Assembly (NCBI RefSeq): GCF_001642995.1
Contig: NZ_LOHS01000070.1
Location: 62,001-126,000 of the forward strand
Direction of reading: 5' to 3'
From: Streptomyces jeddahensis
GTDB taxonomy: Bacteria > Actinomycetota > Actinomycetes > Streptomycetales > Streptomycetaceae
DNA length: 64,000 bases
Position numbers and translations under genes: made by a program. Shown here in pieces: positions 1-64,000 of the stretch; positions within the stretch are counted from its first letter, which is position 1, and every line of letters starts with the position of its first letter. Under the pieces are notes generated by a model. That model was given only the letters and a program-made list of their open reading frames with translations. It had not been told where the DNA came from and did no database searches.

Positions 1-689
1 CCGTCTTCCGGGGCCTCGTGAAGGTGCTGCCGCGCACGCGCCGCTCCGTCACCGTCGCGTCCTTCGTCGCCGCGCTGCTGTCCGTCCCCGCCGCCGCCAT
101 CGCGTTCACGCTGATCTACGCCGTGGGCGGCACGACCGACGTGGCGATCGGCAAGGTCGCGACCGCGATGATCGGCGTGCACATCCTGATCGGCATCGGC
201 GAGGCCGCGATCACCGCACTCACGGTCGGCGCCGTCATCGCCGTCCGGCCCGACCTCGTGTACGGCGCCCGCGGGCTGACCGTGCCGCTCAAGCTCCGCG
301 TCAACGGCGAGCTGGTCGACGCGCCCGCCGCTCAGCCCCAGCCGGTCGCCGCCCGGTCGCCCCGCAAGATCTGGATCACCGGCCTGGTCACCTCCCTCGT
401 CCTGGCGGGCTTCGTCAGCTTCTACGCCTCCGCGAGCCCCGACGGACTGGAGAAGGTCGCCCAGGACAACGGCATCGACAAGAAGACCGAGGAGCACGCC
501 TCCTCCGACTCGCCGCTCGCCGACTACGGCGTCAAGGACATCAGCGACGCCCGCCTCTCCGGCGGCCTCGCGGGCGTGATCGGCGTCGGCGTCACGGTCG
601 TCGCGGGCAGCGCCGTCTTCTGGGCGGTCCACCGCCGCCGCACCGAGGACACCGGCCCCACCGCCGTACCGCAGCAGGAGACCGTCTGA
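1..689 (+). CDS. cbiM: CbiM-PDGLE fusion, energy-coupling factor (cobalt) transporter substrate-binding membrane component, 5' truncated by window
   Basis: The reading frame is already open at base 3, so the gene begins outside the window; the GTG at 18 is internal. The visible part holds the last membrane helices of a CbiM-type S component (TLIYAVGG, MIGVHILIGIGEAAITA) followed, after a Pro/Ala linker, by a second unit with one helix, a PDGLEKVA motif and a final helix. PDGLE is the hallmark of the CbiN-like accessory domain, so this is a CbiM-CbiN-like fusion. The family imports cobalt (or nickel) for corrinoid synthesis together with CbiQ and the CbiO ATPase, both encoded immediately downstream. 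Any controlling cobalamin riboswitch would lie upstream of the window. Cobalt rather than nickel is inferred from the family. Confidence 0.85.
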   Translation, partial: VFRGLVKVLPRTRRSVTVASFVAALLSVPAAAIAFTLIYAVGGTTDVAIGKVATAMIGVHILIGIGEAAITALTVGAVIAVRPDLVYGARGLTVPLKLRVNGELVDAPAAQPQPVAARSPRKIWITGLVTSLVLAGFVSFYASASPDGLEKVAQDNGIDKKTEEHASSDSPLADYGVKDISDARLSGGLAGVIGVGVTVVAGSAVFWAVHRRRTEDTGPTAVPQQETV

Positions 690-690
690 C

Positions 691-1452
691 ATGGGCGCGG
701 GCCATGCGCACAGGCTCTACCGGCACGGGCACTCGCCCGTGCACCGGCTGCCCCCGCACACCAAGCTCGCGGCCGTCTTCGCGTTCGTGGTGGTCGTCGT
801 CTCGACACCGCGCGAGGCGATGTGGGCCTTCGGGCTGTACGCGGTGCTGCTGGGAGTCGTCGCATACGTCGCCCGCGTCCCGTCCGGCTTCCTGCTCAAG
901 CGGCTGCTGATCGAGGTCCCGTTCGTGGCGTTCGCCGTGCTGCTGCCGTTCGTCGCGCAGGGCGAACGCGTCGACGTCCTCGGCCTGTCCCTCAGCGTGA
1001 ACGGCCTGTGGGGCGCCTGGAACGTACTCGCCAAGGGCACCCTCGGCGTCGCCGCCTCCGTCCTGCTCGCCGCCACCACCGAACTGCGCGAGCTGCTGCT
1101 CGGCCTGCAGCGCCTCAAACTGCCTCCGCTGCTCGTCCAGATCGCGTCCTTCATGATCCGCTACGGCGACGTGATCACGGACGAGATGCGCCGCATGAAG
1201 ATCGCGCGCGAGTCGCGCGGCTTCGAGGCCAGCGGCATCCGCCACTGGGGCGTCCTCGCCAAGTCCGCGGGCGCCCTCTTCATCCGCTCGTACGAGAGGG
1301 GCGAGCGCGTGCACCTCGCGATGCTCAGCCGCGGCTACGCCGGAACGATGCCGGTCATCGACGAGGTGACCGCGACCCGGGCCCAGTGGTCCTCCGCACT
1401 GGCCCTCCCGTGCACCGCCCTTGTCGTATGTCTGCTGGGATGGACGCTGTGA
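691..1452 (+). CDS. cbiQ: CbiQ, ECF transporter transmembrane (T) component
   Basis: A 253-aa integral membrane protein starting one base after the cbiM stop. It shows the typical T-component pattern: hydrophobic helices, then cytoplasmic Ala-Arg-Gly coupling motifs (ARESRGF near residue 173 and LSRGYAG near 213) that engage the ATPase. In the family CbiQ couples ATP hydrolysis by CbiO to movement of the substrate-binding CbiM in the cytoplasmic membrane. The N-terminus (GHSPVHRLPPHTKL) is the usual one for the family. Its stop lies inside a 21-bp tandem duplication that also carries the candidate starts of cbiO, so translation of the two is probably coupled. Confidence 0.88.
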   Translation: MGAGHAHRLYRHGHSPVHRLPPHTKLAAVFAFVVVVVSTPREAMWAFGLYAVLLGVVAYVARVPSGFLLKRLLIEVPFVAFAVLLPFVAQGERVDVLGLSLSVNGLWGAWNVLAKGTLGVAASVLLAATTELRELLLGLQRLKLPPLLVQIASFMIRYGDVITDEMRRMKIARESRGFEASGIRHWGVLAKSAGALFIRSYERGERVHLAMLSRGYAGTMPVIDEVTATRAQWSSALALPCTALVVCLLGWTL

Positions 1453-1474
1453 CTGCTGGGATGGACCCTGTGAC
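1433..1474 (+). repeat. 21-bp tandem duplication at the cbiQ/cbiO junction
   Basis: Two adjacent 21-bp units (1433-1453 and 1454-1474) differ at one base. Each contains an ATG and a TGA; the first unit carries the cbiQ stop and both carry a possible cbiO start. In the cbiO frame they read AGMDAVT then AGMDPVT. Confidence 0.8.
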
Positions 1475-2222
1475 TCCCTCGCTTGACGTGGCCGGACTGG
1501 CCTTCGCGTACCCCGACGGGCACCAGGCCCTCTTCGGCGTCGATCTGCGCATCGAGCGCGGCGAGCGCGTCGCGCTGCTCGGGCCGAACGGCGCGGGCAA
1601 GACGACGCTCGTGCTGCACCTCAACGGCATCCTCACCGGCGGCGCCGGGACCGTGAAGGTCGCCGGGCTGCCTGTCGGCAAGCAGCACATGGCGGAGATC
1701 CGGCGGCGAGTCGGCATCGTCTTCCAGGACCCGGACGACCAGCTGTTCATGCCGACGGTGCGCGAGGACGTGGCCTTCGGGCCCGCGGCCGCCGGGATGA
1801 AGGGGCCCGAGCTCGAGGCCCGGGTACGGAAGGCGCTGGAGCAGGTCGGCATGGCGGAGTTCGCGGAACGGCCGCCGCACCATCTGTCGTTCGGGCAGCG
1901 TCGCCGGGTCGCCGTCGCGACGGTCCTGGCGATGGAGCCCGAGATCCTGGTCCTCGACGAGCCGTCGTCGAACCTCGACCCGGCGTCGCGGCGCGAACTC
2001 GCCGACATCCTGCGCTCCTTGGACGTCACCGTCCTCATGGTCACGCACGACCTGCCGTACGCCCTGGAGCTGTGCCCGCGCTCGGTGATCCTCAGCGAGG
2101 GCGCCATCACTGCGGACGGCGCGACCGCCGAGCTGCTCTCCGACGACGAGCTGATGCGGGCGCACCGGCTGGAGCTGCCGTTCGGGTTCGATCCGCGGTC
2201 GGTGAGCGCACCGACGCGCTGA
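1461..2222 (+). CDS. cbiO: CbiO, ECF transporter ATP-binding protein
   Basis: About 253 aa with the full ABC ATPase motif set: Walker A GPNGAGKTT, Q-loop FQDPDDQLF, signature LSFGQRRR (a variant of LSGGQ), Walker B ILVLDEPSS and H-loop MVTHDL. It powers the CbiMQ transporter at the inner face of the membrane. The start is ambiguous: in-frame ATGs lie at 1428, 1440 and 1461, the last two created by a 21-bp tandem duplication across the cbiQ stop. I chose 1461 because it gives the usual short N-terminus before SLDVAGLAFAYPDG; 1440 would overlap cbiQ and allow coupling. None has a strong Shine-Dalgarno. Confidence 0.85.
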   Translation: MDPVTPSLDVAGLAFAYPDGHQALFGVDLRIERGERVALLGPNGAGKTTLVLHLNGILTGGAGTVKVAGLPVGKQHMAEIRRRVGIVFQDPDDQLFMPTVREDVAFGPAAAGMKGPELEARVRKALEQVGMAEFAERPPHHLSFGQRRRVAVATVLAMEPEILVLDEPSSNLDPASRRELADILRSLDVTVLMVTHDLPYALELCPRSVILSEGAITADGATAELLSDDELMRAHRLELPFGFDPRSVSAPTR

Positions 2223-2246
2223 CGGGGGCTTGGAGCGATACGGACC

Positions 2247-2269
2247 GGCTGGGACCACTGGTCCCAGCC
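2247..2269. terminator. Perfect 10-bp hairpin after cbiO
   Basis: GGCTGGGACC, a 3-nt loop (act) and the exact complement GGTCCCAGCC. It lies 24 bases after the cbiO stop and just before the 3' end of the convergent pseudogene, so it probably ends transcription in both directions. There is no T-tract, as is common in actinomycetes. Confidence 0.6.
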
Positions 2270-2285
2270 CGTCGTTGTCATGCCA

Positions 2286-2920
2286 TTACTGGGTGATCGA
2301 CGCCTCCAGCTTGAACGTGTTGCTCAGCAGGGGGCTGGTCCTGCGGGACTCGACCACGAACTCCCACACGCCCGCCTGCGGGTTGGTGTAGGTACGGGTG
2401 CCCGGGTTGCAGCCGCTGCCGTCCAGATAGTTGGCGTAGCAGTAGATACTGCCGGCGGACGACTTCTCACCGCTGACACCCTGCGGGTTGAACGCCCACC
2501 AACGGGTCTGGCTGCCGTCGGCGAGGCCGGAGAGGTTCACCGTCAGGCTCCGGCACGTGGCCTTGATGTAGCCGATCTCGGCGTCGGTCCGGGTGACCGA
2601 GGTCGTTCAGGGCCTGCTTCGCCTTCTCCGTGCGGCCGTCCTCGACGGCGAGCATCAGGGTGGCGAAGTCGGGGGACCGCCTGCTCGGCGCCAGCGGGAA
2701 GGCTGCGGGCTCGGTACTGCTGGTTGTACTGCGCGATCAGGGCAGCACGGTCGTGGTCGCCGAGCTTGTCGGCGGTGGCGGACCGTGCGCCCGCAGTGTC
2801 GGCGGTGTCCGCGGTGGCGGGCACGGAGGCCAGGGATATGCCGCCTACGGCCAGGACGGCGGCTATCGCGGTGGCGGTCCGCCGGGATCTGTACGGAGGG
2901 CGGGTTCTGGGACTGAACAT
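2286..2920 (-). pseudogene. Frameshifted remnant of a secreted protein with subtilase-like C-terminal module
   Basis: Read on the minus strand, an ATG at 2920 opens a clear Sec signal peptide (Arg-rich start, AIAAVLAVGGISLAS, then Ala-rich cleavage region) and continues to about QYNQQYRAR. Sense then moves to a second frame (FATLMLAVEDG, KQALNDLG; about 2600-2690) and to a third (TRTDAEIGYIKATC onward), which runs to the stop at 2286. At least two frameshifts therefore separate recognisable pieces. The last segment ends AGVWEFVVESRRTSPLLS, which resembles the extreme C-terminus of large secreted Streptomyces S8 subtilases. No Asp/His/Ser protease core is present, so a large internal deletion is likely if that parentage is right; a smaller unknown secreted protein is the alternative. 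It lies directly beside the TnpB-like gene. Confidence 0.6.
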
Positions 2921-3031
2921 CAGCGTCCTTGTGCTCGGGGTTGTGAGCTGTTGTCGATTGACTGGGCACTGGGGCCATCCGGCGTGCAGGAGTGAGTGTC
3001 GGGGCCGCGGCGGGTGCTGATGTCCGGGGGT

Positions 3032-3047
3032 GGGAACGGAAGTTCCC
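3032..3047 (+). repeat. Small inverted repeat at the 5' end of the TnpB-like gene
   Basis: GGGAAC, four bases, then GTTCCC. It lies just upstream of the preferred ATG (3055). It could be part of a left element end or a leader hairpin; no function is assigned. Confidence 0.35.
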
Positions 3048-3054
3048 GTGTCGA

Positions 3055-4644
3055 ATGCGTGACCTTTGTGGGTGGTGCTCGTTGGGTGGGCAGTGGGTTC
3101 TTCGGCTCGTGTTGTACGGGGGTGGAGGGGTGGGTGGGCTGCGGGAGCTGGCGGCGCCGTTCGTGGTGCCCGGCCCGTCGGGAGTCGCCGTCCGTGACCG
3201 GCTCAAGGGTCTGACCGCTGGGGATGAGCAGGTTCTTCGGCTGGTCGGCGATCTACTGGGCACGCTCGCCTCCCGCGATCTGAAGGCGCGGTGCGCGGCC
3301 GGGCTGGGCCACGACACCGAGCGGTGGGCAGAGCGCAAACGCACCCTCACGCCAGAGTCCTCGTCGCGCTGGGCAGGGTCGGTCACGAAGGCCACGCACG
3401 ATCAGTGGGCGCTCGCCCGGCGCGGCCAGCTCGCGCACATCCAGAGCCTTGAGGCCGCGATCGCGACGATCACGCACCGGCTGTCCCTGCCTCTGGGAGA
3501 GAAGGGCACCAAGCAGGTACCGGGTGGCTACCGCAGCAGGCGGGAGTGGTTCGCCAAGTCCCGCCGCCTGCAGGTGCTGGAGGACCGGCTGGAGGCGGCG
3601 CGGGCGGACCGGGAGGCCGGGCGGGTGCGCGTGGTGCGGGGCGGGAAGCGGCTGCTGAACACCCGCCACCATCTGGAGGCCGCCCGGCTCACCGAGGCCG
3701 ATTGGCGCGCCCGGTGGCAGGCCAGGCGGCGGTTCCTCCAGGCCGACGGCGAGTCCGGGAAGCGGTTCGGCAACGAGACCATACGCGTCAGCGACGACGG
3801 TGAGGTCTCCCTTAAGCTCCCCGCGCCGCTGGCGCACCTGGCCAACGCGCCGTACGGCCGGTACGTGCTCGCCGCACGCGTGAGCTTCCCGCACCGGGGC
3901 GAGCAGTGGCGCGACCGCGTCACCGCCAACCGAGCCGTCGCCTACCGTATCCACGAAGACACCGTGCAGGGCCGCTGGTACCTGACCGCGTCCTGGACGA
4001 TCCCGCCGGTCAAGACGGTGCCGCTGGAGGCGGCCCGCGCGGGCGGCTTAGTCGGCGTCGACACCAACGCCGATCACCTCGCCGCCTGGCGCCTTGACGC
4101 ACACGGCAACCCCGTCGGCAAACCACTTCGGTTCACCTACGACCTGTCCGGTACCGCCGAGCACCGCGACGTCCAGGTCCGCCACGCGCTGATCCGCCTG
4201 CTGCACTGGGCCGCCCGGCACGGCCTGTCCATCGCGATCGAAGACCTCGACTTCACCGCGGAGAAGAGCCGCGAGAAGCACGGCGGCCGCAAGCGGTTCC
4301 GCAAGCTCATCTCCGGCATGCCCATCAGCAGACTCCGGGCCCGGCTCGTCAGCATGGCGGCCGAACTCGGCATCACCGTCGTCGCCGTGGACCCGGCCTA
4401 CACCTCCAAGTGGGGCGCCCAGCACTGGCAGAAGCCCCTCACCAGCCAGACCAGGAAGACCACCCGCCACGACGCTGCCGCCGTGGCGATCGGCAGGCGC
4501 GCCCTGGGGCACCCGATCCGGCGACGGACGGCACCGCCCCCACACGACCAGAGCGATCGTGCGGGGCATCGGACCGTCCAGGCCGTATCGGTGGCCCCGG
4601 GGCGTGAGGGAAACTGCCCCAGCATCCCCGGACCACGGACATGA
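3055..4644 (+). CDS. TnpB-like (IS200/IS605-type OrfB) RuvC-fold protein lacking the zinc ribbon
   Basis: A 529-aa protein from ATG 3055; the frame is open back to GTG 2992 (550 aa) and the start is uncertain. A basic, helical N-terminal half precedes a RuvC-like nuclease core: GLVGVDTNAD (first Asp), SIAIEDLDF (catalytic Glu) and TRHDAAAVAIGRR (last Asp), in TnpB order. DPAYTSKWG is in the right place, but the CxxC...CxxC zinc ribbon that normally follows is missing. TnpB proteins are RNA-guided endonucleases of IS200/IS605 and IS607 elements. No TnpA or serine resolvase lies nearby, so any movement would depend on a transposase elsewhere. Family membership is fairly sure; nuclease activity is inferred from the intact D/E/D. 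Confidence 0.75.
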   Translation: MRDLCGWCSLGGQWVLRLVLYGGGGVGGLRELAAPFVVPGPSGVAVRDRLKGLTAGDEQVLRLVGDLLGTLASRDLKARCAAGLGHDTERWAERKRTLTPESSSRWAGSVTKATHDQWALARRGQLAHIQSLEAAIATITHRLSLPLGEKGTKQVPGGYRSRREWFAKSRRLQVLEDRLEAARADREAGRVRVVRGGKRLLNTRHHLEAARLTEADWRARWQARRRFLQADGESGKRFGNETIRVSDDGEVSLKLPAPLAHLANAPYGRYVLAARVSFPHRGEQWRDRVTANRAVAYRIHEDTVQGRWYLTASWTIPPVKTVPLEAARAGGLVGVDTNADHLAAWRLDAHGNPVGKPLRFTYDLSGTAEHRDVQVRHALIRLLHWAARHGLSIAIEDLDFTAEKSREKHGGRKRFRKLISGMPISRLRARLVSMAAELGITVVAVDPAYTSKWGAQHWQKPLTSQTRKTTRHDAAAVAIGRRALGHPIRRRTAPPPHDQSDRAGHRTVQAVSVAPGREGNCPSIPGPRT

Positions 4645-4820
4645 TCCGTGCGCGCCGGATGCGGAGCGCACGCGGTGGACCAGAACGCCCAACACCGTTC
4701 GGGGCGTTCGGCTGAGCATGTGTCCTGGCAGCAGGACTCACCCGCTCAGTGCCTAGGAACGGTATTCGACCCTCGACACCGTGCCACCTGAGGAACCCGC
4801 AGATCACTGTTGTGAGCTGG
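4645..4820 (+). other. Candidate right end / guide-RNA region of the TnpB-like element
   Basis: Non-coding sequence directly downstream of the TnpB-like stop. In characterised TnpB elements the guide RNA overlaps the end of the gene and runs to the element's right end. Short partial repeats are visible (GGAAC near 4756 and 4794) but I cannot fix a terminus. The rest of the gap, 4821-5005, holds only the presumed Ohr promoter region. Confidence 0.25.
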
Positions 4821-5005
4821 CGGTTTGATGCCGTGTCATAAACGCGCCACGGACCGGGCGGGGGCGCTGCGGCGGGCAGGTGGCGGGCTGCCGGTGGTCA
4901 CTCCACGATTGCTACCCCCGGGTAACTTACCGCTGAGCGGCGCCGATACATTGTGCGCGATGACGTGCACACACTTCTCGCGCCTGTCCAGGGGGAGTTG
5001 GAGCC

Positions 5006-5452
5006 ATGACCGACGGCGCCGTTGCCGACACCCGCCCGACGAAGATCGTGTACGTGGCCGAGGCCACGGCGCACGGCGGCCGCGACGGCTACGTCACCAG
5101 CCATGACGGGCAGCTGGACCTCAGAGTCGCGATGCCGCCCGCACTCGGCGGCGACGGACAGGGCACCAACCCGGAACAGCTCTTCGCCGCCGGGTACAGC
5201 GCCTGCTTCCACAGCGCCCTCGTGCTCGTGGGGCGCCGCGCCGGCTACGACCTGACCGGCTCCACGGTCGCCGCGAAGGTCGGCATCGGCCCCAACACCC
5301 AGCGCGGATACGGCCTCGCCGTCGCCCTCAATGTCTCGCTGCCCCTCCTCGACCAGGAGCGCGCGGCCGAGCTCGTGGACGCGGCACACGAGGTGTGCCC
5401 GTACTCGAACGCGACGCGCGGGAACGTCGACGTGTCGATCCTGCTCAGCTAG
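5006..5452 (+). CDS. ohr: Ohr/OsmC-family organic hydroperoxide reductase
   Basis: A 148-aa protein, normal family length, with a purine-rich Shine-Dalgarno (GGGGGAGTTGGAG) before ATG 5006. Both peroxidatic cysteines are present: C67 in GYSACFHSAL and C131 in HEVCPYSNATRGN. The N-terminus reads TKIVYVAEATAHGGRDG, as in Ohr rather than OsmC. These homodimeric cytoplasmic thiol peroxidases reduce fatty-acid and other organic hydroperoxides using lipoylated protein as reductant. In many bacteria a MarR-type OhrR represses ohr; no adjacent ohrR is seen here. A repeat-type hairpin separates the gene from the convergent EamA gene. Confidence 0.9.
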   Translation: MTDGAVADTRPTKIVYVAEATAHGGRDGYVTSHDGQLDLRVAMPPALGGDGQGTNPEQLFAAGYSACFHSALVLVGRRAGYDLTGSTVAAKVGIGPNTQRGYGLAVALNVSLPLLDQERAAELVDAAHEVCPYSNATRGNVDVSILLS

Positions 5453-5519
5453 GCGCTCCGCTGGCTGTGCCGCGATGTGCCGTCGTTCGTCTGCGGCGCC
5501 GTCGTGGCTGGTCGCGCCC

Positions 5520-5570
5520 GCGCGGCGGAGCCGCATATGTCACAGCCCCGCGCCCCTTCGGGGCGCTGCC
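5520..5570. repeat. GC-rich hairpin / Streptomyces-type intergenic repeat
   Basis: Contains GCGCCCC-ttc-GGGGCGC (5550-5566), preceded by a GCGGCGGAGCCGC palindrome. It lies between two convergent genes, so it may serve as a bidirectional terminator. The motif looks like a family often seen between Streptomyces genes; only this copy was noticed in the window. Confidence 0.5.
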
Positions 5571-5602
5571 GAACTGCCGTACAGACGCGTCGCGTCCGCC
5601 GG

Positions 5603-6448
5603 TCAGCTCGCGCGTAGCATCAACCCGATCCCGACCACCATCAGACCTGCCGCCGCGATCCTCGGCGCCCCGAACCTCTCCTTGAAGAACAGGGCGCCGA
5701 TCGCCGCGCCCACGATGATGCTGGACTCCCGCAGCGCCGCGATCGGCGCGAGTTCCGCCCGGGTCTGGGCCCACAGCACCAGGCCGTACGCCAGGACGGA
5801 GAGCGCCGCGCTGATCAGGCCGAGCGACGCGAACGGACGCAGCACGGCAACGAGTTCACCGCGCCACCGCCAGGCGGCGTACAGCGGGACGGGCAGGCCC
5901 TCCAGCGCCATCAGCCACGCGATGTAGCCCAGCGACGAGCCAGACGCCCGTACGCCCAGGCCGTCCACGACGGTGTACGCGGCGATGGACAGGCCCGTCG
6001 CCAGCGCCGCCCCGATCGCCGGCCACTCCGGGCGGCGGCCACGCAAGCCCCACAGCGCGACGCCGGTCAGCCCCGCGCAGGACAGGGCGATGCCCGCCGC
6101 CTGCCACGCGCCCGGTATCTCCTGGGCGAAGACCGCGGCCAGCACGGTCACCACCAGCGGCGCCGAGCCGCGCGCGATCGGATACGCCTGCCCGAAGTCG
6201 CCGAGCCTGAACGACCGCATGAGCAGCACGTAGTACACGATGTGCAGCACGACCGAGGCGATCAGATACGGCCAGGCGCCCGCCGCGGGCACGGGGACGA
6301 AAGGCACGGCGGCGAATCCGATGAGAGAGCCGCCGCCCGAGATCAGTGTGAAGCCGACCAGTTTGTCCGTGATGCGATGGGCGATGGCGTTCCAGCTCGC
6401 GTGAGTGACAGCCGCCAGAAGGACAGCGGCCGCGACCGCCGGCGTCAC
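5603..6448 (-). CDS. EamA/DMT-family membrane transporter
   Basis: From GTG 6448 the protein is 281 aa with ten hydrophobic helices in two EamA repeats, the standard architecture of drug/metabolite transporters of the cytoplasmic membrane. The frame is open further upstream, but GTG 6448 overlaps the stop of the upstream YbaK gene in a 4-base GTGA and gives the expected start TPAVAAAVLLAAVTHASWN. Characterised relatives export small metabolites such as amino acids; the substrate cannot be read from the sequence. The overlap implies a two-gene operon with the editing deacylase, but I see no functional link. Confidence 0.82.
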   Translation of the reverse strand: MTPAVAAAVLLAAVTHASWNAIAHRITDKLVGFTLISGGGSLIGFAAVPFVPVPAAGAWPYLIASVVLHIVYYVLLMRSFRLGDFGQAYPIARGSAPLVVTVLAAVFAQEIPGAWQAAGIALSCAGLTGVALWGLRGRRPEWPAIGAALATGLSIAAYTVVDGLGVRASGSSLGYIAWLMALEGLPVPLYAAWRWRGELVAVLRPFASLGLISAALSVLAYGLVLWAQTRAELAPIAALRESSIIVGAAIGALFFKERFGAPRIAAAGLMVVGIGLMLRAS

Positions 6449-6975
6449 GCGGGCTGCTCGCGCACGTCCACCAGGGTGCCGCCCGCATGGGCGATGAGCG
6501 ACTTGGGGTCCATCGGGAAGACGGTGTGCGGGGTGCCTGCCGCCGCCCACACCACGTCGTGGTCGAGCAGCGAACGGTCGGCGAGTACGCGGGTCTTGGT
6601 GCGGTGCCCGAAGGGCGGTACGCCGCCGATCGCGTACCCCGTCGTCTCCCGCACCAGGTCCGCCTTGGCGCGGTTGACCTTCTCCGCGCCCAGCTCACGC
6701 CGTACCAGCTCCACGTCGACGCGGGACGCGCCGTCCATCAGTACCAGGACCGGCACCCCGTCGGCCGCGAAGATGAGGGACTTGCAGATCTGGCTCAGCT
6801 CGCAGCCGATCGCGGCGGCGGCCTCGGCGGCCGTACGGGTCGCCTCGGGGAAGCGGCGGATCTGCGGGATGATCTCCTCGAGGCCCAGCTCGCCGATGGC
6901 CTCGGCGAATCGCGGGTGGGCGGCGGAGACCTCGGCGGATGCGGAGACCCCGGCGGAAGCATCGGAAGCGGTCAT
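6445..6975 (-). CDS. ybaK: YbaK/ProX-type aminoacyl-tRNA editing deacylase
   Basis: A 176-aa protein from ATG 6975, of the usual length. Conserved features are ELSQICKSLIF with the invariant Lys, TGYAIGGVPPFGH (the glycine-rich substrate loop) and the C-terminal AAGTPHTVFPMDP. YbaK-type proteins hydrolyse mischarged tRNA (typically Cys-tRNA-Pro) in trans in the cytoplasm. The frame is open to an upstream ATG at 7008, which would add eleven unconserved residues. It is first in an operon with the EamA transporter. Confidence 0.85.
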   Translation of the reverse strand: MTASDASAGVSASAEVSAAHPRFAEAIGELGLEEIIPQIRRFPEATRTAAEAAAAIGCELSQICKSLIFAADGVPVLVLMDGASRVDVELVRRELGAEKVNRAKADLVRETTGYAIGGVPPFGHRTKTRVLADRSLLDHDVVWAAAGTPHTVFPMDPKSLIAHAGGTLVDVREQPA

Positions 6976-7042
6976 GAACGGCACGCTAGCGGTGGGTGTA
7001 CGTGACACGCGAACGAGTTCCGGCCTCCGGGCGTCGGCTACG

Positions 7043-8707
7043 TCAGCTTCCTGCCCTGAGCACTGCCGCCACCAGCGGTCCCGCCGACTTGCCGCCCCGG
7101 CCCCCCTCCTGCATCACCGCCGCCGCGGCCAGGTCGCCGCGCCACGCGGTGAACCAGCCGTTGGGCTCCTTCTGGCCGTCGACCTCCGCGGAGCCCGTCT
7201 TGCCGCCGATGTCCGAGCCCAGACCCGCCATGGCCTCCGCGGCGGAGCCGGATGTCGCGGTGTAGTTCAGGAGTTCGTGCAGCTGCGCCTGAGCTGACGC
7301 GTCCAGCTTGCGCGGAGCGGTCGCGAGCGCCCGGTCGTCGACGTCGGGCGAGACCAGATACGGCTGCCGGAAGACGCCCGTCTTGGCCGTGGAGATGACG
7401 GACGCGACGTTGAGCGGGTTCATGCGTACGCCGCCCTGCCCGATGAGCGATGCCGCCTTCGGCGCGTCGCTCTGTACCGGTACGGCGCCGTCGAAGCTGG
7501 ACACCCCGATCGACCAGTTGCCGAGCCCGAGCCCGAAGACCTGCTGGGCCTGCTTGGTCAGATCGTCGTCCTTCAGCTTCTCGGCCTGGGTGATGAAGGC
7601 CGTGTTGCAGGAGGCCGCGAAGCTCGAACGGAACGTACCGTTCTTGATCTCGAACTTCTCCACGTTCTGGAACTTCCAGCCGCCGTACGACGCATACTTG
7701 GGGCACGGATGCGGTTTGTCGATCGACGCGAGCCCCTTCTCCAGCAGCATCGACGCCGTCACGATCTTCATCGTGGAGCCGGGAGCCAGGGAGCCCTGGA
7801 ACGCCGTGTTGAAGTTGGGGTTCGAGTTGGCGACGGCGAGGATCTCGCCGGTCGACGGCCTCATGACCACCACCGACGCCCGCTCCCGCTCGCCGACCTC
7901 CCGCTCGGCGGCGGCCTGGGCGGTCGCGCTGAGCGTGGTCTTCACCGTGCCGGGCGTGCCCTCGGACAGCGTCAGCAGTGTCTTGTCGGGCGTCTGCTCG
8001 CTCTTCTTCTCGCTCTCCTTGCGGACGATGCGCAGTTCGACCCCCGCCGTCCCCCCGGCCTTCTTGCCGTACTTCTCGCGCAACCCGTCCAGGACGGTCC
8101 CGAGGGAGGGGTACTTCGCCGCGGTGAGCTCGGTCCCGTCGCGGTCCACCGCCTTGATCGGCGGATCTCCGGCAGCACCCGTGACCAGCGTGTCGCCGTC
8201 CTTCAGGTCCGGGTGCACGACGGACGGCTGCCAGTGGACCAGCGCCTTGCCGTCCTCCGCGCGCCTGGCGACGGTGAGCTCGGACTCGTAGGCCAGGGGC
8301 TTGCTCTTGCCCTTGTACGCGACCGTGGCGGCGACCTTGAACGCCACCGTGGCGTCGGACGCCTTGCCGCGGGTCAGCGTCACCTCGTCGATGTGCGCGT
8401 CCTTGCGGTACCCGGTCAGCGCGGCCTGGGCCGCCGCTGTGTCGTCCGTGTACGCGGCGGCCTTCGCCGCGTCGCCCGACTGCCATGCGGTGAGGAACCC
8501 GTCGGCCGTGGCCCGCACCTCGGCGGCCGTCACCGGGCCCTTCTTGACCGTCTTCACGACGTTGCCGGCGGCGGAGCTCTCGCGCTTCGGCGCGTCGGAC
8601 AGAAGGCTGTACGCGGCGAAGCCCGCGCCGCCCACGACCACTGCCACAGCCCCGCCGATCACGGCCGGGTGTGTTCCTCTGCGCGCGGCGCGCCTTCTCT
8701 TCCCCAC
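7043..8707 (-). CDS. Penicillin-binding protein, class B-like transpeptidase with NTF2-like N-terminal domain (copy 1)
   Basis: A 554-aa protein from GTG 8707, chosen because GGAGGA lies upstream at good spacing. Order: basic cytoplasmic tail, one membrane anchor (AVIGGAVAVVVGGAGFAAYS), an NTF2-like domain as in MecA-type PBPs, a dimerisation region, then the transpeptidase domain with the full active-site set: SxxK in GSTMK (residues 311-314), SCN (366-368) and KTG in GGKTGSAE (503-505). It should cross-link peptidoglycan outside the membrane. A paralogue with the same layout lies immediately upstream on the same strand. The NTF2-like domain is associated with low beta-lactam affinity in some homologues; that is not shown here. 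Confidence 0.88.
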   Translation of the reverse strand: MGKRRRAARRGTHPAVIGGAVAVVVGGAGFAAYSLLSDAPKRESSAAGNVVKTVKKGPVTAAEVRATADGFLTAWQSGDAAKAAAYTDDTAAAQAALTGYRKDAHIDEVTLTRGKASDATVAFKVAATVAYKGKSKPLAYESELTVARRAEDGKALVHWQPSVVHPDLKDGDTLVTGAAGDPPIKAVDRDGTELTAAKYPSLGTVLDGLREKYGKKAGGTAGVELRIVRKESEKKSEQTPDKTLLTLSEGTPGTVKTTLSATAQAAAEREVGERERASVVVMRPSTGEILAVANSNPNFNTAFQGSLAPGSTMKIVTASMLLEKGLASIDKPHPCPKYASYGGWKFQNVEKFEIKNGTFRSSFAASCNTAFITQAEKLKDDDLTKQAQQVFGLGLGNWSIGVSSFDGAVPVQSDAPKAASLIGQGGVRMNPLNVASVISTAKTGVFRQPYLVSPDVDDRALATAPRKLDASAQAQLHELLNYTATSGSAAEAMAGLGSDIGGKTGSAEVDGQKEPNGWFTAWRGDLAAAAVMQEGGRGGKSAGPLVAAVLRAGS

Positions 8708-8797
8708 GAGTCCTCCGCTGCTCCGGTCCCCCAAACGCCTCACCGAGGCACCCACACTAGGCCCTGTCGCCGCGAGGGGCGGCCCTCAGCCCCGGCC

Positions 8798-10429
8798 TCA
8801 GCCGCCCGCCAGCAGCACGTCCCTCACGATCGGGCCCGCCGTGTCCACGCCGTGCCCGCCCTCCTCGGTCATGGCGGCCGCTGCGATGTCGCCCCGGTAT
8901 CCGGTGAACCAGCTGTTGGACGTGGCCTGGCCGTCGACCTCCGCGGAGCCGGTCTTCGCGCCGATGTCGCTGCCGAGACCGGCCATCACGCGCGTAGCGG
9001 TGCCCGTGGCGCTGGTGGCGGTGCGGTACATCATCTGCCGCAGCTGCGCGGCGGTGTCAGGGGCAAGGCCGCGGGCGGTTGCGAGTTCACGGTCGTCGAG
9101 CTTCTGGGGGACGATCACCGGCTGCCGGAAGACGCCCGTCTTGGCCGTCGCCGTGACCGACGCGATGTTGAGCGGGCTCATCTGGACCTGGCCCTGGCCG
9201 AGCATGTTGGCCGCCGTGTCGGGGCCGCCGGAGGCCGGGACGGAGCCGTCGAAGGACGCGATGCCGGTCTTCCAGTCGTCCCGCCCGAGACCGAAGCGCT
9301 CCTGGGCCTCCTTCGTGAGCGAGTCGACCTGCACCTCGTCCGCGTACTTCACGAACGCCGTGTTGCAGGAGCGCGCGAAGCTGTCCGCGAGCGTGGCGTT
9401 GTCGTTGGGCGTCATGCCCTTGAGGTTCTTGAAGGTCTGGCTCTGCCACGTCGCTGTGGGCGGGCACGGCGCCGGGCCGTTCATCGAGGTGACGTCGTTG
9501 TCGATCAGCATCGCCGCGCTGATGATCTTCATCGTGGAGCCGGGCGCGACCTCCCCCTGGAACGCCGCGTTGAACTCGCCCCATCCGTGGTTCGCCACCG
9601 CCAGCACCTCGCCGGTGCTCGGCTTCACGGCGACCACCGACGACTTGGCGAACTTCTTCACGGCCTTCTCGGCCGCGGCCTGGACGCTCGCGCTGAGCGT
9701 CGTCTGCAGCTTGCCCGGCGTGCCCTTGTCGAGCGTCAGCAGCGTCTCGTCCGGCACGTCCGCGTTCTCGTGCCGCACGGCCAGCTCGATGCCGGGCGTG
9801 CCGCCCGCCTCGTCGCCGTACCGCTTGCGCAGCTGGTCCAGGATCGGTCCCAGCGAGGGGTACTTCTCCGCGCTGAGCACCGTGCCGTTACGGTCCACCG
9901 CCTCGACCGGCGGCGCCGACGCCTCGCCCGTGACCAGCGTGTCGCCCTTCTCCAGGTCCGGGTGCACGACGGAAGGCTGCCAGTCGACGAGGGGCTTGCC
10001 GGTGGTGAGGCCGCGCACGACGGTCAGCCCGGTCTTGTACGACAAGGACTTGCTCTTCCCCTCGTACGAGACGGTGGCCTTGACCGAGAACGGCACGCTC
10101 GCGCCGTTCGCTGTGCCCGGTGTGACCTTCACCTCGGTGATGTGCGCGTCGTCGCGGTAGCCCGTGAGCGCGTCCTGTGCGGCCTGCTCGTTGTTCGTGA
10201 GGGCCGCGGCGCCCGCAGCGTCGCCCTTCTCCCACGCCGCGAAGAACTTCCGCGTGGTGTCGCGGATCTCCTCGCGGGTGAGCGGCCCGCTCTGCACCGC
10301 GCCCGGCTCGTCCCCGGACGTGTTCCCCCCGGTGACCGCGGTCACCAGGTTGTACGCGCCGTACCCCGCGCCCCCGACCATCACGGCGAACACTCCGCCG
10401 ACCAGGGCGGCCTTTGCCCCATTGCGCAT
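8798..10429 (-). CDS. Penicillin-binding protein, class B-like transpeptidase with NTF2-like N-terminal domain (copy 2)
   Basis: A 543-aa protein from ATG 10429 with GGGAGGGG about ten bases upstream; the open frame extends further but lacks a comparable ribosome-binding site. It has one N-terminal helix (ALVGGVFAVMVGGAGYGAY), an NTF2-like domain (TRKFFAAWEKGDAAGAA) and the transpeptidase motifs GSTMK (298-301), SCN (354-356) and AKTGSAE (KTG at 492-494). It is colinear with copy 1 over nearly its full length (shared DALTGYR.DAHI, KYPSLGP, FNTAFQG or FNAAFQG, AKTGVFRQP), so the pair arose by tandem duplication. The 90-base gap between them suggests co-transcription. It works on the outer face of the membrane. 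Confidence 0.88.
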   Translation of the reverse strand: MRNGAKAALVGGVFAVMVGGAGYGAYNLVTAVTGGNTSGDEPGAVQSGPLTREEIRDTTRKFFAAWEKGDAAGAAALTNNEQAAQDALTGYRDDAHITEVKVTPGTANGASVPFSVKATVSYEGKSKSLSYKTGLTVVRGLTTGKPLVDWQPSVVHPDLEKGDTLVTGEASAPPVEAVDRNGTVLSAEKYPSLGPILDQLRKRYGDEAGGTPGIELAVRHENADVPDETLLTLDKGTPGKLQTTLSASVQAAAEKAVKKFAKSSVVAVKPSTGEVLAVANHGWGEFNAAFQGEVAPGSTMKIISAAMLIDNDVTSMNGPAPCPPTATWQSQTFKNLKGMTPNDNATLADSFARSCNTAFVKYADEVQVDSLTKEAQERFGLGRDDWKTGIASFDGSVPASGGPDTAANMLGQGQVQMSPLNIASVTATAKTGVFRQPVIVPQKLDDRELATARGLAPDTAAQLRQMMYRTATSATGTATRVMAGLGSDIGAKTGSAEVDGQATSNSWFTGYRGDIAAAAMTEEGGHGVDTAGPIVRDVLLAGG

Positions 10430-10552
10430 GCCGCGCTTCCCCTCCCCATTGCCCCGGACCGTCGGGAAGACGTTCACATGGGCGATCCCGAGGCAGCACT
10501 CTAAACGCAGGGGTAATCAACGGCACGTGAGTTGCTGGATGTTGCACGCAGT

Positions 10553-10672
10553 TCAGTCGGCGCTGAATGCCAGCATCGCGAGGAGGAGCATCCCGGCGAC
10601 GACGACCACAGCGGCTCCCCCGATCACCGTCAGCGCAGTCCAGATGATGACCTTCAGCGCCTTCGTGTTCAT
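10553..10672 (-). CDS. Putative 39-aa single-span membrane peptide
   Basis: ATG 10672 begins five bases after the stop of the mannosyltransferase gene. The 39-residue product has a short basic N-terminus (MNTKALK), one long hydrophobic helix (VIIWTALTVIGGAAVVVVAG onward) and a short polar tail. Its position, in-line with the large gene and with no other ORF in the gap before copy 2 of the PBP genes, suggests translation from the same transcript. It is too short for composition alone to prove coding. Confidence 0.45.
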   Translation of the reverse strand: MNTKALKVIIWTALTVIGGAAVVVVAGMLLLAMLAFSAD

Positions 10673-10677
10673 CCCAG

Positions 10678-12417
10678 CTAGATCCAGGTGTCCAGCCACA
10701 TCCGCGCCCGCCAGGAATCCATCGGGATCGGCTGGCCGGTGTAGATCGGCCAGAAGTAGATGAAGTTCCAGGCGATGAGCAGGACCAGCACGCCGGAGGC
10801 CGCCGCGCCCACGACCCGCCGTCGCTCCGACGATCCCGGTGGCCCGAGGATCGCGCCGATCATCATCGCCACGGCCAGGCACAGGAACGGCACGAAGACG
10901 ACGGCGTAGAAGAAGAAGATGGTCCGTTCCTGGTACATGAACCACGGCAGATAACCGGCCGCGACACCGCATGCGATCGCGCCCGCGCGCCAGTCGCGCC
11001 GGAAGAACCAGCGCCACAGCACGTACAGGATCGCGAAGCAGGCCGCCCACCACAGCAGCGGCGTGCCGAGCGCCAGGACCTCGCGGGCGCACTTCTCTCC
11101 CGCGTCGGCGGCGCAGCCGTCCCTGCCAGGCATCGGGTCCTCGTAGAAGTACGAGACGGGACGGCCGAGGACGAGCCAGCTCCACGGGTTCGACTGGTAC
11201 GTGTGCGGCGAGCTCAGGCCGACGTGGAACTCGTACACCTCGTGCTCGTAGTGCCACAGGCTGCGCAGCCAGTCCGGCAGCCAGGTGAAGCTGCCGCCCT
11301 TGCCGTCCGTCGCCGCCCAGTTGCGGAAGTACCCGCCGGTGCCGTCGTCCGGCGAGAGGATCCAGCCCAGCCAGGACAGCAGATACGTCGCCACGGCGAC
11401 CGGCACGGTCGACAGGAACGCCCAGCCCAGGTCCCGCCTGAACACGGCCGTGTACGGCCGCTCGGCACCCGCGACGCGGCGCGCGGCCACGTCCCACCAC
11501 ACGGACATCAGGGCGAACGCGGCCAGGATGTACAGGCCGTTCCACTTCGTGGCGAGCGCCAGTCCCAGGCACAGCCCGGCCGCCAGCCGCCACGGCCGCC
11601 AGCCGTGCCGCAGCGACTCGGCGATCCCGGTGTCGGGGCGCGCGGTGCCGTCGGGGCCGACGGGCAGCGCGGCGGCGAACCGTGCCCGCGCCCTGTCGCG
11701 GTCGACGATGAGGCAGCCGAACGCCGCCAGCACGAAGAACATCAGCACCTGGTCGAGCAGCGCGGTGCGGCTCATCACGAAGTGCAGGCCGTCCACGGCC
11801 ATCAGGGCGCCGGCCAGGCACCCGAGGAACGTGGAGCGGAAGAGCCGCCGCCCGATACGGCACAGCATCAGCACGGACAGCGTGCCGAGCACGGCCGTCA
11901 TGAACCGCCAGCCGAACGGGTCGAACCCGAACAGCCATTCGCCGATGCCGATGACGTACTTGCCGACCGGCGGATGCACGACATAGGCCGCGTCCGACGG
12001 AAGGGTGATCGCATCGCCGTTCTGCAGGATCTGGTCGTTGGCCTCCTTGGGCCAGTTCACCTCGAACCCGCGGTGGATGAGCGCCCACGCGTCCTTGGCG
12101 TAGTAGGTCTCGTCGAATATCACGGCCTTCGGGCTGCCGAGGTTCCAGAACCGCATGAGGCCCGCGACGAGCGTGACGAGCAGCGGGCCCAGCCACGCCG
12201 ACCAGCGCACCAGCAGGTCCGCGAGGTCCTTCGGCACCCCCAGCGCAGCCCACAGGCGGGGGCTGGGCCGGGTGTAGGGAGGCACCAGCCGGTCGCGGAC
12301 GTCGGTCGCGGTCCGCGGTGCGTAGCCGAATCGGCGCAGCCGCAGCTGCCACGACGGCGGTCGCTGGTCGGTGGCCTGGCCCTGCCGGGTGTCCGTGGAG
12401 GACGCGGTACTGGTCAC
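10678..12417 (-). CDS. pmt: Polyprenyl-phosphate-mannose:protein mannosyltransferase (PMT/GT39)
   Basis: A 579-aa polytopic membrane protein from GTG 12417. A cytoplasmic N-terminal tail precedes GSPKAVIFDETYYAKDAW, which carries the acidic pair of the first extracytoplasmic loop of PMT enzymes; ten or more helices follow, and GGYFRNW and PVSYFYED lie in later loops. PMT enzymes transfer mannose from a polyprenyl-phosphate carrier to Ser/Thr of exported proteins; in Streptomyces this pathway glycosylates lipoproteins and provides the receptor for some phages. The gene diverges from rsmI across about 117 bases, which must hold both promoters. Confidence 0.9.
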   Translation of the reverse strand: MTSTASSTDTRQGQATDQRPPSWQLRLRRFGYAPRTATDVRDRLVPPYTRPSPRLWAALGVPKDLADLLVRWSAWLGPLLVTLVAGLMRFWNLGSPKAVIFDETYYAKDAWALIHRGFEVNWPKEANDQILQNGDAITLPSDAAYVVHPPVGKYVIGIGEWLFGFDPFGWRFMTAVLGTLSVLMLCRIGRRLFRSTFLGCLAGALMAVDGLHFVMSRTALLDQVLMFFVLAAFGCLIVDRDRARARFAAALPVGPDGTARPDTGIAESLRHGWRPWRLAAGLCLGLALATKWNGLYILAAFALMSVWWDVAARRVAGAERPYTAVFRRDLGWAFLSTVPVAVATYLLSWLGWILSPDDGTGGYFRNWAATDGKGGSFTWLPDWLRSLWHYEHEVYEFHVGLSSPHTYQSNPWSWLVLGRPVSYFYEDPMPGRDGCAADAGEKCAREVLALGTPLLWWAACFAILYVLWRWFFRRDWRAGAIACGVAAGYLPWFMYQERTIFFFYAVVFVPFLCLAVAMMIGAILGPPGSSERRRVVGAAASGVLVLLIAWNFIYFWPIYTGQPIPMDSWRARMWLDTWI

Positions 12418-12534
12418 CGCGCCATCGTAGGGAACCGTTCTGTGCGACACCCGTGGACGGGCCTGATCCGGCCCGACCGGTCGGCATTCAGGCCTGACCG
12501 GCCGGGCCCGGCGGGCCCCTGCGAGGATGGAACG

Positions 12535-13404
12535 GTGACAGGAACCAGCCCCCACGGCACTCTCGTACTCGCCGGAACGCCCATCGGGGACGTGGCCGAC
12601 GCGCCGCCCCGGCTCGCCGAGGAGCTGGCCTCCGCGGACGTCGTCGCGGCCGAGGACACCCGGCGGCTGCGGCGGCTCACCCAGGCGCTCGGCGTCCAGC
12701 CGACCGGGCGGATCGTGTCGTACTTCGAGGGCAACGAGTCCGCGCGCACCCCCGAGCTCGTCGAGGCCCTAGTGGGCGGGGCGCGGGTGCTGCTGGTGAC
12801 CGACGCGGGCATGCCGTCCGTGTCCGACCCGGGATACCGGCTGGTCGCGGCCGCCGTCGAGAAGGACATCCGGGTCACCGCGGTTCCGGGCCCGTCCGCC
12901 GTGCTCACCGCGCTCGCGCTGTCCGGGCTGCCCGTCGACCGGTTCTGCTTCGAGGGCTTCCTGCCGCGCAAGGCGGGCGAGCGGCTCTCGCGGCTCAAGG
13001 AGGTCGCCGACGAGCGCAGGACCCTCGTCTACTTCGAGGCGCCGCACCGGCTCGACGACACCCTCGCCGCCATGGCCGAGGCCTTCGGCGCGGACCGCCG
13101 CGCCGCCGTGTGCCGGGAGCTCACCAAGACGTACGAGGAGGTCAGGCGCGGGTCGCTGGGCGAGCTCGCCGCGTGGGCCGCCGAGGGCGTACGCGGGGAG
13201 ATCACCGTCGTCGTCGAGGGCGCGCCCGAGAAGGGCGCGGAGGAACTCGACGCCGACGAGCTGGTGCGCCGGGTGCGGGTGCGCGAGGAGGCGGGGGAGC
13301 GGCGCAAGGAGGCGATCGCCGCGGTCGCGGCCGAGGCGGGGGTGCCCAAGCGCGAGGTCTTCGATGCCGTGGTCGCGGCGAAGAACGCGGATCGGCGGAC
13401 CTGA
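12535..13404 (+). CDS. rsmI: RsmI, 16S rRNA (cytidine-1402-2'-O)-methyltransferase
   Basis: From GTG 12535 (289 aa) with GAGGATGGA upstream. The tetrapyrrole-methylase fold is clear: LVLAGTPIGD at the N-terminus, AAEDTRRLRRL, VSYFEGNE, LVTDAGMPSVSDPGYR and AVPGPSAVLTALALSGLP. RsmI uses S-adenosylmethionine to 2'-O-methylate C1402 in the ribosomal decoding centre. The usual signature LVATPIGN is LVLAGTPIGD here, a conservative variant. The open frame extends far upstream across the divergent pmt gene, but only this start gives the family N-terminus. The TGA is followed by ATGA-containing 14-bp repeats. Confidence 0.9.
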   Translation: MTGTSPHGTLVLAGTPIGDVADAPPRLAEELASADVVAAEDTRRLRRLTQALGVQPTGRIVSYFEGNESARTPELVEALVGGARVLLVTDAGMPSVSDPGYRLVAAAVEKDIRVTAVPGPSAVLTALALSGLPVDRFCFEGFLPRKAGERLSRLKEVADERRTLVYFEAPHRLDDTLAAMAEAFGADRRAAVCRELTKTYEEVRRGSLGELAAWAAEGVRGEITVVVEGAPEKGAEELDADELVRRVRVREEAGERRKEAIAAVAAEAGVPKREVFDAVVAAKNADRRT

Positions 13405-13440
13405 TGAACCGGGCCTCATGAACCGGACCTCATGAACGGG
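13404..13440 (+). repeat. 14-bp tandem repeat overlapping the rsmI stop
   Basis: Two full 14-bp units (13404-13417 and 13418-13431, one mismatch) and a partial third from 13432, each starting ATGAAC. The first unit begins in the rsmI TGA. Confidence 0.7.
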
Positions 13441-13636
13441 CAAAGGGCCAAGCCGCAGGGCAAAGCGCAAGCCGCGCACCAGGCGCTTTCTCCATGGAAC
13501 GGCCAAAACCGCCCCAACACTTGACAGGTCTCGTGCACGCGCGCCGGGAAGGGCGTCCACTGGTGTGAGGGGACGCACCCGTCCCCCCACCCCCGGATGC
13601 GGGGATTTTTCGCCGCTTCCGGGAGTGCCGGAATTG

Positions 13637-13653
13637 CTTGTCCATCGGACAAG
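13637..13653 (+). promoter_or_regulatory. Perfect inverted repeat directly before the ribosome-binding site of the zinc-ribbon gene
   Basis: CTTGTCC, three bases (atc), then GGACAAG. The right arm abuts the GAGGAG Shine-Dalgarno of the gene starting at 13664. This could be an operator or a leader hairpin. The remaining upstream sequence (13441-13636) contains no gene. Confidence 0.45.
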
Positions 13654-13663
13654 AGGAGCTGGC

Positions 13664-14056
13664 ATGAGTGAGATAGCAGGGACCGGCCACCACACCACGG
13701 CCCCCGTCGTCCACGAGTCGTACTCGTTCGCCTGTATGCGCTGCGGACACGGCTGGGAGCAGTCGTACGTCCTGGAGCACCACTTCGACGCGGACGGCAC
13801 TGAATTCTTGATGTACATGGTCGACGGGCAGCGGGTCCCCTCACCGCTGACCAGCCCCACCTGCCAGAACTGCGGCGGCCACATCGTGCGGATCATGCGG
13901 GCCGGGCAGGTGTCCTCGGTACTGGAGTCGATGCGGCGCAACCACGTCCCGCAGCAGCCGGATCCCGCCGGCGAGGAGAGCGTCCCCGGCGCCCCCAAGG
14001 AGCACCACTGGCACCTCTCCGATCTGCTGCACGCGTTCCACCGCAAGGCCGGCTGA
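13664..14056 (+). CDS. Conserved small protein with two CxxC (zinc-ribbon-like) knuckles
   Basis: A 130-aa protein from ATG 13664 with a strong GAGGAG ribosome-binding site. Two cysteine pairs, SFACMRCGHGW (residues 20-30) and SPTCQNCGGHIV (about 65-76), form a treble-clef or zinc-ribbon-like unit. The rest is polar, with VLEHHFDADG between them and a Gln/Pro-rich tail, and there is no signal peptide, so it is probably cytoplasmic. I do not recognise a characterised function; a small metal-binding regulator is possible. A hairpin follows the gene and overlaps the tatD leader. Confidence 0.7.
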   Translation: MSEIAGTGHHTTAPVVHESYSFACMRCGHGWEQSYVLEHHFDADGTEFLMYMVDGQRVPSPLTSPTCQNCGGHIVRIMRAGQVSSVLESMRRNHVPQQPDPAGEESVPGAPKEHHWHLSDLLHAFHRKAG

Positions 14057-14079
14057 CCGATCCCCTTTCGTAGGATCGG
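14057..14079 (+). promoter_or_regulatory. Hairpin overlapping the tatD Shine-Dalgarno
   Basis: CCGATCC (14057-14063) pairs with GGATCGG (14073-14079); the right arm belongs to the purine tract that precedes ATG 14084. It may act as a terminator for the upstream gene or mask the tatD ribosome-binding site. Confidence 0.4.
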
Positions 14080-14083
14080 GGGC

Positions 14084-14962
14084 ATGCCTTCGAAAGCCGA
14101 CGCAGACGCCGCTCCTCCGCTCCCGGAGCCGCTCCGGGTGCCCGTCGCGGACTCGCACACCCATCTCGACATGCAGTCCGGCACGGTCGAGGAGGGCCTC
14201 GCCAAGGCCGCGTCGGTGGGCGTGACCACGGTCGTCCAGGTCGGCTGCGACATCCGCGGCTCGCGGTGGGCGGCGGAGACGGCGGCCGCATACGAGGGCG
14301 TGTGGGCGACGGTGGCCCTGCACCCGAACGAGGCGCCGCGCATCGTCCACGGTGACCCGGACGGCTGGTCGAGGCAGGGCGCCCGGCAGGGGGGAGGAGA
14401 TGCGGCCCTCGACGACGCGCTCGCCGAGATCGACCGGCTCGCCGCGCTCCCACAGGTCAGGGGCGTCGGCGAGACCGGCCTCGACTACTTCCGCACCGGG
14501 CCCGAGGGCAAGGAAGCGCAGGAGAAGTCCTTCCGCGCCCACATCGAGATGGCCAAGCGCCACGGCAAGGCCCTCGTCATCCACGACCGCGACGCCCACA
14601 ACGACGTGCTGCGCATCCTCAAGGAGGAGGGCGCGCCCGAGCGCACGGTCTTCCACTGCTACTCCGGCGACGCCGAGATGGCCCGGATCTGCGCCGAGAA
14701 CGGCTACTTCATGTCGTTCGCCGGCAACGTCACCTTCAAGAACGCCCAGCCGCTGCGCGACGCTCTCGCCGTCGCCCCGCTGGAGCTGGTGCTCGTGGAG
14801 ACCGACGCCCCCTATCTGACCCCCGCCCCGTACCGCGGACGGCCCAATGCGCCGTATCTGATTCCCCTCACTCTGCGCGCCATGGCGGAGGTGAAGGGCG
14901 TCTCCGAGGACGTCCTGGCGACGGCCGTATCCGCCAATACGGCCCGGGCGTTCGGCTACTGA
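14084..14962 (+). CDS. tatD: TatD-family metal-dependent deoxyribonuclease
   Basis: A 292-aa protein with the TatD amidohydrolase-fold metal ligands: DSHTHLD (H25, H27) near the N-terminus, GVGETGLDYF (Glu), KALVIHDRDAHND, RTVFHCYSGD and VETDAPYLTP at the C-terminus. Family members are cytoplasmic 3'-5' exonucleases involved in DNA repair and turnover. An insertion after VHGDPDGW (about residues 90-105) is longer than in enterobacterial TatD. It sits in the rsmI-rpfB-ksgA-ispE stretch that in many Gram-positives also carries metG and rnmV; those two are absent here. Confidence 0.88.
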   Translation: MPSKADADAAPPLPEPLRVPVADSHTHLDMQSGTVEEGLAKAASVGVTTVVQVGCDIRGSRWAAETAAAYEGVWATVALHPNEAPRIVHGDPDGWSRQGARQGGGDAALDDALAEIDRLAALPQVRGVGETGLDYFRTGPEGKEAQEKSFRAHIEMAKRHGKALVIHDRDAHNDVLRILKEEGAPERTVFHCYSGDAEMARICAENGYFMSFAGNVTFKNAQPLRDALAVAPLELVLVETDAPYLTPAPYRGRPNAPYLIPLTLRAMAEVKGVSEDVLATAVSANTARAFGY

Positions 14963-15095
14963 CGGACGGTTCGCCGGTCCCGTCTCCCGGCACGACATCG
15001 TTCGCCACGGCCGCGACACCGCGTATCCGCGTTGCTTGGGAGAGTGACGATGCTCGGTTAGGTTCTGACCCCGATCAGGACCCCTGGAGCGTCAC

Positions 15096-16319
15096 GTGAG
15101 CAATGCGCAGGACGAGACGTACGGTACGGCGGGGGGATGCGCCGAATCCGCGGCCCGGTGCGGCCCGCGGCTCGGCGGACGCGTGGCGGCCCGGCACGCC
15201 GCGCGCCACAGGAAGGCAGCCGAACGGCACGACACGCTGCGCCGCATCGTGCCGCAGGCGCTCGTCGTGGCCTTACTGGCGGGCGGCACCACCGCGTTCG
15301 TCGCCGACGACAAGGTGGTCCAGCTGACCGTCGACGGGCGACCGCGCACCCTGCACACCTTCGCCGACAGCGTCGGCGAGCTGCTCGCCGGTGAAGGGCT
15401 GGACGTCGGCGACCACGACATCGTGGCGCCCGCACCCTCGACCGCGCTGTCCGGCGGCGACGAGGTCGTCGTCCGCTTCGGCCGGCTGATGCACCTCACT
15501 CTCGACGGACAGCGGCGCAGCCTCTGGACGACGGCAGGGACAGTCGACGAAGCCCTCCGCCAGCTCAGGGTGCGAGCGGAGGGCGCGTATCTCTCCGCCT
15601 CCCGCTCCGAGCCGATCGGCCGACGCGGCCTGCGGCTCGACGTACGCACGAAACGTACGGTCACGATCATGGCCGACGGGCTGGAGTGGACCTTCCCCAC
15701 GAACGCGGCGACGGTCCGCGAGGCCGTCGAGAAGGCCGGGATCCGGCTGAGCGGCGAGGACACCACGTCCGCGGCGCCCGGCAGCTTCCCGTACGACGGC
15801 CAGAGGATCACGGTCCTGCGCGTCACCGGGGGCCGGGAGGTGCGCGAGGAGCCCATCCCGTTCGAGGTGGAGAAGACCTCGGACCCCACGCTGTTCCGCG
15901 GCACGGAGGTCGTGGAGCGGGCCGGGCGGCAGGGCACGCGCCGGGTCACCTACGCCCTGCGCACCGTCAACGGCGTCAGGCAGCAGCCCCGGCCGGTCAG
16001 GTCCGAGGTACTGCGGGCACCCGAGACGCGGCTCGTGAGGGTCGGCACCCGGGCGCTGCCCACGTCCGTCGAGGGCGCCGAGGGCCTCAACTGGGACGCA
16101 CTCGCCCGGTGCGAGTCGGGCGGCCGCCCCCGCGTGGTGGACCCGTCGGGCAGATACGGGGGCCTCTACCAGTTCGACCGCCGCACCTGGCGCTCGGTCG
16201 GCGGCACGGGCCGCCCCCAGGACGCCACCCCCGCAGAACAGACGTACAGGGCCAAAAAACTCTACGTAAGCCGAGGCACCAACCCCTGGCCCCACTGCGG
16301 CCGCCGCTTGTATCGATAG
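15096..16319 (+). CDS. rpfB: Resuscitation-promoting factor B-type protein (DUF348 x3, G5, transglycosylase)
   Basis: A 407-aa exported protein from GTG 15096. Order: basic N-terminus, single membrane/signal segment (about 51-70), three ubiquitin-like DUF348 repeats (about 74-113, 130-172, 188-231), a G5 domain (about 242-318) and a C-terminal Rpf domain (about 330-403). The Rpf domain has ALARCESGG with catalytic E340, GLYQF, and C339/C401 placed for the conserved disulfide. Rpf enzymes cleave peptidoglycan glycan strands and help dormant cells or spores resume growth. Some actinobacterial rpf genes are controlled by a ydaO (c-di-AMP) riboswitch; I do not see one in the 133-base leader. A palindromic repeat lies just downstream. 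Confidence 0.92.
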   Translation: MSNAQDETYGTAGGCAESAARCGPRLGGRVAARHAARHRKAAERHDTLRRIVPQALVVALLAGGTTAFVADDKVVQLTVDGRPRTLHTFADSVGELLAGEGLDVGDHDIVAPAPSTALSGGDEVVVRFGRLMHLTLDGQRRSLWTTAGTVDEALRQLRVRAEGAYLSASRSEPIGRRGLRLDVRTKRTVTIMADGLEWTFPTNAATVREAVEKAGIRLSGEDTTSAAPGSFPYDGQRITVLRVTGGREVREEPIPFEVEKTSDPTLFRGTEVVERAGRQGTRRVTYALRTVNGVRQQPRPVRSEVLRAPETRLVRVGTRALPTSVEGAEGLNWDALARCESGGRPRVVDPSGRYGGLYQFDRRTWRSVGGTGRPQDATPAEQTYRAKKLYVSRGTNPWPHCGRRLYR

Positions 16320-16331
16320 TGGTGTCCCGTC

Positions 16332-16371
16332 GTGGGCAATCGTTCCGCAGGGCGGAACGGGTGGGCACAAC
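16332..16371 (+). repeat. 40-bp palindromic intergenic element, copy 1
   Basis: A 40-bp sequence identical to 37546-37585. It contains an inner hairpin, CGTTCCGC / GCGGAACG, and is flanked by outer arms able to pair (CGTCGTGG before or at its left edge, CCACGACG on the right). It lies between rpfB and ksgA, both rightward. Confidence 0.85.
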
Positions 16372-16449
16372 ACCACGACGACGGGTGCCCCGAAGCGATA
16401 GGGCACCCAAGCAATCCGCACCCCCGGAGGGCCCACGTACCCTGGGGCG

Positions 16450-17334
16450 GTGAGCACGCCCCACCCCGACGCCCTCCTAGGCCCCGCCGACATCCGCGAA
16501 CTGGCCGCCACCCTGGGCGTACGCCCGACCAAACAACGAGGCCAGAACTTCGTCATCGACGCCAACACGGTCCGCCGAATCGTCCGCACCGCGGACGTCC
16601 GCCCGGACGACGTCGTCGTCGAGGTCGGCCCGGGCCTCGGCTCGCTGACACTGGCGCTGCTCGAGGCGGCGGACCGCGTCACGGCCGTCGAGATCGACGA
16701 CGTCCTGGCGGCCGCGCTCCCCGCGACCATCGCCGCCCGCATGCCCGCGAAGGCGGACCGCTTCGCGCTGGTCCACAGCGACGCGATGCACGTGACCGAG
16801 CTGCCGGGCCCGGCCCCGACCGCCCTCGTCGCGAACCTTCCGTACAACGTCGCCGTCCCGGTGCTGCTGCACATGCTCGATACCTTCCCGACCATCGAGC
16901 GCACGCTCGTCATGGTCCAGTCGGAAGTCGCCGACCGGCTCGCCGCCGCGCCCGGCTCGAAGGTGTACGGCGTGCCGTCGGTCAAGGCCAACTGGTACGC
17001 CGAGGTGAAGCGGGCGGGCGCCATCGGACGCAACGTGTTCTGGCCGGCGCCGAACGTGGACAGCGGCCTGGTGTCCCTCGTACGGCGGCCGAAGCCGCTC
17101 GCCACCACGGCCTCGAAGAAAGAGGTCTTCGCTGTCGTCGACGCGGCCTTCGCCCAGCGCCGTAAGACGCTGCGGGCGGCGCTGGCGGGCTGGGCCGGGT
17201 CGGCCGCGGCGGCCGAGGCGGCGCTGGTCGCGGCGGGTGTCTCGCCGCAGGCGCGCGGCGAGTCGCTGACGGTCGAGGAGTTCGCGCGGATCGCGGAGAA
17301 CAAGCAGCCTGTGGACAACGAGGGAAGCGCGTAA
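16450..17334 (+). CDS. ksgA: KsgA/RsmA, 16S rRNA A1518/A1519 dimethyltransferase
   Basis: A 294-aa protein starting GTG 16450. SAM-binding and catalytic motifs of the family are intact: [14 protein letters not shown], motif [26 protein letters not shown] and the catalytic motif IV NLPYN. It dimethylates two adjacent adenosines of helix 45 during small-subunit maturation, and its loss gives kasugamycin resistance in other bacteria. Its TAA is directly followed by the ispE GTG, so the two are co-transcribed, an arrangement widespread in actinobacteria. Confidence 0.93.
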
Positions 17335-18246
17335 GTGAAGGGCAACGTGAGCGTCACCGTACGGGTGCCGGCCAAGGTCAACGTCCAGCTGGCGGTGGGA
17401 GCCCCGCGCTCCGACGGCTTCCACGACCTGGCGAACGTGTTCCTCGCGGTCGGGCTGTACGACGAGGTGACGGTGGAGCCGTCGGACGGCGGTCTGCGGC
17501 TGACGTGCTCGGGCCCGGACGCGGACCAGGTGCCGCTCGACCGTACGAACCTGGCGGCCCGGGCGGCCATCGCACTCGCCGCCCGCCACGGGCTCGGTGA
17601 ACCCGGCGTGCACATCCACATCGCCAAGGACATCCCCGTCGCGGGCGGCATGGCGGGCGGCAGCGCCGACGCCGCGGGCGCCCTGCTCGCCTGCGACGCA
17701 CTCTGGGGCACCGAGACGCCCCGCGACGACCTGCTCGCGATCTGCGCCGAGCTGGGCAGCGACGTGCCGTTCAGCCTGGTCGGCGGGGCCGCACTCGGCC
17801 GTGGAAGGGGCGAGCTGCTGACGCCGCTGGAGGTGGGCGGCGCCTTCCACTGGGTGTTCGCGGTCGCGGACGGCGGGCTGTCGACCCCGGCGGTGTACGC
17901 GGAGTTCGACCGGCTCACGGAGGGCGTCGCCGTCCCGGAGCCCGAGGCATCGCCCGCCCTGCTCGAGGCGCTGCGCACCGGCGATCCCTCCGCGCTCGCC
18001 GCCGCCCTCGCCAACGACCTTCAGCCTGCCGCGCTGTCGCTGCGCCCGTCGCTTGCCGAGACCCTGCGCGCGGGCACGGAGGCCGGTGCCCTGGCGGCGC
18101 TGGTCTCGGGCTCCGGCCCGACGACCGCCTTCCTGACGAAGGACGCCGAGTCGGCGACGGCGGTGGCGGAGGCGCTGATCGCCTCCGCCACCTGTCGTAC
18201 GGCACGGGTCGCGGTGTCCCCGGCACCCGGGGCCACGGTGCTCTGA
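17335..18246 (+). CDS. ispE: IspE, 4-diphosphocytidyl-2-C-methyl-D-erythritol kinase
   Basis: A 303-aa GHMP kinase starting at the GTG next to the ksgA stop (a second GTG at 17347 is possible). Motifs: RVPAKVNVQLAVG (N-terminal substrate-binding motif), the glycine-rich ATP loop PVAGGMAGGSADAAGAL, DVPFSLVGG and SGSGPT near the C-terminus. It phosphorylates CDP-methylerythritol in the non-mevalonate pathway that supplies isoprenoid precursors. The usual AKINL of the family reads AKVNVQL here, as in other actinobacteria. Confidence 0.92.
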   Translation: MKGNVSVTVRVPAKVNVQLAVGAPRSDGFHDLANVFLAVGLYDEVTVEPSDGGLRLTCSGPDADQVPLDRTNLAARAAIALAARHGLGEPGVHIHIAKDIPVAGGMAGGSADAAGALLACDALWGTETPRDDLLAICAELGSDVPFSLVGGAALGRGRGELLTPLEVGGAFHWVFAVADGGLSTPAVYAEFDRLTEGVAVPEPEASPALLEALRTGDPSALAAALANDLQPAALSLRPSLAETLRAGTEAGALAALVSGSGPTTAFLTKDAESATAVAEALIASATCRTARVAVSPAPGATVL

Positions 18247-18333
18247 CAAAGGCTGTGGCGAGGGCGAGCGGTCAGCGCGGTCCGTCGCACCCGTACTCTG
18301 GGAAGTCGGTCGATCCCCCGGAGCAGGAGCGAA

Positions 18334-20145
<1,812 letters not shown>

Positions 20146-20160
20146 CGAAGTACGCCGAAC

Positions 20161-20185
20161 GGCCCCGCTCCCCGGGAGCGGGGCC
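20161..20185 (+). terminator. Strong palindromic terminator after the ABC-F gene
   Basis: Two exact 12-base arms (GGCCCCGCTCCC and GGGAGCGGGGCC) around a single C, beginning 15 bases after the stop codon. As RNA it forms a very GC-rich hairpin. Confidence 0.75.
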
Positions 20186-20364
20186 GCTCCCGTGTCCTGC
20201 TTGTTCTCGCCTCGTCACCGGTGGATGTGGGATTTCCGCATTCCGGGGCACTTTCCCCAGTAGGGGGCGCGCGACGTCGAACAAGCGTGTAGCTTCCGAT
20301 GAACGGAGACCGGGGGGCCTCCGGATCCGTGGGGGGATCAGTGGGGGGAACTGGGGGGTTCTCG

Positions 20365-21111
20365 ATGGGTGTGCGTCTCATGGTGGTCGACGATCACCGA
20401 TTGCTCGCCGAGGCGCTCGCATCGGCGTTGAAGCTGCGCGGGCACCGGGTGCTCGCCGCCGCCGCGCCCGCGGCCGGGGCGGCGGAGCTGGTCATCAGCA
20501 GGGCGCCGGAGGTGTGTCTGATCGGTACGGCGACGCCTGCGGAACCGGGAATCTTCGACCCGGTGGTGAAGATCAAGCGGGAGCGGCCGCAGGTGGCCGT
20601 CCTGGTCCTGGGGCCCGTGCCGTCGCCGCGCGGGATCGCCGCGGCCTTCGCGGCCGGCGCCTCCGGCTACGTACGGCATGACGAGCGGATCGAGGGCGTC
20701 GAGCGGGCGATCATGAAGGCGCGGGCGGGGGAGGCAGCGGTGGCGCCGCAGCTGCTGCACGGCGCCTTCAGCGAGCTGCTCAATCCGGCGGCCCAGCCGG
20801 ACGACGAGGGGCAGCGGCTGCTTGAGATGCTGACGCCGCGTGAGATCGAGGTGCTGGTGCGGGTCGCGGACGGTGAGGACACCCGGCTGATCGCGGCGGG
20901 GATGGGGATCGCGACGAGCACGGCGCGTACGCATGTGCAGCGGGTGCTGATGAAGCTCGGGGTCGGTTCGCGCCTTGAGGCGGCGGCGCTCGCGGCGCGC
21001 ACCGGGCTGCTGGACCGCGCGGGCCCGGCGCCGGGCATCGTGCCGAACCCGCCCGGTGCACCGCGTGCCCTGGATACGCCGACGGGGCCGGAGTCACCGT
21101 CAGCGCAGTGA
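20365..21111 (+). CDS. Unpaired LuxR/NarL-type response regulator with degenerate receiver
   Basis: A 248-aa protein from ATG 20365 (the frame is open back to 20299, adding a Gly/Ser-rich stretch). The receiver starts normally (MVVDDHRLLAEAL), but the phosphoacceptor Asp is replaced: PEVCLIGTATP has Gly54 where LLD is expected. The switch Thr is Gly (VLVLGP) and the conserved Lys is His (GYVRHD). The LuxR helix-turn-helix is intact (LTPREIEVLVRVADG, STARTHVQRVLMKLGV). It therefore probably does not respond to Asp phosphorylation and works constitutively, by ligand or by dimer state. The C-terminal 30 residues are Pro-rich. No kinase gene is adjacent. The upstream gap 20186-20364 has G-rich runs but no gene. 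Confidence 0.82.
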   Translation: MGVRLMVVDDHRLLAEALASALKLRGHRVLAAAAPAAGAAELVISRAPEVCLIGTATPAEPGIFDPVVKIKRERPQVAVLVLGPVPSPRGIAAAFAAGASGYVRHDERIEGVERAIMKARAGEAAVAPQLLHGAFSELLNPAAQPDDEGQRLLEMLTPREIEVLVRVADGEDTRLIAAGMGIATSTARTHVQRVLMKLGVGSRLEAAALAARTGLLDRAGPAPGIVPNPPGAPRALDTPTGPESPSAQ

Positions 21112-21142
21112 ACTCCGGCCCCGTCCAGGCGACTGCCGGGGA

Positions 21143-21418
21143 CTACTCCTCGTCCGGCGTCGGCACCGTCGTCGGGCGCAGCTTCACCCAGACCAGGAAG
21201 AACAGGCCCAGGGCGAGCATGCCGATGCCGGTCCACAGGTTGATGTGGACACCGTCCGCCTTGGCCAGGTCGGCCTCGGACGGGTTGAGCCCGGCGATCG
21301 TGACGATCACTCCGTAGACCAGGAACAGGTAGCCGATGATCCGGCGGAGGTCGAAGAGACGGGCGGCGGTCGCCGACTTGCTCTCCAGCTCGGAGACTTC
21401 GCGCTGCAGGTCAGACAT
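21143..21418 (-). CDS. Small two-helix membrane protein co-encoded with sugar symporter
   Basis: A 91-aa protein: a polar coiled-coil-prone N-terminus (DLQREVSELESKSA), two transmembrane helices (IIGYLFLVYGVIVTIAG and GIGMLALGLFFLVWV) and a charged tail. It starts 21 bases after the stop of the sodium symporter gene. Small proteins beside SSS symporters are common (DUF485 is another example) and may help assembly or stability. The family function is unknown to me. It converges with the response-regulator gene, 31 bases away. Confidence 0.75.
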   Translation of the reverse strand: MSDLQREVSELESKSATAARLFDLRRIIGYLFLVYGVIVTIAGLNPSEADLAKADGVHINLWTGIGMLALGLFFLVWVKLRPTTVPTPDEE

Positions 21419-21439
21419 GATTCAGTGCCTCCGATCGGG

Positions 21440-23110
21440 TCAGAAGGAGTAGGGGATGTAGCAGGCGGCGGCGATCACGATGGCGCCCCAGCCCAGCAGG
21501 GCCGGCTTGCGGTACCAGGCGTCGTCGCCCTTCTCGGGGAGCTCCTCCATGCCGGGGGAGCGGGTGCCGTAGACCAGACCGGCCAGTTCGGCCTCCGGCT
21601 TCGGCTTGGTGAAGAGCGAGACGGCGACCATGACCACCGCACCGGCGACGAAACCGGCGATCGCGGAGACGAAGTTGGCGCCCTGGTCGGTGGGGATGTC
21701 GACGATGCCCTGCTTGTAGATGACGAAGTAGTTCACCATCGCGGCCGCGGTGCCCGCGATCAGGCCCCAGAAGCCGGACTTCATGGACGCGCGCTTCCAG
21801 AACATGCCGATGATGAAGACCACGAACATCGGCACGTTGAAGAACGAGAACAGGGTCTGCAGGTACCCCATGATGTTGGAGAAGCTGGACGCCAGGAACG
21901 CCGTGCCGATCGAGGCCAGCACACCGATCGCCGTGATGAGGCGGCCGAACTTCACGTAGTAGGTGTCGTCGCGGTCCTTGACCACGTACTTCGCCCAGAT
22001 GTCGGTCGTGAAGACGGTGTTGAACGACGAGACGTTGGCCGCCATACCCGCCATGAAGGCGGCCAGCAGACCGGTCACGGCGATGCCGAGCACGCCGTTG
22101 GGCAGCAGCTCCTGCATCAGGTAGGGGATCGCGTCGTTGTACGTCAGGTCCGAGCCGGCGGTGCCGATCTTCGGGACGAGGACGGCGGCGACGAGACCCG
22201 GGATCATCACCAGGAAGACCACGAAGATCTTCGGGAACGCGGCGATCAGCGGGGTGCGCTGGGCGGCGGACAGGTTCTTCGCGGACAGGGCGCGCTGCAC
22301 CTCGGCGAAGTTGGTCGTCCAGTAGCCGAAGGAGAGCACGAAGCCGAGGCCGAGGACGATCGTCAGCCAGTTGGCGCCGAGCGCGTTGGCCTCACCGATG
22401 CCCGTACCGCCCCAGGCGGTGAGGAAGTTGTCCCCGTGGCTCTGCTGCAGCGAGCTGGTCAGGCCGTCCCAGCCGCCGACCTTCTTCAGGCCGAGGATGG
22501 TGATCGGGATGAGCGCGGCGAGGATCACGAAGAACTGCAGCACCTCGTTGTAGATCGCCGAGGACAGACCGCCGATCGTGATGTACGCGAGGACCAGGAA
22601 GCCCGCGACGACGATCGCCACCCACTGCGGCCAGCCGAGCAGCGCCTCGACGACGATCGCGAGGGCGTACAGGTTGACGCCGGCGATCAGGATCGAGGCG
22701 AACGCGAACAGGATCGAGCTCAGCAGGTGCGCCGACTTGTCGAAGCGCTGGAGCAGGAACTCGGGGACGGACCGCACCTTGGAGCCGTAGTAGAACGGCA
22801 TCATCACCAGGGCCAGGAAGACCATGGCCGGGATGGCGCCGATCCAGTACCAGTGCACGACGGCGACGCCGTACTGGGCGCCGGTGGCGGCCATGCCCAG
22901 GAGCTCCGTGGCGCCGAGGTTGGCGGCGACGAAGGCGAGGCCGGTGATCCAGGCGGGCATCGAACGGCCCGAGAGGAAGAAGTCGAGGCTGGTCTTCACG
23001 GAGCGCCGGGCGGCGAAGCCGATGCCCAGAACGACGATGAAGTAGATCGCCAGGATCGTGTAATCGAGCCCGTTCGTGGGGAGCCGGAGCCCGTCGGCGA
23101 GGTAATGCAT
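21440..23110 (-). CDS. Sodium:sugar symporter, SSS family (probable galactose uptake)
   Basis: A 556-aa protein with about 13-14 membrane helices and SSS motifs: FFLSGRSMPAW after helix 1, GATELLGM, GGLSSAIYNEVLQFF and AFMAGMAANVSSFNTVFTTDIW. The SGLT-type sequence and the divergent position to galT-galE-galK make galactose or a galactoside with Na+ the likely substrate. That specificity is inferred from context. Expression probably shares the 283-base regulatory region with galT. The small membrane-protein gene lies downstream in the same unit. Confidence 0.85.
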   Translation of the reverse strand: MHYLADGLRLPTNGLDYTILAIYFIVVLGIGFAARRSVKTSLDFFLSGRSMPAWITGLAFVAANLGATELLGMAATGAQYGVAVVHWYWIGAIPAMVFLALVMMPFYYGSKVRSVPEFLLQRFDKSAHLLSSILFAFASILIAGVNLYALAIVVEALLGWPQWVAIVVAGFLVLAYITIGGLSSAIYNEVLQFFVILAALIPITILGLKKVGGWDGLTSSLQQSHGDNFLTAWGGTGIGEANALGANWLTIVLGLGFVLSFGYWTTNFAEVQRALSAKNLSAAQRTPLIAAFPKIFVVFLVMIPGLVAAVLVPKIGTAGSDLTYNDAIPYLMQELLPNGVLGIAVTGLLAAFMAGMAANVSSFNTVFTTDIWAKYVVKDRDDTYYVKFGRLITAIGVLASIGTAFLASSFSNIMGYLQTLFSFFNVPMFVVFIIGMFWKRASMKSGFWGLIAGTAAAMVNYFVIYKQGIVDIPTDQGANFVSAIAGFVAGAVVMVAVSLFTKPKPEAELAGLVYGTRSPGMEELPEKGDDAWYRKPALLGWGAIVIAAACYIPYSF

Positions 23111-23393
23111 GGGGGAACTCGCTTCGTTGCGCGAACTTAACTCGCCGAAACCTACGCCGAATCTTTCAAGATCTGAATACTTTTGTTGAAGTTCTCTGTT
23201 TGATTGTGAGCGAGCTCACGGCTTTGTCTGAAATGTCCGTGGTGCATGCATGCACCTCGTAACTCGTACCTCATCTGCGGTGAGTCGCGTCTGTGTGGCT
23301 CCTTGGGTCGTCCTGTACACCCATTGACGCTGCTGTTGCATTGTGGTTTGTTATGTGTAGTTCTGTTTGATGGGTGTGCTGAGGAGCCCGCAA
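23111..23393. promoter_or_regulatory. Divergent gal regulatory region
   Basis: A comparatively AT-rich gap between the symporter and galT. It contains a TCTGTTTGAT decamer twice in direct orientation (23195-23204 and 23362-23371), the second just upstream of the galT Shine-Dalgarno, plus further TTTG-rich pieces and an alternating purine-pyrimidine GCATGCATGC (23244-23253). In studied Streptomyces the gal operon has a galactose-induced, glucose-sensitive promoter here (galP1). Direct repeats suit a DeoR-type or similar repressor; which protein binds is not shown. Confidence 0.6.
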
Positions 23394-24467
23394 GTGAAGA
23401 AGACCTCGACCCGGCTCGCCGACGGTCGTGAGCTCGTCTACTACGACTCGCGTGACGACGTCGTACGCGATGCAGTGGACCGCCGGCCGCTCGATCCGAC
23501 TTCCACCACGTCGGAGATCCGCCGCGACCCGCTCCTCGGCGACTCCGTCGCCATCGCCTCGCACCGCCAGGGCCGCACCTACCACCCGCCGGCCGACGAG
23601 TGCCCGCTGTGCCCGTCCGAGGGCGACCGGCTGAGCGAGATCCCCGACTCCTCCTACGACGTCGTGGTCTTCGAGAACCGCTTCCCCTCGCTCGCCGGTG
23701 ACTCCGGCCGCTGCGAGGTCGTGTGCTTCACGTCCGACCACAACGCGTCCTTCGCGGACCTCACCGAGGAGCAGGCCGGGCTGGTCCTGGACGCCTGGAC
23801 GGACCGCACCGCCGAGCTGTCGAACCTGCCGTCCGTCGAGCAGGTCTTCTGCTTCGAGAACCGCGGCGCCGAGATCGGCGTCACCCTCGGCCACCCGCAC
23901 GGCCAGATCTACGGCTACCCCTTCACCACCCCGCGTACGGCCCTGATGCTGCGCTCGGTCGCTGCGCACAAGGAGGCCACCGGCGGTCTCAACCTGTTCG
24001 ACGACATCGTCGAGCGAGAGCAGGCCGATGGCTCCCGGATCGTCCTGGAGGGCGAGCACTGGGTGGCCTTCGTCCCGTACGCCGCCCACTGGCCGTACGA
24101 GGTGCACCTCTACCCGAAGCGGCGCGTGCCCGACCTGCTCGGGCTCGACGAGGCGGCGCGCACAGAGTTCCCCAAGGTCTATCTGGAACTCTTGAGGCGC
24201 TTCGACCGGATTTTCGGTGAGGGTGAGCCGCCGACGCCGTACATCGCCGCCTGGCACCAGGCGCCGTTCAGCGCGCTGGAGGAATTCGATGGAGACGCAG
24301 CAGTCAGCCGTGACGACTTCGCGCTTCACCTCGAGCTTTTCACCATTCGCCGCACTTCCGGCAAGCTGAAGTTTCTCGCGGGTTCCGAGTCCGGCATGAA
24401 CGTGTTCATCAACGACGTGCCGCCGGAGGCCGCGGCCCAGCGACTGCGAGAGGTAGCGAGTTCATGA
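23394..24467 (+). CDS. galT: GalT, galactose-1-phosphate uridylyltransferase
   Basis: A 357-aa protein from GTG 23394, chosen for its GAGGAG ribosome-binding site; an upstream ATG at 23367 gives an unconserved extension. The zinc site starts with CPLCPS, and the catalytic motif is [12 protein letters not shown], with the histidine that forms the uridylyl-enzyme intermediate. Further motifs are [10 protein letters not shown] and [14 protein letters not shown]. The enzyme exchanges UMP between UDP-glucose and galactose-1-phosphate in the Leloir pathway. It is first in galT-galE-galK, with 4-base overlaps between successive genes. Confidence 0.93.
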
Positions 24468-25438
24468 GTGGGAAGTACCTGGTCACCGGAGGCGCCGGTT
24501 ACGTCGGCAGCGTGGTGGCCCAGCACCTCCTCGAGGCGGGCCACGAGGTCACCGTCCTCGACAACCTCTCCACCGGCTTCCGCGAGGGCGTCCCGGCGGG
24601 CGCGACCTTCATCGAGGGCGACATCCGGGACGCCGGCAAGTGGCTGGACTCCACCTACGACGCCGTGCTGCACTTCGCCGCGTTCTCGCAGGTCGGCGAG
24701 TCGGTGATCAAGCCCGAGAAGTACTGGGACAACAACGTCGGCGGCACGATGGCGCTGCTCGGCGCGATGCGCGAGGCGGGCGTCCGCAAGCTGGTCTTCT
24801 CCTCGACCGCGGCCACGTACGGCGAGCCGGTCAACACGCCGATCACCGAGTCCGACCCGACGGCGCCCACGTCGCCGTACGGCGCGTCGAAGCTCGCCGT
24901 CGACCACATGATCACCAGCGAGGCGGTCGCACACGGCCTCGGCGCCGTGTCGCTGCGCTACTTCAACGTCGCCGGTGCCTACGGCGCGTACGGCGAGCGG
25001 CACGACCCCGAGTCGCACCTCATCCCGCTCGTGCTCCAGGTCGCGCTCGGCAAGCGCGACGCGATCTCCGTCTTCGGCGACGACTACCCGACGCCCGACG
25101 GCACCTGCATCCGCGACTACATCCACGTCGCCGACCTGGCCGAGGCGCATCTGCTGGCGGTGGACGCCGCGACGCCCGGCGAGCACCTGATCTGCAACCT
25201 CGGCAACGGCAACGGCTTCTCGGTCCGCGAGGTCATCGAGACCGTCCGCCAGGTCACAGGACACCCGATCCCCGAGGTCGTGGCCCCGCGCCGCGGCGGC
25301 GACCCGGCCGTCCTGGTCGCCTCCGCCCAGACGGCGCGCGAGCGCCTCGGCTGGAACCCGTCCCGCGCGGACCTCGCGGGAATCGTCGCCGACGCCTGGG
25401 CGTTCGCGCAGGCACGTCAGGAAGAGAGCGGATCGTGA
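24464..25438 (+). CDS. galE: GalE, UDP-glucose 4-epimerase
   Basis: A 324-aa extended short-chain dehydrogenase whose ATG overlaps the galT TGA. Visible motifs are the NAD-binding [14 protein letters not shown], the catalytic SSTAATYG and YGASK (Tyr and Lys of the YxxxK pair), and LRYFNVAGA. It interconverts UDP-galactose and UDP-glucose, regenerating the UDP-glucose consumed by GalT. An internal promoter (galP2) is known before galE in studied Streptomyces gal operons; I cannot identify one here by eye. Confidence 0.93.
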
Positions 25439-26595
25439 GCGAGAGCGTCGCGGCGACTGTCGCCGAGGGCTTCGAGGAGCTGTACGGGGCCGCGCCGCAC
25501 GGCGTGTGGGCAGCGCCGGGCCGGGTCAACCTGATCGGCGAGTACACGGACTTCAACGAGGGGTTCGTGATGCCGCTGGCGCTCCCGCACACCGCCGTCG
25601 CCGCGGTCTCCCGCCGCGACGACGGCGTGCTGCGGCTGCACTCCGCCGACATCGACGGTCCCGTCGTCGAGCTGCGCGTCGACGAGCTCCAGCCCGGCAC
25701 GGACACCGGCTGGGCCGCGTACCCGGCGGGCGTCGTGTGGGTGCTGCGCGGCGCGGGCCACGCCATCACCGGCGCGGACATCCACCTCGCCTCGACCGTG
25801 CCGACCGGCGCGGGCCTGTCGTCCTCGGCGGCCCTCGAGGTCGTCACCGCCCTCGCCCTCAACGACCTGTTCGAACTCGGCCTGTCCCGGCCCGAGCTGG
25901 CGAAGCTCGCCCAGCGCGCCGAGAACGACTTCGTGGGCGTCCCCTGCGGCGTCATGGACCAGATGGCATCGGCCTGCGGCACCGAGGGCCACGCCCTGCA
26001 CCTGGACTGCCGCGACCTGTCGATCCGTCAGATCCCCTTCGACCTGCCCGCGCACGGCCTGCAGCTGCTCGTCGTCGACAGCCGCGTGAAGCACGCGCTC
26101 GGCGACGGTGCGTACGCCGAGCGGCGCGAGGGCTGCGAGACGGGCGCGCGGGCGCTCGGCGTCTCGCACCTGCGCGACATCGCGTACGACGACCTGGCGT
26201 CGGCCCTGGCCGAGCTGGACGACGAGCGGGTCCGCCGCTACGTACGCCACGTGGTCTCCGACGACCACCGCGTGGACCAGGTCATCGCCCTGCTCGACGC
26301 CGGTGACGTGCGCGCCATCGGCCCGGTCCTCACCGAGGGCCACGCCTCGCTCCGCGACGACCTGCGGATCTCCTGCCCCGAGCTGGACCTCGTCGTCGAC
26401 ACGGCGAACGCGGCCGGAGCGCTGGGCGCCCGCATGACGGGCGGCGGCTTCGGCGGCTCCGCGATCGTCCTCGTCGAGGAGTCCGACGCGGAGACGGTGA
26501 CGAAGTCGGTCCTGGAGGCGTTCGCGGCGGCCGGTTACACGGCGCCGCGGGTGTTCCCGGCGGTGCCCTCGGCGGGGGCGCGCCGGGTCCGCTGA
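25435..26595 (+). CDS. galK: GalK, galactokinase
   Basis: A 386-aa GHMP kinase starting at GTG 25435 in a 4-base overlap with galE. Signatures are [18 protein letters not shown] (galactokinase motif), [14 protein letters not shown] (ATP phosphate loop), [10 protein letters not shown] with the catalytic Asp region, and the C-terminal [14 protein letters not shown]. It phosphorylates galactose to galactose-1-phosphate, the GalT substrate, so the operon plus divergent symporter forms a complete uptake and Leloir module. Confidence 0.94.
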
Positions 26596-26906
26596 GCGGT
26601 CACGGTCTGTCGACTCCCGTCCCCGTACGAACATACGGCTCACCAAAAACGCGCTGGCCGCCCAGTTTTGCGAAATTCCTTCCGCGCCTGCCGCCCGCCC
26701 GTACCCTGATGGCAGCGCCGGTGGGGGCCGGTGCTGATCAGGGGGCGAGACAGTCGGGTACGACGCCCGGAGTGGGGTAGCAGTGCAAGCACGGCGGCGG
26801 CCGTGCTGCTGCGATGATCCTTTGCTCCGGGCGCCGTACCTGCGCCGACCGTCCCCCGACGATCGTTCTCCCCTGCTCCTCAAGGAGCTTGGGGAAGGGG
26901 GTTTCA
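26596..26906 (+). promoter_or_regulatory. Non-coding leader between galK and a response-regulator gene
   Basis: A 311-base gap with no convincing gene. It holds a relatively AT-rich stretch around 26640-26685 that is the best promoter candidate, and a long G-rich leader ending in GGGGAAGGGGG before GTG 26907. No clear terminator for galK was found. Confidence 0.35.
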
Positions 26907-27674
26907 GTGGTTCGCATCCGAGTCCTGGTCGTCGACGACCATCGCATCTTCGCCGAGTCGCTCGCCGCGGCGCTCGCCGCCGAGCCGGACGTCGACGTCT
27001 CGGCGGCCGGCAGCGGCCCGGCCGCACTGCGCTGCCTGGAGCGGGCCGCAGCGGAGGGCCGCAGATTCGACGTACTGCTCGTCGACGCCGACCTGGGAGG
27101 CATGGTGCCGGGCGGACGCCCCGCCGTGCCCGTCCAGGAGGGCAACGCCGATGGCCTGGTCGACGGCATCTCGCTGGTCGCGGGCGTCCGTTCGGCCCAG
27201 CCCGGGGTGCGTACGGTCGTGCTCGCCGAGAAGGACGACCCGCGCCGCGCCGCGCTCGCCCTGGGAGCCGGCGCCTCCGGATGGGTCGCCAAGGACTGCT
27301 CGCTGTCCCGGCTGCTCACCGTCATCCGCGGCGTACTGCGCGACGAGACGCACCTGCCGCCCGCCCTGCTCACGGGCGTGCTGCGGGAGCTGACGGCGGC
27401 CCGCAAGCACCGCACGGAGAGCGAGCGCCTCGTGGAGTCCCTCACCCCGCGCGAGCGCGAGGTGCTGCGCTGCATGGTCGCGGGCCTGGGCCGCAAGGCC
27501 GTCGCCGAGCGGCTCTTCCTCTCCCCGCACACGGTGCGTACGCACATGCAGAACGTGCTGGGGAAGCTGGGCGTGCACTCGACGCTGGCGGCGGTGGCGC
27601 TGGCGCGCCGGGCCGGTGTGGGACCCGTCGACCTAGCCGGGGATGTTGTCGAACGGGGCGGTCAACTGGCGTAG
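26907..27674 (+). CDS. Unpaired LuxR/NarL-type response regulator
   Basis: A 255-aa protein from GTG 26907 with a strong G-rich ribosome-binding site. The receiver keeps the acidic pair (VVDDHRIFAESLA, D10/D11), phosphoacceptor D60 (FDVLLVDADL) and Lys129 (GWVAKD). However, about 20 extra Gly/Pro-rich residues follow the phosphorylation loop and the switch Thr is Ala (VVLAEKDD). The C-terminal LuxR domain is canonical (LTPREREVLRCMVAG, HTVRTHMQNVLGKLG). No kinase is adjacent. It is related in layout to the regulator at 20365, on the other side of the gal locus. Its last 42 bases overlap the end of the convergent marR gene. Confidence 0.83.
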   Translation: MVRIRVLVVDDHRIFAESLAAALAAEPDVDVSAAGSGPAALRCLERAAAEGRRFDVLLVDADLGGMVPGGRPAVPVQEGNADGLVDGISLVAGVRSAQPGVRTVVLAEKDDPRRAALALGAGASGWVAKDCSLSRLLTVIRGVLRDETHLPPALLTGVLRELTAARKHRTESERLVESLTPREREVLRCMVAGLGRKAVAERLFLSPHTVRTHMQNVLGKLGVHSTLAAVALARRAGVGPVDLAGDVVERGGQLA

Positions 27675-28130
27675 CAGCGCGGCCAGTTCGGTGCGCTGTG
27701 CGCGGGAGAGCTCGCTGAGGATCGCGCGCTCCTGGTCGAGCAGCCCGGCGAGCGCCTGGTCGGCGCGGTCGCGGCCCTCGTCCGTGAGCCGCACGAGCAC
27801 ACCGCGCCGGTCGCTGGGGTCCGGCAGCCGCTCCACGAGGCCCTTCTTCGTGAGCCGGTCGATGCGGTTGGTCATCGTCCCTGACGTCACGAGGGTCTGC
27901 GTGAGCAGCTGCCCGGGCGACAGCTGATACGGCGCTCCGGCGCGCCTCAGCGCCGTCAGCACGTCGAACTCCCACGGCTCGAGACCGTGCTCGGAGAACG
28001 CCAGGCGGCGGGCGCGGTCCAGATGCCGGGACAGCCTGCTCACCCGGCTGAGTACTTCCAGCGGTTCCACGTCGAGGTCAGGGCGCTCCCGGCGCCACGC
28101 TGCGACCAGCCGATCGACCTCGTCCTCCAT
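27633..28130 (-). CDS. MarR-family transcriptional regulator
   Basis: A 165-aa winged-helix protein. The DNA-binding part reads LEPWEFDVLTALRRAG, LVTSGTMTNRIDRLTKKGLVER (recognition helix) and DPSDRRGVLVRLTDEG (wing), with dimerisation helices at both ends. MarR proteins usually repress their own gene and a neighbour and release DNA on binding a small molecule or on oxidation. A perfect 14-bp palindrome lies 36 bases upstream of its start, between it and the divergent methyltransferase gene, and is the obvious candidate operator. No cysteine is present, so redox sensing is unlikely. Confidence 0.87.
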   Translation of the reverse strand: MEDEVDRLVAAWRRERPDLDVEPLEVLSRVSRLSRHLDRARRLAFSEHGLEPWEFDVLTALRRAGAPYQLSPGQLLTQTLVTSGTMTNRIDRLTKKGLVERLPDPSDRRGVLVRLTDEGRDRADQALAGLLDQERAILSELSRAQRTELAALLRQLTAPFDNIPG

Positions 28131-28165
28131 GAGATCAAGTGTAGAGGGTCTGTCGACATGAAGTC

Positions 28166-28179
28166 TCTTGACGTCAAGA
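28166..28179. promoter_or_regulatory. Perfect 14-bp palindrome, candidate MarR operator
   Basis: TCTTGACGTCAAGA, fully self-complementary, in the divergent region between marR (starts 28130, minus) and the tam-like gene (starts 28274, plus). The size suits a winged-helix dimer. It contains TTGAC, so it may overlap a -35 element. Confidence 0.6.
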
Positions 28180-28273
28180 TATCGAGCGCGTGACGATGGC
28201 GTATGGCGCCCGGAAGCCTCCGGCCGCCCGGCTGTGCCGACCCCGCGCAGGTCGGCGGCAAGGAGGATCCGCC

Positions 28274-29110
28274 ATGGCCACTTCCGGCCCCGTCTGGGAT
28301 CCGCGCCAGTACCTCCGCCACGAGGGCCACCGCGCCCGGCCCTTCGTCGATCTGCTGGCCCGCGTGCCGGACCTCCCCGCCGAGGCCGCCGGACGCCCGC
28401 CTCGCATCGCCGACCTGGGCTGCGGCCCGGGCAACGTCACCCGTCTCCTCGCGGACCGCTGGCCCGCGGCCCACATCACCGGCTTCGACAACTCGCCGGA
28501 GATGCTCGCCCGCGCCGAGCCGCTGGCCGGACCCACCGCCGGAGGCGGCCGCCTCGACTTCGCTCCGGCGGACGCGACGACGTGGGCACCCTCACCGGAC
28601 GAGCCGTACGACCTGATCATCTCGAACGCCACGCTCCAGTGGGTGCCGGACCACGCCGAGTGCTTCCCGTCCTGGATCGCCGGACTCGTCCCCGGCGGCA
28701 CGTTGGCCTTCCAGGTGCCAAGCAACTTCGACGCGCCCAGCCACGTACTGATGCGGGAGATGGCCGAGTCGGCGAGGTGGAAGGACCGGCTGGCCGGGGT
28801 CCTGCGGCACGGGGACGCGGTGCTGTCATCGTCGGATTACCTGGAGCGGCTGGTGGCTCTGGGCTGCGAGGCGGACGTCTGGGAGACGACGTACCTCCAT
28901 CTCCTCCAGGGCGAGGATCCGGTCCTGGACTGGGTCAAGGGCACGGGCCTGCGCCCGGTCCTCACGGCCCTGGCGGACGACTCGGCGGCCACGGAGGCAT
29001 TCGTCGCCGAGTACCGCGGCCTGCTCCGCGAGGCGTACCCGGCAACGCCACACGGCACGGTCTTCGCGTTCCGGAGGCTTTTCGCGGTGGCGCGGACGGC
29101 GGACGCCTGA
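28274..29110 (+). CDS. tam: Trans-aconitate 2-methyltransferase-like SAM methyltransferase
   Basis: A 278-aa protein from ATG 28274, chosen for its ideal AAGGAGGATCC ribosome-binding site; the frame is open 28 codons further up. The Rossmann methyltransferase motifs are RIADLGCGPGNVTRLLADRW, ITGFDNSPEML and IISNATLQWVPDH; WDPRQYLRHEGHRARPF at the N-terminus and the C-terminal VFAFRRLFAVA match Tam. Tam methylates trans-aconitate, a by-product that inhibits aconitase. The next gene overlaps by one base. MarR control is inferred from the divergent palindrome. Confidence 0.82.
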   Translation: MATSGPVWDPRQYLRHEGHRARPFVDLLARVPDLPAEAAGRPPRIADLGCGPGNVTRLLADRWPAAHITGFDNSPEMLARAEPLAGPTAGGGRLDFAPADATTWAPSPDEPYDLIISNATLQWVPDHAECFPSWIAGLVPGGTLAFQVPSNFDAPSHVLMREMAESARWKDRLAGVLRHGDAVLSSSDYLERLVALGCEADVWETTYLHLLQGEDPVLDWVKGTGLRPVLTALADDSAATEAFVAEYRGLLREAYPATPHGTVFAFRRLFAVARTADA

Positions 29111-29478
29111 TGCTGGTGGCGGTCGATCACGTACAGCTGGCTGCGCCACCTGGCTCGGAGGACGCGCTGCGGGCCTACTACGTGGACGTCCTCGGCATGA
29201 CGGAGATCCCCAAACCGCCCGTGCTGGCGGCTCGGGGCGGCTGCTGGTTCCAGGCGGGGCAGGTGCAGCTCCACCTGGGCGTGGAGGCGGACTTCCGGCC
29301 CGCGAAGAAGGCCCACCCCGGGCTGCGCGTACGCGACATCGAGTCGTACGCGACCCGCCTCGCGGACCGCGGGGCGGAGGTGGCCTGGGACGACGACCTC
29401 CCGGGCCACCGGCGCTTCTACTCCGAGGATCCGGTGGGCAACCGGCTGGAGTTCCTGGAGCCGGTCACAGCCGACTGA
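29110..29478 (+). CDS. VOC-superfamily (glyoxalase/dioxygenase-fold) protein
   Basis: A 122-aa protein whose ATG overlaps the preceding TGA by one base. It has one beta-alpha-beta-beta-beta VOC pair: VDHVQLAAPPGSEDALRAYY with metal-ligand His at the start, VQLHLGVE in the middle and PVGNRLEFLEP with the final Glu. Such single-unit proteins dimerise to form a metal site and act as glyoxalases, fosfomycin-type resistance enzymes, isomerases or binding proteins. The exact reaction cannot be told. Co-translation with the tam-like gene suggests a shared stress or detoxification role. Confidence 0.78.
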   Translation: MLVAVDHVQLAAPPGSEDALRAYYVDVLGMTEIPKPPVLAARGGCWFQAGQVQLHLGVEADFRPAKKAHPGLRVRDIESYATRLADRGAEVAWDDDLPGHRRFYSEDPVGNRLEFLEPVTAD

Positions 29479-29560
29479 GGGCGGCGGACGTGATGCCGAT
29501 GCCGAACCGATGTCGTACGGGACGCGCCGTTGAGCGGCATCGCGGCCCGACGACGGTGGC

Positions 29561-30220
29561 TCAGCTGTCTTCCGACGAGTCCGCGTCGTGGACCAGCAGA
29601 GCGATCTGAACGCGGTTGTTGAGACCCAGCCGGGTCAGGATGCGTGACACGTGCGCCTTCACCGTCGGCAGCGCGAGGTGCAGTTCGCGTGCGATCTCGG
29701 CGTTGGAACAGCCGCGCCCGACTGCCCGGGCCACCTCACGCTCACGTTCGCCCAGCAATGCCAGACGAGCCCTGGCGGCGGCTCGCCTGTCCTGACCGGA
29801 GTCGTCCGCCACCTGCTCGATGAGGCGGCGGGTGACAGCGGGGGAAAGCACCGGATCCCCCGCCGCCACCGTCCGGATGGCCGTGACGATGCCCTGCGGC
29901 GGTGTGTCCTTGAGGAGGAACCCGGCCGCGCCGGCGCGCAGTGCCCTCAGTACGTGCGCATCGGTGTGGAAAGTCGTCAGGACCAGTACCTCGGGAGCCC
30001 CGGGCCGGGACCGGAGTGCCTCTGTGGCGGCCAGCCCGTCGACGCCCGGCATCCGGATGTCCATCAGCACCAGGCCGGGTCTGTGGGCGGCGACCAGCGC
30101 GGGTACCTCCGCCCCGTCGGCGGCCTCCGCGACCACCTCGATGTCCGAGGCACCACCCAGCATCAGGCGCAGACCGGCCCGCACGATCGCGTCGTCGTCG
30201 ACGAGCAGAACGCGGATCAC
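29561..30220 (-). CDS. NarL/LuxR-type response regulator of the adjacent kinase
   Basis: A 219-aa protein starting at GTG 30220. ATG 30229 is also in frame, but the GGAAGG Shine-Dalgarno touches that ATG while lying nine bases from the GTG, which also gives the usual IRVLLVDDD start. The receiver is complete: DDD, VLMDIRMPGVDG with the phosphoacceptor, VLTTFH and FLLKDT. The LuxR domain reads LGEREREVARAVGRG and LPTVKAHVSRILTRLGL. The kinase gene ends just before it, so the two form a standard operon. Target genes are unknown; the divergent small membrane protein or autoregulation are possibilities. Confidence 0.88.
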   Translation of the reverse strand: MIRVLLVDDDAIVRAGLRLMLGGASDIEVVAEAADGAEVPALVAAHRPGLVLMDIRMPGVDGLAATEALRSRPGAPEVLVLTTFHTDAHVLRALRAGAAGFLLKDTPPQGIVTAIRTVAAGDPVLSPAVTRRLIEQVADDSGQDRRAAARARLALLGEREREVARAVGRGCSNAEIARELHLALPTVKAHVSRILTRLGLNNRVQIALLVHDADSSEDS

Positions 30221-30235
30221 CTGCGCCATCCTTCC

Positions 30236-31414
30236 TCATGTGTTCCCTGCGGCGGACGCGGTGTCTGCCGCAGGCCAGGGTAGCCAGGCGATGACCCGGA
30301 ACCGGCCGTCGGCAGGGCCGGCCTTCAGCTCACCGCCTGCCAGCCGGGCCCGTTCGGCCAGCCCGATCAGTCCCTGTCCGCCGCCTTTGCTTCGGCCCGT
30401 CGTACCCGGAGCGGGCCCGGGCGGCAGTGCATTGTGGACCTCCACCGCCAGCCTGTCCGCCGGGCTTCCGGTCACGCGTACCGCGACCGCCGCGCCAGGC
30501 GCGTGCTTGCGCGCGTTGGTCAGCGCTTCCTGCACGATCCGGTATGCCGTCCGCCCCACCACGGGGGGTGGCGCCGGTCCGTCCGGCGGCCCGGTCAGCT
30601 CGATCCGGGCGCCGGCCGCCCGTGCCTCCGCCACCAGCCGGGCGAGATCGGCCAGTTCGGGCTGCGGCCGCTCGTCCTCCGTCGCACCGCGCAGCACCCC
30701 GACAACCTCCCGTAGGTCGCGCAGGGCCAGGTGGGCGCTGTCACGGATCACCCCGGCGGCCCGCGCGACCTCCGCGCGGGGCGCGCCCGTGTTGAACTCC
30801 AGCGCCCCGGCGTGAACGCTGAGCAGCGACAGTCGGTGCCCGAGCACGTCGTGCATCTCGCGGGCGATCTCCTCCCGCGCCTCCCGCCGGGCCCGCTCGG
30901 CCCGCAACTCCGCGTCGGCCTCGGCCAGTTCCGCGCGCTCTCGCAGCGAGTCGATCAGCTGTTGCCGGGACCGCCGGAACAGCCCCCACCCGATGGCCCC
31001 GGCAATCAGTGCGAAGTACGTCAGCCCCGATCCCGCCCGGTCCTCGGGAACCTCCGGCAGCCGCCACAGGAAGGCGGGCAGCGGAGCGAAGGCCAGCGCC
31101 GCCACCCACCCCGTGACCCGCCAGGGCCGGGTCGCGGCCACCGTGAACACCGCCACCAGCGCCGGACCGGTCAGGTAGTGGGCCAGGGTGCCCGCCAGCA
31201 GCAGCGCCACCGCCAGCGGCACCGGCCAGCGCCGCCGCAGCAGCACCGCCGCGCACCCCAGCCCGCCCACCACCTGATCGGCCGCCCGCCACACGGGGCT
31301 GAGGTCCTCCGCGACCGGCACGGACTGCGAGCTGACGGCGGCAAAGCAGGCGGCGAAGAGGAAGAACCCCAGGTCGGCGGCCCAGTCCCGGCGGGTGCGG
31401 TGGATAAGGCGCAT
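30236..31414 (-). CDS. Sensor histidine kinase (HisKA_3, DesK/NarL class)
   Basis: A 392-aa protein from ATG 31414. About five to six N-terminal membrane helices span residues 15-150 with only short loops, implying an intramembrane or membrane-state sensor. A linker coiled coil (RAELAEADAELRAERA) leads to the phosphoacceptor REMHDVLGHRLSLLSVHAG (H188) and the ATPase domain (QEALTNARKHAPGA; GQGLIGLAERARL). The cognate regulator follows directly. Class members in actinomycetes often answer cell-envelope stress or lipid state; no ligand can be inferred. The upstream divergent gene encodes a two-helix membrane protein. Confidence 0.88.
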   Translation of the reverse strand: MRLIHRTRRDWAADLGFFLFAACFAAVSSQSVPVAEDLSPVWRAADQVVGGLGCAAVLLRRRWPVPLAVALLLAGTLAHYLTGPALVAVFTVAATRPWRVTGWVAALAFAPLPAFLWRLPEVPEDRAGSGLTYFALIAGAIGWGLFRRSRQQLIDSLRERAELAEADAELRAERARREAREEIAREMHDVLGHRLSLLSVHAGALEFNTGAPRAEVARAAGVIRDSAHLALRDLREVVGVLRGATEDERPQPELADLARLVAEARAAGARIELTGPPDGPAPPPVVGRTAYRIVQEALTNARKHAPGAAVAVRVTGSPADRLAVEVHNALPPGPAPGTTGRSKGGGQGLIGLAERARLAGGELKAGPADGRFRVIAWLPWPAADTASAAGNT

Positions 31415-31570
31415 GCCAGGCAATCTACGCGGGACCCGCCTGCGACCGGGCATCCGAGCAGCGACCAGATACTTAAGTACGACTCCGCGGCGCCGACGGC
31501 CGCCTTCGGTCACCATCCGGCCGCCCAAAGCCCGGTCCGCCGCTCGGGACCGCCCGCCTACCGTCGGGCC

Positions 31571-31804
31571 ATGGCCTCCAACACCCCGAAGTCCCCCCTT
31601 GCGGCCCTGACGGGCCTGCTCTGCTTCGTCCTGGTCACCGGCGGCGGGTTCGGCCTCCTGCACGAGTGGCTCGGCTGGATCCACTTCATGGGCTTCGTCC
31701 GCTTCCTCGCCCCCGACGGCTACGAGATCTACAGCTACGTCGCCATGATCGCCCTTGGCCTCGTGGTAGGCGCGGCCGGCGACTCGATCACCCGGCGGGG
31801 CTGA
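31571..31804 (+). CDS. Small two-helix membrane protein, unknown
   Basis: A 77-aa product from ATG 31571: a hydrophobic helix (LAALTGLLCFVLVTGGGFGLL), an aromatic loop (HEWLGWIHFMGFVRFL) and a second helix (YVAMIALGLVVGAAG) with a basic end. It is divergent from the histidine kinase with about 156 bases between starts. Codon bias agrees with coding. The following 228 bases (31805-32032) hold no gene. I do not recognise the family. Confidence 0.6.
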   Translation: MASNTPKSPLAALTGLLCFVLVTGGGFGLLHEWLGWIHFMGFVRFLAPDGYEIYSYVAMIALGLVVGAAGDSITRRG

Positions 31805-32032
31805 GGATGAACCACTGAGCTTCCGCCGGAGCGCGGCGTAGCCCACCTCCCGGTCGATGGGGCGACCGAATCGAAGTCGACCGGCCGGCGGCCGACTGAC
31901 AAGGGCTCCCTCACCCTTTCTGATGATCAGGCCGGATTCCGGAGGGCAGCAGCGCGGCCGCTCCGTAGCGTCCCCGTGTCGCTTGTGCCGCAGTGGCGCC
32001 CGCGCCCAGACTGAAGGAGGAGGTGCTTCTTG

Positions 32033-32656
32033 ATGACTGCTCTCGCGCACGAGGTGATCCCGGTGGTGGAGGACGAGTCGGTCTCCGAACTCGACGAGAT
32101 CCTGTGGCAGACCTGGAAGGCCATGGAGCTCCCCGAGGGCTATCGCGCCGAGATCATCGAGGGAGCCATCGAGGTGTCGCCCACCGGTCGTCGTCGTCAT
32201 GCCGTGCTCATCAGCCGTACGCGGCGGGCGTTGGACGCCCATCTGGCGGGTCGTGATTATGTTGCGCACCAGGACGCCAACGTCATCCATCGCCGCAAAT
32301 CGTGGATCCCCGATATCTTCGTCGGTCCCGAGGACCTCGACGAGATCCCCGACGAAGAGGACCTCGGTGTCGACGCGGCAGGCGTGGTGCTGGTCATCGA
32401 GGTCGTCTCACCAGGCCGCCGCAATATCGAGCGCGACCGGGTCCGTAAGCGCCGCGAGTACGCCCGCGCGGGAATCCCCGTCTATGTGATCATCGACGAT
32501 TTCGATGAGGACGGTGCCGTACTCGTGCTGACCACGCCCAATCCGGCGAAGGCCAAGTACGAGGACGAGCACCGCGTCCCGTATGGGGCGGACGCGATCA
32601 TCCCCAGCGGGCCCGCCGAGGGCTTTGCCATCGGTGAGGTGATCACCAAGGCATGA
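32033..32656 (+). CDS. Uma2-family (DUF820) restriction-endonuclease-fold protein
   Basis: A 207-aa protein from ATG 32033 with AAGGAGGAGG upstream. The PD-(D/E)xK fold is seen in the order YRAEIIEGAIEVSPTG, SWIPDIFVGPED (Asp), VVLVIEVVSPGRRNIERDRVRKRREY (Glu then basic residues) and VYVIIDDFDEDGAVLVL. Uma2 proteins are widespread and highly multiplied in cyanobacteria and Streptomyces; most have no known function, and a DNA-cleaving role is only suggested by fold. It stands alone, convergent with the TetR gene 14 bases away. Confidence 0.85.
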   Translation: MTALAHEVIPVVEDESVSELDEILWQTWKAMELPEGYRAEIIEGAIEVSPTGRRRHAVLISRTRRALDAHLAGRDYVAHQDANVIHRRKSWIPDIFVGPEDLDEIPDEEDLGVDAAGVVLVIEVVSPGRRNIERDRVRKRREYARAGIPVYVIIDDFDEDGAVLVLTTPNPAKAKYEDEHRVPYGADAIIPSGPAEGFAIGEVITKA

Positions 32657-32669
32657 AGACCCGCAGGGT

Positions 32670-33347
32670 CTAGTTCTTCCGGTGCCCTATAAGCCGCGGC
32701 TTCTGCTCCAGGCCGTCCAGACCGTGCCACGCCAGGTTCACCAGGTGCGCCGCGACCTCCGCCTTCTTCGGCTTGCGGACGTCCAGCCACCACTGGCCCG
32801 TCAGGGCGACCATGCCGACCAGGGCCTGGGCGTACAGCGGGGCCAGCTTCGGGTCGAAGCCGCGGCTTTTGAACTCGCGGCCCAGGATGTCCTCGACCTG
32901 GGTGGCGATGTCGGAGATCAGGGAGGCGAAGGAGCCCGTCGACTGGGGGATGGGGGAGTCGCGGACCAGGATGCGGAAGCCGTCCGTGTACTCCTCGATG
33001 TAGTCGAGGAGGGCGAAGGCGGCCTGTTCGCACAGCTCGCGGGGGTGGCCGGCGGTGAGGGAACCGGTGACCATGTCGAGGAGGCGGCGCATCTCGCGGT
33101 CCACCACCACCGCGTACAGCCCCTCCTTGCCGCCGAAGTGCTCGTACACGACCGGTTTCGAGACCCCGGCGCGGGCCGCGATCTCCTCCACCGAGGTGCC
33201 CTCGAAACCCTTGTCGGCGAACAGCGTGCGGCCGATCTCCAGCAGCTGCTGACGGCGTTCGGCACCGGTCATGCGGGTACGGCGCGTGCGCCGCGGCTTC
33301 TCGTTGCTCGGGGTGCTGCTGGAGTCGGTCGCCACGCGGACCATCAT
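32670..33347 (-). CDS. TetR-family regulator, co-transcribed with desaturase
   Basis: A 225-aa protein whose ATG overlaps the desaturase stop in ATGA. After a basic disordered N-terminus (about 25 residues) comes the helix-turn-helix: RRQQLLEIGRTLFADKGFEGTS, then EEIAARAGVSKPVVYEHFGGKEGL. The C-terminal ligand domain (LLDMVTGSLTAG onward) is all helical with LVGMVALTGQWWLDV. Coupling to an acyl desaturase suggests sensing of fatty acyl-CoA, as DesT and FasR-like TetR proteins do. A 27-bp inverted repeat upstream of the operon is its likely site. Confidence 0.87.
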   Translation of the reverse strand: MMVRVATDSSSTPSNEKPRRTRRTRMTGAERRQQLLEIGRTLFADKGFEGTSVEEIAARAGVSKPVVYEHFGGKEGLYAVVVDREMRRLLDMVTGSLTAGHPRELCEQAAFALLDYIEEYTDGFRILVRDSPIPQSTGSFASLISDIATQVEDILGREFKSRGFDPKLAPLYAQALVGMVALTGQWWLDVRKPKKAEVAAHLVNLAWHGLDGLEQKPRLIGHRKN

Positions 33348-34387
33348 GCCCGGTCGGTGGCCTCTGCCTTGCGGCGGGAGTCGGTCTCGGTCCGGGCGGG
33401 GACATCGGCGCCGGGCTTGCGGCGCGATGCGATACGGGACTTCGACGGCCAGCGCACGTCATACGCCCAGCCCAGCTGCTCGAACCAGCGGATGATGCGG
33501 GCCGACGAATCGATCTGGCCGCGCTCGACCCCGTGCCGGGCGGAGGTCGGGTCGGCGTGGTGGAGGTTGTGCCACGACTCGCCGCACGAGAGCGCGGCCA
33601 GCCACCAGACGTTGCCCGAGCGGTCACGGGACTTGAAGGGCCGCTTGCCCACCGCATGGCAGATCGAGTTGATCGACCACGTCACGTGATGCAACAACGC
33701 CACCCGCACGAGTGAGCCCCAGAAGAACGCCGTGAAGGCGCCCCACCAGGACATGGTCACCAGACCGCCGATCAGCGCGGGCAGGAACAGCGACACGGCG
33801 GTCCACAGGATGAACTGGCGCGAGATCGTCCGGATCGCCTTGTCCTTGATCAGGTCCGGCGCGTACTTGTCCTGCGGCGTCTGCTCCTCATCGAACATCC
33901 AGCCGACATGAGCCCACCACAGGCCCTTCATCAGCGCCGGGACCGTCTCGCCGTAACGCCAGGGCGAGTGCGGGTCGCCCTCCGCGTCTGAGAACCTGTG
34001 GTGCTTGCGGTGATCGGCCACCCAGCGCACCAGCGGGCCCTCCACGGCCAGCGAACCCGCGATCGCCAGCGCGATGCGCAGGGGGCGCTTGGCCTTGAAC
34101 GAGCCATGCGTGAAGTAGCGGTGGAAGCCGATCGTGATGCCGTGGCACCCGAGGTAGTAGAAGAAGACCAGGAGGCCGAGGTCGAGCCAGCTCACGCCCC
34201 AGCCCCAGGCCAGCGGCACCGCCGCCAGCAGGGCCAGGAAGGGGACGGTGATGAACAGCAGCAGCGTGATCTGCTCGATCGACCGCTTCTGCTCACCACC
34301 GAGCGTGGCGGACGGGAGTGGGGTCCCGTTCTTGTCTGACGCCGCCTGCTGCGGGGCGTCGCGGATCACATCGGAGCTTGTGGTCAT
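33344..34387 (-). CDS. Membrane acyl-CoA (delta-9 type) fatty acid desaturase
   Basis: A 347-aa protein from ATG 34387 with four membrane helices and the three histidine boxes that bind the di-iron centre: HRYFTH, DHRKHHRF and SWHNLHHAD. This matches stearoyl-CoA desaturase-type enzymes, which introduce a cis double bond using O2 and reduced ferredoxin or a similar donor. The C-terminal 30 residues are basic and disordered. It is first in a two-gene operon with the TetR regulator and divergent from ppc. Substrate chain length is not readable. Confidence 0.9.
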   Translation of the reverse strand: MTTSSDVIRDAPQQAASDKNGTPLPSATLGGEQKRSIEQITLLLFITVPFLALLAAVPLAWGWGVSWLDLGLLVFFYYLGCHGITIGFHRYFTHGSFKAKRPLRIALAIAGSLAVEGPLVRWVADHRKHHRFSDAEGDPHSPWRYGETVPALMKGLWWAHVGWMFDEEQTPQDKYAPDLIKDKAIRTISRQFILWTAVSLFLPALIGGLVTMSWWGAFTAFFWGSLVRVALLHHVTWSINSICHAVGKRPFKSRDRSGNVWWLAALSCGESWHNLHHADPTSARHGVERGQIDSSARIIRWFEQLGWAYDVRWPSKSRIASRRKPGADVPARTETDSRRKAEATDRA

Positions 34388-34455
34388 GGGGCGTCCCCTG
34401 TGGGGTCGAAAGGGTGGTGGCAGGGCCTTGCAGGGTGTCCTGGATAACAGTTTCC

Positions 34456-34482
34456 TACGCTTCCGTAACCTACGGCATCGTA
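34456..34482. promoter_or_regulatory. 27-bp imperfect inverted repeat, candidate TetR operator
   Basis: Two 12-base arms, TACG-n3-CCGTA and TACGG-n3-CGTA, around a 3-base centre (acc). It lies 69 bases upstream of the desaturase start in the 313-base divergent region with ppc (34388-34700). The nested TACG/CGTA spacing is typical of a site for a TetR pair of dimers. The rest of the region carries no gene. Confidence 0.6.
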
Positions 34483-34700
34483 AGTGTGGCGTCCCGTTGG
34501 CCTCCCGCGGTCCGGAGGGAGGCACCGGCGAGAGGCCTTGAGACGGCGCGCCCGCCAGGACACCTATCCTTGGACTCGGTCGGACAGCGCGGTCCGCTCT
34601 GTTTTCTTCCCGGGCGCCCTGTCCCTGATGCGGCCCCCGCGCCGCGACAGGACCCGGGTCCCCTCCCAGAAGTGCCCCAACACTGCAAGGAGCCGCACCT

Positions 34701-37433
34701 GTGAGCAGTGCCGACGACCAGACAACGACGACGAGCGCCGAGCTGCGCGCCGACATCCGCCGACTGGGCGACTTGCTGGGCGAGACGCTCGTACGGCAGG
34801 AGGGCCCCGAGCTGCTCGAGCTGGTCGAGCGAGTCCGCAGCCTGACCCGCGAGGACGGCGAGGCCGCCGCCGAGCTGCTGCGCGGCACGGAGCTGGAGAC
34901 CGCCGCCAAGCTGGTGCGCGCCTTCTCCACGTACTTCCACCTGGCGAACGTCACCGAGCAGGTGCACCGCGGCCGCGAGCTGCGCGCCAAGCGCGCCGCC
35001 GAGGGCGGGCTGCTCTCCCGCACCGCGGACCGCCTCAAGGACGCCGACCCCGAGCACCTGCGCCAGACCGTCGAGCACCTCAACGTCCGCCCCGTGTTCA
35101 CCGCCCACCCCACCGAGGCGGCCCGGCGCTCCGTACTGAACAAGCTGCGGCGCATCGCCGCGCTCCTCGAGACCCCGGTCACCGAGGCCGACCGGCGCCG
35201 CTACGACACCCGGCTCGCCGAGAACATCGACCTGGTGTGGCAGACCGACGAGCTGCGCGTCGTCCGGCCCGAGCCCGCCGACGAGGCCCGCAACGCCATC
35301 TACTACCTCGACGAGCTGCACGCCAATGCCGTCGGCGACGTCCTCGAGGACCTCACGGCGGAACTGGAGCGCGTCGGCGTCAAGCTGCCCGAGAACACCC
35401 GCCCCCTCACCTTCGGCACCTGGATCGGCGGTGACCGCGACGGCAACCCCAACGTGACGCCCCAGGTCACCTGGGACGTGCTGATCCTTCAGCACGAGCA
35501 CGGCATCAACGACGCGCTCGACATGATCGACGAGCTGCGCGGATTCCTCTCCAACTCCATCCGCTACACCGGCGCCACCGAGGAGCTGCTCACCTCCCTC
35601 CAGGCCGACCTGGAGAACCTCCCGGAGATCAGCCCTCGCTACAAGCGCCTCAACGCCGAGGAGCCCTACCGGCTCAAGGCCACCTGCATCCGGCAGAAGC
35701 TGGTCAACACCAAGCAGCGCCTCGCCAAGGGAACCCCGCACGAGCCGGGCCGCGACTACCTCGGCACCACCGAACTGCTGCACGACCTCACGCTCATCCA
35801 GACGTCGCTGCGCGCGCACCGGGGTGCGCTGTTCGCCGACGGCCGCATGAACCGCACCATCCGCACGCTCGCCGCGTTCGGCCTGCAGCTCGCCACCATG
35901 GACGTGCGCGAGCACGCAGACGCCCACCACCACGCCCTCGGCCAGCTCTTCGACCGGCTCGGCGAGGAGTCCTGGCGGTACGCCGACATGCCGCGCGACT
36001 ACCGCACCAAGCTGCTCGCCAAGGAGCTGCGCTCGCGGCGGCCTCTCGCGCCCACCCCGGCGCCGCTGGATGCGGCCGGAGAGAAGACCCTCGGCGTCTT
36101 CCTCACCGTCAAGAAGGCCCTGGAGGTCTTCGGACCCGAGGTCATCGAGTCGTACATCATCTCCATGTGCCAGGGCGCCGACGACGTCTTCGCCGCGACC
36201 GTGCTGGCGCGCGAGGCCGGCCTGCTCGACCTGCACGCCGGCTGGGCCAAGATCGGCATCGTGCCGCTGCTTGAGACCACCGAAGAGCTCCGCGCGGCTG
36301 ATGTGATCCTCGACGAGATGCTCGCCGACCCCTCGTACCGGCGGCTCGTGGCGCTGCGCGGCGACGTGCAGGAGGTCATGCTCGGCTACTCCGACTCGTC
36401 GAAGTTCGGCGGTATCACGACCTCGCAGTGGGAGATCCACCGGGCGCAGCGGCGGCTGCGTGACGTCGCCCACCGGTATGGGGTGCGGCTGCGGCTCTTC
36501 CACGGCCGCGGCGGCACCGTCGGCCGTGGCGGCGGCCCCACCCATGACGCGATCCTCGCCCAGCCCTGGGGCACCCTCGAGGGCGAGATCAAGGTCACCG
36601 AGCAGGGCGAGGTCATCTCCGACAAGTACCTCATCCCGTCCCTGGCCCGGGAGAACCTCGAACTGACGGTCGCGGCCACGCTGCAGGCCTCCGCCCTGCA
36701 CACGGCCCCCCGTCAGTCCGACGAGGCCCTCGCCCGCTGGGACGCCGCCATGGACGTGGTCTCCGACGCGGCCCACGCGGCGTATCGCAGGCTCGTCGAG
36801 GACCCGGACCTGCCCGCGTACTTCTTCGCCTCGACCCCGGTGGACCAGCTCGCCGACCTGCACCTCGGGTCGCGCCCGTCGCGGCGCCCCGACTCCGGCG
36901 CCGGGCTCGACGGGCTGCGCGCCATCCCGTGGGTCTTCGGCTGGACCCAGTCGCGGCAGATCGTGCCCGGCTGGTTCGGCGTGGGTTCGGGGCTGAAGGC
37001 GCTCCGCGAGGCGAGCCTCGACACCGTGCTCGACGAGATGCACGAGCAGTGGCACTTCTTCCGCAACTTCATCTCCAACGTCGAGATGACGCTCGCCAAG
37101 ACCGACCTGCGGATCGCCCGGCACTACGTCGACACGCTCGTGCCGGACGAGCTCAAGCACGTGTTCTCGGTGATCGAGGCCGAGCACGAGCTGACCGTGC
37201 AGGAGGTTCTGCGGGTCACGGGCGGCGAGAAGCTGTTGGACACCCACCCGGTGCTCCAGCAGACGTTCGCCATCCGCGACGCCTACCTGGATCCGATCTC
37301 GTACCTTCAGGTCGCGCTGCTGAAGCGTCAGCGCGACGCGGCCGCGGCCGGCGAGACGCCGGATCCGCTGCTGTCGCGGGCGCTGCTGCTGACGGTCAAC
37401 GGTGTCGCGGCGGGGCTGCGCAACACGGGGTGA
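34701..37433 (+). CDS. ppc: Phosphoenolpyruvate carboxylase
   Basis: A 910-aa cytoplasmic enzyme from GTG 34701, the usual family length. Active-site motifs are [13 protein letters not shown] (catalytic His), [43 protein letters not shown] (mobile loop) and a C-terminal NTG. It carboxylates PEP with bicarbonate to oxaloacetate, replenishing the TCA cycle; the tetramer is usually activated by acetyl-CoA and inhibited by aspartate. The gene is divergent from the desaturase operon and followed by the second copy of the 40-bp palindromic element. Confidence 0.95.
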
Positions 37434-37545
37434 CCTCCGGCCGGGTGCGCCGATGTACTTGTGGGTGTCCGGGGCTTCCGCCCCGGGCACCCACTTTTTC
37501 GCTTCCCGGGTCTTTGTGCGTCGGGCGACTACCGGCCGTACCGTT

Positions 37546-37585
37546 GTGGGCAATCGTTCCGCAGGGCGGAACGGGTGGGCACAAC
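37546..37585 (+). repeat. 40-bp palindromic intergenic element, copy 2
   Basis: Identical over 40 bases to 16332-16371. The inner hairpin is the same, but the flanks differ: CCGTAC on the left pairs with GTACGG on the right, and GTGGG pairs with CCCAC. It lies between ppc and a convergent membrane-protein gene. Confidence 0.85.
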
Positions 37586-37635
37586 CCACGACGTACGGTG
37601 CCGTTCATCGTGGTCCAGCCCCCGCAGGGACCCCG

Positions 37636-38193
37636 TCAGAGCGTTGCGAACGAAGCCGTGAGCAACGCCAACCCCAGCGCCGCGGTGACCCACGCCGTCC
37701 GCGTCATCCGCAGCCCCCCTGCGATGACCACGGCGGCGAGCAGCAACGCACCCCCCAACGGCACCCACGCATGAAGCAGCCCCGCAACCCCCGAGCGGAC
37801 CACCTCGTCCGTCCCCGGCTTGATCACCACCGGGACCTTCGCGCCCTTCTCCTCGGCGATCGACCGTTCGATCACCACACGGCCCCGCGGCTGCGACCCG
37901 GGCGACAGACCCACGTACGAACCCGTGCACGTCTCCTCGCCGCACCGCGTCACCGTCATCGTGCCGCGCTCACGGCCCTTGGTGAACATGACATGCTGCG
38001 CCGAGCCCCACGACTGCCACACACCGCCGACCAGCAGGAGCAGCACGACCCCGGCCAACACCACCTGCCGCCCGAGCAGCAGCAGCCCATACGCACTCTC
38101 ACCCGCTCTGCGGGTACGGCTGCGCTTGACGGTGCCGGGGCGACGCAGAGGAACCGTGTCCCGAGTGGCTGACGAGGCTGACGTGCTTGGCAT
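37636..38193 (-). CDS. Two- to three-helix membrane protein with extracytoplasmic beta domain, unknown
   Basis: A 185-aa protein: basic N-terminus, a helix (RQVVLAGVVLLLLVGGVW), an external domain of about 70 residues with a cysteine pair (RCGEETCTGSY), a helix (WVPLGGALLLAAVVIAGG) and a final helix (WVTAALGLALLTASF). The layout is reminiscent of DUF3592 proteins. No function is known to me. It is convergent with ppc and upstream of pth on the same strand, with a 92-base gap. Confidence 0.68.
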   Translation of the reverse strand: MPSTSASSATRDTVPLRRPGTVKRSRTRRAGESAYGLLLLGRQVVLAGVVLLLLVGGVWQSWGSAQHVMFTKGRERGTMTVTRCGEETCTGSYVGLSPGSQPRGRVVIERSIAEEKGAKVPVVIKPGTDEVVRSGVAGLLHAWVPLGGALLLAAVVIAGGLRMTRTAWVTAALGLALLTASFATL

Positions 38194-38285
38194 GGCCGCG
38201 ATCCTTGGCCATAGGGCAGCGCCCGGTCAACCTCCGCGGGCGAGAGGCCAGGAGTGCTACGACACGTCGCGAACGGGCGGAGACG

Positions 38286-38885
38286 TCAGGAGTTGTACGC
38301 GCTCTGCGCCCGCTCCAGGCCCTCCGTGACCAGACACTCCACGGCGTCCGCAGCCCGGTCCACGAAGTAGTCCAGCTCCTTGCGCTCGGCCGACGAGAAG
38401 TCCTTGAGGACGAAGTCCGCGACCGGCATACGGCCCGGCGGGCGCCCGATCCCGAAGCGCACCCGGTGGTAGCCGGGACCCATCGCCTTCGTCATGGACT
38501 TCAGCCCGTTGTGGCCGTTGTCGCCGCCGCCCAGCTTCAGCCGCAGCGTGCCGTAGTCGATGTCCAGCTCGTCATGGATCGCAACGATGTTCGCCGTGGG
38601 CACCTTGTAGAAGTCCCGCAGCGCCGTCACCGGCCCGCCCGAGAGGTTCATGTACGACATCGGCTTCGCCAGCACCACCCGCCGGCCCGCCGGACCCGGC
38701 GCCCCGATCCGCCCCTCGACGACCTGCGCCTGCGCCTTGCCGCTCCGCTTGAAGGTGCCGCCCATCCGCTCCGCGAGCAGATCCGCGACCATGAACCCCA
38801 CGTTGTGCCGGTTCATCGCATACCCCGGCCCGGGGTTGCCGAGCCCCGCGATCAGCCAGGGGGCGTTGGCATCCGACGTCGTCAT
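38286..38885 (-). CDS. pth: Peptidyl-tRNA hydrolase
   Basis: A 199-aa protein from ATG 38885. Another ATG at 38891 lies only two bases from the GGAG ribosome-binding site, whereas 38885 is eight away. Catalytic residues are in [15 protein letters not shown] (Asn and the essential His), HDELDIDYG (Asp) and [12 protein letters not shown]. Pth releases peptides from prematurely dissociated peptidyl-tRNA so the tRNA can be recycled; it is essential in most bacteria. It lies downstream of rplY, separated by a strong hairpin. Confidence 0.93.
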
Positions 38886-38908
38886 CTGCATGTCTCCTTC
38901 ATACGCGC

Positions 38909-38952
38909 CAGCCGCCGTCTTCCGCGCCTCTCGGCACGGAAAACGGCGGCTG
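38909..38952 (-). terminator. Hairpin between rplY and pth
   Basis: Outer stem CAGCCGCCGT / ACGGCGGCTG with an inner TTCCG / CGGAA stem. It follows rplY on the minus strand and precedes the pth ribosome-binding site, so it may attenuate rather than fully end read-through. Confidence 0.65.
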
Positions 38953-38999
38953 AAGAACAAACTGCCGGAAGGAACCCCGGCGGCCGGAACCTGCGGAAA

Positions 39000-39593
39000 C
39001 TACTCCGCGGCCTCGGCGCCCTCTTCCTCGGCGCCCTCCGGGGCCTCCTCGGCCTGAGCGGCCAGCACCTGAAGGACGACCGCGTCCTCGTCGACGGCCA
39101 GCGTCACACCGTTCGGCAGCGTGATGTCCTTGGCGAGCACGGAGGCACCGGCCTCCAGGCCCTCGATGGAGACGCTGACCGACTCCGGGATGTGCGTCGC
39201 CTCGGCCTCGACGGGCAGGGCGTTGAGCACGTGCTCGAGCAGGTTGCCGCCCGGGGCCAGCTCGCCCTCGGTCTGGACCGGGATCTCGACGGAGACCTTC
39301 TCGCCGCGCTTCACCAGCAGCAGGTCGACGTGCTCCAGGAAGCCCTTCAGCGGGTCGCGCTGCACGGCCTTCGGGATCGCCAGCTCGCTGGTCTTGCCGT
39401 CGATGTCCAGGGAGATCAGGACGTTCGGCGTACGCAGCGCCAGCAGCAGGTCGTGGCCCGGAAGGGTCAGGTGCAGCGGGTCGGAACCGTGGCCGTAGAG
39501 AACACCCGGGACCTTGTTGTCACGGCGGATACGGCGGGCGGCACCCTTGCCGAACTCGGTGCGGGTCGCGGCGGTGATCTTTACCTCGGACAT
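39000..39593 (-). CDS. rplY: Ribosomal protein bL25, TL5/Ctc long form
   Basis: A 197-aa protein from ATG 39593. The N-terminal L25 domain (EVKITAATRTEFGKGAARRIRR, VPGVLYGHG, HVDLLLVKRGEKV) binds 5S rRNA. It is followed by the TL5/Ctc beta domain (VEAEATHIPESVSVSIEGL, ITLPNGVTLAVDEDAVV) and an acidic Glu/Ala tail. It is part of the large subunit near the central protuberance; Ctc forms are also linked to general stress. The order prs-rplY-pth is widely conserved in actinobacteria and firmicutes. Hairpins flank the gene on both sides. Confidence 0.93.
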   Translation of the reverse strand: MSEVKITAATRTEFGKGAARRIRRDNKVPGVLYGHGSDPLHLTLPGHDLLLALRTPNVLISLDIDGKTSELAIPKAVQRDPLKGFLEHVDLLLVKRGEKVSVEIPVQTEGELAPGGNLLEHVLNALPVEAEATHIPESVSVSIEGLEAGASVLAKDITLPNGVTLAVDEDAVVLQVLAAQAEEAPEGAEEEGAEAAE

Positions 39594-39708
39594 GAGCACT
39601 CCTCGTAAGTCAGACGGATATGTGGCGGTCACCCGGCCACACGACTGGCCTGCTACGAAGAGCGCGTCGATAACGGACCGCCGCACGTACTGCCTGATGA
39701 AAAGCAGT

Positions 39709-39764
39709 GTGCGGCCTCCCTCGCCGAGCAACTTGGACAGTCTACTCGGCAAGGAAGGCCGCAC
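39709..39764 (-). terminator. Long hairpin after prs
   Basis: Arms 39709-39728 and 39745-39764 pair almost completely (GTGCGGCCT with AGGCCGCAC at the base, then CCGAG with CTCGG at the top). It lies 20 bases beyond the prs stop on the minus strand and should separate prs from rplY. Confidence 0.72.
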
Positions 39765-39784
39765 CCAAAACGATCAGAGAAAGG

Positions 39785-40759
39785 TCACTGCTCCTCGAAC
39801 AGGCTCGTCACCGAACCGTCCTCGAAGACCTCGCGCACCGCGCTCGCGATCGTCGGAGCGATCGACAGCACCGTGATCTTGTCCAGCTCCAGCTCGTTCG
39901 GCGTCGGCAGCGTGTCCGTGAACACGAACTCGCTCACCTTCGAGTTCTTCAGCCGGTCAGCCGCCGGACCCGACAGCACACCATGCGTCGCCGTCACGAT
40001 GACGTCCTCCGCACCATGCGCGAACAGAGCGTCCGCGGCGGCGCAGATCGTGCCACCCGTGTCGATCATGTCGTCGACCAGGACACAGACACGGCCCTTC
40101 ACGTCACCGACCACCTCGTGCACGGTCACCTGGTTCGCGACGTCCTTGTCACGCCGCTTGTGCACGATCGCCAGCGGCGCACCCAGACGGTCGCACCAGC
40201 GGTCCGCGACCCGCACACGACCGGCGTCGGGCGAGACCACGGTCAGCTTGTCGCGGTCCACCTTCGCACCCACGTAATCCGCGAGGATCGGCAGCGCGAA
40301 CAGGTGGTCCACCGGGCCGTCGAAGAAACCCTGGATCTGGTCCGTGTGCAGATCGACCGTGAGAATCCGGTCCGCACCCGCCGTCTTCATCAGATCCGCG
40401 ACCAGACGAGCCGAGATCGGCTCACGGCCACGGTGCTTCTTGTCCTGACGCGCATACCCGTAGAACGGCACGATCACGGTGATGCTCCGGGCCGAAGCCC
40501 GCTTCAGAGCATCGATCATGATCAGCTGCTCCATGATCCATTTGTTGATCGGAGCCGTGTGGCTCTGGATCAGAAAACAGTCCGCACCACGAGCCGACTC
40601 CTGATAACGGACGTAGATCTCGCCATTGGCGAAGTCGAACGCCTTCGTCGGCACAATGCCGACCCCCAACTCGCGGGCGACCTCCTCGGCCAACTCAGGA
40701 TGGGCGCGGCCGGAAAAGAGCATCAACTTCTTCTGCCCAGTGGCCTTGATTCCGGTCAC
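39785..40759 (-). CDS. prs: Ribose-phosphate pyrophosphokinase
   Basis: A 324-aa protein starting GTG 40759. Motifs: ANGEIYVRYQESARG, the ATP/metal site (YGYARQDKKHRGREPISA), DLHTDQIQGFF and the PRPP-binding loop CVLVDDMIDTGGTI. It makes PRPP from ribose-5-phosphate and ATP for nucleotide, His and Trp synthesis; class I enzymes are hexamers controlled by phosphate and ADP. It follows glmU on the same strand with a 114-base gap. Confidence 0.95.
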   Translation of the reverse strand: MTGIKATGQKKLMLFSGRAHPELAEEVARELGVGIVPTKAFDFANGEIYVRYQESARGADCFLIQSHTAPINKWIMEQLIMIDALKRASARSITVIVPFYGYARQDKKHRGREPISARLVADLMKTAGADRILTVDLHTDQIQGFFDGPVDHLFALPILADYVGAKVDRDKLTVVSPDAGRVRVADRWCDRLGAPLAIVHKRRDKDVANQVTVHEVVGDVKGRVCVLVDDMIDTGGTICAAADALFAHGAEDVIVTATHGVLSGPAADRLKNSKVSEFVFTDTLPTPNELELDKITVLSIAPTIASAVREVFEDGSVTSLFEEQ

Positions 40760-40873
40760 AGCACTGTCTCCTCAGACGAGTTCTCTACTGCCGCCCGCGC
40801 ACCCGTCCGCAACGAGCCAGCCGAATTGTGTGCACCTATCACGGTACGCCGAGTCCAGCGCACCTGTTTCCGG

Positions 40874-42322
40874 TCAGCTTTCGCCTTCCGGCTTCCGGGA
40901 CACCGCCTCAGCCGCCTTCGCAGCCGCGCTCCCCGGACGCTTACGAGCCACCCAGCCCTCGATATTCCGCTGCTGACCACGCGCCACGGCCAGCGAACCG
41001 GGCGGCACATCCTTCGTGATCACCGAACCCGCAGCGGTGTACGCCCCATCCCCGATCGTGACAGGAGCCACAAACATGTTGTCCGAACCGGTCCGGCAAT
41101 GCGATCCCACCGTCGTGTGGTGCTTGTCCTGACCGTCGTAATTCACAAAGATGCTCGCCGCGCCGATATTCGTGTACTCGCCGATCGTCGCGTCACCGAC
41201 ATACGACAGATGCGGGACCTTCGTCCCCTCACCGATCCTGGCGTTCTTCATCTCCACGTACGTACCGGCCTTGGCCTTCAGGCCGAGCCGCGTACCAGGC
41301 CGCAGATACGCATACGGCCCCACACTCGCCTGCGGACCGACCTCCGCGCCCACCGACACCGTGTTGTCCACCCGCGCGCCCGCGCCGACCTTCGTGTCCG
41401 TCAGCCGCGTGTTCGGGCCCACCTCCGCGCCCTCCGCAAGGTGCGTGGCACCCAGCAGCTGCGTACCCGGATGCACGATCGCGTCCTGCTCGAACGTCAC
41501 CGTCACATCGACCCACGTCGACGCCGGATCCACCACCGTCACACCCGCGAGCATCGCCCGCTCAAGGAGCCGGTCGTTCAGAATCCGCCGCGCCTCGGCG
41601 AGCTGCACGCGGTTGTTGATGCCGGCGATCTCACGATGATCACCCGCGACAGCAGCACCCACCCGGTGCCCGGCCTCACGCAGAATCCCGAGGACATCCG
41701 TCAGGTACTCCTCACCCTGACTGTTGTCCGTACGCACCCTGCCCAGCGCATCGGCCAGCAGCCGGCCATCGAAGGCGAACACCCCGGAATTGATCTCCCG
41801 GATCGCGCGCTGCGCCTCGGTCGCGTCCTTGTGCTCCACGATCGCCGTCACGGCACCGGAGGCCTCGTCCCGCACGATCCGGCCGTACCCCGTCGCGTCC
41901 GGGACCTCGGCCGTCAGCACGGTCACGGCGTTGCCGTCGGCGGCATGGGTGGCGGCCAGCCGCTGGAGCGTTTCGCCGGTCAGCAGGGGAGTGTCGCCGC
42001 AGACGACGATCACGGTCCCGTCGACCGCACCGCCCAGCTCCTCCAGAGCCATGCGCACCGCGTGCCCGGTGCCCTTCTGCTTCTCCTGCACAGCCGTACG
42101 AGCATCCGCGTCGATCTCCGCCAGATGCGCCGCGACCTGCTCACGGGCGTGCCCCACGACGACCACGAGCTCCTGCGGCTCCAACTCCCGAGCGGCGGCC
42201 AGAACATGCCCCACCAGGGAACGGCCGCAGATCTCGTGCAGAACCTTCGGAGTGGCCGACTTCATACGGGTGCCCTCACCCGCTGCGAGGACGACGACGG
42301 CGGCCGGGCGACTGGAGCTCAC
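40874..42322 (-). CDS. glmU: GlmU, bifunctional UDP-GlcNAc pyrophosphorylase / GlcN-1-P acetyltransferase
   Basis: A 482-aa protein starting GTG 42322; the open frame continues upstream through the tRNA-Gln gene and is not coding there. The N-terminal uridylyltransferase has VVLAAGEGTRMKSATPKVLH, QKGTGHAVRMALEEL and VVCGDTPLL. The C-terminal part is a left-handed beta helix of hexapeptide repeats with the acetyltransferase residues in YVEMKNARIGEGTKVPHLSY and NYDGQDKHHT. It makes UDP-GlcNAc for peptidoglycan and related polymers in the cytoplasm. The tRNA-Gln gene lies upstream on the same strand. Confidence 0.95.
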   Translation of the reverse strand: MSSSRPAAVVVLAAGEGTRMKSATPKVLHEICGRSLVGHVLAAARELEPQELVVVVGHAREQVAAHLAEIDADARTAVQEKQKGTGHAVRMALEELGGAVDGTVIVVCGDTPLLTGETLQRLAATHAADGNAVTVLTAEVPDATGYGRIVRDEASGAVTAIVEHKDATEAQRAIREINSGVFAFDGRLLADALGRVRTDNSQGEEYLTDVLGILREAGHRVGAAVAGDHREIAGINNRVQLAEARRILNDRLLERAMLAGVTVVDPASTWVDVTVTFEQDAIVHPGTQLLGATHLAEGAEVGPNTRLTDTKVGAGARVDNTVSVGAEVGPQASVGPYAYLRPGTRLGLKAKAGTYVEMKNARIGEGTKVPHLSYVGDATIGEYTNIGAASIFVNYDGQDKHHTTVGSHCRTGSDNMFVAPVTIGDGAYTAAGSVITKDVPPGSLAVARGQQRNIEGWVARKRPGSAAAKAAEAVSRKPEGES

Positions 42323-42439
42323 GGGGATGCCCTTCGGCTTCGGTGCTTCGGGTGGTGGACACCCGCAGGATACCGGGGCGTAGTGGGACGGAAACGAGGG
42401 CGGGTCCTGACCTGGGAGGTCAGGACCCGAACTTTGCGG

Positions 42440-42510
42440 CTCCCGGGGGAGGACTCGAACCCCCATGATCAGAACCAAAATCTGACGTCTTGCCCTTAGA
42501 CGACCCGGGA
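42440..42510 (-). tRNA. tRNA-Gln (anticodon TTG)
   Basis: Read on the minus strand from 42510: acceptor TCCCGGG pairs with CCCGGGA; D arm GTCTAAGGGCAAGAC; anticodon stem TCAGA/TCTGA enclosing loop TTTTGGT with TTG at positions 34-36; TTCGAGT in the T arm with one G-U pair; discriminator G. The CCA end is not encoded. A protein-gene remnant ends only six bases before its 5' end, on the same strand. Confidence 0.95.
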
Positions 42511-42516
42511 TTACCG

Positions 42517-43390
42517 CTATGTCCGATTTTCTAGATCGGTTGCGGTTGCAGCCCCTACTATGCCGTACCAGGCGCCTTCCATGCGACGGTACAACTCGGC
42601 GCTCTGCGACACGTAGATCGTGAGGCACCCGTGGTAGTCGTCCGCGGTGTTTTTGCGGGTGGTCTTGGGGTTGTGCTTCTTCAGGGTTGTCTTCTGGAAG
42701 GTCGAGGCGTCGGCGCCTGCGATCTCGGCCCAGTACTTCTCTGCCTCGGAAGCATCCGCAGAGTCATGGATGCTCACCCTGAAGGCTCGCCGGTCGGGGG
42801 CAACCCCAAGGAGATCGAGCCAGCGAAGGTAGAGCCTGATCACATTGGGATCGCTGTTGATGAACTGCAGGTTTTCCCTGCGGCGATACGGCTTGTCCTT
42901 GGCTCCTTCTGCCCAGTACAGGGCGACTCCGGCGATGAACAACTCGCGATCTGTCATCGCGCCGATCGCCGACTCGGCCTCGCGCTTAATGAGCTGCCGT
43001 TCGGAGTCCCGTGCGGCCAGTTCGTGCTCCCACCGCTTCCGCGCCGCGAGCTTCGCCTGCTCGGCCGGATCGCGTCGCTCCGGCCTCGGTAGATCCCGAA
43101 CCCAAAGCGAGATCGAACTCTTCGAGCACCCCAGCTCGACCTGGATCTGGTCGTACGTCCAGCCCTGGAGCCGTAGCTCCCGGGCTTTGGCGCGGAGATC
43201 GTCCTTCGCGTTCGGGCGCTTCGTCCACTCGGGCGGGGGCTCGCCCTCCAGCAGGCGGTTCAGGATGTCGTTGTTGTCGATGTGGAGCCGGTCGCGGATC
43301 TGGCGGCGGCTGAGGCCCCGCCCTCCGCAGGGCGACGGCCTGCTCGCGCAGGCCCTCGAAGTCGGCGTACTTGCCGGTGATCTGTGTCAT
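42517..43390 (-). pseudogene. Frameshifted HTH plus LAGLIDADG-like (homing-endonuclease-like) gene next to tRNA-Gln
   Basis: Starting at ATG 43390, the first frame reads MTQITGKYADFEGLREQAVALRRAG and then turns to nonsense. One extra base in the GGGGCC run at about 43314-43319 explains it: skipping it gives LSRRQIRDRLHIDNN (a helix-turn-helix), RLQGWTYDQIQVELG then CSKSSISLWVRDL (a second HTH), then IAGVALYWAEGAKDK and LQFINSDPNVIRLYLRWL, which match a LAGLIDADG-type endonuclease fold. The repaired protein would be about 290 aa; an ATG at 42957 could still yield the endonuclease-like part alone (146 aa). GC is lower than in neighbours, suggesting transfer. A sequencing error or programmed +1 shift are alternatives to decay. 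Confidence 0.65.
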
Positions 43391-43558
43391 AGGCGTACCG
43401 TCGTGGCGGAATGGGCACGTCCGGCTCGAAAGGTGCTCGATTCAGTAGTTCGGGTGGGTAGCGGTACGTTTCGGCGCTGGTCGGATGTTCGGGCGTCTGG
43501 TGGCGGCACCTGGAAACTCGCCGGAAAACCGGAGGGGGCCGCCCGTACGCTGGGAGGC

Positions 43559-44869
43559 ATGACCACGACGGGGGAAGCTCACGGTGCGGCCGGGACCGGG
43601 CCGTGGTGGTGGGTGCGGTGGCGTAGTGCCGTGCTGGATGTGGGGCTGGCGGTGGTGTCGGCCCTGGAGTGTGCGGCCGAGGGGTTCCGGTTCGCGCACA
43701 GCGCCGGGTTGCCGGTGCCGGTGGGGGTGATCTTCGGCCTGGTCGCCGGGGCCGTGCTGGTGCTGCGGCGGCGGTGGCCTGTCGCCGTGGTGCTGGTGTC
43801 CGTTGCGATCACGCCGGCGCAGATGGGGTTCCTGCTGGGTCTGGTGGGGCTCTACACGCTTGCGGCGTCGGAGCTGCCGCGGCGGATCATCGGGGCGCTG
43901 GCCGGTATGTCGTTCGCGGGCACGATGATCGTGGGTTTTGTGCGGGCGTACCAGGACGCGGCGGGCGGGGGCCTGACGATAGGTGACTGGTTCGTTCCGT
44001 TTGTGGCGATCACCATGTCGCTGGGTATGACGGCGCCGCCGGTGCTGCTGGGTCTGTATGTGGGGGCGCGGCGCCGTCTCATGGAGAGCTTGCGGGAGCG
44101 TGCGGACAGTCTGGAGCGGGAGCTGCAGCTGCTCGCGGAGCGGGCGGAGGAGCGCGCGGAGTGGGCGCGGAGTGAGGAGCGTCGGCGTATCGCGCGTGAG
44201 ATGCATGACGTGGTGGCGCACCGGGTGAGCCTGATGGTGGTGCATGCGGCGGCGCTGCAGGCGGTGGCGCGGAAGGATCCGGAGAAGGCCGTGAAGAACG
44301 CGGCGCTGGTCGGCGATATGGGCCGCCAGGCGCTGACGGAGTTGCGGGAGATGCTGGGCGTGCTGCGGGCGGGGGAGAGCGCGGTGCCTGTTGCCGAGCC
44401 GGTTCCGTTGGCGGGGGTGGGTGCGGCGGCGGCTGCGGCGGCGTCGCGGGCGGCGCAGGACGAGGGGGCCGAGGGTCCGTCGCTTGCCGAGCTGGACGAG
44501 TTGGTGGGGCAGTCCAGGGAGGCGGGGATGGTCGTGGAGCTGTGGGTCGAGGGGAAGTCCCGGGTGTATGCGCCGGAGGTGGAGCAGACCGCGTACCGGG
44601 TGGTGCAGGAGGCGCTGACGAACGTGCACAAGCATGCGGCGGGGGCGAAGGCGCGCGTGCGGCTGGCCCATCGGGCTTCGGAGATCGCGATGCAAGTGGA
44701 GAACGAGCCGCCGCCGGCGGCTTCGGCGTCGGATGCGCGGTTGCCGAGCGGGGGCAACGGCCTGGTGGGCATGAAGGAGCGGGTGGCGGCGCTGGGCGGC
44801 GTGTTCGTGTCGGGCCCGACGGACGCGGGGGGTTTCCGGGTGTCGGCGGTGATTCCGGCGGGGCGGTGA
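43559..44869 (+). CDS. Unpaired sensor histidine kinase (HisKA_3 class)
   Basis: A 436-aa protein from ATG 43559. Membrane helices fill about residues 22-170, then a coiled linker (ESLRERADSLERELQLLAE), phosphoacceptor IAREMHDVVAHRVSLMVVHAAAL (H216) and the ATP-binding domain (QEALTNVHKHAAGA, GGNGLVGMKERVAALGG). An unusual Ala/Glu-rich insert (about 285-310) lies between the two catalytic parts. No response regulator is adjacent: a gene remnant lies upstream and the SUKH-3 gene is convergent downstream. The catalytic residues look intact, so it must use a distant partner. The degenerate or unpaired regulators near gal are unproven candidates. Confidence 0.85.
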   Translation: MTTTGEAHGAAGTGPWWWVRWRSAVLDVGLAVVSALECAAEGFRFAHSAGLPVPVGVIFGLVAGAVLVLRRRWPVAVVLVSVAITPAQMGFLLGLVGLYTLAASELPRRIIGALAGMSFAGTMIVGFVRAYQDAAGGGLTIGDWFVPFVAITMSLGMTAPPVLLGLYVGARRRLMESLRERADSLERELQLLAERAEERAEWARSEERRRIAREMHDVVAHRVSLMVVHAAALQAVARKDPEKAVKNAALVGDMGRQALTELREMLGVLRAGESAVPVAEPVPLAGVGAAAAAAASRAAQDEGAEGPSLAELDELVGQSREAGMVVELWVEGKSRVYAPEVEQTAYRVVQEALTNVHKHAAGAKARVRLAHRASEIAMQVENEPPPAASASDARLPSGGNGLVGMKERVAALGGVFVSGPTDAGGFRVSAVIPAGR

Positions 44870-44893
44870 GCCGGGGCGGCCCGGGCCGGGGTG

Positions 44894-45388
44894 TCAGCCG
44901 ACTGTGAGCCGGGTCGGCTGGACGCCTGTGAGAAGGGCCGACAGGGCCTGGTCGATGGTGTCGCCGAGGTACCAGTCGCCGCTGTGGTCGAGGCTGTAGA
45001 CGCGGCCTTCGGCGTCGATGGCGAGGAGGGCCTGGGTCTCGCTCTCCTCGCCGAGGGGGCAGACCTCGCTGCCGAGGGCGCGTCCGAGGTCGCCGAGGGT
45101 GCGGGCCAAGTGGAGCCCGTGCAGGGGCTCGAAATGGAGGGCGGCGGGGGCGATCTGCCGTCCGGGCCCCGAGGGCGTGATGTGCAGTCCGCCGAACTCC
45201 GCCCATGCCTCGACGGCAGCGGGGAAGACGCTGTGTTCGTGTCCTGCGGGTGAGACGTGTCCGCGGAGGGTGTCGGCCCAGTATTCGGCTTGTTTGATGT
45301 CCCAGCGTCCCGGCTGCCAGCCCGCTGCGCGCAGGGCGGCGTCGACGGCGACGGGGAAGCGTGTGGTGGAGGTGCGGTCGGGGTGCAT
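44894..45388 (-). CDS. SUKH-3-type immunity-fold protein
   Basis: A 164-aa soluble protein with the SUKH-3 pattern: TRFPVAVDAALRAAGWQPGR at the N-terminus, AVEAWAEFGGLHI in the middle, and VCPLGEE, LLAIDAEGRVYSLDHSGDWYLGD and an amphipathic C-terminal helix. SUKH proteins commonly neutralise nucleic-acid-targeting toxins in polymorphic toxin systems. It lies 70 bases downstream of the deaminase-fold gene and in the same orientation, fitting a toxin-then-immunity order. No signal peptide. The function is inferred from family and position only. Confidence 0.82.
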   Translation of the reverse strand: MHPDRTSTTRFPVAVDAALRAAGWQPGRWDIKQAEYWADTLRGHVSPAGHEHSVFPAAVEAWAEFGGLHITPSGPGRQIAPAALHFEPLHGLHLARTLGDLGRALGSEVCPLGEESETQALLAIDAEGRVYSLDHSGDWYLGDTIDQALSALLTGVQPTRLTVG

Positions 45389-45458
45389 CGGCCTTCGTTC
45401 GGTTGTCCTGCCTGGGGAATCCGGTGGTGCCCGGCGGTGCCCGGTGTGCCCGGGGGGG

Positions 45459-45965
45459 TCAGTCGTCGGGCTCGGTGGGGTCGACGATGCGTACGCCGAA
45501 GTGGGCCGCGAGCGCGGTGCAGGAGCGGCAGGGGCGGGCGAAGCTGCCGTGGAGGGGGTCGCCGTCCTCGCGGATGCGCCGGGTGGTGAGTTTGGCGTTC
45601 TTGAGGGCTTTGCGGGCTTCGCCGTTGGTCATGGGTCTGCGGCGGGCGCGTTTGGAGCGTTCGCTGTCCGCGGCCGTGAGGTGCCGGGAGATGAGGATGG
45701 CTTCGGCGCAGCGTCCGGTGAAGCGTTCGCGCTGGCCGCTCGTCAGGGCGTCGAGGTAGTCCTGTACGAGGTGGTGGAGTGCCGGGGGCTGTTCACCGCG
45801 GGCGGGCGTGCCGGTGAGGGTGGTGCCGCGGACGGAGAGCGCGGCGGCGACGGTGGGGAGGATGCCGTCGCGGCGGTGGTTCAGGGTGGGGGCATGCGGA
45901 GTTTCGGCGCTGCTCCAGCCGATCCGGGGGTCGCCGGATGCGGTGTCTGTCTGTGCTGTGTGCAT
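45459..45965 (-). CDS. YwqJ-like putative deaminase
   Basis: A 168-aa protein with a complete zinc-deaminase signature: GRCAEAILISRHL (Cys86-Ala-Glu88, zinc ligand and proton shuttle) and ARPCRSCTALAAHFGV (Cys146 and Cys149). The order and spacing match the YwqJ family of toxin-type deaminases, which are thought to deaminate nucleic acid or nucleotide bases. The N-terminal 60 residues are disordered and there is no Sec/Tat signal or WXG100 partner. SUKH-3 follows on the same strand and an SMI1/KNR4 gene diverges upstream. Toxic activity is a prediction. Confidence 0.78.
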   Translation of the reverse strand: MHTAQTDTASGDPRIGWSSAETPHAPTLNHRRDGILPTVAAALSVRGTTLTGTPARGEQPPALHHLVQDYLDALTSGQRERFTGRCAEAILISRHLTAADSERSKRARRRPMTNGEARKALKNAKLTTRRIREDGDPLHGSFARPCRSCTALAAHFGVRIVDPTEPDD

Positions 45966-46248
45966 GTGGTGCTGCTCCCCTCTTGCGCGCGGCGGCTGCC
46001 GCCAGTACGGATGGCCGCCGAGTGCGGGGACAGCCTGCCAAATGCGCTGCGCGGTACGGAAGCTGGGGGCTGTGCGACACGCTGGGGGTTCGCCGTGGGG
46101 GTACCTCCCAGGCCCTTGAGGCGCTGGGGGATGTCACGGGCGGGTGACCGCTGGTCACGGAACCGGAGGCCCGGTGACCGGTGTCGTTCTACCGCATAGG
46201 CTGTCGACATCCGCGATCCAACTTTCAGTGCCGCAGGGGGCAACGGTC
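45966..46248. promoter_or_regulatory. Divergent intergenic region of the deaminase-SUKH island
   Basis: A 283-base gap between the YwqJ-like gene (leftward) and the SMI1/KNR4 gene (rightward) that must contain both promoters. No gene, obvious operator palindrome or repeat was found in it. Confidence 0.4.
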
Positions 46249-47235
46249 ATGACGACAGGTCGGCTCGGGCAGCAAGCCGCGCCGCCGAACGCTGCTTACG
46301 CCGGGCAGGTCGTGCACTTCCCGGACCCGGTACGGGCCGCTCGCCATCCTAGGGGTGTGCGGGTGGACGAGGGGGGCTTTCCGGACTTCTCACCCTATGC
46401 GCGTGCGGCGGCTGAAATCGCCGATCCTCCGGAGGGGTTCGGGGTAGACGAACTGCGGTTGACGGACTATGTGTCGGCGAACGCGGTGATGGCGGCGCAG
46501 GGTCATGAGCTGTGGGACACGATTCCGCCGGTGGCGACTCCGCACGGCTGGACGTGGCATCACGTGCGGGGCACGCGTCGTCTCGAGCTGGTGCCGGTCG
46601 AGGTGAAGGCGTTGTTGCGGCACCACGGCGGTCTCGCGACGGCGGCCGTCGACCAGAACAAGCGGGGCACGCGTCCGTTGCAGGAGACGCGTCCTGTGCA
46701 CTTCGGCCTGCCGAAGTCGTCGGTGGCGGTGACGGAGCTGCAGATCCAGGGTGCCGAGGAGGACTTGGGGTACCGGCTGCCGGGCGCGTACCGGTCGTTT
46801 CTGAAGGCGGCCGGTGGCTGTGCTCCGGTGGGTGCCGCGCTGGACGCCGAGCTGGGGCTGCTGGTCGATCAGCCGTTCTTCACGGTGCGGGACGAGGCCG
46901 CGGTCAACGACCTTGTGTACGTCAACAAGTGCCTGCGTGACCATCTGACGAAGGATTACCTGGGTGTCGCGTTCGTCCAGGGCGGTCTGCTCGCCGTGAA
47001 GGTGAAGGGCGACGGGGCCGGTTCGGTGTGGTTCTGCGCGTACGACGACGCGCGGGACCGGGACGGCTGGCAGGTGACGGAGCGGGTGCAGCGGCTGCTG
47101 CTGCCCTGCGGCGACGACTTCGACGCGTTTCTGGCGCGGCTCGCGGGTAATCCGCCGGAGCTGGAGACCGTGGCCAACCTGATGGTGGACGGCGGCTTCG
47201 CGCGTGCCGTACCGGTGTCCTCGGCGGGGAAGTGA
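46249..47235 (+). CDS. SMI1/KNR4 (SUKH-1 type) domain protein
   Basis: A 328-aa protein from ATG 46249. Residues 1-130 are a poorly conserved region (QVVHFPDPVRAARHPRG; HGWTWHHVRGTRRLELVP). The second half has the SUKH core: AEEDLGYRLPGAYRSFLKAAGG, DQPFFTV, YLGVAFVQGGLLAVKVKG, GSVWFCAYDDA and a C-terminal FDAFLARLAG helix. Its stop overlaps the start of the 925-aa gene in GTGA, so the two are translationally coupled. The immunity or partner role toward the deaminase domain of that protein is inferred. Confidence 0.82.
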   Translation: MTTGRLGQQAAPPNAAYAGQVVHFPDPVRAARHPRGVRVDEGGFPDFSPYARAAAEIADPPEGFGVDELRLTDYVSANAVMAAQGHELWDTIPPVATPHGWTWHHVRGTRRLELVPVEVKALLRHHGGLATAAVDQNKRGTRPLQETRPVHFGLPKSSVAVTELQIQGAEEDLGYRLPGAYRSFLKAAGGCAPVGAALDAELGLLVDQPFFTVRDEAAVNDLVYVNKCLRDHLTKDYLGVAFVQGGLLAVKVKGDGAGSVWFCAYDDARDRDGWQVTERVQRLLLPCGDDFDAFLARLAGNPPELETVANLMVDGGFARAVPVSSAGK

Positions 47236-50009
47236 GCTTGTCGATGGTGACCTTTGCGCAGGCGCAGGAGCGCGCGGAAGAGTGGATCAACGGTGACCTG
47301 CCCGCGTATCTGCATCGCGAGGTGCGGGTGCGGGAGTTCGAGCTGGGCTTCGTGGTGTGGGCGGAGGACCGCGACGGGGATGCCTCCCAGGCGTCCGGCA
47401 CGGGGGGAGGCGCCCGTTCCGACGGCGGCCGGCAGCGGCTCGTCATCGCCCGGGACAGCGGCGAGGCGACGCTGTGGCCGGGGCTGCCGGTGGGCGAGGT
47501 CATCCGCCGGTACGAGGAGGAGTACGGCGCGTCGGAGGTGCCGGCGGCGTCGGCGCCGCCGGTGGCCGATCGGGTCGACCTCAACCAGACGTCGTTCCTG
47601 CTGACTCCGCCGGAGTGGTTGCAGGAGGCGGCGGACCGGCTGGGGGCTGCGGATCGGCGAGGGGCCGGGGAGCCGGGGGGTGCCGGTTCCCCCTCTCCCT
47701 CGGACGCCGGCGGCCGCGGGCAGGCTCCCGGCGAGGGGCTGCCCGCGACGACGCCGGGTGCTCCGGCCGGGGTGACGCCGTGGGCGGGGACCGACACCAA
47801 CGCGGACGCGGGCGACGACGGTTCCGTGCCGCTCCCCGCGACAGTCTTCGCGCCGCCTCTGGTCGGCGCGGACGATGAGGAGGCCCCGCCGCCGGGTGTG
47901 GCGCCGGATGCGAAGACGGCGCTGATGTCGGGCGGCAGCCAGCTGCCGCCCACCGCGGTGGCGCCCGCCCTGGACAAGTCGGGCGCGCCTGCGTACGGCT
48001 ATCCGCAGGTTCCGGGTACGCCGTCCGGCCCTCCTGCGTCTGGTGCGCCTGGCGCGCCGGGTGCTCCTGCGTCGTACGGCTATCCGCAGGGGCCGGGTAC
48101 TCAGCCGGGCCCTCCCGCGCCCGGTGCGCCGGGTGCCTCCGCGTCGTACGGCTATCCGGGGTCCGATGCCGCCCGGCCGCCGGCGTCTGCGGGCGCGGCC
48201 GGGCCCGGTGCGGCCCGGCTGCCGGCCGCTCCGGGTGTGCCGGGGGCTCCCGGTGCCCCCGGGTCCCCTGGTACCCCGGGCGCTCCGCTGCTGCCCGCCG
48301 CCGGTGACATCGCGGATGTCGCGACCAGCAAGGCCGAGGCCCCGCCGCGCGGTGCGCGGGGCGGCGGGCCGTCGACGCCTTCGCCTCCGGGCGCGCCGGG
48401 TACGCCGGGTGCCCGTCCGGGCGGTACGCCTCCGCCCGGCGGTCCCGGTGCTTCCGGGACCCCGGCGGGCGGCTACGTTCCGACGCAGCTGGTGCCGCGG
48501 CTGGGCCCGGATGCTCCACAGCCGCCAGGTACTCCCGGTGCTCCGCCGCAGTCCCCGGGCACTTCGGGCGCACCGGGCGCTTCGGGCGCTCCTGGTACGT
48601 CTTCGGGCGGCGGGCACCAGGGAGCCGCGGTGCCGGCTGGCCCTGGCCTCGGCGGTACGGGCGGGCCCGGCGTGCCTCCGCCGCCGGGTGCACCGGGCGC
48701 GCCGGGCGCTCCGGGTACGCCTCTGGGTGGCGTCCACCAGGCGGCGACCGTGCTCTCCGCGCCTTCGGCGGGCGGTCCGAGCGTGCCACCGCCGCCGGGG
48801 GCTCCCGGAGCTCCGGGCGTCCCGGGAATGCCGCCGCCAGGTATGTCCGGGCAGGTGCCGGGGCAGCCGATCCCAGGCCCGCCCATGCCGGGCCAACTCG
48901 GACGGCCCGTGCCGGGACGGCCCGTGCCGGGGCAGCCCGTGCCGGGACAGCCGGTGCCGGGACAGCCCGTGCCGGGACAGCCTGTGCCCGGGCAGCAGCC
49001 CCCCGCGTACGGCTATCCGCCGCAGCCGCCCGGGCAGCCGACCGTCGGCCCCGGCTACCAGGCCGTGCTGCGCTACCGCGCGCAGGACGGCTCCGAGCAG
49101 CAGCTCATCCGCCGCTCGGCACCCGGCACACCGCACCCGGAGTGGCAGATCTTCCACGAGTTGCGCTCCATGAACGTCCCGCCGGACCAGGTCCTGGAGC
49201 TGCACACCGAGCTGGAGTCCTGCGAGCTGCCCGGCGCGTACTGCGCGCGCATGATCCGTGAGAACTGGCCGCAGGCGCGCATCACGTCGATCGCGCCGTA
49301 CGGCAAGGACCACGCCTCGCGCCGGCAGGGCATGCAGCAACTGCTCGCGCACCAGGGCGAGTTGCACCAGGTCGCGGACGGGCCGGCGCGTCCGGCTCCG
49401 GTGCGTGCGCCGCTGCCGCAGGTGCAGCCCGCGCCGCCGATCCCGCCGGAGGGTGTCGCGCAGGAGCTGGCGGCCGCGTTCGGTCCCGGCGTCTTCCGGT
49501 TCGACCAGCGGGCGGTGTCCCGGCAGGGTGTGCCCGACATCGTGGCGCACACACTGGTGGTGGCCGGACTGCCCGTCGACATGGGCCCGTTCTTCTGGGC
49601 GCAGGCCCAGCCGGGCCGCCCGGTGCCGACCCTCGCCGAGCTGGCACAGGAGCGCGGGGTGCAGCCCGCGTCGGACGCCGGTTCGTATCTGGTCATGGGC
49701 AGCGACTTCGGCCGTGCCGTCTGTGTCCAGTACGGCACGGCGAACATCGTCGCGGTGCCGGTGGAGGCGGGCCCGGGCGGCGCTCCCGTACCGCCGCAGT
49801 TCGTGAACACCGGGCTGCCGGAGTTCGTGCGCTGCCTCGCCCTGCTGGGGCGGATGTGGCGGCTGCGGTACGGGCTCAACCAGGAGCAGGCGGGCCGCTG
49901 GACCGTCGACTTCCAGGCGCAGCTGGCCGCGCTCGACCCGGCGGCGCTCGCGTCGCCGGAGAGCTGGTGGTCGGTCCTGCTCGAGCAGATGTGGGACGGG
50001 CTGCTCTAG
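47232..50009 (+). CDS. Multidomain protein: Imm35/YrhB-like, collagen-like linker, deaminase-like and SUKH-4-like domains
   Basis: A 925-aa protein from GTG 47232 (ATG 47244 also possible). Residues 1-110 resemble the Imm35/YrhB fold (AQERAEEWINGDLPAYL, ELGFVVWAED, GEATLWPGLPVGEVIRRYEEEYG). About 130-605 is a Gly/Pro/Ala linker with collagen-like Gly-X-Y stretches, four YGYP motifs and a run of PVPGQ pentapeptides. Around 609-700 is a deaminase-like unit: HPEWQIFHEL (H635, E637) and ESCELPGAYC (C664, C671), with six rather than two residues between the cysteines. Residues 715-925 look like SUKH-4. No signal peptide. A deaminase and immunity-type domains in one chain suggest a tethered or self-inhibited enzyme; that is inference. 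Confidence 0.72.
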   Translation: MSLSMVTFAQAQERAEEWINGDLPAYLHREVRVREFELGFVVWAEDRDGDASQASGTGGGARSDGGRQRLVIARDSGEATLWPGLPVGEVIRRYEEEYGASEVPAASAPPVADRVDLNQTSFLLTPPEWLQEAADRLGAADRRGAGEPGGAGSPSPSDAGGRGQAPGEGLPATTPGAPAGVTPWAGTDTNADAGDDGSVPLPATVFAPPLVGADDEEAPPPGVAPDAKTALMSGGSQLPPTAVAPALDKSGAPAYGYPQVPGTPSGPPASGAPGAPGAPASYGYPQGPGTQPGPPAPGAPGASASYGYPGSDAARPPASAGAAGPGAARLPAAPGVPGAPGAPGSPGTPGAPLLPAAGDIADVATSKAEAPPRGARGGGPSTPSPPGAPGTPGARPGGTPPPGGPGASGTPAGGYVPTQLVPRLGPDAPQPPGTPGAPPQSPGTSGAPGASGAPGTSSGGGHQGAAVPAGPGLGGTGGPGVPPPPGAPGAPGAPGTPLGGVHQAATVLSAPSAGGPSVPPPPGAPGAPGVPGMPPPGMSGQVPGQPIPGPPMPGQLGRPVPGRPVPGQPVPGQPVPGQPVPGQPVPGQQPPAYGYPPQPPGQPTVGPGYQAVLRYRAQDGSEQQLIRRSAPGTPHPEWQIFHELRSMNVPPDQVLELHTELESCELPGAYCARMIRENWPQARITSIAPYGKDHASRRQGMQQLLAHQGELHQVADGPARPAPVRAPLPQVQPAPPIPPEGVAQELAAAFGPGVFRFDQRAVSRQGVPDIVAHTLVVAGLPVDMGPFFWAQAQPGRPVPTLAELAQERGVQPASDAGSYLVMGSDFGRAVCVQYGTANIVAVPVEAGPGGAPVPPQFVNTGLPEFVRCLALLGRMWRLRYGLNQEQAGRWTVDFQAQLAALDPAALASPESWWSVLLEQMWDGLL
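48888..49000 (+). repeat. 15-bp tandem repeats encoding PVPGQ/PVPGR pentapeptides
   Basis: Within the linker of the 925-aa gene, near-identical 15-bp units (core GTGCCGGGACAGCC) repeat about seven times, encoding Pro-Val-Pro-Gly-Gln/Arg. Such tracts change length easily by slippage. Confidence 0.75.
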
Positions 50010-50078
50010 GGCCTGTCGCGGCTGCGCGTACGAGTCGGCACGTCGGGTCGGCACGGTTCGCCGTACGACGACCATATG

Positions 50079-50118
50079 AACGAGGCGCTCGACCCGGGGA
50101 CGGGTCGGGCGCCTCGTT
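50079..50118 (+). terminator. Strong hairpin after the 925-aa gene
   Basis: AACGAGGCGC with CGACCCG pairs with CGGGTCG and GCGCCTCGTT, with one mismatch. It lies 70 bases after the stop. The rest of the gap to 50362 has a less GC-rich stretch (50210-50310) that is the likely promoter for the next gene. Confidence 0.72.
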
Positions 50119-50362
50119 CGTGTGGTCGCGGATGTCGGCGGTCGGTCGGGCGGCACCCGCGTGTGATTGCGGTTTCTGCTGCTTTGTGCCTCATCCTTGA
50201 GCGGGCGGCCGGGCGGAGTGTCGCGTTATGAGTGTTTCCTCTTGATCCATCAAGATGTGCGCCACGTCGAGTTGTTTGACGGGTTGTACGGAGTGGTGTA
50301 CGTCATGCCGGGTTCGGGACTGCCGGACCGCCCGATCCGGTGGGCCGAGAGGGGATTCGAGG

Positions 50363-51262
50363 ATGAGCAGCGCATCGGTGTCGCCCCACGGCTTCGTCGT
50401 CGTGCGGGGCCGCGCCTACCGGCCCGGGCAGGTGGACGCGTACGTCACCCGCCTGGCGAAGGAGCGCGACCAGGCGTGGGAGCGCGCCGCGCGACTGACC
50501 GTGCTGGCCAAGGACATGGAGACCGAGGCGGAGCGGCTGCGGGAGGTCGTCGCCGGGCTCACTCCACAGACGTACGAGACGCTCGGGGAGCGTGCGCAGC
50601 GGATCCTCGCGCTCGGCAAGGAGGAGGCGGCCGCCGTGCTGGCGGCGGCGCACGCGGATGCCGGGCGGGTCACCGCGGCCGCCGAGGAGGCTGCGCGCGA
50701 GATGGGCGACGCCGCGCGCGTCTACGCGGACACCGTGCGCGCCGAGGCCGACGAGCGCGCCCGGCAGCGGCTGCTCGCCGACCAGGCGACCGCCGACGAG
50801 GTCCGGATCGCGGCCCGGCGCGAGGTGAAGGAGCGGCGGGGTGAGGCGCTGGCCGTGCTGCGCGAGATGCGCGAGCGGACCGCGGAGATGCTCGCCGATC
50901 TGGAGAAGGAGCACGCCGAGCGGTGGGGCGCCGCCGGGCTCGAGATCGCCGAGCGGGAGGCGGCGGCGGACAGGCGGCACGAGGAACTGGCGGCTGCGGC
51001 CGACGGGCGTCTGTCCGAGGCGGAGCGGGCGTTCGCGGAGGCGGAGGAGTCGGCGTGGCGTATCCAGGAGGAGGCGCAGACCCGGGCCGGGGAGCTTCTT
51101 GCGGATGCGCGGGCGTGTGAGGATGCGATCGGGCGGGAGACGGAGCGGGTGTTGCGGGTGCATGGGGAGCAGTGGGACGAGGTGCGGGCGCATATGGATC
51201 ATGTGCGGAACAGTCTTGCGGCGTTGACGGGGCGGGGGGCTCGGGTGGAGGGGGCGTCGTAG
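50363..51262 (+). CDS. DivIVA-like long coiled-coil protein ('cellulose-binding protein' family)
   Basis: A 299-aa protein from ATG 50363. The first 45 residues (HGFVVVRGRAYRPGQVDAYVTRLAKERDQAWERA) resemble the membrane-targeting start of DivIVA proteins. The rest is an almost unbroken charged helix rich in Ala, Glu and Arg with heptad periodicity to about residue 280. Streptomyces proteins of this type are often labelled 'cellulose-binding' from an early homologue. Relatives such as Scy and FilP are cytoskeletal proteins at hyphal tips, so a polar-growth or scaffolding role is plausible but unproven. A pair of palindromes follows. Confidence 0.8.
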   Translation: MSSASVSPHGFVVVRGRAYRPGQVDAYVTRLAKERDQAWERAARLTVLAKDMETEAERLREVVAGLTPQTYETLGERAQRILALGKEEAAAVLAAAHADAGRVTAAAEEAAREMGDAARVYADTVRAEADERARQRLLADQATADEVRIAARREVKERRGEALAVLREMRERTAEMLADLEKEHAERWGAAGLEIAEREAAADRRHEELAAAADGRLSEAERAFAEAEESAWRIQEEAQTRAGELLADARACEDAIGRETERVLRVHGEQWDEVRAHMDHVRNSLAALTGRGARVEGAS

Positions 51263-51301
51263 CCTGCGGCGCGATCTCCCCCACCCCGCCCCTTCCCGTA
51301 A

Positions 51302-51399
51302 CCAGGGGCCGGCCCCTGGACCCCGCTGGGGGCTGCGCCCCCAGACCCCCCTATCGCCCTAACGGGCTCGTCCTCAATCGCCGGACGGGCTTGATTTGT
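51302..51399. repeat. Palindromic intergenic repeat/terminator cluster
   Basis: Contains a perfect 18-bp palindrome (51302-51319), a hairpin CTGGGGGC-tgc-GCCCCCAG (51326-51344) and then a segment around AATCGCCGGACGGGCTTGA (51377-51395) of a kind often repeated between Streptomyces genes. It lies between convergent genes, overlaps the 3' end of the symporter gene, and likely terminates both. Confidence 0.65.
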
Positions 51400-53131
51400 T
51401 CGCCCCCGCCAGAATCCACGCCTCCACCGCCTCGTACTGCCTGCGCTGTTCGTCGGCCGCGCGGCGGGCCGACAGTACGGTTCCGAGCCAGCCCAGGGCG
51501 AAGCCCAGGGGTATGGAGACGAGGCCCGTCGTCGTGAACGGGAACCAGTTGAAGTCGTGTTCGGGGAACGCCGACGTGGGGGAGCCGGAGACCAGGTTGG
51601 TGCCGGTCATCAGGACATACACGGTGAGTGTGCCGCCGATCAGGGTGCATATCAGGCCGGTACGCGTGAAGCGGCGCCAGAAGAGGCCGTAGACCAGGGC
51701 GGGGGCCAGCGCGGACGCGCCGACGCAGAACGAGAGCGTGACCAGGGGCTGCAGGTTGCGGTGCTGCACCAGCGTGGCGAGACCGATCGCGACCAGCCCG
51801 ACGACCAGCGCCGAGCCGCGGGCCAGCGTCATCTCCCTGCGCGGGGAGATCTGCCTCCTGCGGTGCGCGAAGACGTCGTGGGCGAGGGAGTTGGCACAGG
51901 CCAGGATCATCCCCGCGACCGAGGCGAGCAGCGTGAGGAAGATCGCCGTCGTCACCGTCGTGAACAGCATCGTCTCCGCCCATGAGGCGTCCGCGCCGAA
52001 CGCCGCCTGGGAGCCCAGCAGATACGCCGTGTTGCCCTGCGGATCGGCCGCCGTGATCCCGGCCCGCCCGACCAGGGCCGCCGCACCGAACCCGACCACC
52101 GCGATGATCAGCATGAACAGCGCCACGGTGGACACGGCCCAGGACATCGAGCGGCGCACCTCGCGTGCGCTGCGGGCGGTGTACATGCGCATGGTGACGT
52201 GCGGCAGGCACGCGCCGCCGAGCACCACCGTCAGCTCCGAAGTGATCATGTCCAGGCGCGGATGCGCCCCACCCGCGAACTGCAGTCCGGAGTGCAGGAA
52301 CGCGGGGCCGGCGGCGCTGCCCTGCGCGGCCGCGGAGAGCAGCGCCCCCGGGTCCCAGGCGAACCGGTGCAGGACGAGCACGGACACGACCGCGCCCGAG
52401 CCGAGCAGCATCACCATCTTCAGGATCTGGATCAGGGCGGTGCCCTTCATGCCGCCGATCGCCGCATAGCTGATCATGAGTGCGCCGAGGGCGACGACGC
52501 ATCCCGTCTTCAGTCCGTCGCCGCTGAACCCGAGGATGAACGCCAGCAGATCGCCCGCGCCCGCGAGCTGCACGAGCATCATCGGCAGCAGCGCCGCGAT
52601 CGTCGCGACGCACGCGGCGATGCGCACCGAACGCCCCGGCATCCGGCGGGCGAATGCGTCACCCATGGTGAACCGACCCGCGTTGCGCAGCGGTTCGGCC
52701 AGCAGGAACATCAGCAGCATCAGCGACAGCGCCGTGCTCAGGGCGAGGACGACGCCGTCGTACCCGGTGAGCGCGATGATGCCGCCGGTGCCGAGGACGG
52801 TGGCGGCCGAGATGTAGTCGCCGCCGATGGCGAGGCCGTTGCGCATCGGCGACAGCGAGCCGTACCCGGTGTAGAACCCGTCGAGGTCGTCGCGGTCGGG
52901 TCCGGTCATCACGCACAGCAGCAGCGTGACGGTGGCCAGTGCGGTGAAGGCCACCAGGGACATGGTCTGTGCGGAGTCACTGAATCCGGTCACGGCCCCG
53001 GCGGAGTTCTGCAGGATGCCCGCGGGTTCGGCGGGGTTCTGCAGGACACCCACGGGTACGCCCACGGGTTCGGCGGAGTTCTGCAGGATGGCCAGGGGGT
53101 CGCCGGCGTCCGGCGCGGTGCCGCTGCTCAT
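51374..53131 (-). CDS. SSS-family sodium:solute (acetate/monocarboxylate-like) symporter with repeated N-terminus
   Basis: A 585-aa protein from ATG 53131, overlapping the DUF485 gene stop in ATGA. It has about 13 helices and SSS motifs such as FYTGYGSLSPMRNGLAIGGDYISAATVLG, AAIGGMKGTALIQILKM and MYTARSAREVRRSM. This resembles ActP-type cation/acetate symporters, which are classically encoded next to a DUF485 protein. The first 45 residues are odd: a three-fold LQN(S/P)AEP or LQNSAGA repeat of low hydrophobicity precedes the first helix. Substrate is inferred from the family and partner gene. Confidence 0.82.
   Translation of the reverse strand: MSSGTAPDAGDPLAILQNSAEPVGVPVGVLQNPAEPAGILQNSAGAVTGFSDSAQTMSLVAFTALATVTLLLCVMTGPDRDDLDGFYTGYGSLSPMRNGLAIGGDYISAATVLGTGGIIALTGYDGVVLALSTALSLMLLMFLLAEPLRNAGRFTMGDAFARRMPGRSVRIAACVATIAALLPMMLVQLAGAGDLLAFILGFSGDGLKTGCVVALGALMISYAAIGGMKGTALIQILKMVMLLGSGAVVSVLVLHRFAWDPGALLSAAAQGSAAGPAFLHSGLQFAGGAHPRLDMITSELTVVLGGACLPHVTMRMYTARSAREVRRSMSWAVSTVALFMLIIAVVGFGAAALVGRAGITAADPQGNTAYLLGSQAAFGADASWAETMLFTTVTTAIFLTLLASVAGMILACANSLAHDVFAHRRRQISPRREMTLARGSALVVGLVAIGLATLVQHRNLQPLVTLSFCVGASALAPALVYGLFWRRFTRTGLICTLIGGTLTVYVLMTGTNLVSGSPTSAFPEHDFNWFPFTTTGLVSIPLGFALGWLGTVLSARRAADEQRRQYEAVEAWILAGANKSSPSGD
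53001..53090 (-). repeat. Three-copy direct repeat in the N-terminal coding region of the symporter
   Basis: An 18-base core (GCGGRGTTCTGCAGGAYR on the plus strand) occurs at 53001, 53031 and 53073. On the coding strand it gives (I/V)LQN(S/P)AE. Spacing is 30 then 42 bases, the longer one due to an extra 12-base insert that itself duplicates the adjacent spacer. Confidence 0.7.
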
Positions 53132-53586
53132 CGGGCGGCCTCCCGCAGCGCCTCGTGGCGTGCCTGCCTGCGCAGCCGGTCCGCCAGCGGATCGACGCGG
53201 CGGCGCGCCGTGTGTTCGTACAGCGCGAGCGCGAGCCAGGCCACGGGCAGTTGGCACAGTCCCAGCAGGAGCCCGGTGGAGAGCCCTCCGGAGACGGTGT
53301 CCGTCATCAGCGAGGGTGCGAAGGCGGACAGGATGAGGAAGAGGACGAAGTAGCCGAGCGCCGTGAGGGTCGCCACGCGGCGCTGCCAGCGGTACGCGCT
53401 GCGCAGGAACCGCAGGTCGCTGTGGTTCCCGAGCGAGGGATGGCGGGGTAGCCGGCGCGTGGGGGCTTTCTCGGCCGCGTGGGGCTGCTGCGGCTGCCAG
53501 GGGTAGGTCGGGTACGCGGGCGGTGACGGCGGGGCGGGCTGGTGCGTGGGCCGTGCGTGGAACGAGTGGTGCGGCAGATCTGACAT
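53128..53586 (-). CDS. DUF485 membrane protein, symporter partner
   Basis: A 152-aa protein with a Pro/His-rich cytoplasmic N-terminus (about 55 residues) and the DUF485 core: FLRSAYRWQRRVATLTALGYFVLFLILSAF, then TGLLLGLCQLPVAWLALALYEHTARR. Two membrane helices. In ActP systems the DUF485 gene (yjcH) precedes the symporter, as here, and the two overlap by four bases. Role unknown; assistance of the symporter is assumed. Confidence 0.85.
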   Translation of the reverse strand: MSDLPHHSFHARPTHQPAPPSPPAYPTYPWQPQQPHAAEKAPTRRLPRHPSLGNHSDLRFLRSAYRWQRRVATLTALGYFVLFLILSAFAPSLMTDTVSGGLSTGLLLGLCQLPVAWLALALYEHTARRRVDPLADRLRRQARHEALREAAR

Positions 53587-54228
53587 CCCGGTTCTCCTTG
53601 CGCGGCTGAGGGTCCCGTTCGGGGACCGCAGGGAGTGGAGCGGGTGGAGGGTGGGGCGAGACGTTACTCGCTGGTATCGGCGTGCGCGACGGTTTCGGCA
53701 AACTGAGTGGTCGGTATGCGCTTGCTACCGCTGTCGCTGCTGCCGCTACTGCCGTCCGACGACCCTTACTTGACCCTCTCGTCGCGTCAGGGTGCAGCAT
53801 CGGAGCAGCGAGGGCGGAGGCGACCCCGCAGCGAGGGCGGAGGCAACCCTGAGTCCTTCTCCACCGGCGGGTGGAGAACCCCTAGGGGTGTCTCCGTACT
53901 TGGGGCGGGGGAGGGTTCGTACCGCCGGAGGACGAGAAGGCACGCGGCCGCTCTTTAGCCTGGCTTTACGCGGTCGGGGCGCGGCGGTCAGCCGCCGGAG
54001 CGTCCGCACCGCCCGTTCGGAGGTGGGGTTTTCCCCCGCACAAGACTGCGCTGGGCACCAGCGCGCCGGACCGCTCGACGAGACCAGACTGAAGCGCGCA
54101 CAGCACGGCAGCCCGGCCGCCCGCCGGGCATCGCATCACCGCTGACCGACATCCACGGCCCATCACTGCGCCACCACCACTGCGCCACCATCACTGCGCC
54201 ATCTGCCGACCGACATAGGAGACTTACC
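53587..54228. other. 642-bp non-coding region with short tandem repeats
   Basis: No convincing gene. It contains a 22-bp direct repeat (53805-53826 and 53828-53849, one mismatch), several GC hairpins (for example around 53857-53872 and 53982-53997), a TTTAGCC...TTTACG AT-richer spot near 53953-53970 and a three-unit 14-bp tandem repeat (54161-54202) just before the ABC operon. It probably includes promoters for the divergent DUF485 and ABC genes. Confidence 0.55.
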
Positions 54229-55017
54229 GTGACAACGGCTGTAACCATTCCCAAGCACGGGGGCACGGGCGGGACTACGGCCGTCGCCGCGCGGGCGCGG
54301 CAGGTCGTCAAGGCCTACGGCTCCGGCGAGACCCGTGTCGTCGCGCTCGACCAGGTCGACGTGGACATCGCCCGCGGCCGGTTCACCGCGATCATGGGCC
54401 CGTCGGGGTCCGGCAAGTCGACGCTGATGCACTGCCTGGCGGGCCTGGACACGGTGACGTCCGGTCAGATCTACCTGGACGACACCGAGATCACCGGCCT
54501 CAAGGACAAGAAGCTCACCCAGCTGCGCCGGGACCGGATCGGCTTCATCTTCCAGGCGTTCAACCTGCTGCCGACGCTCAACGCCATCGAGAACATCACG
54601 CTGCCGATGGACATCGCGGGCCGCAAGCCGGACAAGCAGTGGCTGGAGCGGGTCGTGGAGACCGTCGGTCTCGCCGAACGGCTGAAGCACCGGCCCACCC
54701 AGCTCTCCGGTGGCCAGCAGCAGCGTGTCGCGGTGGCCCGCGCCCTCGCATCCCGGCCCGAGATCATCTTCGGTGACGAGCCGACCGGAAACCTCGACTC
54801 GCGGGCCGGCGCCGAGATCCTCGGGTTCCTGCGCCGCTCGGTCGACGAGCTCGGCCAGACCATCGTGATGGTCACGCACGACCCGGTGGCCGCCTCCTAC
54901 GCGGACCGCGTGCTGTATCTCGCCGACGGACGGATCGTCGACGAGATGCTCCGTCCCACCGCCGACGCCGTCCTGGACCGGATGAAGGACTTCGACGCGC
55001 GGGGGCGTACGTCATGA
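54229..55017 (+). CDS. ABC transporter ATPase, MacB/LolD-type
   Basis: A 262-aa protein starting GTG 54229 with AGGAGA upstream. The cassette begins at ARQVVKAYGSGETRVVALDQVD and carries GPSGSGKST (Walker A), FQAFNLLPTLNAIEN (Q-loop with the MacB-type FNLLP), LSGGQQQRVAVARA (signature), IIFGDEPTGNLD (Walker B) and TIVMVTHDPVAASYADR (H-loop). These ATPases pair with FtsX-like permeases in mechanotransmission-type systems that export peptides, lipids or lipoproteins or drive periplasmic events. The permease follows with a 4-base overlap. Confidence 0.9.
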   Translation: MTTAVTIPKHGGTGGTTAVAARARQVVKAYGSGETRVVALDQVDVDIARGRFTAIMGPSGSGKSTLMHCLAGLDTVTSGQIYLDDTEITGLKDKKLTQLRRDRIGFIFQAFNLLPTLNAIENITLPMDIAGRKPDKQWLERVVETVGLAERLKHRPTQLSGGQQQRVAVARALASRPEIIFGDEPTGNLDSRAGAEILGFLRRSVDELGQTIVMVTHDPVAASYADRVLYLADGRIVDEMLRPTADAVLDRMKDFDARGRTS

Positions 55018-57593
55018 CCGTCCTGAAGACCTCGATGCGCAACTTCTTCGCGCACAAGGGACGCATGGCGCTGTCCGCCGTCGCCGTGCTGCTGTCGGTG
55101 GCGTTCGTGTGCGGCACGCTCGTGTTCACGGACACCATGAACACGACCTTCGACAAGCTCTTCGCGACCACCGCGTCCGATGTCACGGTCAGCGCCAAGG
55201 GCTCGTCCGACACCGGTGAGACGACGTCCGGCACCGGCAAGCCGCCGGTCATGCCCGCCTCCGTACTCGGCGAGGTGCGCGGCGTCGACGGTGTGAAGTC
55301 GGCCGACGGCACCGTCTTCTCGACCTCGGTGACCGTCGTCGACGCCGACAAGGACAGCCTCTCGCCCACGAGCGGCGCCCCGACCATCGTCGGCAACTGG
55401 AACGCCAACGACGCCCGCACCATGAAGATCACCTCCGGTGCGGCGCCGCGCGGCAGCGACCAGATCATGGTGGACGCCGACACCGCCGACAAGCACCACC
55501 TGGGGCTCGGCGACGAGATCGGCGTCATCACGGCGGTCGGCACCCACAAGGCGAAGGTCTCCGGCATCGCGGAGTTCACCGTCACCAACCCCGGTGCCGC
55601 GATCTTCTACCTCGACACGAAGACCGCCCAGCGGGCCCTCGTCGGCGAGACCGGCGTCTACACCAACATCAACGTCACCGCCGCGTCCGGAGTCAGCGAC
55701 GCCCAGCTGAAGAAGGATGTCGCCGCCGGACTCGACGGCGCCTACAAGGTGCAGACGGCCAAGGAGGTCGCCGACGCCAACGCCGCGGACGTCCAGGAGT
55801 TCATGGGCGTGATGAAGTACGCGATGCTCGGCTTCGCCGGGATCGCCTTCCTCGTCGGCATCTTCCTCATCATCAACACGTTCTCGATGCTGGTCGCCCA
55901 GCGGACCCGCGAGATCGGCCTGATGCGCGCCATCGGATCGAGCCGCAGGCAGGTCAACCGCTCGGTGCTGGCCGAGGCGCTGCTGCTCGGCCTCTTCGGG
56001 TCCGTCCTCGGCGTCGGCGCGGGCGTCGGCCTGGCCATCGGGCTGATGGAGCTCATGGGGCAGATGGGCATGCACCTGTCCACCGACGACCTGACCGTCG
56101 CCTGGACGACCCCGGTGGTCGGCCTGGTGCTCGGCGTCGTCGTCACCGTGCTCGCCGCGTATCTGCCCGCCCGGCGCGCGGGCAAGGTCTCGCCGATGGC
56201 CGCGCTGCGCGACGCCGGAGCCCCGGCCGACGCGAAGGCCGGCTGGGTACGGGCCCTCATCGGCCTGGTCCTCACCGGTGCCGGCGGCTACGGCCTCTAC
56301 CTGGCGGCCGCCGCCGACAAGGCGAGCGACGGCTCGCTGTGGCTCGGCGCCGGCGTGGTCCTGACCCTGATCGGCTTCGTGGTGATCGGCCCGCTGCTCG
56401 CGGGCGGTGTGGTGAGGGTGCTGAGCGCCGTTCTGCTGCGGCTCTTCGGCCCGGTCGGGCGGATGGCGGAGCGCAACGCGCTGCGCAACCCGCGCCGCAC
56501 GGGCGCCACGGGCGCGGCCCTGATGATCGGCCTGGCGCTGGTCGCCTGCCTGTCGGTCGTCGGCTCCTCGATGGTGGGCTCGGCGACGGACCAGCTGGAC
56601 AAGACCGTGGGCGCCGACTTCATCATCCAGTCCGACATGGGCGCGCCGATCACCGCGCAGGCGGTCGAGGCCGCGAAGTCCGCCGAGGGCGTGGCGCGGT
56701 TCACCGAGTACAAGCTGCTCGACGCCACGCTGACCACGCCCGACGGCAAGACGTCCAAGGGCGAGACGATCAACGCCGCGGACCCGTCGTACGCGCAGGA
56801 CCTGCGCACCGAGACCGTGGCCGGCGACCTCGCGGACGCCTACCGCCCCGACTCGATGTCCGTCTTCGAGGGCTTCGCGAAGAAGCACGGCATCGAGCTC
56901 GGCTCGACGATCGAGGTCGACTTCCGGGACGGGTCGACGGCGGAGCTGACGGTCCGCGCGATCACCAGCGACGAGGCTGTCATCGACAAGGGCGCGATGT
57001 ACGCGTCGATCGCGACGGCCGAGAAGTACGTGCCCGCCGACAAGATGCCCCTCGACGTCCTGCTCTTCGCCTCGGCGAAGGACGGCCAGGAGGCCGCCGC
57101 GTACACGTCGCTGAAGGCGGCCCTGGACGACTACCCGCAGTACACGGTCCGTGACCAGACCGACTACAAGGAGGCGCTGCAGGATCAGATCGGCCAGCTG
57201 CTCAACATGATCTACGGCCTGCTTGCGCTGGCGGTCATCGTCGCGGTCCTGGGCGTGGTGAACACCCTGGCCCTGTCGGTGGTGGAGCGGACGAGGGAGA
57301 TCGGCCTGATGCGGGCGATCGGCCTCTCCCGCCGCCAGCTGCGCCGCATGATCCGCCTCGAGTCGGTCGTCATCGCCCTCTTCGGCGCCCTGCTCGGCCT
57401 CGGCCTGGGCATGGGCTGGGGCGCCACGGCCCAGCAGCTGCTGGCCCTCGAGGGCTTGACCGTCCTCGAGATCCCCTGGCCGACGATCACCACGGTCTTC
57501 GTGGCCTCGGCCTTCGTCGGCCTGATCGCGGCGCTGGTCCCGGCGTTCCGGGCGGGGCGGATGAACGTGCTGAACGCGATCGCCACGGAATAG
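55014..57593 (+). CDS. FtsX-like (MacB-type) ABC permease with duplicated core
   Basis: An 859-aa protein with N-terminal helix (GRMALSAVAVLLSVAFVCGTLV), a large extracytoplasmic MacB-PCD-like domain, an FtsX core of three helices (about 270-390), further helices, a second extracytoplasmic domain and a second FtsX core (about 735-855). Both cores contain the cytoplasmic motif RTREIGLMRAIG. Such doubled permeases are common in actinomycetes and likely work with an ATPase dimer as a single-chain pair. Substrate unknown. A perfect hairpin follows. Confidence 0.88.
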   Translation: MTVLKTSMRNFFAHKGRMALSAVAVLLSVAFVCGTLVFTDTMNTTFDKLFATTASDVTVSAKGSSDTGETTSGTGKPPVMPASVLGEVRGVDGVKSADGTVFSTSVTVVDADKDSLSPTSGAPTIVGNWNANDARTMKITSGAAPRGSDQIMVDADTADKHHLGLGDEIGVITAVGTHKAKVSGIAEFTVTNPGAAIFYLDTKTAQRALVGETGVYTNINVTAASGVSDAQLKKDVAAGLDGAYKVQTAKEVADANAADVQEFMGVMKYAMLGFAGIAFLVGIFLIINTFSMLVAQRTREIGLMRAIGSSRRQVNRSVLAEALLLGLFGSVLGVGAGVGLAIGLMELMGQMGMHLSTDDLTVAWTTPVVGLVLGVVVTVLAAYLPARRAGKVSPMAALRDAGAPADAKAGWVRALIGLVLTGAGGYGLYLAAAADKASDGSLWLGAGVVLTLIGFVVIGPLLAGGVVRVLSAVLLRLFGPVGRMAERNALRNPRRTGATGAALMIGLALVACLSVVGSSMVGSATDQLDKTVGADFIIQSDMGAPITAQAVEAAKSAEGVARFTEYKLLDATLTTPDGKTSKGETINAADPSYAQDLRTETVAGDLADAYRPDSMSVFEGFAKKHGIELGSTIEVDFRDGSTAELTVRAITSDEAVIDKGAMYASIATAEKYVPADKMPLDVLLFASAKDGQEAAAYTSLKAALDDYPQYTVRDQTDYKEALQDQIGQLLNMIYGLLALAVIVAVLGVVNTLALSVVERTREIGLMRAIGLSRRQLRRMIRLESVVIALFGALLGLGLGMGWGATAQQLLALEGLTVLEIPWPTITTVFVASAFVGLIAALVPAFRAGRMNVLNAIATE

Positions 57594-57620
57594 GCGCTGC
57601 GGGTGGGGAACGGGGAAGGA

Positions 57621-57654
57621 CCGGCCCCGGAGAGCTATGGCTCTCCGGGGCCGG
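57621..57654. terminator. Perfect 15-bp stem hairpin between convergent genes
   Basis: CCGGCCCCGGAGAGC, loop tatg, exact complement. It lies 28 bases beyond the permease stop and 23 before the end of the convergent vapC-like gene, so it serves both directions. Confidence 0.82.
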
Positions 57655-57676
57655 GATCCGTTGTCTGGCCGCGAGG

Positions 57677-58051
57677 TCAGGCCCGCAGGGTCTGGACGTC
57701 GTATTTCGGGATCCAGCTGTCGCGCGTGACGATCGTCAGCCCCTCAGTCTGAGCCTGGGCGATCAGCATGCGGTCGAAGGGGTCGCGGTGGTGCGGCGGC
57801 AGTTGTCCGGCGCGCGCACCGTGTGCCGCCGTGATCACCAGTGGTTTGAAGTGGCTGTCGCGTAACCGCTCGGCGAGATCCGATGGGCCGGGCAGTTTGC
57901 CGATGGACAACTTGATGGCGACTTCCCAGGGGGATACGGCGCTGAGATAGACCTCGGGCTCCGTGTCGAGCCAGCCCTTGACCTCGTCGGAGAGCTCTGG
58001 GGAGTCGCCCAGCCACCACAGAGCGACGTGCGTGTCCAGGAGTAGCCTCAT
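57677..58051 (-). CDS. vapC: VapC-like PIN-domain toxin
   Basis: A 124-aa protein with the PIN nuclease acidic set: MRLLLDTHVALWWL (first Asp), VSPWEVAIKLSIGKL (Glu), HRDPFDRMLIAQAQ (Asp pair) and IVTRDSWIPKY (last Asp). PIN toxins cleave RNA, often tRNA or rRNA. Its ATG overlaps the stop of the antitoxin gene upstream. It resembles the PHHRDPFDRMLIAQA subgroup common in mobile or accessory toxin-antitoxin modules. Confidence 0.88.
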   Translation of the reverse strand: MRLLLDTHVALWWLGDSPELSDEVKGWLDTEPEVYLSAVSPWEVAIKLSIGKLPGPSDLAERLRDSHFKPLVITAAHGARAGQLPPHHRDPFDRMLIAQAQTEGLTIVTRDSWIPKYDVQTLRA

Positions 58052-58293
58052 CCGCGCATCCCGAAAGCCTCGGCGATGTCATCGGGCAGCTCGTCGAAGT
58101 CTTCGGGGATGTGGATCTGGCCCCGGAGAGATCCGCGACCTGGCCGCTGGACCTTCGCCCGCAAGGGGACGACCTTGGCGATCGGCTGGCCCGCCCGGCT
58201 GATCACGACCTCCTCACCCGTCTCGACCTGTTGCAGTATCCGGGAGAAGTGGGTTTTCGCCTCATGGATGTTGTACTGCCGGGCTGCTTCCAT
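58048..58293 (-). CDS. Phd/YefM-type antitoxin
   Basis: An 81-aa protein. The N-terminus YNIHEAKTHFSRILQQVETGEEVVISRAGQPIAKVVPL is the DNA-binding Phd/YefM fold; the C-terminal IPEDFDELPDDIAEAFGM is the acidic toxin-binding tail. It should neutralise the PIN toxin and repress the operon. The 180 bases between it and the divergent mfd start must hold both promoters. Confidence 0.88.
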   Translation of the reverse strand: MEAARQYNIHEAKTHFSRILQQVETGEEVVISRAGQPIAKVVPLRAKVQRPGRGSLRGQIHIPEDFDELPDDIAEAFGMRG

Positions 58294-58473
58294 GACTGCC
58301 TCGCAGGAGTCGAGGTGGACTAGGCGGTGGACTCAGCGTAGCCCCCTTCCGTCGTCCGAGCCACGGCGTTCCCTCAAGCGGGCGAAACCCCGGCGTCGTA
58401 CGCTGGAGGCCCCCGGCCCGTGCGACGTGTCGGGCGGTTCGCGTTGCCCACTCACCCCGGACGGAAGCCCTTC

Positions 58474-61400
58474 ATGAGCCTGCACGGTCTGCTCGACGCC
58501 GTAGTCAAGGACCCCGCACTCGCCGAAGCAGTCAAGGCCGCGACCGACGGCAACCGCATGCACGTCGACCTGGTCGGGCCCCCCGCGGCCCGACCCCTCG
58601 CGGTGGCGGCGCTGGCCCGGGAGACCAACCGGCCGGTCCTCGCCGTGACGGCGACCGGCCGGGAGGCCGAGGACCTGGCGGCGGCGCTCAGGTCCCTCCT
58701 GCCCGCCGACGGAGTAGTCGAGTACCCCTCCTGGGAAACGCTCCCGCACGAGCGGCTGTCCCCGAGGTCCGACACCGTGGGCCGCCGCCTCGCCGTCCTG
58801 CGCCGCCTCGCGCACCCGAGCGCCGGCGACCCCGAGACCGGCCCGGTCTCCGCCGTCGTCGCACCCATCCGCTCCGTGCTCCAGCCGCAGGTCAAGGGCC
58901 TCGGCGACCTGGAGCCGGTCTCGTTGCGCACCGGGCAGCAGGCCGACCTGGAGGAGACGGTGGACGCGCTGGCGGCCGCCGCGTACGCGCGCGTGGAACT
59001 CGTCGAGAAGCGCGGCGAGTTCGCGGTCCGCGGCGGCATCCTCGACGTCTTCCCGCCGACCGAGGAGCACCCGCTCCGCATCGAGTTCTGGGGCGACGAC
59101 GTCGAGGAGATCCGCTACTTCAAGGTCGCCGACCAGCGCTCCCTCGAAGTCGCCGAGCACGGCCTGTGGGCGCCGCCCTGCCGTGAGCTGCTGCTCACCG
59201 ACGACGTACGGCAGCGGGCGGCGGCCCTCGCCGAGGAGCATCCGGAGCTCGGGGAACTGCTCGGGAAGATCGCCGAGGGCATCGCGGTCGAGGGCATGGA
59301 GTCCCTCGCCCCGGTCCTCGTCGACGACATGGAGCTGCTGCTCGACGTACTGCCCAAGGGCAGCATGGCCGTGGTCTGCGACCCGGAGCGCGTACGGACG
59401 CGGGCCGCGGACCTGGTGGCGACGTCACAGGAGTTCCTGCAGGCCTCCTGGGCCGCGACCGCGGGTGGCGGCGAGGCTCCCATCGACGTCGACGCGGCCT
59501 CCCTCTGGTCCATCGCGGACGTCCGCGACCGGGCCCGTGAGCTGGGCATGATGTGGTGGTCGGTGTCCCCGTTCGCCGCGGACGAAGAGCTGGACGCGGA
59601 CACGCTCAAGCTGGGCATGCACGCCCCCGAGTCGTACCGTGGCGACACGGCCAGGGCGCTGGCCGACACCAAGGGCTGGATCTCCGACGGCTGGCACACC
59701 GTCTACGTCACCGAGGGGCACGGCACCGCCGCCCGTACCGTCGAGGTGCTCGGCGGCGAGGGCATCGCGGCCCGCCTCGACCAGGACCTCGGCGACCTCA
59801 CCCCGTCCGTCGTGCACGTCGCCTGCGGCTCGATCGACTACGGCTTCGTCGACCCCGCCCTGAAGCTCGCGGTCCTCACCGAGACCGACCTGTCCGGCCA
59901 GAAGGCGGCCGGCAAGGACGGCGCCCGCATGCCCGTCCGCCGCCGCAAGACGATCGACCCGCTGACCCTGGAGGCGGGCGACTACATCGTCCACGAGCAG
60001 CACGGCGTCGGCCGCTACATCGAGATGGTGCAGCGCACCGTGCAGGGCGCGACCCGCGAGTACCTGGTCGTCGAGTACGCCCCCGCCAAGCGCGGCCAGC
60101 CCGGCGACCGGCTCTACATCCCCACCGACCAGCTGGAGCAGATCACCAAGTACGTCGGCGGCGAGGCGCCCACGCTGCACCGGCTCGGCGGCGCCGACTG
60201 GACCAAGACCAAGGCGCGTGCCAAGAAGGCGGTCAAGGAGATCGCCGCGGACCTGATCCGGCTCTACAGCGCGCGCATGGCGGCCCCCGGCCACGCCTTC
60301 GCCCCGGACACACCCTGGCAGCGCGAGCTGGAGGACGCCTTCCCGTACGCGGAGACGCCCGACCAGCTGACCACGATCGCCGAGGTCAAGGAGGACATGG
60401 AGAAGACGGTCCCGATGGACCGGCTGATCTGCGGCGACGTCGGCTACGGCAAGACGGAGATCGCGGTCCGGGCCGCCTTCAAGGCGGTCCAGGACGGCAA
60501 GCAGGTGGCGGTGCTCGTGCCGACGACGCTACTGGTGCAGCAGCACTTCGGGACGTTCTCCGAGCGGTACTCGCAGTTCCCGGTGAACGTCCGCGCCCTG
60601 AGCCGCTTCCAGACCGACACCGAGGCGAAGGCGACCCTGGAGGGCCTGCGCGACGGCTCGGTCGACATCGTCATCGGCACGCACCGCCTGTTCTCCTCCG
60701 AAACCAAGTTCAAGGACCTCGGCCTGGTCATCGTCGACGAGGAGCAGCGTTTCGGCGTCGAGCACAAGGAGCAGCTGAAGAAGCTCCGCGCCAACGTCGA
60801 CGTGCTGACGATGTCGGCGACCCCCATCCCCCGTACGCTCGAGATGGCCGTGACCGGCATCCGCGAGATGTCGACGATCACGACCCCGCCGGAGGAGCGG
60901 CACCCGGTCCTGACCTTCGTCGGGCCGTATGAGGAGAAACAGATCGGCGCCGCGATCCGCCGTGAACTGCTGCGCGAGGGACAGGTCTTCTACATCCACA
61001 ACCGCGTCGAGTCGATCGACCGCGCGGCGGCTCGGCTCCGCGACATCGTGCCGGAAGCGCGGATCGCCACGGCCCACGGTCAGATGTCCGAATCGACCCT
61101 GGAGCAGGTCGTCGTGGACTTCTGGGAGAAGAAGTACGACGTGCTCGTCTCCACGACGATCGTCGAGTCCGGCATCGACATCTCCAACGCCAACACGCTG
61201 ATCGTGGAGCGCGGAGACAACTTCGGCCTCTCGCAGCTGCACCAGCTGCGCGGCCGAGTCGGCCGCGGCCGCGAGCGCGGCTACGCCTACTTCCTGTACC
61301 CGCCGGAGAAGCCGCTGACCGAGACCGCCCACGAGCGGCTCGCGACGATCGCCCAGCACACGGAGATGGGCGCGGGCATGTACGTCGCGATGAAGGACCT

Positions 61401-62004
61401 GGAGATCCGCGGCGCCGGCAACCTGCTGGGCGGCGAGCAGTCGGGCCACATCGCGGGTGTCGGCTTCGACCTGTACGTACGCATGGTCGGCGAGGCCGTC
61501 GCGGACTACCGGGCGTCGCTGGAGGGCGGGGTCGAGGAGGAGCCGCCGCTCGAGGTCAAGATCGAGCTTCCGGTCGACGCGCACGTCCCGCACGACTACG
61601 CGCCCGGCGAGCGGCTGCGGCTGCAGGCGTACCGGGCGATCGCCTCCGTCAACACGGAGGACGACATCAAATCCGTACGCGAGGAACTGGTGGACCGCTA
61701 CGGCAAGCTGCCGGAGCCGGTCGAGAACCTGCTCCTGGTGGCGGGCCTGCGCATGCTCGCGCGGGCGTGCGGCGTCGGCGAGATCGTGCTGCAGGGCAAC
61801 AACATCCGCTTCGCGCCGGTGGAGTTGAGGGAATCCCAGGAGCTGCGGCTGAAGCGGCTCTACCCCGGCACGGTCGTCAAGCCCGCCGTCCACCAGGTCC
61901 TGGTACCGCGGCCGAAGACGGCGAAGGTCGGCGGGAAGCCGCTGGTCGGGCGGGAACTGCTGGGGTGGACCGGGGAGTTCCTGACGTCGATCCTGGGATC
62001 GTAG
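58474..62004 (+). CDS. mfd: Transcription-repair coupling factor Mfd
   Basis: A 1176-aa protein from ATG 58474; an upstream in-frame start at 58420 adds only unconserved residues. Order: UvrB-homology region (RPVLAVTATGREAEDLAAALRS, YPSWETLPHERLSP), an RNA-polymerase-interaction domain (AGDYIVHEQHGVGRYIEM, around 500-560) and the RecG-like translocase with Walker A GDVGYGKTE (about 654), DEEQ box VDEEQRFGVEHKE (about 755), motif III MSATPIPRTLEM and TRG motif region. Mfd removes RNA polymerase stalled at DNA lesions and recruits UvrA. Confidence 0.95.
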   Translation: MSLHGLLDAVVKDPALAEAVKAATDGNRMHVDLVGPPAARPLAVAALARETNRPVLAVTATGREAEDLAAALRSLLPADGVVEYPSWETLPHERLSPRSDTVGRRLAVLRRLAHPSAGDPETGPVSAVVAPIRSVLQPQVKGLGDLEPVSLRTGQQADLEETVDALAAAAYARVELVEKRGEFAVRGGILDVFPPTEEHPLRIEFWGDDVEEIRYFKVADQRSLEVAEHGLWAPPCRELLLTDDVRQRAAALAEEHPELGELLGKIAEGIAVEGMESLAPVLVDDMELLLDVLPKGSMAVVCDPERVRTRAADLVATSQEFLQASWAATAGGGEAPIDVDAASLWSIADVRDRARELGMMWWSVSPFAADEELDADTLKLGMHAPESYRGDTARALADTKGWISDGWHTVYVTEGHGTAARTVEVLGGEGIAARLDQDLGDLTPSVVHVACGSIDYGFVDPALKLAVLTETDLSGQKAAGKDGARMPVRRRKTIDPLTLEAGDYIVHEQHGVGRYIEMVQRTVQGATREYLVVEYAPAKRGQPGDRLYIPTDQLEQITKYVGGEAPTLHRLGGADWTKTKARAKKAVKEIAADLIRLYSARMAAPGHAFAPDTPWQRELEDAFPYAETPDQLTTIAEVKEDMEKTVPMDRLICGDVGYGKTEIAVRAAFKAVQDGKQVAVLVPTTLLVQQHFGTFSERYSQFPVNVRALSRFQTDTEAKATLEGLRDGSVDIVIGTHRLFSSETKFKDLGLVIVDEEQRFGVEHKEQLKKLRANVDVLTMSATPIPRTLEMAVTGIREMSTITTPPEERHPVLTFVGPYEEKQIGAAIRRELLREGQVFYIHNRVESIDRAAARLRDIVPEARIATAHGQMSESTLEQVVVDFWEKKYDVLVSTTIVESGIDISNANTLIVERGDNFGLSQLHQLRGRVGRGRERGYAYFLYPPEKPLTETAHERLATIAQHTEMGAGMYVAMKDLEIRGAGNLLGGEQSGHIAGVGFDLYVRMVGEAVADYRASLEGGVEEEPPLEVKIELPVDAHVPHDYAPGERLRLQAYRAIASVNTEDDIKSVREELVDRYGKLPEPVENLLLVAGLRMLARACGVGEIVLQGNNIRFAPVELRESQELRLKRLYPGTVVKPAVHQVLVPRPKTAKVGGKPLVGRELLGWTGEFLTSILGS

Positions 62005-62016
62005 GCGCCTGGACGT

Positions 62017-62595
62017 TCAGTCGGACCCGGATGTGCGGGCGAACAACATCCCCGTGAGGGTGCGGAACACCTCCTCCGGATCCCGGTCGCCCATCGGGCC
62101 CTCCAGGTTGTGGCTGAGCAGGAGCGTGGCGAAGCCGTGGGCCAGGGACCAGGCGGCCACGCCTGCGAGGCGGGCGTCGGGGCCGCGGCCCGACGACGGG
62201 ACGGCAGCCACCGCGTCGCGCAGGTGCTTGCCCGCCAGCGCCCTCGCCGTGGTGAGTTCCAGGTCGTTCTCGCGCAGCAGTTCCGGCGCGAACATCACCT
62301 GGAAGTGGGCCGGGTGCTCGCGAGCGAAACGGACATAGCGCACGCCCGCGTCCCTGAGGTCCTTCGCCTCGTCGAGCGCGGTCGCCAGCATTGCGTATCC
62401 CTCGGCCGCGATCGCGGTGAGCAGGCCCGTGCGGTCCTTGAAGTGGTGAGCGGGGGCGGCGTGTGAGACGCCCGCCCTGCGGGCCAGGTCACGCAGGCTC
62501 ACCGCAGACGGCCCTTCGGCGGCGATCACGTCCAGGGCAGCCGACAGTACGGCCCGCCGCAGGTCGCCGTGGTGGTAGGGGCGCTGAGGGCTCAT
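62017..62595 (-). CDS. TetR-family regulator
   Basis: A 192-aa protein. HTH: YHHGDLRRAVLSAALDVIAAEGPSAVSLRDLARRAGVSHAAPAHHFKDRTGL with the final helix typical of TetR. The ligand domain has HPAHFQVMFAPELL and VAAWSLAHGFATLLLS, as in the WHG-type C-terminal domain. It ends 12 bases from the convergent mfd stop and is divergent from the SCO6745-like gene across 112 bases that contain a 20-bp direct repeat, likely its operator. Confidence 0.86.
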   Translation of the reverse strand: MSPQRPYHHGDLRRAVLSAALDVIAAEGPSAVSLRDLARRAGVSHAAPAHHFKDRTGLLTAIAAEGYAMLATALDEAKDLRDAGVRYVRFAREHPAHFQVMFAPELLRENDLELTTARALAGKHLRDAVAAVPSSGRGPDARLAGVAAWSLAHGFATLLLSHNLEGPMGDRDPEEVFRTLTGMLFARTSGSD

Positions 62596-62613
62596 GCCCA
62601 GCAGACTACGCCG

Positions 62614-62668
62614 AATCTAGGCATTGACAAGTTATGGGCTCGGCGGGCAATCTAGTCACTGTCAAGTT
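62614..62668. promoter_or_regulatory. 20-bp direct repeat, candidate TetR operator/promoter
   Basis: Copies at 62614-62633 and 62649-62668 match at 17 of 20 bases (core TCTAG-n3-A-n-TG-n-CAAGTT), repeating every 35 bases. The first contains TTGACA, a good -35 hexamer. It lies between the divergent TetR and SCO6745-like genes. Confidence 0.6.
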
Positions 62669-62707
62669 CCTGGGTGGGGTACGACAGGTGCGACGAGGAG
62701 CGAAGCC

Positions 62708-63619
62708 ATGTCGGAGAACGTCAGCAAGACGAGCGGGACGGTGACGCAGGCGAGGGGGATCGAGCTCGGCCGGGTCAGGCAGATGTGGCATCTGCTGGAG
62801 CCGCTGCATGCCGTGCTCTACTACGCACCCGCGTCCTTCGAGGAGGCGGCCGCGCTCGGGTACGGGACAGAGGTCCGCTGGCCGAGCTACTTCCCGTTCC
62901 GCGCGGCCCCGCTGGGCGAGGCCGGCGCCGAACGTGTGACCTCGGCGTTCTACAGCTTCAGCCCACGCATGGTCGCCGAGTACGTCGATCCGGCCTGGCG
63001 TATAGCCGCCCCGGGTGAGGTACTGAAGGCGCGGGAGCGGGCGATCGATCGGGCTTATCGCGCGATATTCGGCGACCGGGTCGACAGCCCGGAGCTCGCT
63101 GAAGCCGCTGCGCTCGCCCGCAGGGCCGCCGAGTCGGCGAACACCGCGGGCCGCCCGCTGGCCGCGGCCAACGCCGAGCTCCCGTGGCCCGAGGCTCCGC
63201 ACCAGCAGCTGTGGCATGCGGCGACGATCCTGCGCGAGCATCGCGGCGACGGCCATCTCGCCGCCCTGCTCATAGCCGGACTCGACCCGACCGAGGCGCT
63301 GGTCTCCTTCGCGGGCATAGGCGCGGCCTCGGCCGAGACCTTCCGCAGCCGCGGGTGGAGCGACGAGGAGTGGAGGGCCGCGCGCGAACGTCTCGTCGAA
63401 CGAGGGCTGTTGAAGGCGGACGGCGTGGCCACGGAGGCGGGCCGTGCCCTGCGGGCGGAGGTGGAGCAGCACACGGACGAGCTGGCCCCCGGCCCGTGGG
63501 AGGCCCTCGGCCCGGACGCCACCGCCCGGCTCGCCGATCTGCTGGGAGAGTTCTGGGTCGCTGTGCTCGGCTCGGGGCTTCTGCCGTCGGAGACGACCCT
63601 GGGCATCGGCAAGGCGTGA
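62708..63619 (+). CDS. SCO6745-like conserved helical protein
   Basis: A 303-aa soluble protein from ATG 62708. The N-terminus GRVRQMWHLLEPLHAVLYYAPASFEEAAALGY and the WPSYFPFRAAPLG motif are those of the SCO6745 family, found mostly in actinomycetes. The second half (HQQLWHAATILREHRGDGHLAALLIAGLDPTEAL then RGWSDEEWRAARERLVERGLL) resembles a winged helix. It may bind DNA or a ligand; no activity is known. TetR control is inferred from the divergent arrangement. Confidence 0.78.
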   Translation: MSENVSKTSGTVTQARGIELGRVRQMWHLLEPLHAVLYYAPASFEEAAALGYGTEVRWPSYFPFRAAPLGEAGAERVTSAFYSFSPRMVAEYVDPAWRIAAPGEVLKARERAIDRAYRAIFGDRVDSPELAEAAALARRAAESANTAGRPLAAANAELPWPEAPHQQLWHAATILREHRGDGHLAALLIAGLDPTEALVSFAGIGAASAETFRSRGWSDEEWRAARERLVERGLLKADGVATEAGRALRAEVEQHTDELAPGPWEALGPDATARLADLLGEFWVAVLGSGLLPSETTLGIGKA

Positions 63620-63735
63620 GGGGCTCGGCACCTGAGCCGGCCCAATCGGGAAGCCGTCCGCGGGAGTCGGGCGCCGCGGGCGGCTTCGTCAGGTGATGAC
63701 CGAGAAGTGCAGTACCCCCGTTTCTGTGCCGTGCG

Positions 63736-63936
63736 TCAGGGTGCAGGCCGGTCGGACTCGTGCTCCCGGTCCGTCAGCCGCTCGTCCAGGTGCTGCTCGG
63801 GCGCCTCCGCCCTGTCTGCGCTGTCCCCTTGGGGGCCGGGGGTGATCGTCCTCTCGTCGGGCCTCGTCTCGGCCGTCTCGGAGACGTGCCCGGCCCGGTG
63901 CCGGCCCTGGCCCTTGAACTTGTCGAAGATGCCCAT
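63736..63936 (-). CDS. Small acidic hydrophilic protein (MGIFDKFK start)
   Basis: A 66-aa product from ATG 63936 with a GGAAGGAG ribosome-binding site about nine bases away. It starts MGIFDKFKGQGRHRAGH and continues as a disordered Asp/Glu/Arg/Pro-rich chain with no cysteine or membrane segment. Streptomyces have several small proteins starting MGIFDKFK; their roles are unknown. The remaining 64 bases of the window hold only its leader. Confidence 0.55.
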   Translation of the reverse strand: MGIFDKFKGQGRHRAGHVSETAETRPDERTITPGPQGDSADRAEAPEQHLDERLTDREHESDRPAP

Positions 63937-64000
63937 GTCAGAGCTCCTTCCAGAGGGACTCATCCCTGACGATACGCCCGAGTTGTGAAGAATGCTCGAA

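What the first reader, a model, noticed from the sequence alone, without database searches (positions are those of the whole stretch)
47232..50009. 925-aa chimera: immunity-like domains at both ends, collagen-like linker and deaminase-like domain in one chain
Imm35/YrhB-like and SUKH-4-like domains flank a Gly-X-Y/PVPGQ linker of about 475 residues and a deaminase-like unit with HPEW and C-x6-C. Fusing immunity-type domains to a deaminase suggests a self-inhibited enzyme or a scaffold. The C-x6-C spacing departs from CxxC, so zinc binding needs proof. The linker DNA is built of near-identical 15-bp units, so its length should vary between strains.
Basis: partly seen in the sequence, partly recalled or inferred. 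Interest (0 to 1): 0.7.

Follow-up and report, generated by a model that had tools for sequence, protein, structure and literature searches.

The report
Streptomyces deaminase fused to its immunity
A soil bacterium keeps, like nearly all of its relatives that were checked, one large protein in which a toxin-type DNA/RNA-altering enzyme is joined to the kind of domain that normally neutralises such toxins, which suggests a built-in safety catch on an enzyme used inside the cell rather than a weapon.

Summary
The chimera is real: Imm35/YrhB-like domain (profile match only), 470-residue Pro/Gly/Ala linker, XOO_2897-type deaminase (PF14440) and SUKH-4 (PF14435) in one 925-aa chain. C-x6-C is no anomaly: it is the signature of the intact SUKH-4-fused deaminases, and toxin relatives range from C-x2-C to C-x8-C. 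HPEW and C-x6-C are intact in 107 of 107 Streptomyces rows (105 distinct) and 20 of 20 loci of other genera; in 10 of 10 compact linker-less paralogues His and both Cys are gone together. It is not a polymorphic toxin: no trafficking domain found, SUKH-4 at the C terminus, strong matches in 193 of 200 genomes, deaminase more conserved than GlmU (12 of 12 loci), omega 0.14. It overlaps a WHH nuclease-SUKH-1 fusion gene, with a divergent YwqJ deaminase/SUKH-3 pair. Linker length varies (247-820 aa) but keeps Thr-centred motifs (4.8-fold over shuffles; Ser version depleted). Best reading: an intracellular deaminase held in check in cis by its own SUKH-4, on a docking or phospho-regulated tether. 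Activity, inhibition and substrate are untested. New variant of a known kind.

The parts
47232..50009 (+). 925-aa fusion gene: Imm35/YrhB-like domain - Pro/Gly/Ala linker - XOO_2897-type deaminase - SUKH-4
47244..47540 (+). Imm35/YrhB-like N-terminal domain (residues 5-103; helix, four strands, helix)
   Evidence: hhalign 95.8% to Imm35/YrhB profile, controls under 1%; AF2 pLDDT 78.5, pTM 0.70; no Pfam hit
47577..47636 (+). conserved segment DLNQTSFLLTPPEWLQEAAD after the N-terminal domain (residues 116-135)
   Evidence: TSFLL[TS]PP in 89 of 90 Streptomyces rows, shuffled mean 0.000; looser form in 16 of 20 other-genus loci
47637..49046 (+). Pro/Gly/Ala-rich linker, residues 136-605, with Thr-centred motifs at residues 203, 240, 417 and 505
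48900..48996 (+). 15-bp tandem repeat, 6.5 copies (PVPGQ)
49047..49349 (+). XOO_2897-type deaminase domain, residues 606-706
   Evidence: PF14440 E 3.5e-36; cytidine deaminase fold Z 8.1
49134..49142 (+). H635-P-E637: HxE motif
   Evidence: HPEW in 107 of 107 rows and 20 of 20 other-genus loci
49221..49244 (+). C664-x6-C671: second zinc-ligand motif
49458..49988 (+). SUKH-4 domain, residues 743-919
   Evidence: PF14435 E 2.2e-47; YobK SUKH structure Z 8.4
46144..47235 (+). upstream gene: WHH HNH-nuclease domain fused to SUKH-1; stop overlaps the start of the fusion gene (true start probably further downstream than 46144)
   Evidence: PF14414 1.1e-14, PF12639 4.6e-11, PF09346 2.9e-11; present in 94 of 94 loci of 10 kb or more with an orthologue
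45459..45965 (-). divergent YwqJ-type deaminase gene (C86-x-E88, C146-x2-C149)
   Evidence: PF14431 6e-26; these four residues in 95 of 95 rows
44894..45388 (-). SUKH-3 gene paired with the YwqJ-type deaminase
   Evidence: PF14433 8.4e-59
50255..51262 (+). downstream coiled-coil-like gene, fast-evolving (omega 0.50)
   Evidence: weak DivIVA-like hits below cut-off

Best explanation
The protein is a chromosomally fixed, intracellular toxin-immunity fusion. A zinc-dependent nucleic-acid or nucleotide deaminase (HPE + C-x6-C) is tethered to a SUKH-4 domain that binds it in cis and limits its activity. A long disordered Pro/Gly/Ala tether carrying conserved Thr-centred short motifs joins this unit to an N-terminal Imm35/YrhB-like domain. 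The motifs and the N-terminal domain are the likely inputs (partner docking or Thr phosphorylation) that localise or release the enzyme. It works beside a WHH nuclease-SUKH-1 fusion made from the overlapping upstream gene, which has the same toxin-then-immunity layout. Shown: domains, residues, conservation, cassette, selection, motif enrichment. Inferred: catalytic activity, cis-inhibition, trigger, intracellular use.
For: Domains. Deaminase and SUKH-4 folds with a confident joint model. Catalytic motifs kept in 107 of 107 orthologue rows and 20 of 20 loci from other genera, down to about 60% identity. Purifying selection: median omega 0.138 deaminase, 0.143 SUKH-4, 0.118 Imm35-like, against 0.162 GlmU; deaminase more identical than GlmU in 12 of 12 loci where both could be compared. 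Core gene: strong match in 193 of 200 Streptomyces genomes and in 44 of 51 genomes of other genera of the family. Deaminase and SUKH-4 fused in both orders in different loci, which argues that the pair is a physical unit. Same layout in the upstream WHH-SUKH-1 gene, present in 94 of 94 loci. Thr motif 5.85 versus 1.21 per linker in Streptomyces and 4.78 versus 1.08 in other genera; the Ser version is depleted, the reversed version only slightly up in Streptomyces (1.74 versus 1.20). No trafficking domain by Pfam.
Against: No activity, binding, expression or localisation data; no signal-peptide predictor was run. Whether SUKH-4 covers the active site could not be measured, because no coordinates were available. 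FHA domains exist in the genome (10 matches) but none on the window's contig, so a phospho-reader is a guess. The exact linker motifs are much less conserved in other genera (0 to 8 of 20 loci for six of eight patterns). One same-genus genome (G010) keeps WHH-SUKH-1 but has only a partial N-terminal match and no deaminase-SUKH-4, and two genera of the family lack the orthologue, so the gene can be lost. SUKH-4 could instead be an adaptor that presents substrate. dS is high, so omega values are for comparison only.
Confidence: 0.5

Rival explanations
1. Bivalent orphan immunity protein: Imm35-like and SUKH-4 domains protect the cell from incoming type VII toxins that carry a papain-fold deamidase and a deaminase; the internal deaminase domain is a decoy or remnant.
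For: A compact paralogue (Imm35-like, dead deaminase, SUKH-4) lies about 3 kb from a 1,484-aa WXG100_2 protein that carries both Gln_amidase (PF15644) and a C-terminal deaminase, on the same strand and in the same domain order (L154), and again in L201. Imm35 is reported as specific to Tox-PL1, though the same paper's table also lists Ntox40 (PMC3482391, passages); that PF15644, 'papain fold toxin 1', is that toxin is my inference. Inactive effector copies are discussed as decoys in other bacterial conflict systems (PMC7159879, passages).
Against: The core copies keep every catalytic residue, whereas the paralogue near the toxin lost them; a decoy need not be catalytic. No type VII toxin domain in the five genes of the region scanned. 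Immunity genes usually diversify with their toxins (general knowledge), but this one is conserved more than GlmU. Outside the family the compact form stands among genes that look ordinary by eye (L203-L205).
Confidence: 0.25
2. Ordinary housekeeping or RNA-modifying deaminase, in which SUKH-4 and the Imm35-like domain have become substrate or partner adaptors and no toxicity is left.
For: Genus- and family-wide retention and strong purifying selection; best structural matches of the deaminase domain include free cytidine deaminases.
Against: Cassette partners are toxin/immunity types; Foldseek's top matches are polynucleotide deaminases, APOBECs and DddA, though at weak E-values from 0.026.
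Confidence: 0.15
3. Exported antibacterial toxin delivered with its immunity domain attached.
For: Toxin-type deaminase family; long Pro-rich linker as in the type VII-like toxin of L154.
Against: No WXG, LXG or other trafficking domain by Pfam; SUKH-4, not the toxin, is at the C terminus; no variable tip between species.
Confidence: 0.07
4. Degenerate relic of a toxin system.
For: None beyond its odd domain make-up and its loss in G010.
Against: omega 0.12-0.14 in the three folded domains of the protein, 193 of 200 genomes, catalytic residues kept in 107 of 107 rows.
Confidence: 0.02

Closest known systems
XOO_2897-like deaminases (PF14440) of polymorphic toxin systems
   Same: Deaminase fold, HxE and paired cysteines; PF14440 at 123.8 bits. 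Zhang et al. 2012 (PMC3482391) list XOO2897 and YwqJ deaminases among the partners of SUKH immunity domains (passages).
   Different: Not a C-terminal warhead on an export protein; fused to SUKH-4 and an Imm35-like domain in one chain, conserved instead of polymorphic.
SUKH immunity proteins and SUKH fusions
   Same: SUKH-4 over the curated cut-off. The same paper notes that SUKH 'shows fusions on occasions to toxins and immunity domains', e.g. Tox-GHH.
   Different: The passages that I saw do not describe this Imm35-like/deaminase/SUKH-4 architecture, its synteny or its family-wide fixation. The 2011 SUKH and deaminase papers of the same group are not held, so prior mention there cannot be excluded.
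CapRel fused toxin-antitoxin (PMC9712102, abstract and outline read)
   Same: Works like: a toxic enzyme and its inhibitor in one chain, autoinhibited until a trigger binds the C-terminal antitoxin part.
   Different: Unrelated domains; here the gene is a genus-wide core gene, and no trigger is known.
YrhB/Imm35 family (PF15567)
   Same: Profile-profile match over the whole domain.
   Different: Below detection by the Pfam model; no papain-fold toxin in the genes of the region scanned.
Compact Imm35-like/dead deaminase/SUKH-4 paralogues (this work)
   Same: Same three domains in the same order.
   Different: No long linker (10-16 residues in L036-L040); His and both Cys lost; about 3 kb from a type VII-like toxin gene in L154 and L201.

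Membership tests
XOO_2897-like deaminase (PF14440) | Pfam score over curated cut-off | tested here: met
   123.8 bits versus 27
XOO_2897-like deaminase (PF14440) | HxE and paired Cys zinc site | tested here: met
   H635/E637/C664/C671; conserved in 107 of 107 rows
XOO_2897-like deaminase (PF14440) | deaminase fold | tested here: met
   3dmo_B Z 8.1, 79 aligned, rmsd 2.5; secondary structure order. Z is middling; the Pfam match carries the call
XOO_2897-like deaminase (PF14440) | deaminase activity and zinc | not testable with these tools
   needs bench work
SUKH-4 immunity (PF14435) | Pfam score over curated cut-off | tested here: met
   161.9 bits versus 25.5; 2prv_B YobK Z 8.4
SUKH-4 immunity (PF14435) | neutralises the partner toxin | not testable with these tools
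   no binding or toxicity assay
Imm35/YrhB (PF15567) | Pfam score over curated cut-off | tested here: not met
   no hit at E 10; own genome has no PF15567 match
Imm35/YrhB (PF15567) | profile similarity over the whole domain | tested here: met
   hhalign 95.8%, 91 columns; controls 0.2-0.7%. Called 'Imm35-like', not a member
Imm35/YrhB (PF15567) | fold match to a solved relative | tested here: inconclusive
   no chain with Z 5 or more
Imm35/YrhB (PF15567) | association with a papain-fold toxin | tested here: not met
   none in the five genes of the region scanned; met for paralogues in L154 and L201
Type VII polymorphic toxin | N-terminal trafficking domain (WXG/LXG) | tested here: not met
   only PF14440 and PF14435 hit
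Type VII polymorphic toxin | toxin domain at the C terminus, variable between strains | tested here: not met
   SUKH-4 is C-terminal; domain fixed across 107 rows
Collagen-like repeat protein | long uninterrupted Gly-X-Y | tested here: not met
   57 of 470 residues in runs of 4 or more triplets, longest 6
CapRel-type fused toxin-antitoxin | toxin and antitoxin domains in one chain | tested here: inconclusive
   toxin-type deaminase and immunity-type SUKH-4 are in one chain, but neither role was tested
CapRel-type fused toxin-antitoxin | toxSAS (RelA/SpoT-type) toxin domain | tested here: not met
   no such Pfam hit; hence 'works like', not 'is'
Known or candidate anti-phage system | match to a PADLOC model | tested here: not met
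   0 families at E 0.01 for six proteins

The most novel reading that the evidence does not exclude
Streptomycetaceae domesticated a set of interbacterial toxin-immunity pairs into a fixed intracellular device. A nucleic-acid deaminase and a WHH nuclease, each leashed in cis by its own SUKH domain, are released or recruited through threonine (phospho-)motifs on a length-variable disordered tether, to edit or destroy nucleic acids during development or phage attack. A sister pseudo-deaminase keeps the fold without the chemistry as part of an immunity protein.
Probability: 0.2. Interest if true: 0.82.

Novelty: new variant of a known kind. Interest (0 to 1): 0.6.

Why it matters
Toxin-type deaminases and their immunity domains are normally polymorphic and gained or lost (general knowledge of these systems). 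Here they are fused, carry all catalytic residues and are conserved more than the cell-wall enzyme GlmU, in almost every Streptomyces genome examined. If the deaminase is active and leashed in cis, this is a tractable case of weapons turned into a core regulated enzyme, in a genus with genetics in hand. It also offers a natural set for learning how SUKH-4 controls deaminases (intact fusion in either order, dead sister, warhead relatives), which bears on DddA-type base editors.

Tried and rejected
Collagen-like scaffold: rejected, too few Gly-X-Y triplets. Aberrant C-x6-C: rejected; toxin relatives show C-x2-C, C-x5-C, C-x6-C and C-x8-C. Simple polymorphic toxin: rejected on layout and conservation. 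Fold search for the N-terminal model (pLDDT 78.5, with 17 residues under 50) gave nothing useful: no Foldseek E under 0.4, no Z of 5 or more; this neither supports nor excludes Imm35. No PDB sequence relative of the deaminase domain. Phage records: no match. Plasmids: 4 Streptomyces records, deaminase part only, 30-35% identity. PADLOC: nothing. NCBIfam: nothing for the four toxin/SUKH genes. A first DNA form of the HHxAT motif was too strict and found nothing; the relaxed form finds only the window's own copy in the genome. The generalised Thr motif was drawn from the Streptomyces linkers, so only the other-genus set (18 of the 20 loci could be used) is a semi-independent test. Exact motifs fare worse: [GSA]LP[PKRT]T is in only 13 of 90 Streptomyces rows, and in other genera the HxAT form is in 5 of 20 loci and TALM in 0 of 20. 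The S. coelicolor gene number of the fusion was not established; SCO3114 is a rod-domain protein (PMC2680258, passages), and that it equals the downstream coiled-coil gene is my guess from recalled numbering.

Rows dropped: L068 (same contig as L077) from the motif count; L048/L114 and L054/L093 have identical C-terminal parts, so 107 rows (the window's own, as L070, among them) are 105 distinct. L160 was dropped from the Imm35 profile because my extraction was out of frame. L065 was left out of A2 for the same reason. Loci whose linker could not be read in one frame were left out of the linker count (90 rows, 88 after deduplication).


Full report
Observation. The open frame 47232-50009 (+) encodes 925 aa and overlaps the upstream gene by 4 bp. 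Pfam places an XOO_2897-type deaminase at 606-706 and SUKH-4 at 743-919, both far above cut-off. The N-terminal hundred residues have no Pfam hit. A profile from 26 rows of this domain aligned to a profile of 11 Imm35 loci (8 of them over Pfam's cut-off) plus E. coli YrhB gives 95.8% probability over 91 columns; SUKH-4, deaminase, WXG and reversed-Imm35 profiles give 0.2-0.7%. The 15-bp array covers 97 bp only, and Gly-X-Y is sparse.

The deaminase site. The motif is H635-P-E637 ... C664-x6-C671. In AlphaFold2 (32 sequences, pLDDT 89.0, pTM 0.88) the order is strand, strand, helix (starting at HPE), strand, helix (starting after C-x6-C), strand, helix. VIA-align superposes residues 1-102 of the model on cytidine deaminases (Z up to 8.1) and residues 131-279 on YobK (Z 8.4). 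Foldseek's leading matches are APOBECs and DddA at weak E-values from 0.026, none at 0.001 or better. C-x6-C is shared by the nine reversed-order SUKH-4-deaminase proteins inspected (C-x-MPGHY-C). WXG-domain toxins in the same stretches have HSE (where the match reaches it) with C-x5-C or C-x8-C; three further toxin-like frames have HSE or HAE with C-x2-C or C-x6-C. In a FastTree of the short domain alignment one split (local support 0.898) parts these toxin domains from all the SUKH-4-fused ones.

Conservation of the site. All 107 orthologue rows (identity 75% or more, the window's own included; 105 distinct) have HPEW; 106 have the full strict C-x6-C pattern, and the last, L031, differs only at a residue before the first Cys. 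All 20 loci fetched from other genera of the family keep both motifs. In contrast, the compact paralogue group, Imm35-like plus deaminase plus SUKH-4 with a 10-16-residue joint in L036-L040, has Pro in place of His, Ser, Ala or Glu in place of the first Cys, and Thr, His or Arg in place of the second, in 10 of 10 distinct genes (L036-L040, L201, L203-L206); the Glu of HxE is kept. Loss of all three ligands fits one zinc site that has been switched off.

The cassette. Upstream, overlapping, is a WHH HNH-nuclease domain fused to SUKH-1; divergent from it lie a YwqJ-type deaminase and a SUKH-3 gene. Of 94 loci of 10 kb or more with an orthologous deaminase (two identical pairs included), 94 have the WHH and SUKH-1 domains and the Imm35-like domain, and 92 have YwqJ and SUKH-3. 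The WHH residues H134, W136, W138, H139, H140, H160 and H161 are the same in 98 of 98 rows, and the YwqJ residues C86, E88, C146 and C149 in 95 of 95. In other genera, 19 of 20 loci have WHH-SUKH-1 upstream (the other is clipped at a contig end), but only 11 of 20 show YwqJ/SUKH-3 in the stretch fetched.

Distribution. In 37 same-genus genomes including its own, 34 have a match of 76% identity or more; of the other three, G001 has only the 37% paralogue and G010 and G030 have none. All three keep WHH-SUKH-1. In G001 and G030 the frame with the Imm35-like domain runs off the contig end, so the rest may be missing from the assembly; G010 has only a partial N-terminal match and no deaminase-SUKH-4. 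In 200 genomes of the genus (98% complete or more) 195 have some match and 193 a strong one, E below 1e-90; WHH-SUKH-1 is found in 191 of 200, the nine misses all in assemblies of about 240 or more contigs. In 61 genomes of the family, 44 of the 51 from other genera have an orthologue at 62-82% identity; the seven without it belong to two genera. A class-wide sample found PF14440 in 28 of 246 genomes, 22 of them of this genus.

Selection. Pairwise against the window in 26 loci, median omega is 0.138 (deaminase), 0.143 (SUKH-4), 0.118 (Imm35-like), 0.120 (WHH) and 0.184 (SUKH-1); it is 0.162 for GlmU (12 loci), 0.412 for YwqJ, 0.329 for SUKH-3 and 0.503 for the downstream gene (25 loci each); PrsA, 0.069, rests on one locus. 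The deaminase is more identical than GlmU in 12 of 12 loci. The fusion gene and WHH-SUKH-1 thus behave as core genes, the YwqJ/SUKH-3 pair less so.

Linker. Length runs from 338 to 820 aa in 88 deduplicated Streptomyces rows (median 505.5, 78 distinct lengths) and down to 247 aa in other genera. It is 65% Pro, Gly and Ala. Short conserved segments survive in it or at its start: TSFLL[TS]PP in 89 of 90 rows, an H-x-AT[VM]L form in 86 of 90 (1.7 copies on average), VFAPPL in 72, IADxxxSKA in 74, all with shuffled means of 0.000; others are weaker, such as VPTQLV in 61 and LPxT in 13 of 90. The generalised form [AEPQ]-T-x-hydrophobic occurs 5.85 times per Streptomyces linker against 1.21 in shuffles, and 4.78 against 1.08 in 18 loci of other genera. 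The Ser version is depleted (0.90 against 1.55; 1.00 against 1.37); the reversed version is slightly up in Streptomyces (1.74 against 1.20) and not in other genera (1.22 against 1.14). Thr specificity suggests Thr phosphorylation read by an FHA domain, which has high specificity for phosphothreonine (PMC3146460, start of abstract in a listing); this is inference. The genome has 10 FHA matches, none on the window's contig.

Relatives and what they say. (a) Reversed SUKH-4-deaminase proteins, with intact motifs, were inspected in nine loci; in eight of them a WXG-domain gene lies in the same stretch, and the ninth ends at a contig edge. In L044, L156, L197, L198, L199 and L200 further SUKH-4-type frames lie nearby. 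(b) In the window's own genome the compact dead paralogue lies about 3 kb from a 1,484-aa WXG100_2 protein with a papain-fold deamidase (PF15644, 4.5e-27) and a C-terminal PF14440 match (23.5 bits, below cut-off; 28.9 bits, above it, in the genome search), and is followed by a small second Imm35-like gene; L201 repeats this. Because Imm35 is reported to go with Tox-PL1, though that paper's table also lists Ntox40 (PMC3482391, passages), the order Imm35-like then SUKH-4 mirrors papain-fold toxin then deaminase. This supports both the Imm35-like label and an immunity role for the compact form. In one other family of the class the compact form stands among genes that look ordinary by eye (L203-L205).

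Mechanism. Most likely the window protein is the intact-enzyme branch of this architecture: a deaminase with a SUKH-4 inhibitor in cis, tethered by a motif-bearing linker to an Imm35-like domain, used inside the cell. Fusion in either order argues for a physical deaminase-SUKH-4 unit; strict retention of the chemistry argues against decoy or immunity use alone; lack of a trafficking domain and of variability argues against a delivered toxin. Cis-inhibition, substrate and trigger are inferred. CapRel (PMC9712102, abstract) is the closest thing it works like.

Literature. XOO_2897 occurs in three papers of the held library. The listings returned for SUKH, deaminase and polymorphic-toxin terms (20 of 76 papers shown), SUKH with Streptomyces and fusion terms (25 of 105), SUKH/YwqJ/Streptomyces terms (6 of 6), toxin-immunity fusion phrases (10 of 10) and Streptomyces type VII toxins with deaminases (15 of 26) show no title or abstract start that describes this locus. 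The 2011 SUKH and deaminase-fold papers that I recall are not held, so earlier mention of such fusions is possible.

Noticed in passing
L154:13674-18128 (-), i.e. G000:C66: Type VII-like toxin with two warheads in one chain, papain-fold deamidase (PF15644) and a C-terminal deaminase, about 3 kb from a compact protein with two immunity-type domains in the same order; repeated in L201.
   Followed up: partly
L036-L040, L201, L203-L206: Conserved pseudo-deaminase: fold kept, His and both Cys lost in 10 of 10 genes, in Streptomyces and in one other family of the class.
   Followed up: partly
L156, L197-L200, L041, L042, L044: SUKH-4-deaminase proteins with reversed domain order and intact motifs near WXG-domain genes, several with separate SUKH-4 frames as well: why a toxin locus carries a second deaminase fused to immunity is unexplained.
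   Followed up: partly
window 45459-45965 (-): Stand-alone YwqJ-type deaminase uses C-x-E (C86, E88) instead of H-x-E, with C-x2-C, invariant in 95 of 95 rows; no trafficking domain by Pfam.
   Followed up: partly
window 50255-51262 (+): Fast-evolving coiled-coil-like gene downstream in most loci; possibly the rod-domain protein SCO3114 of S. coelicolor (PMC2680258), identity not checked.
   Followed up: no
window 2992-4644 (+): 550-aa frame that reads like a TnpB/IS605 OrfB-type protein (recalled pattern, no search run).
   Followed up: no
window 57677-58051 (-): Small frame starting MRLLLDTHVALWWL, which looks like a PIN/VapC-type toxin (recalled pattern, no search run).
   Followed up: no
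window 54160-54201: Three copies of a 14-bp unit just upstream of a frame that reads like an ABC transporter ATPase (by eye).
   Followed up: no
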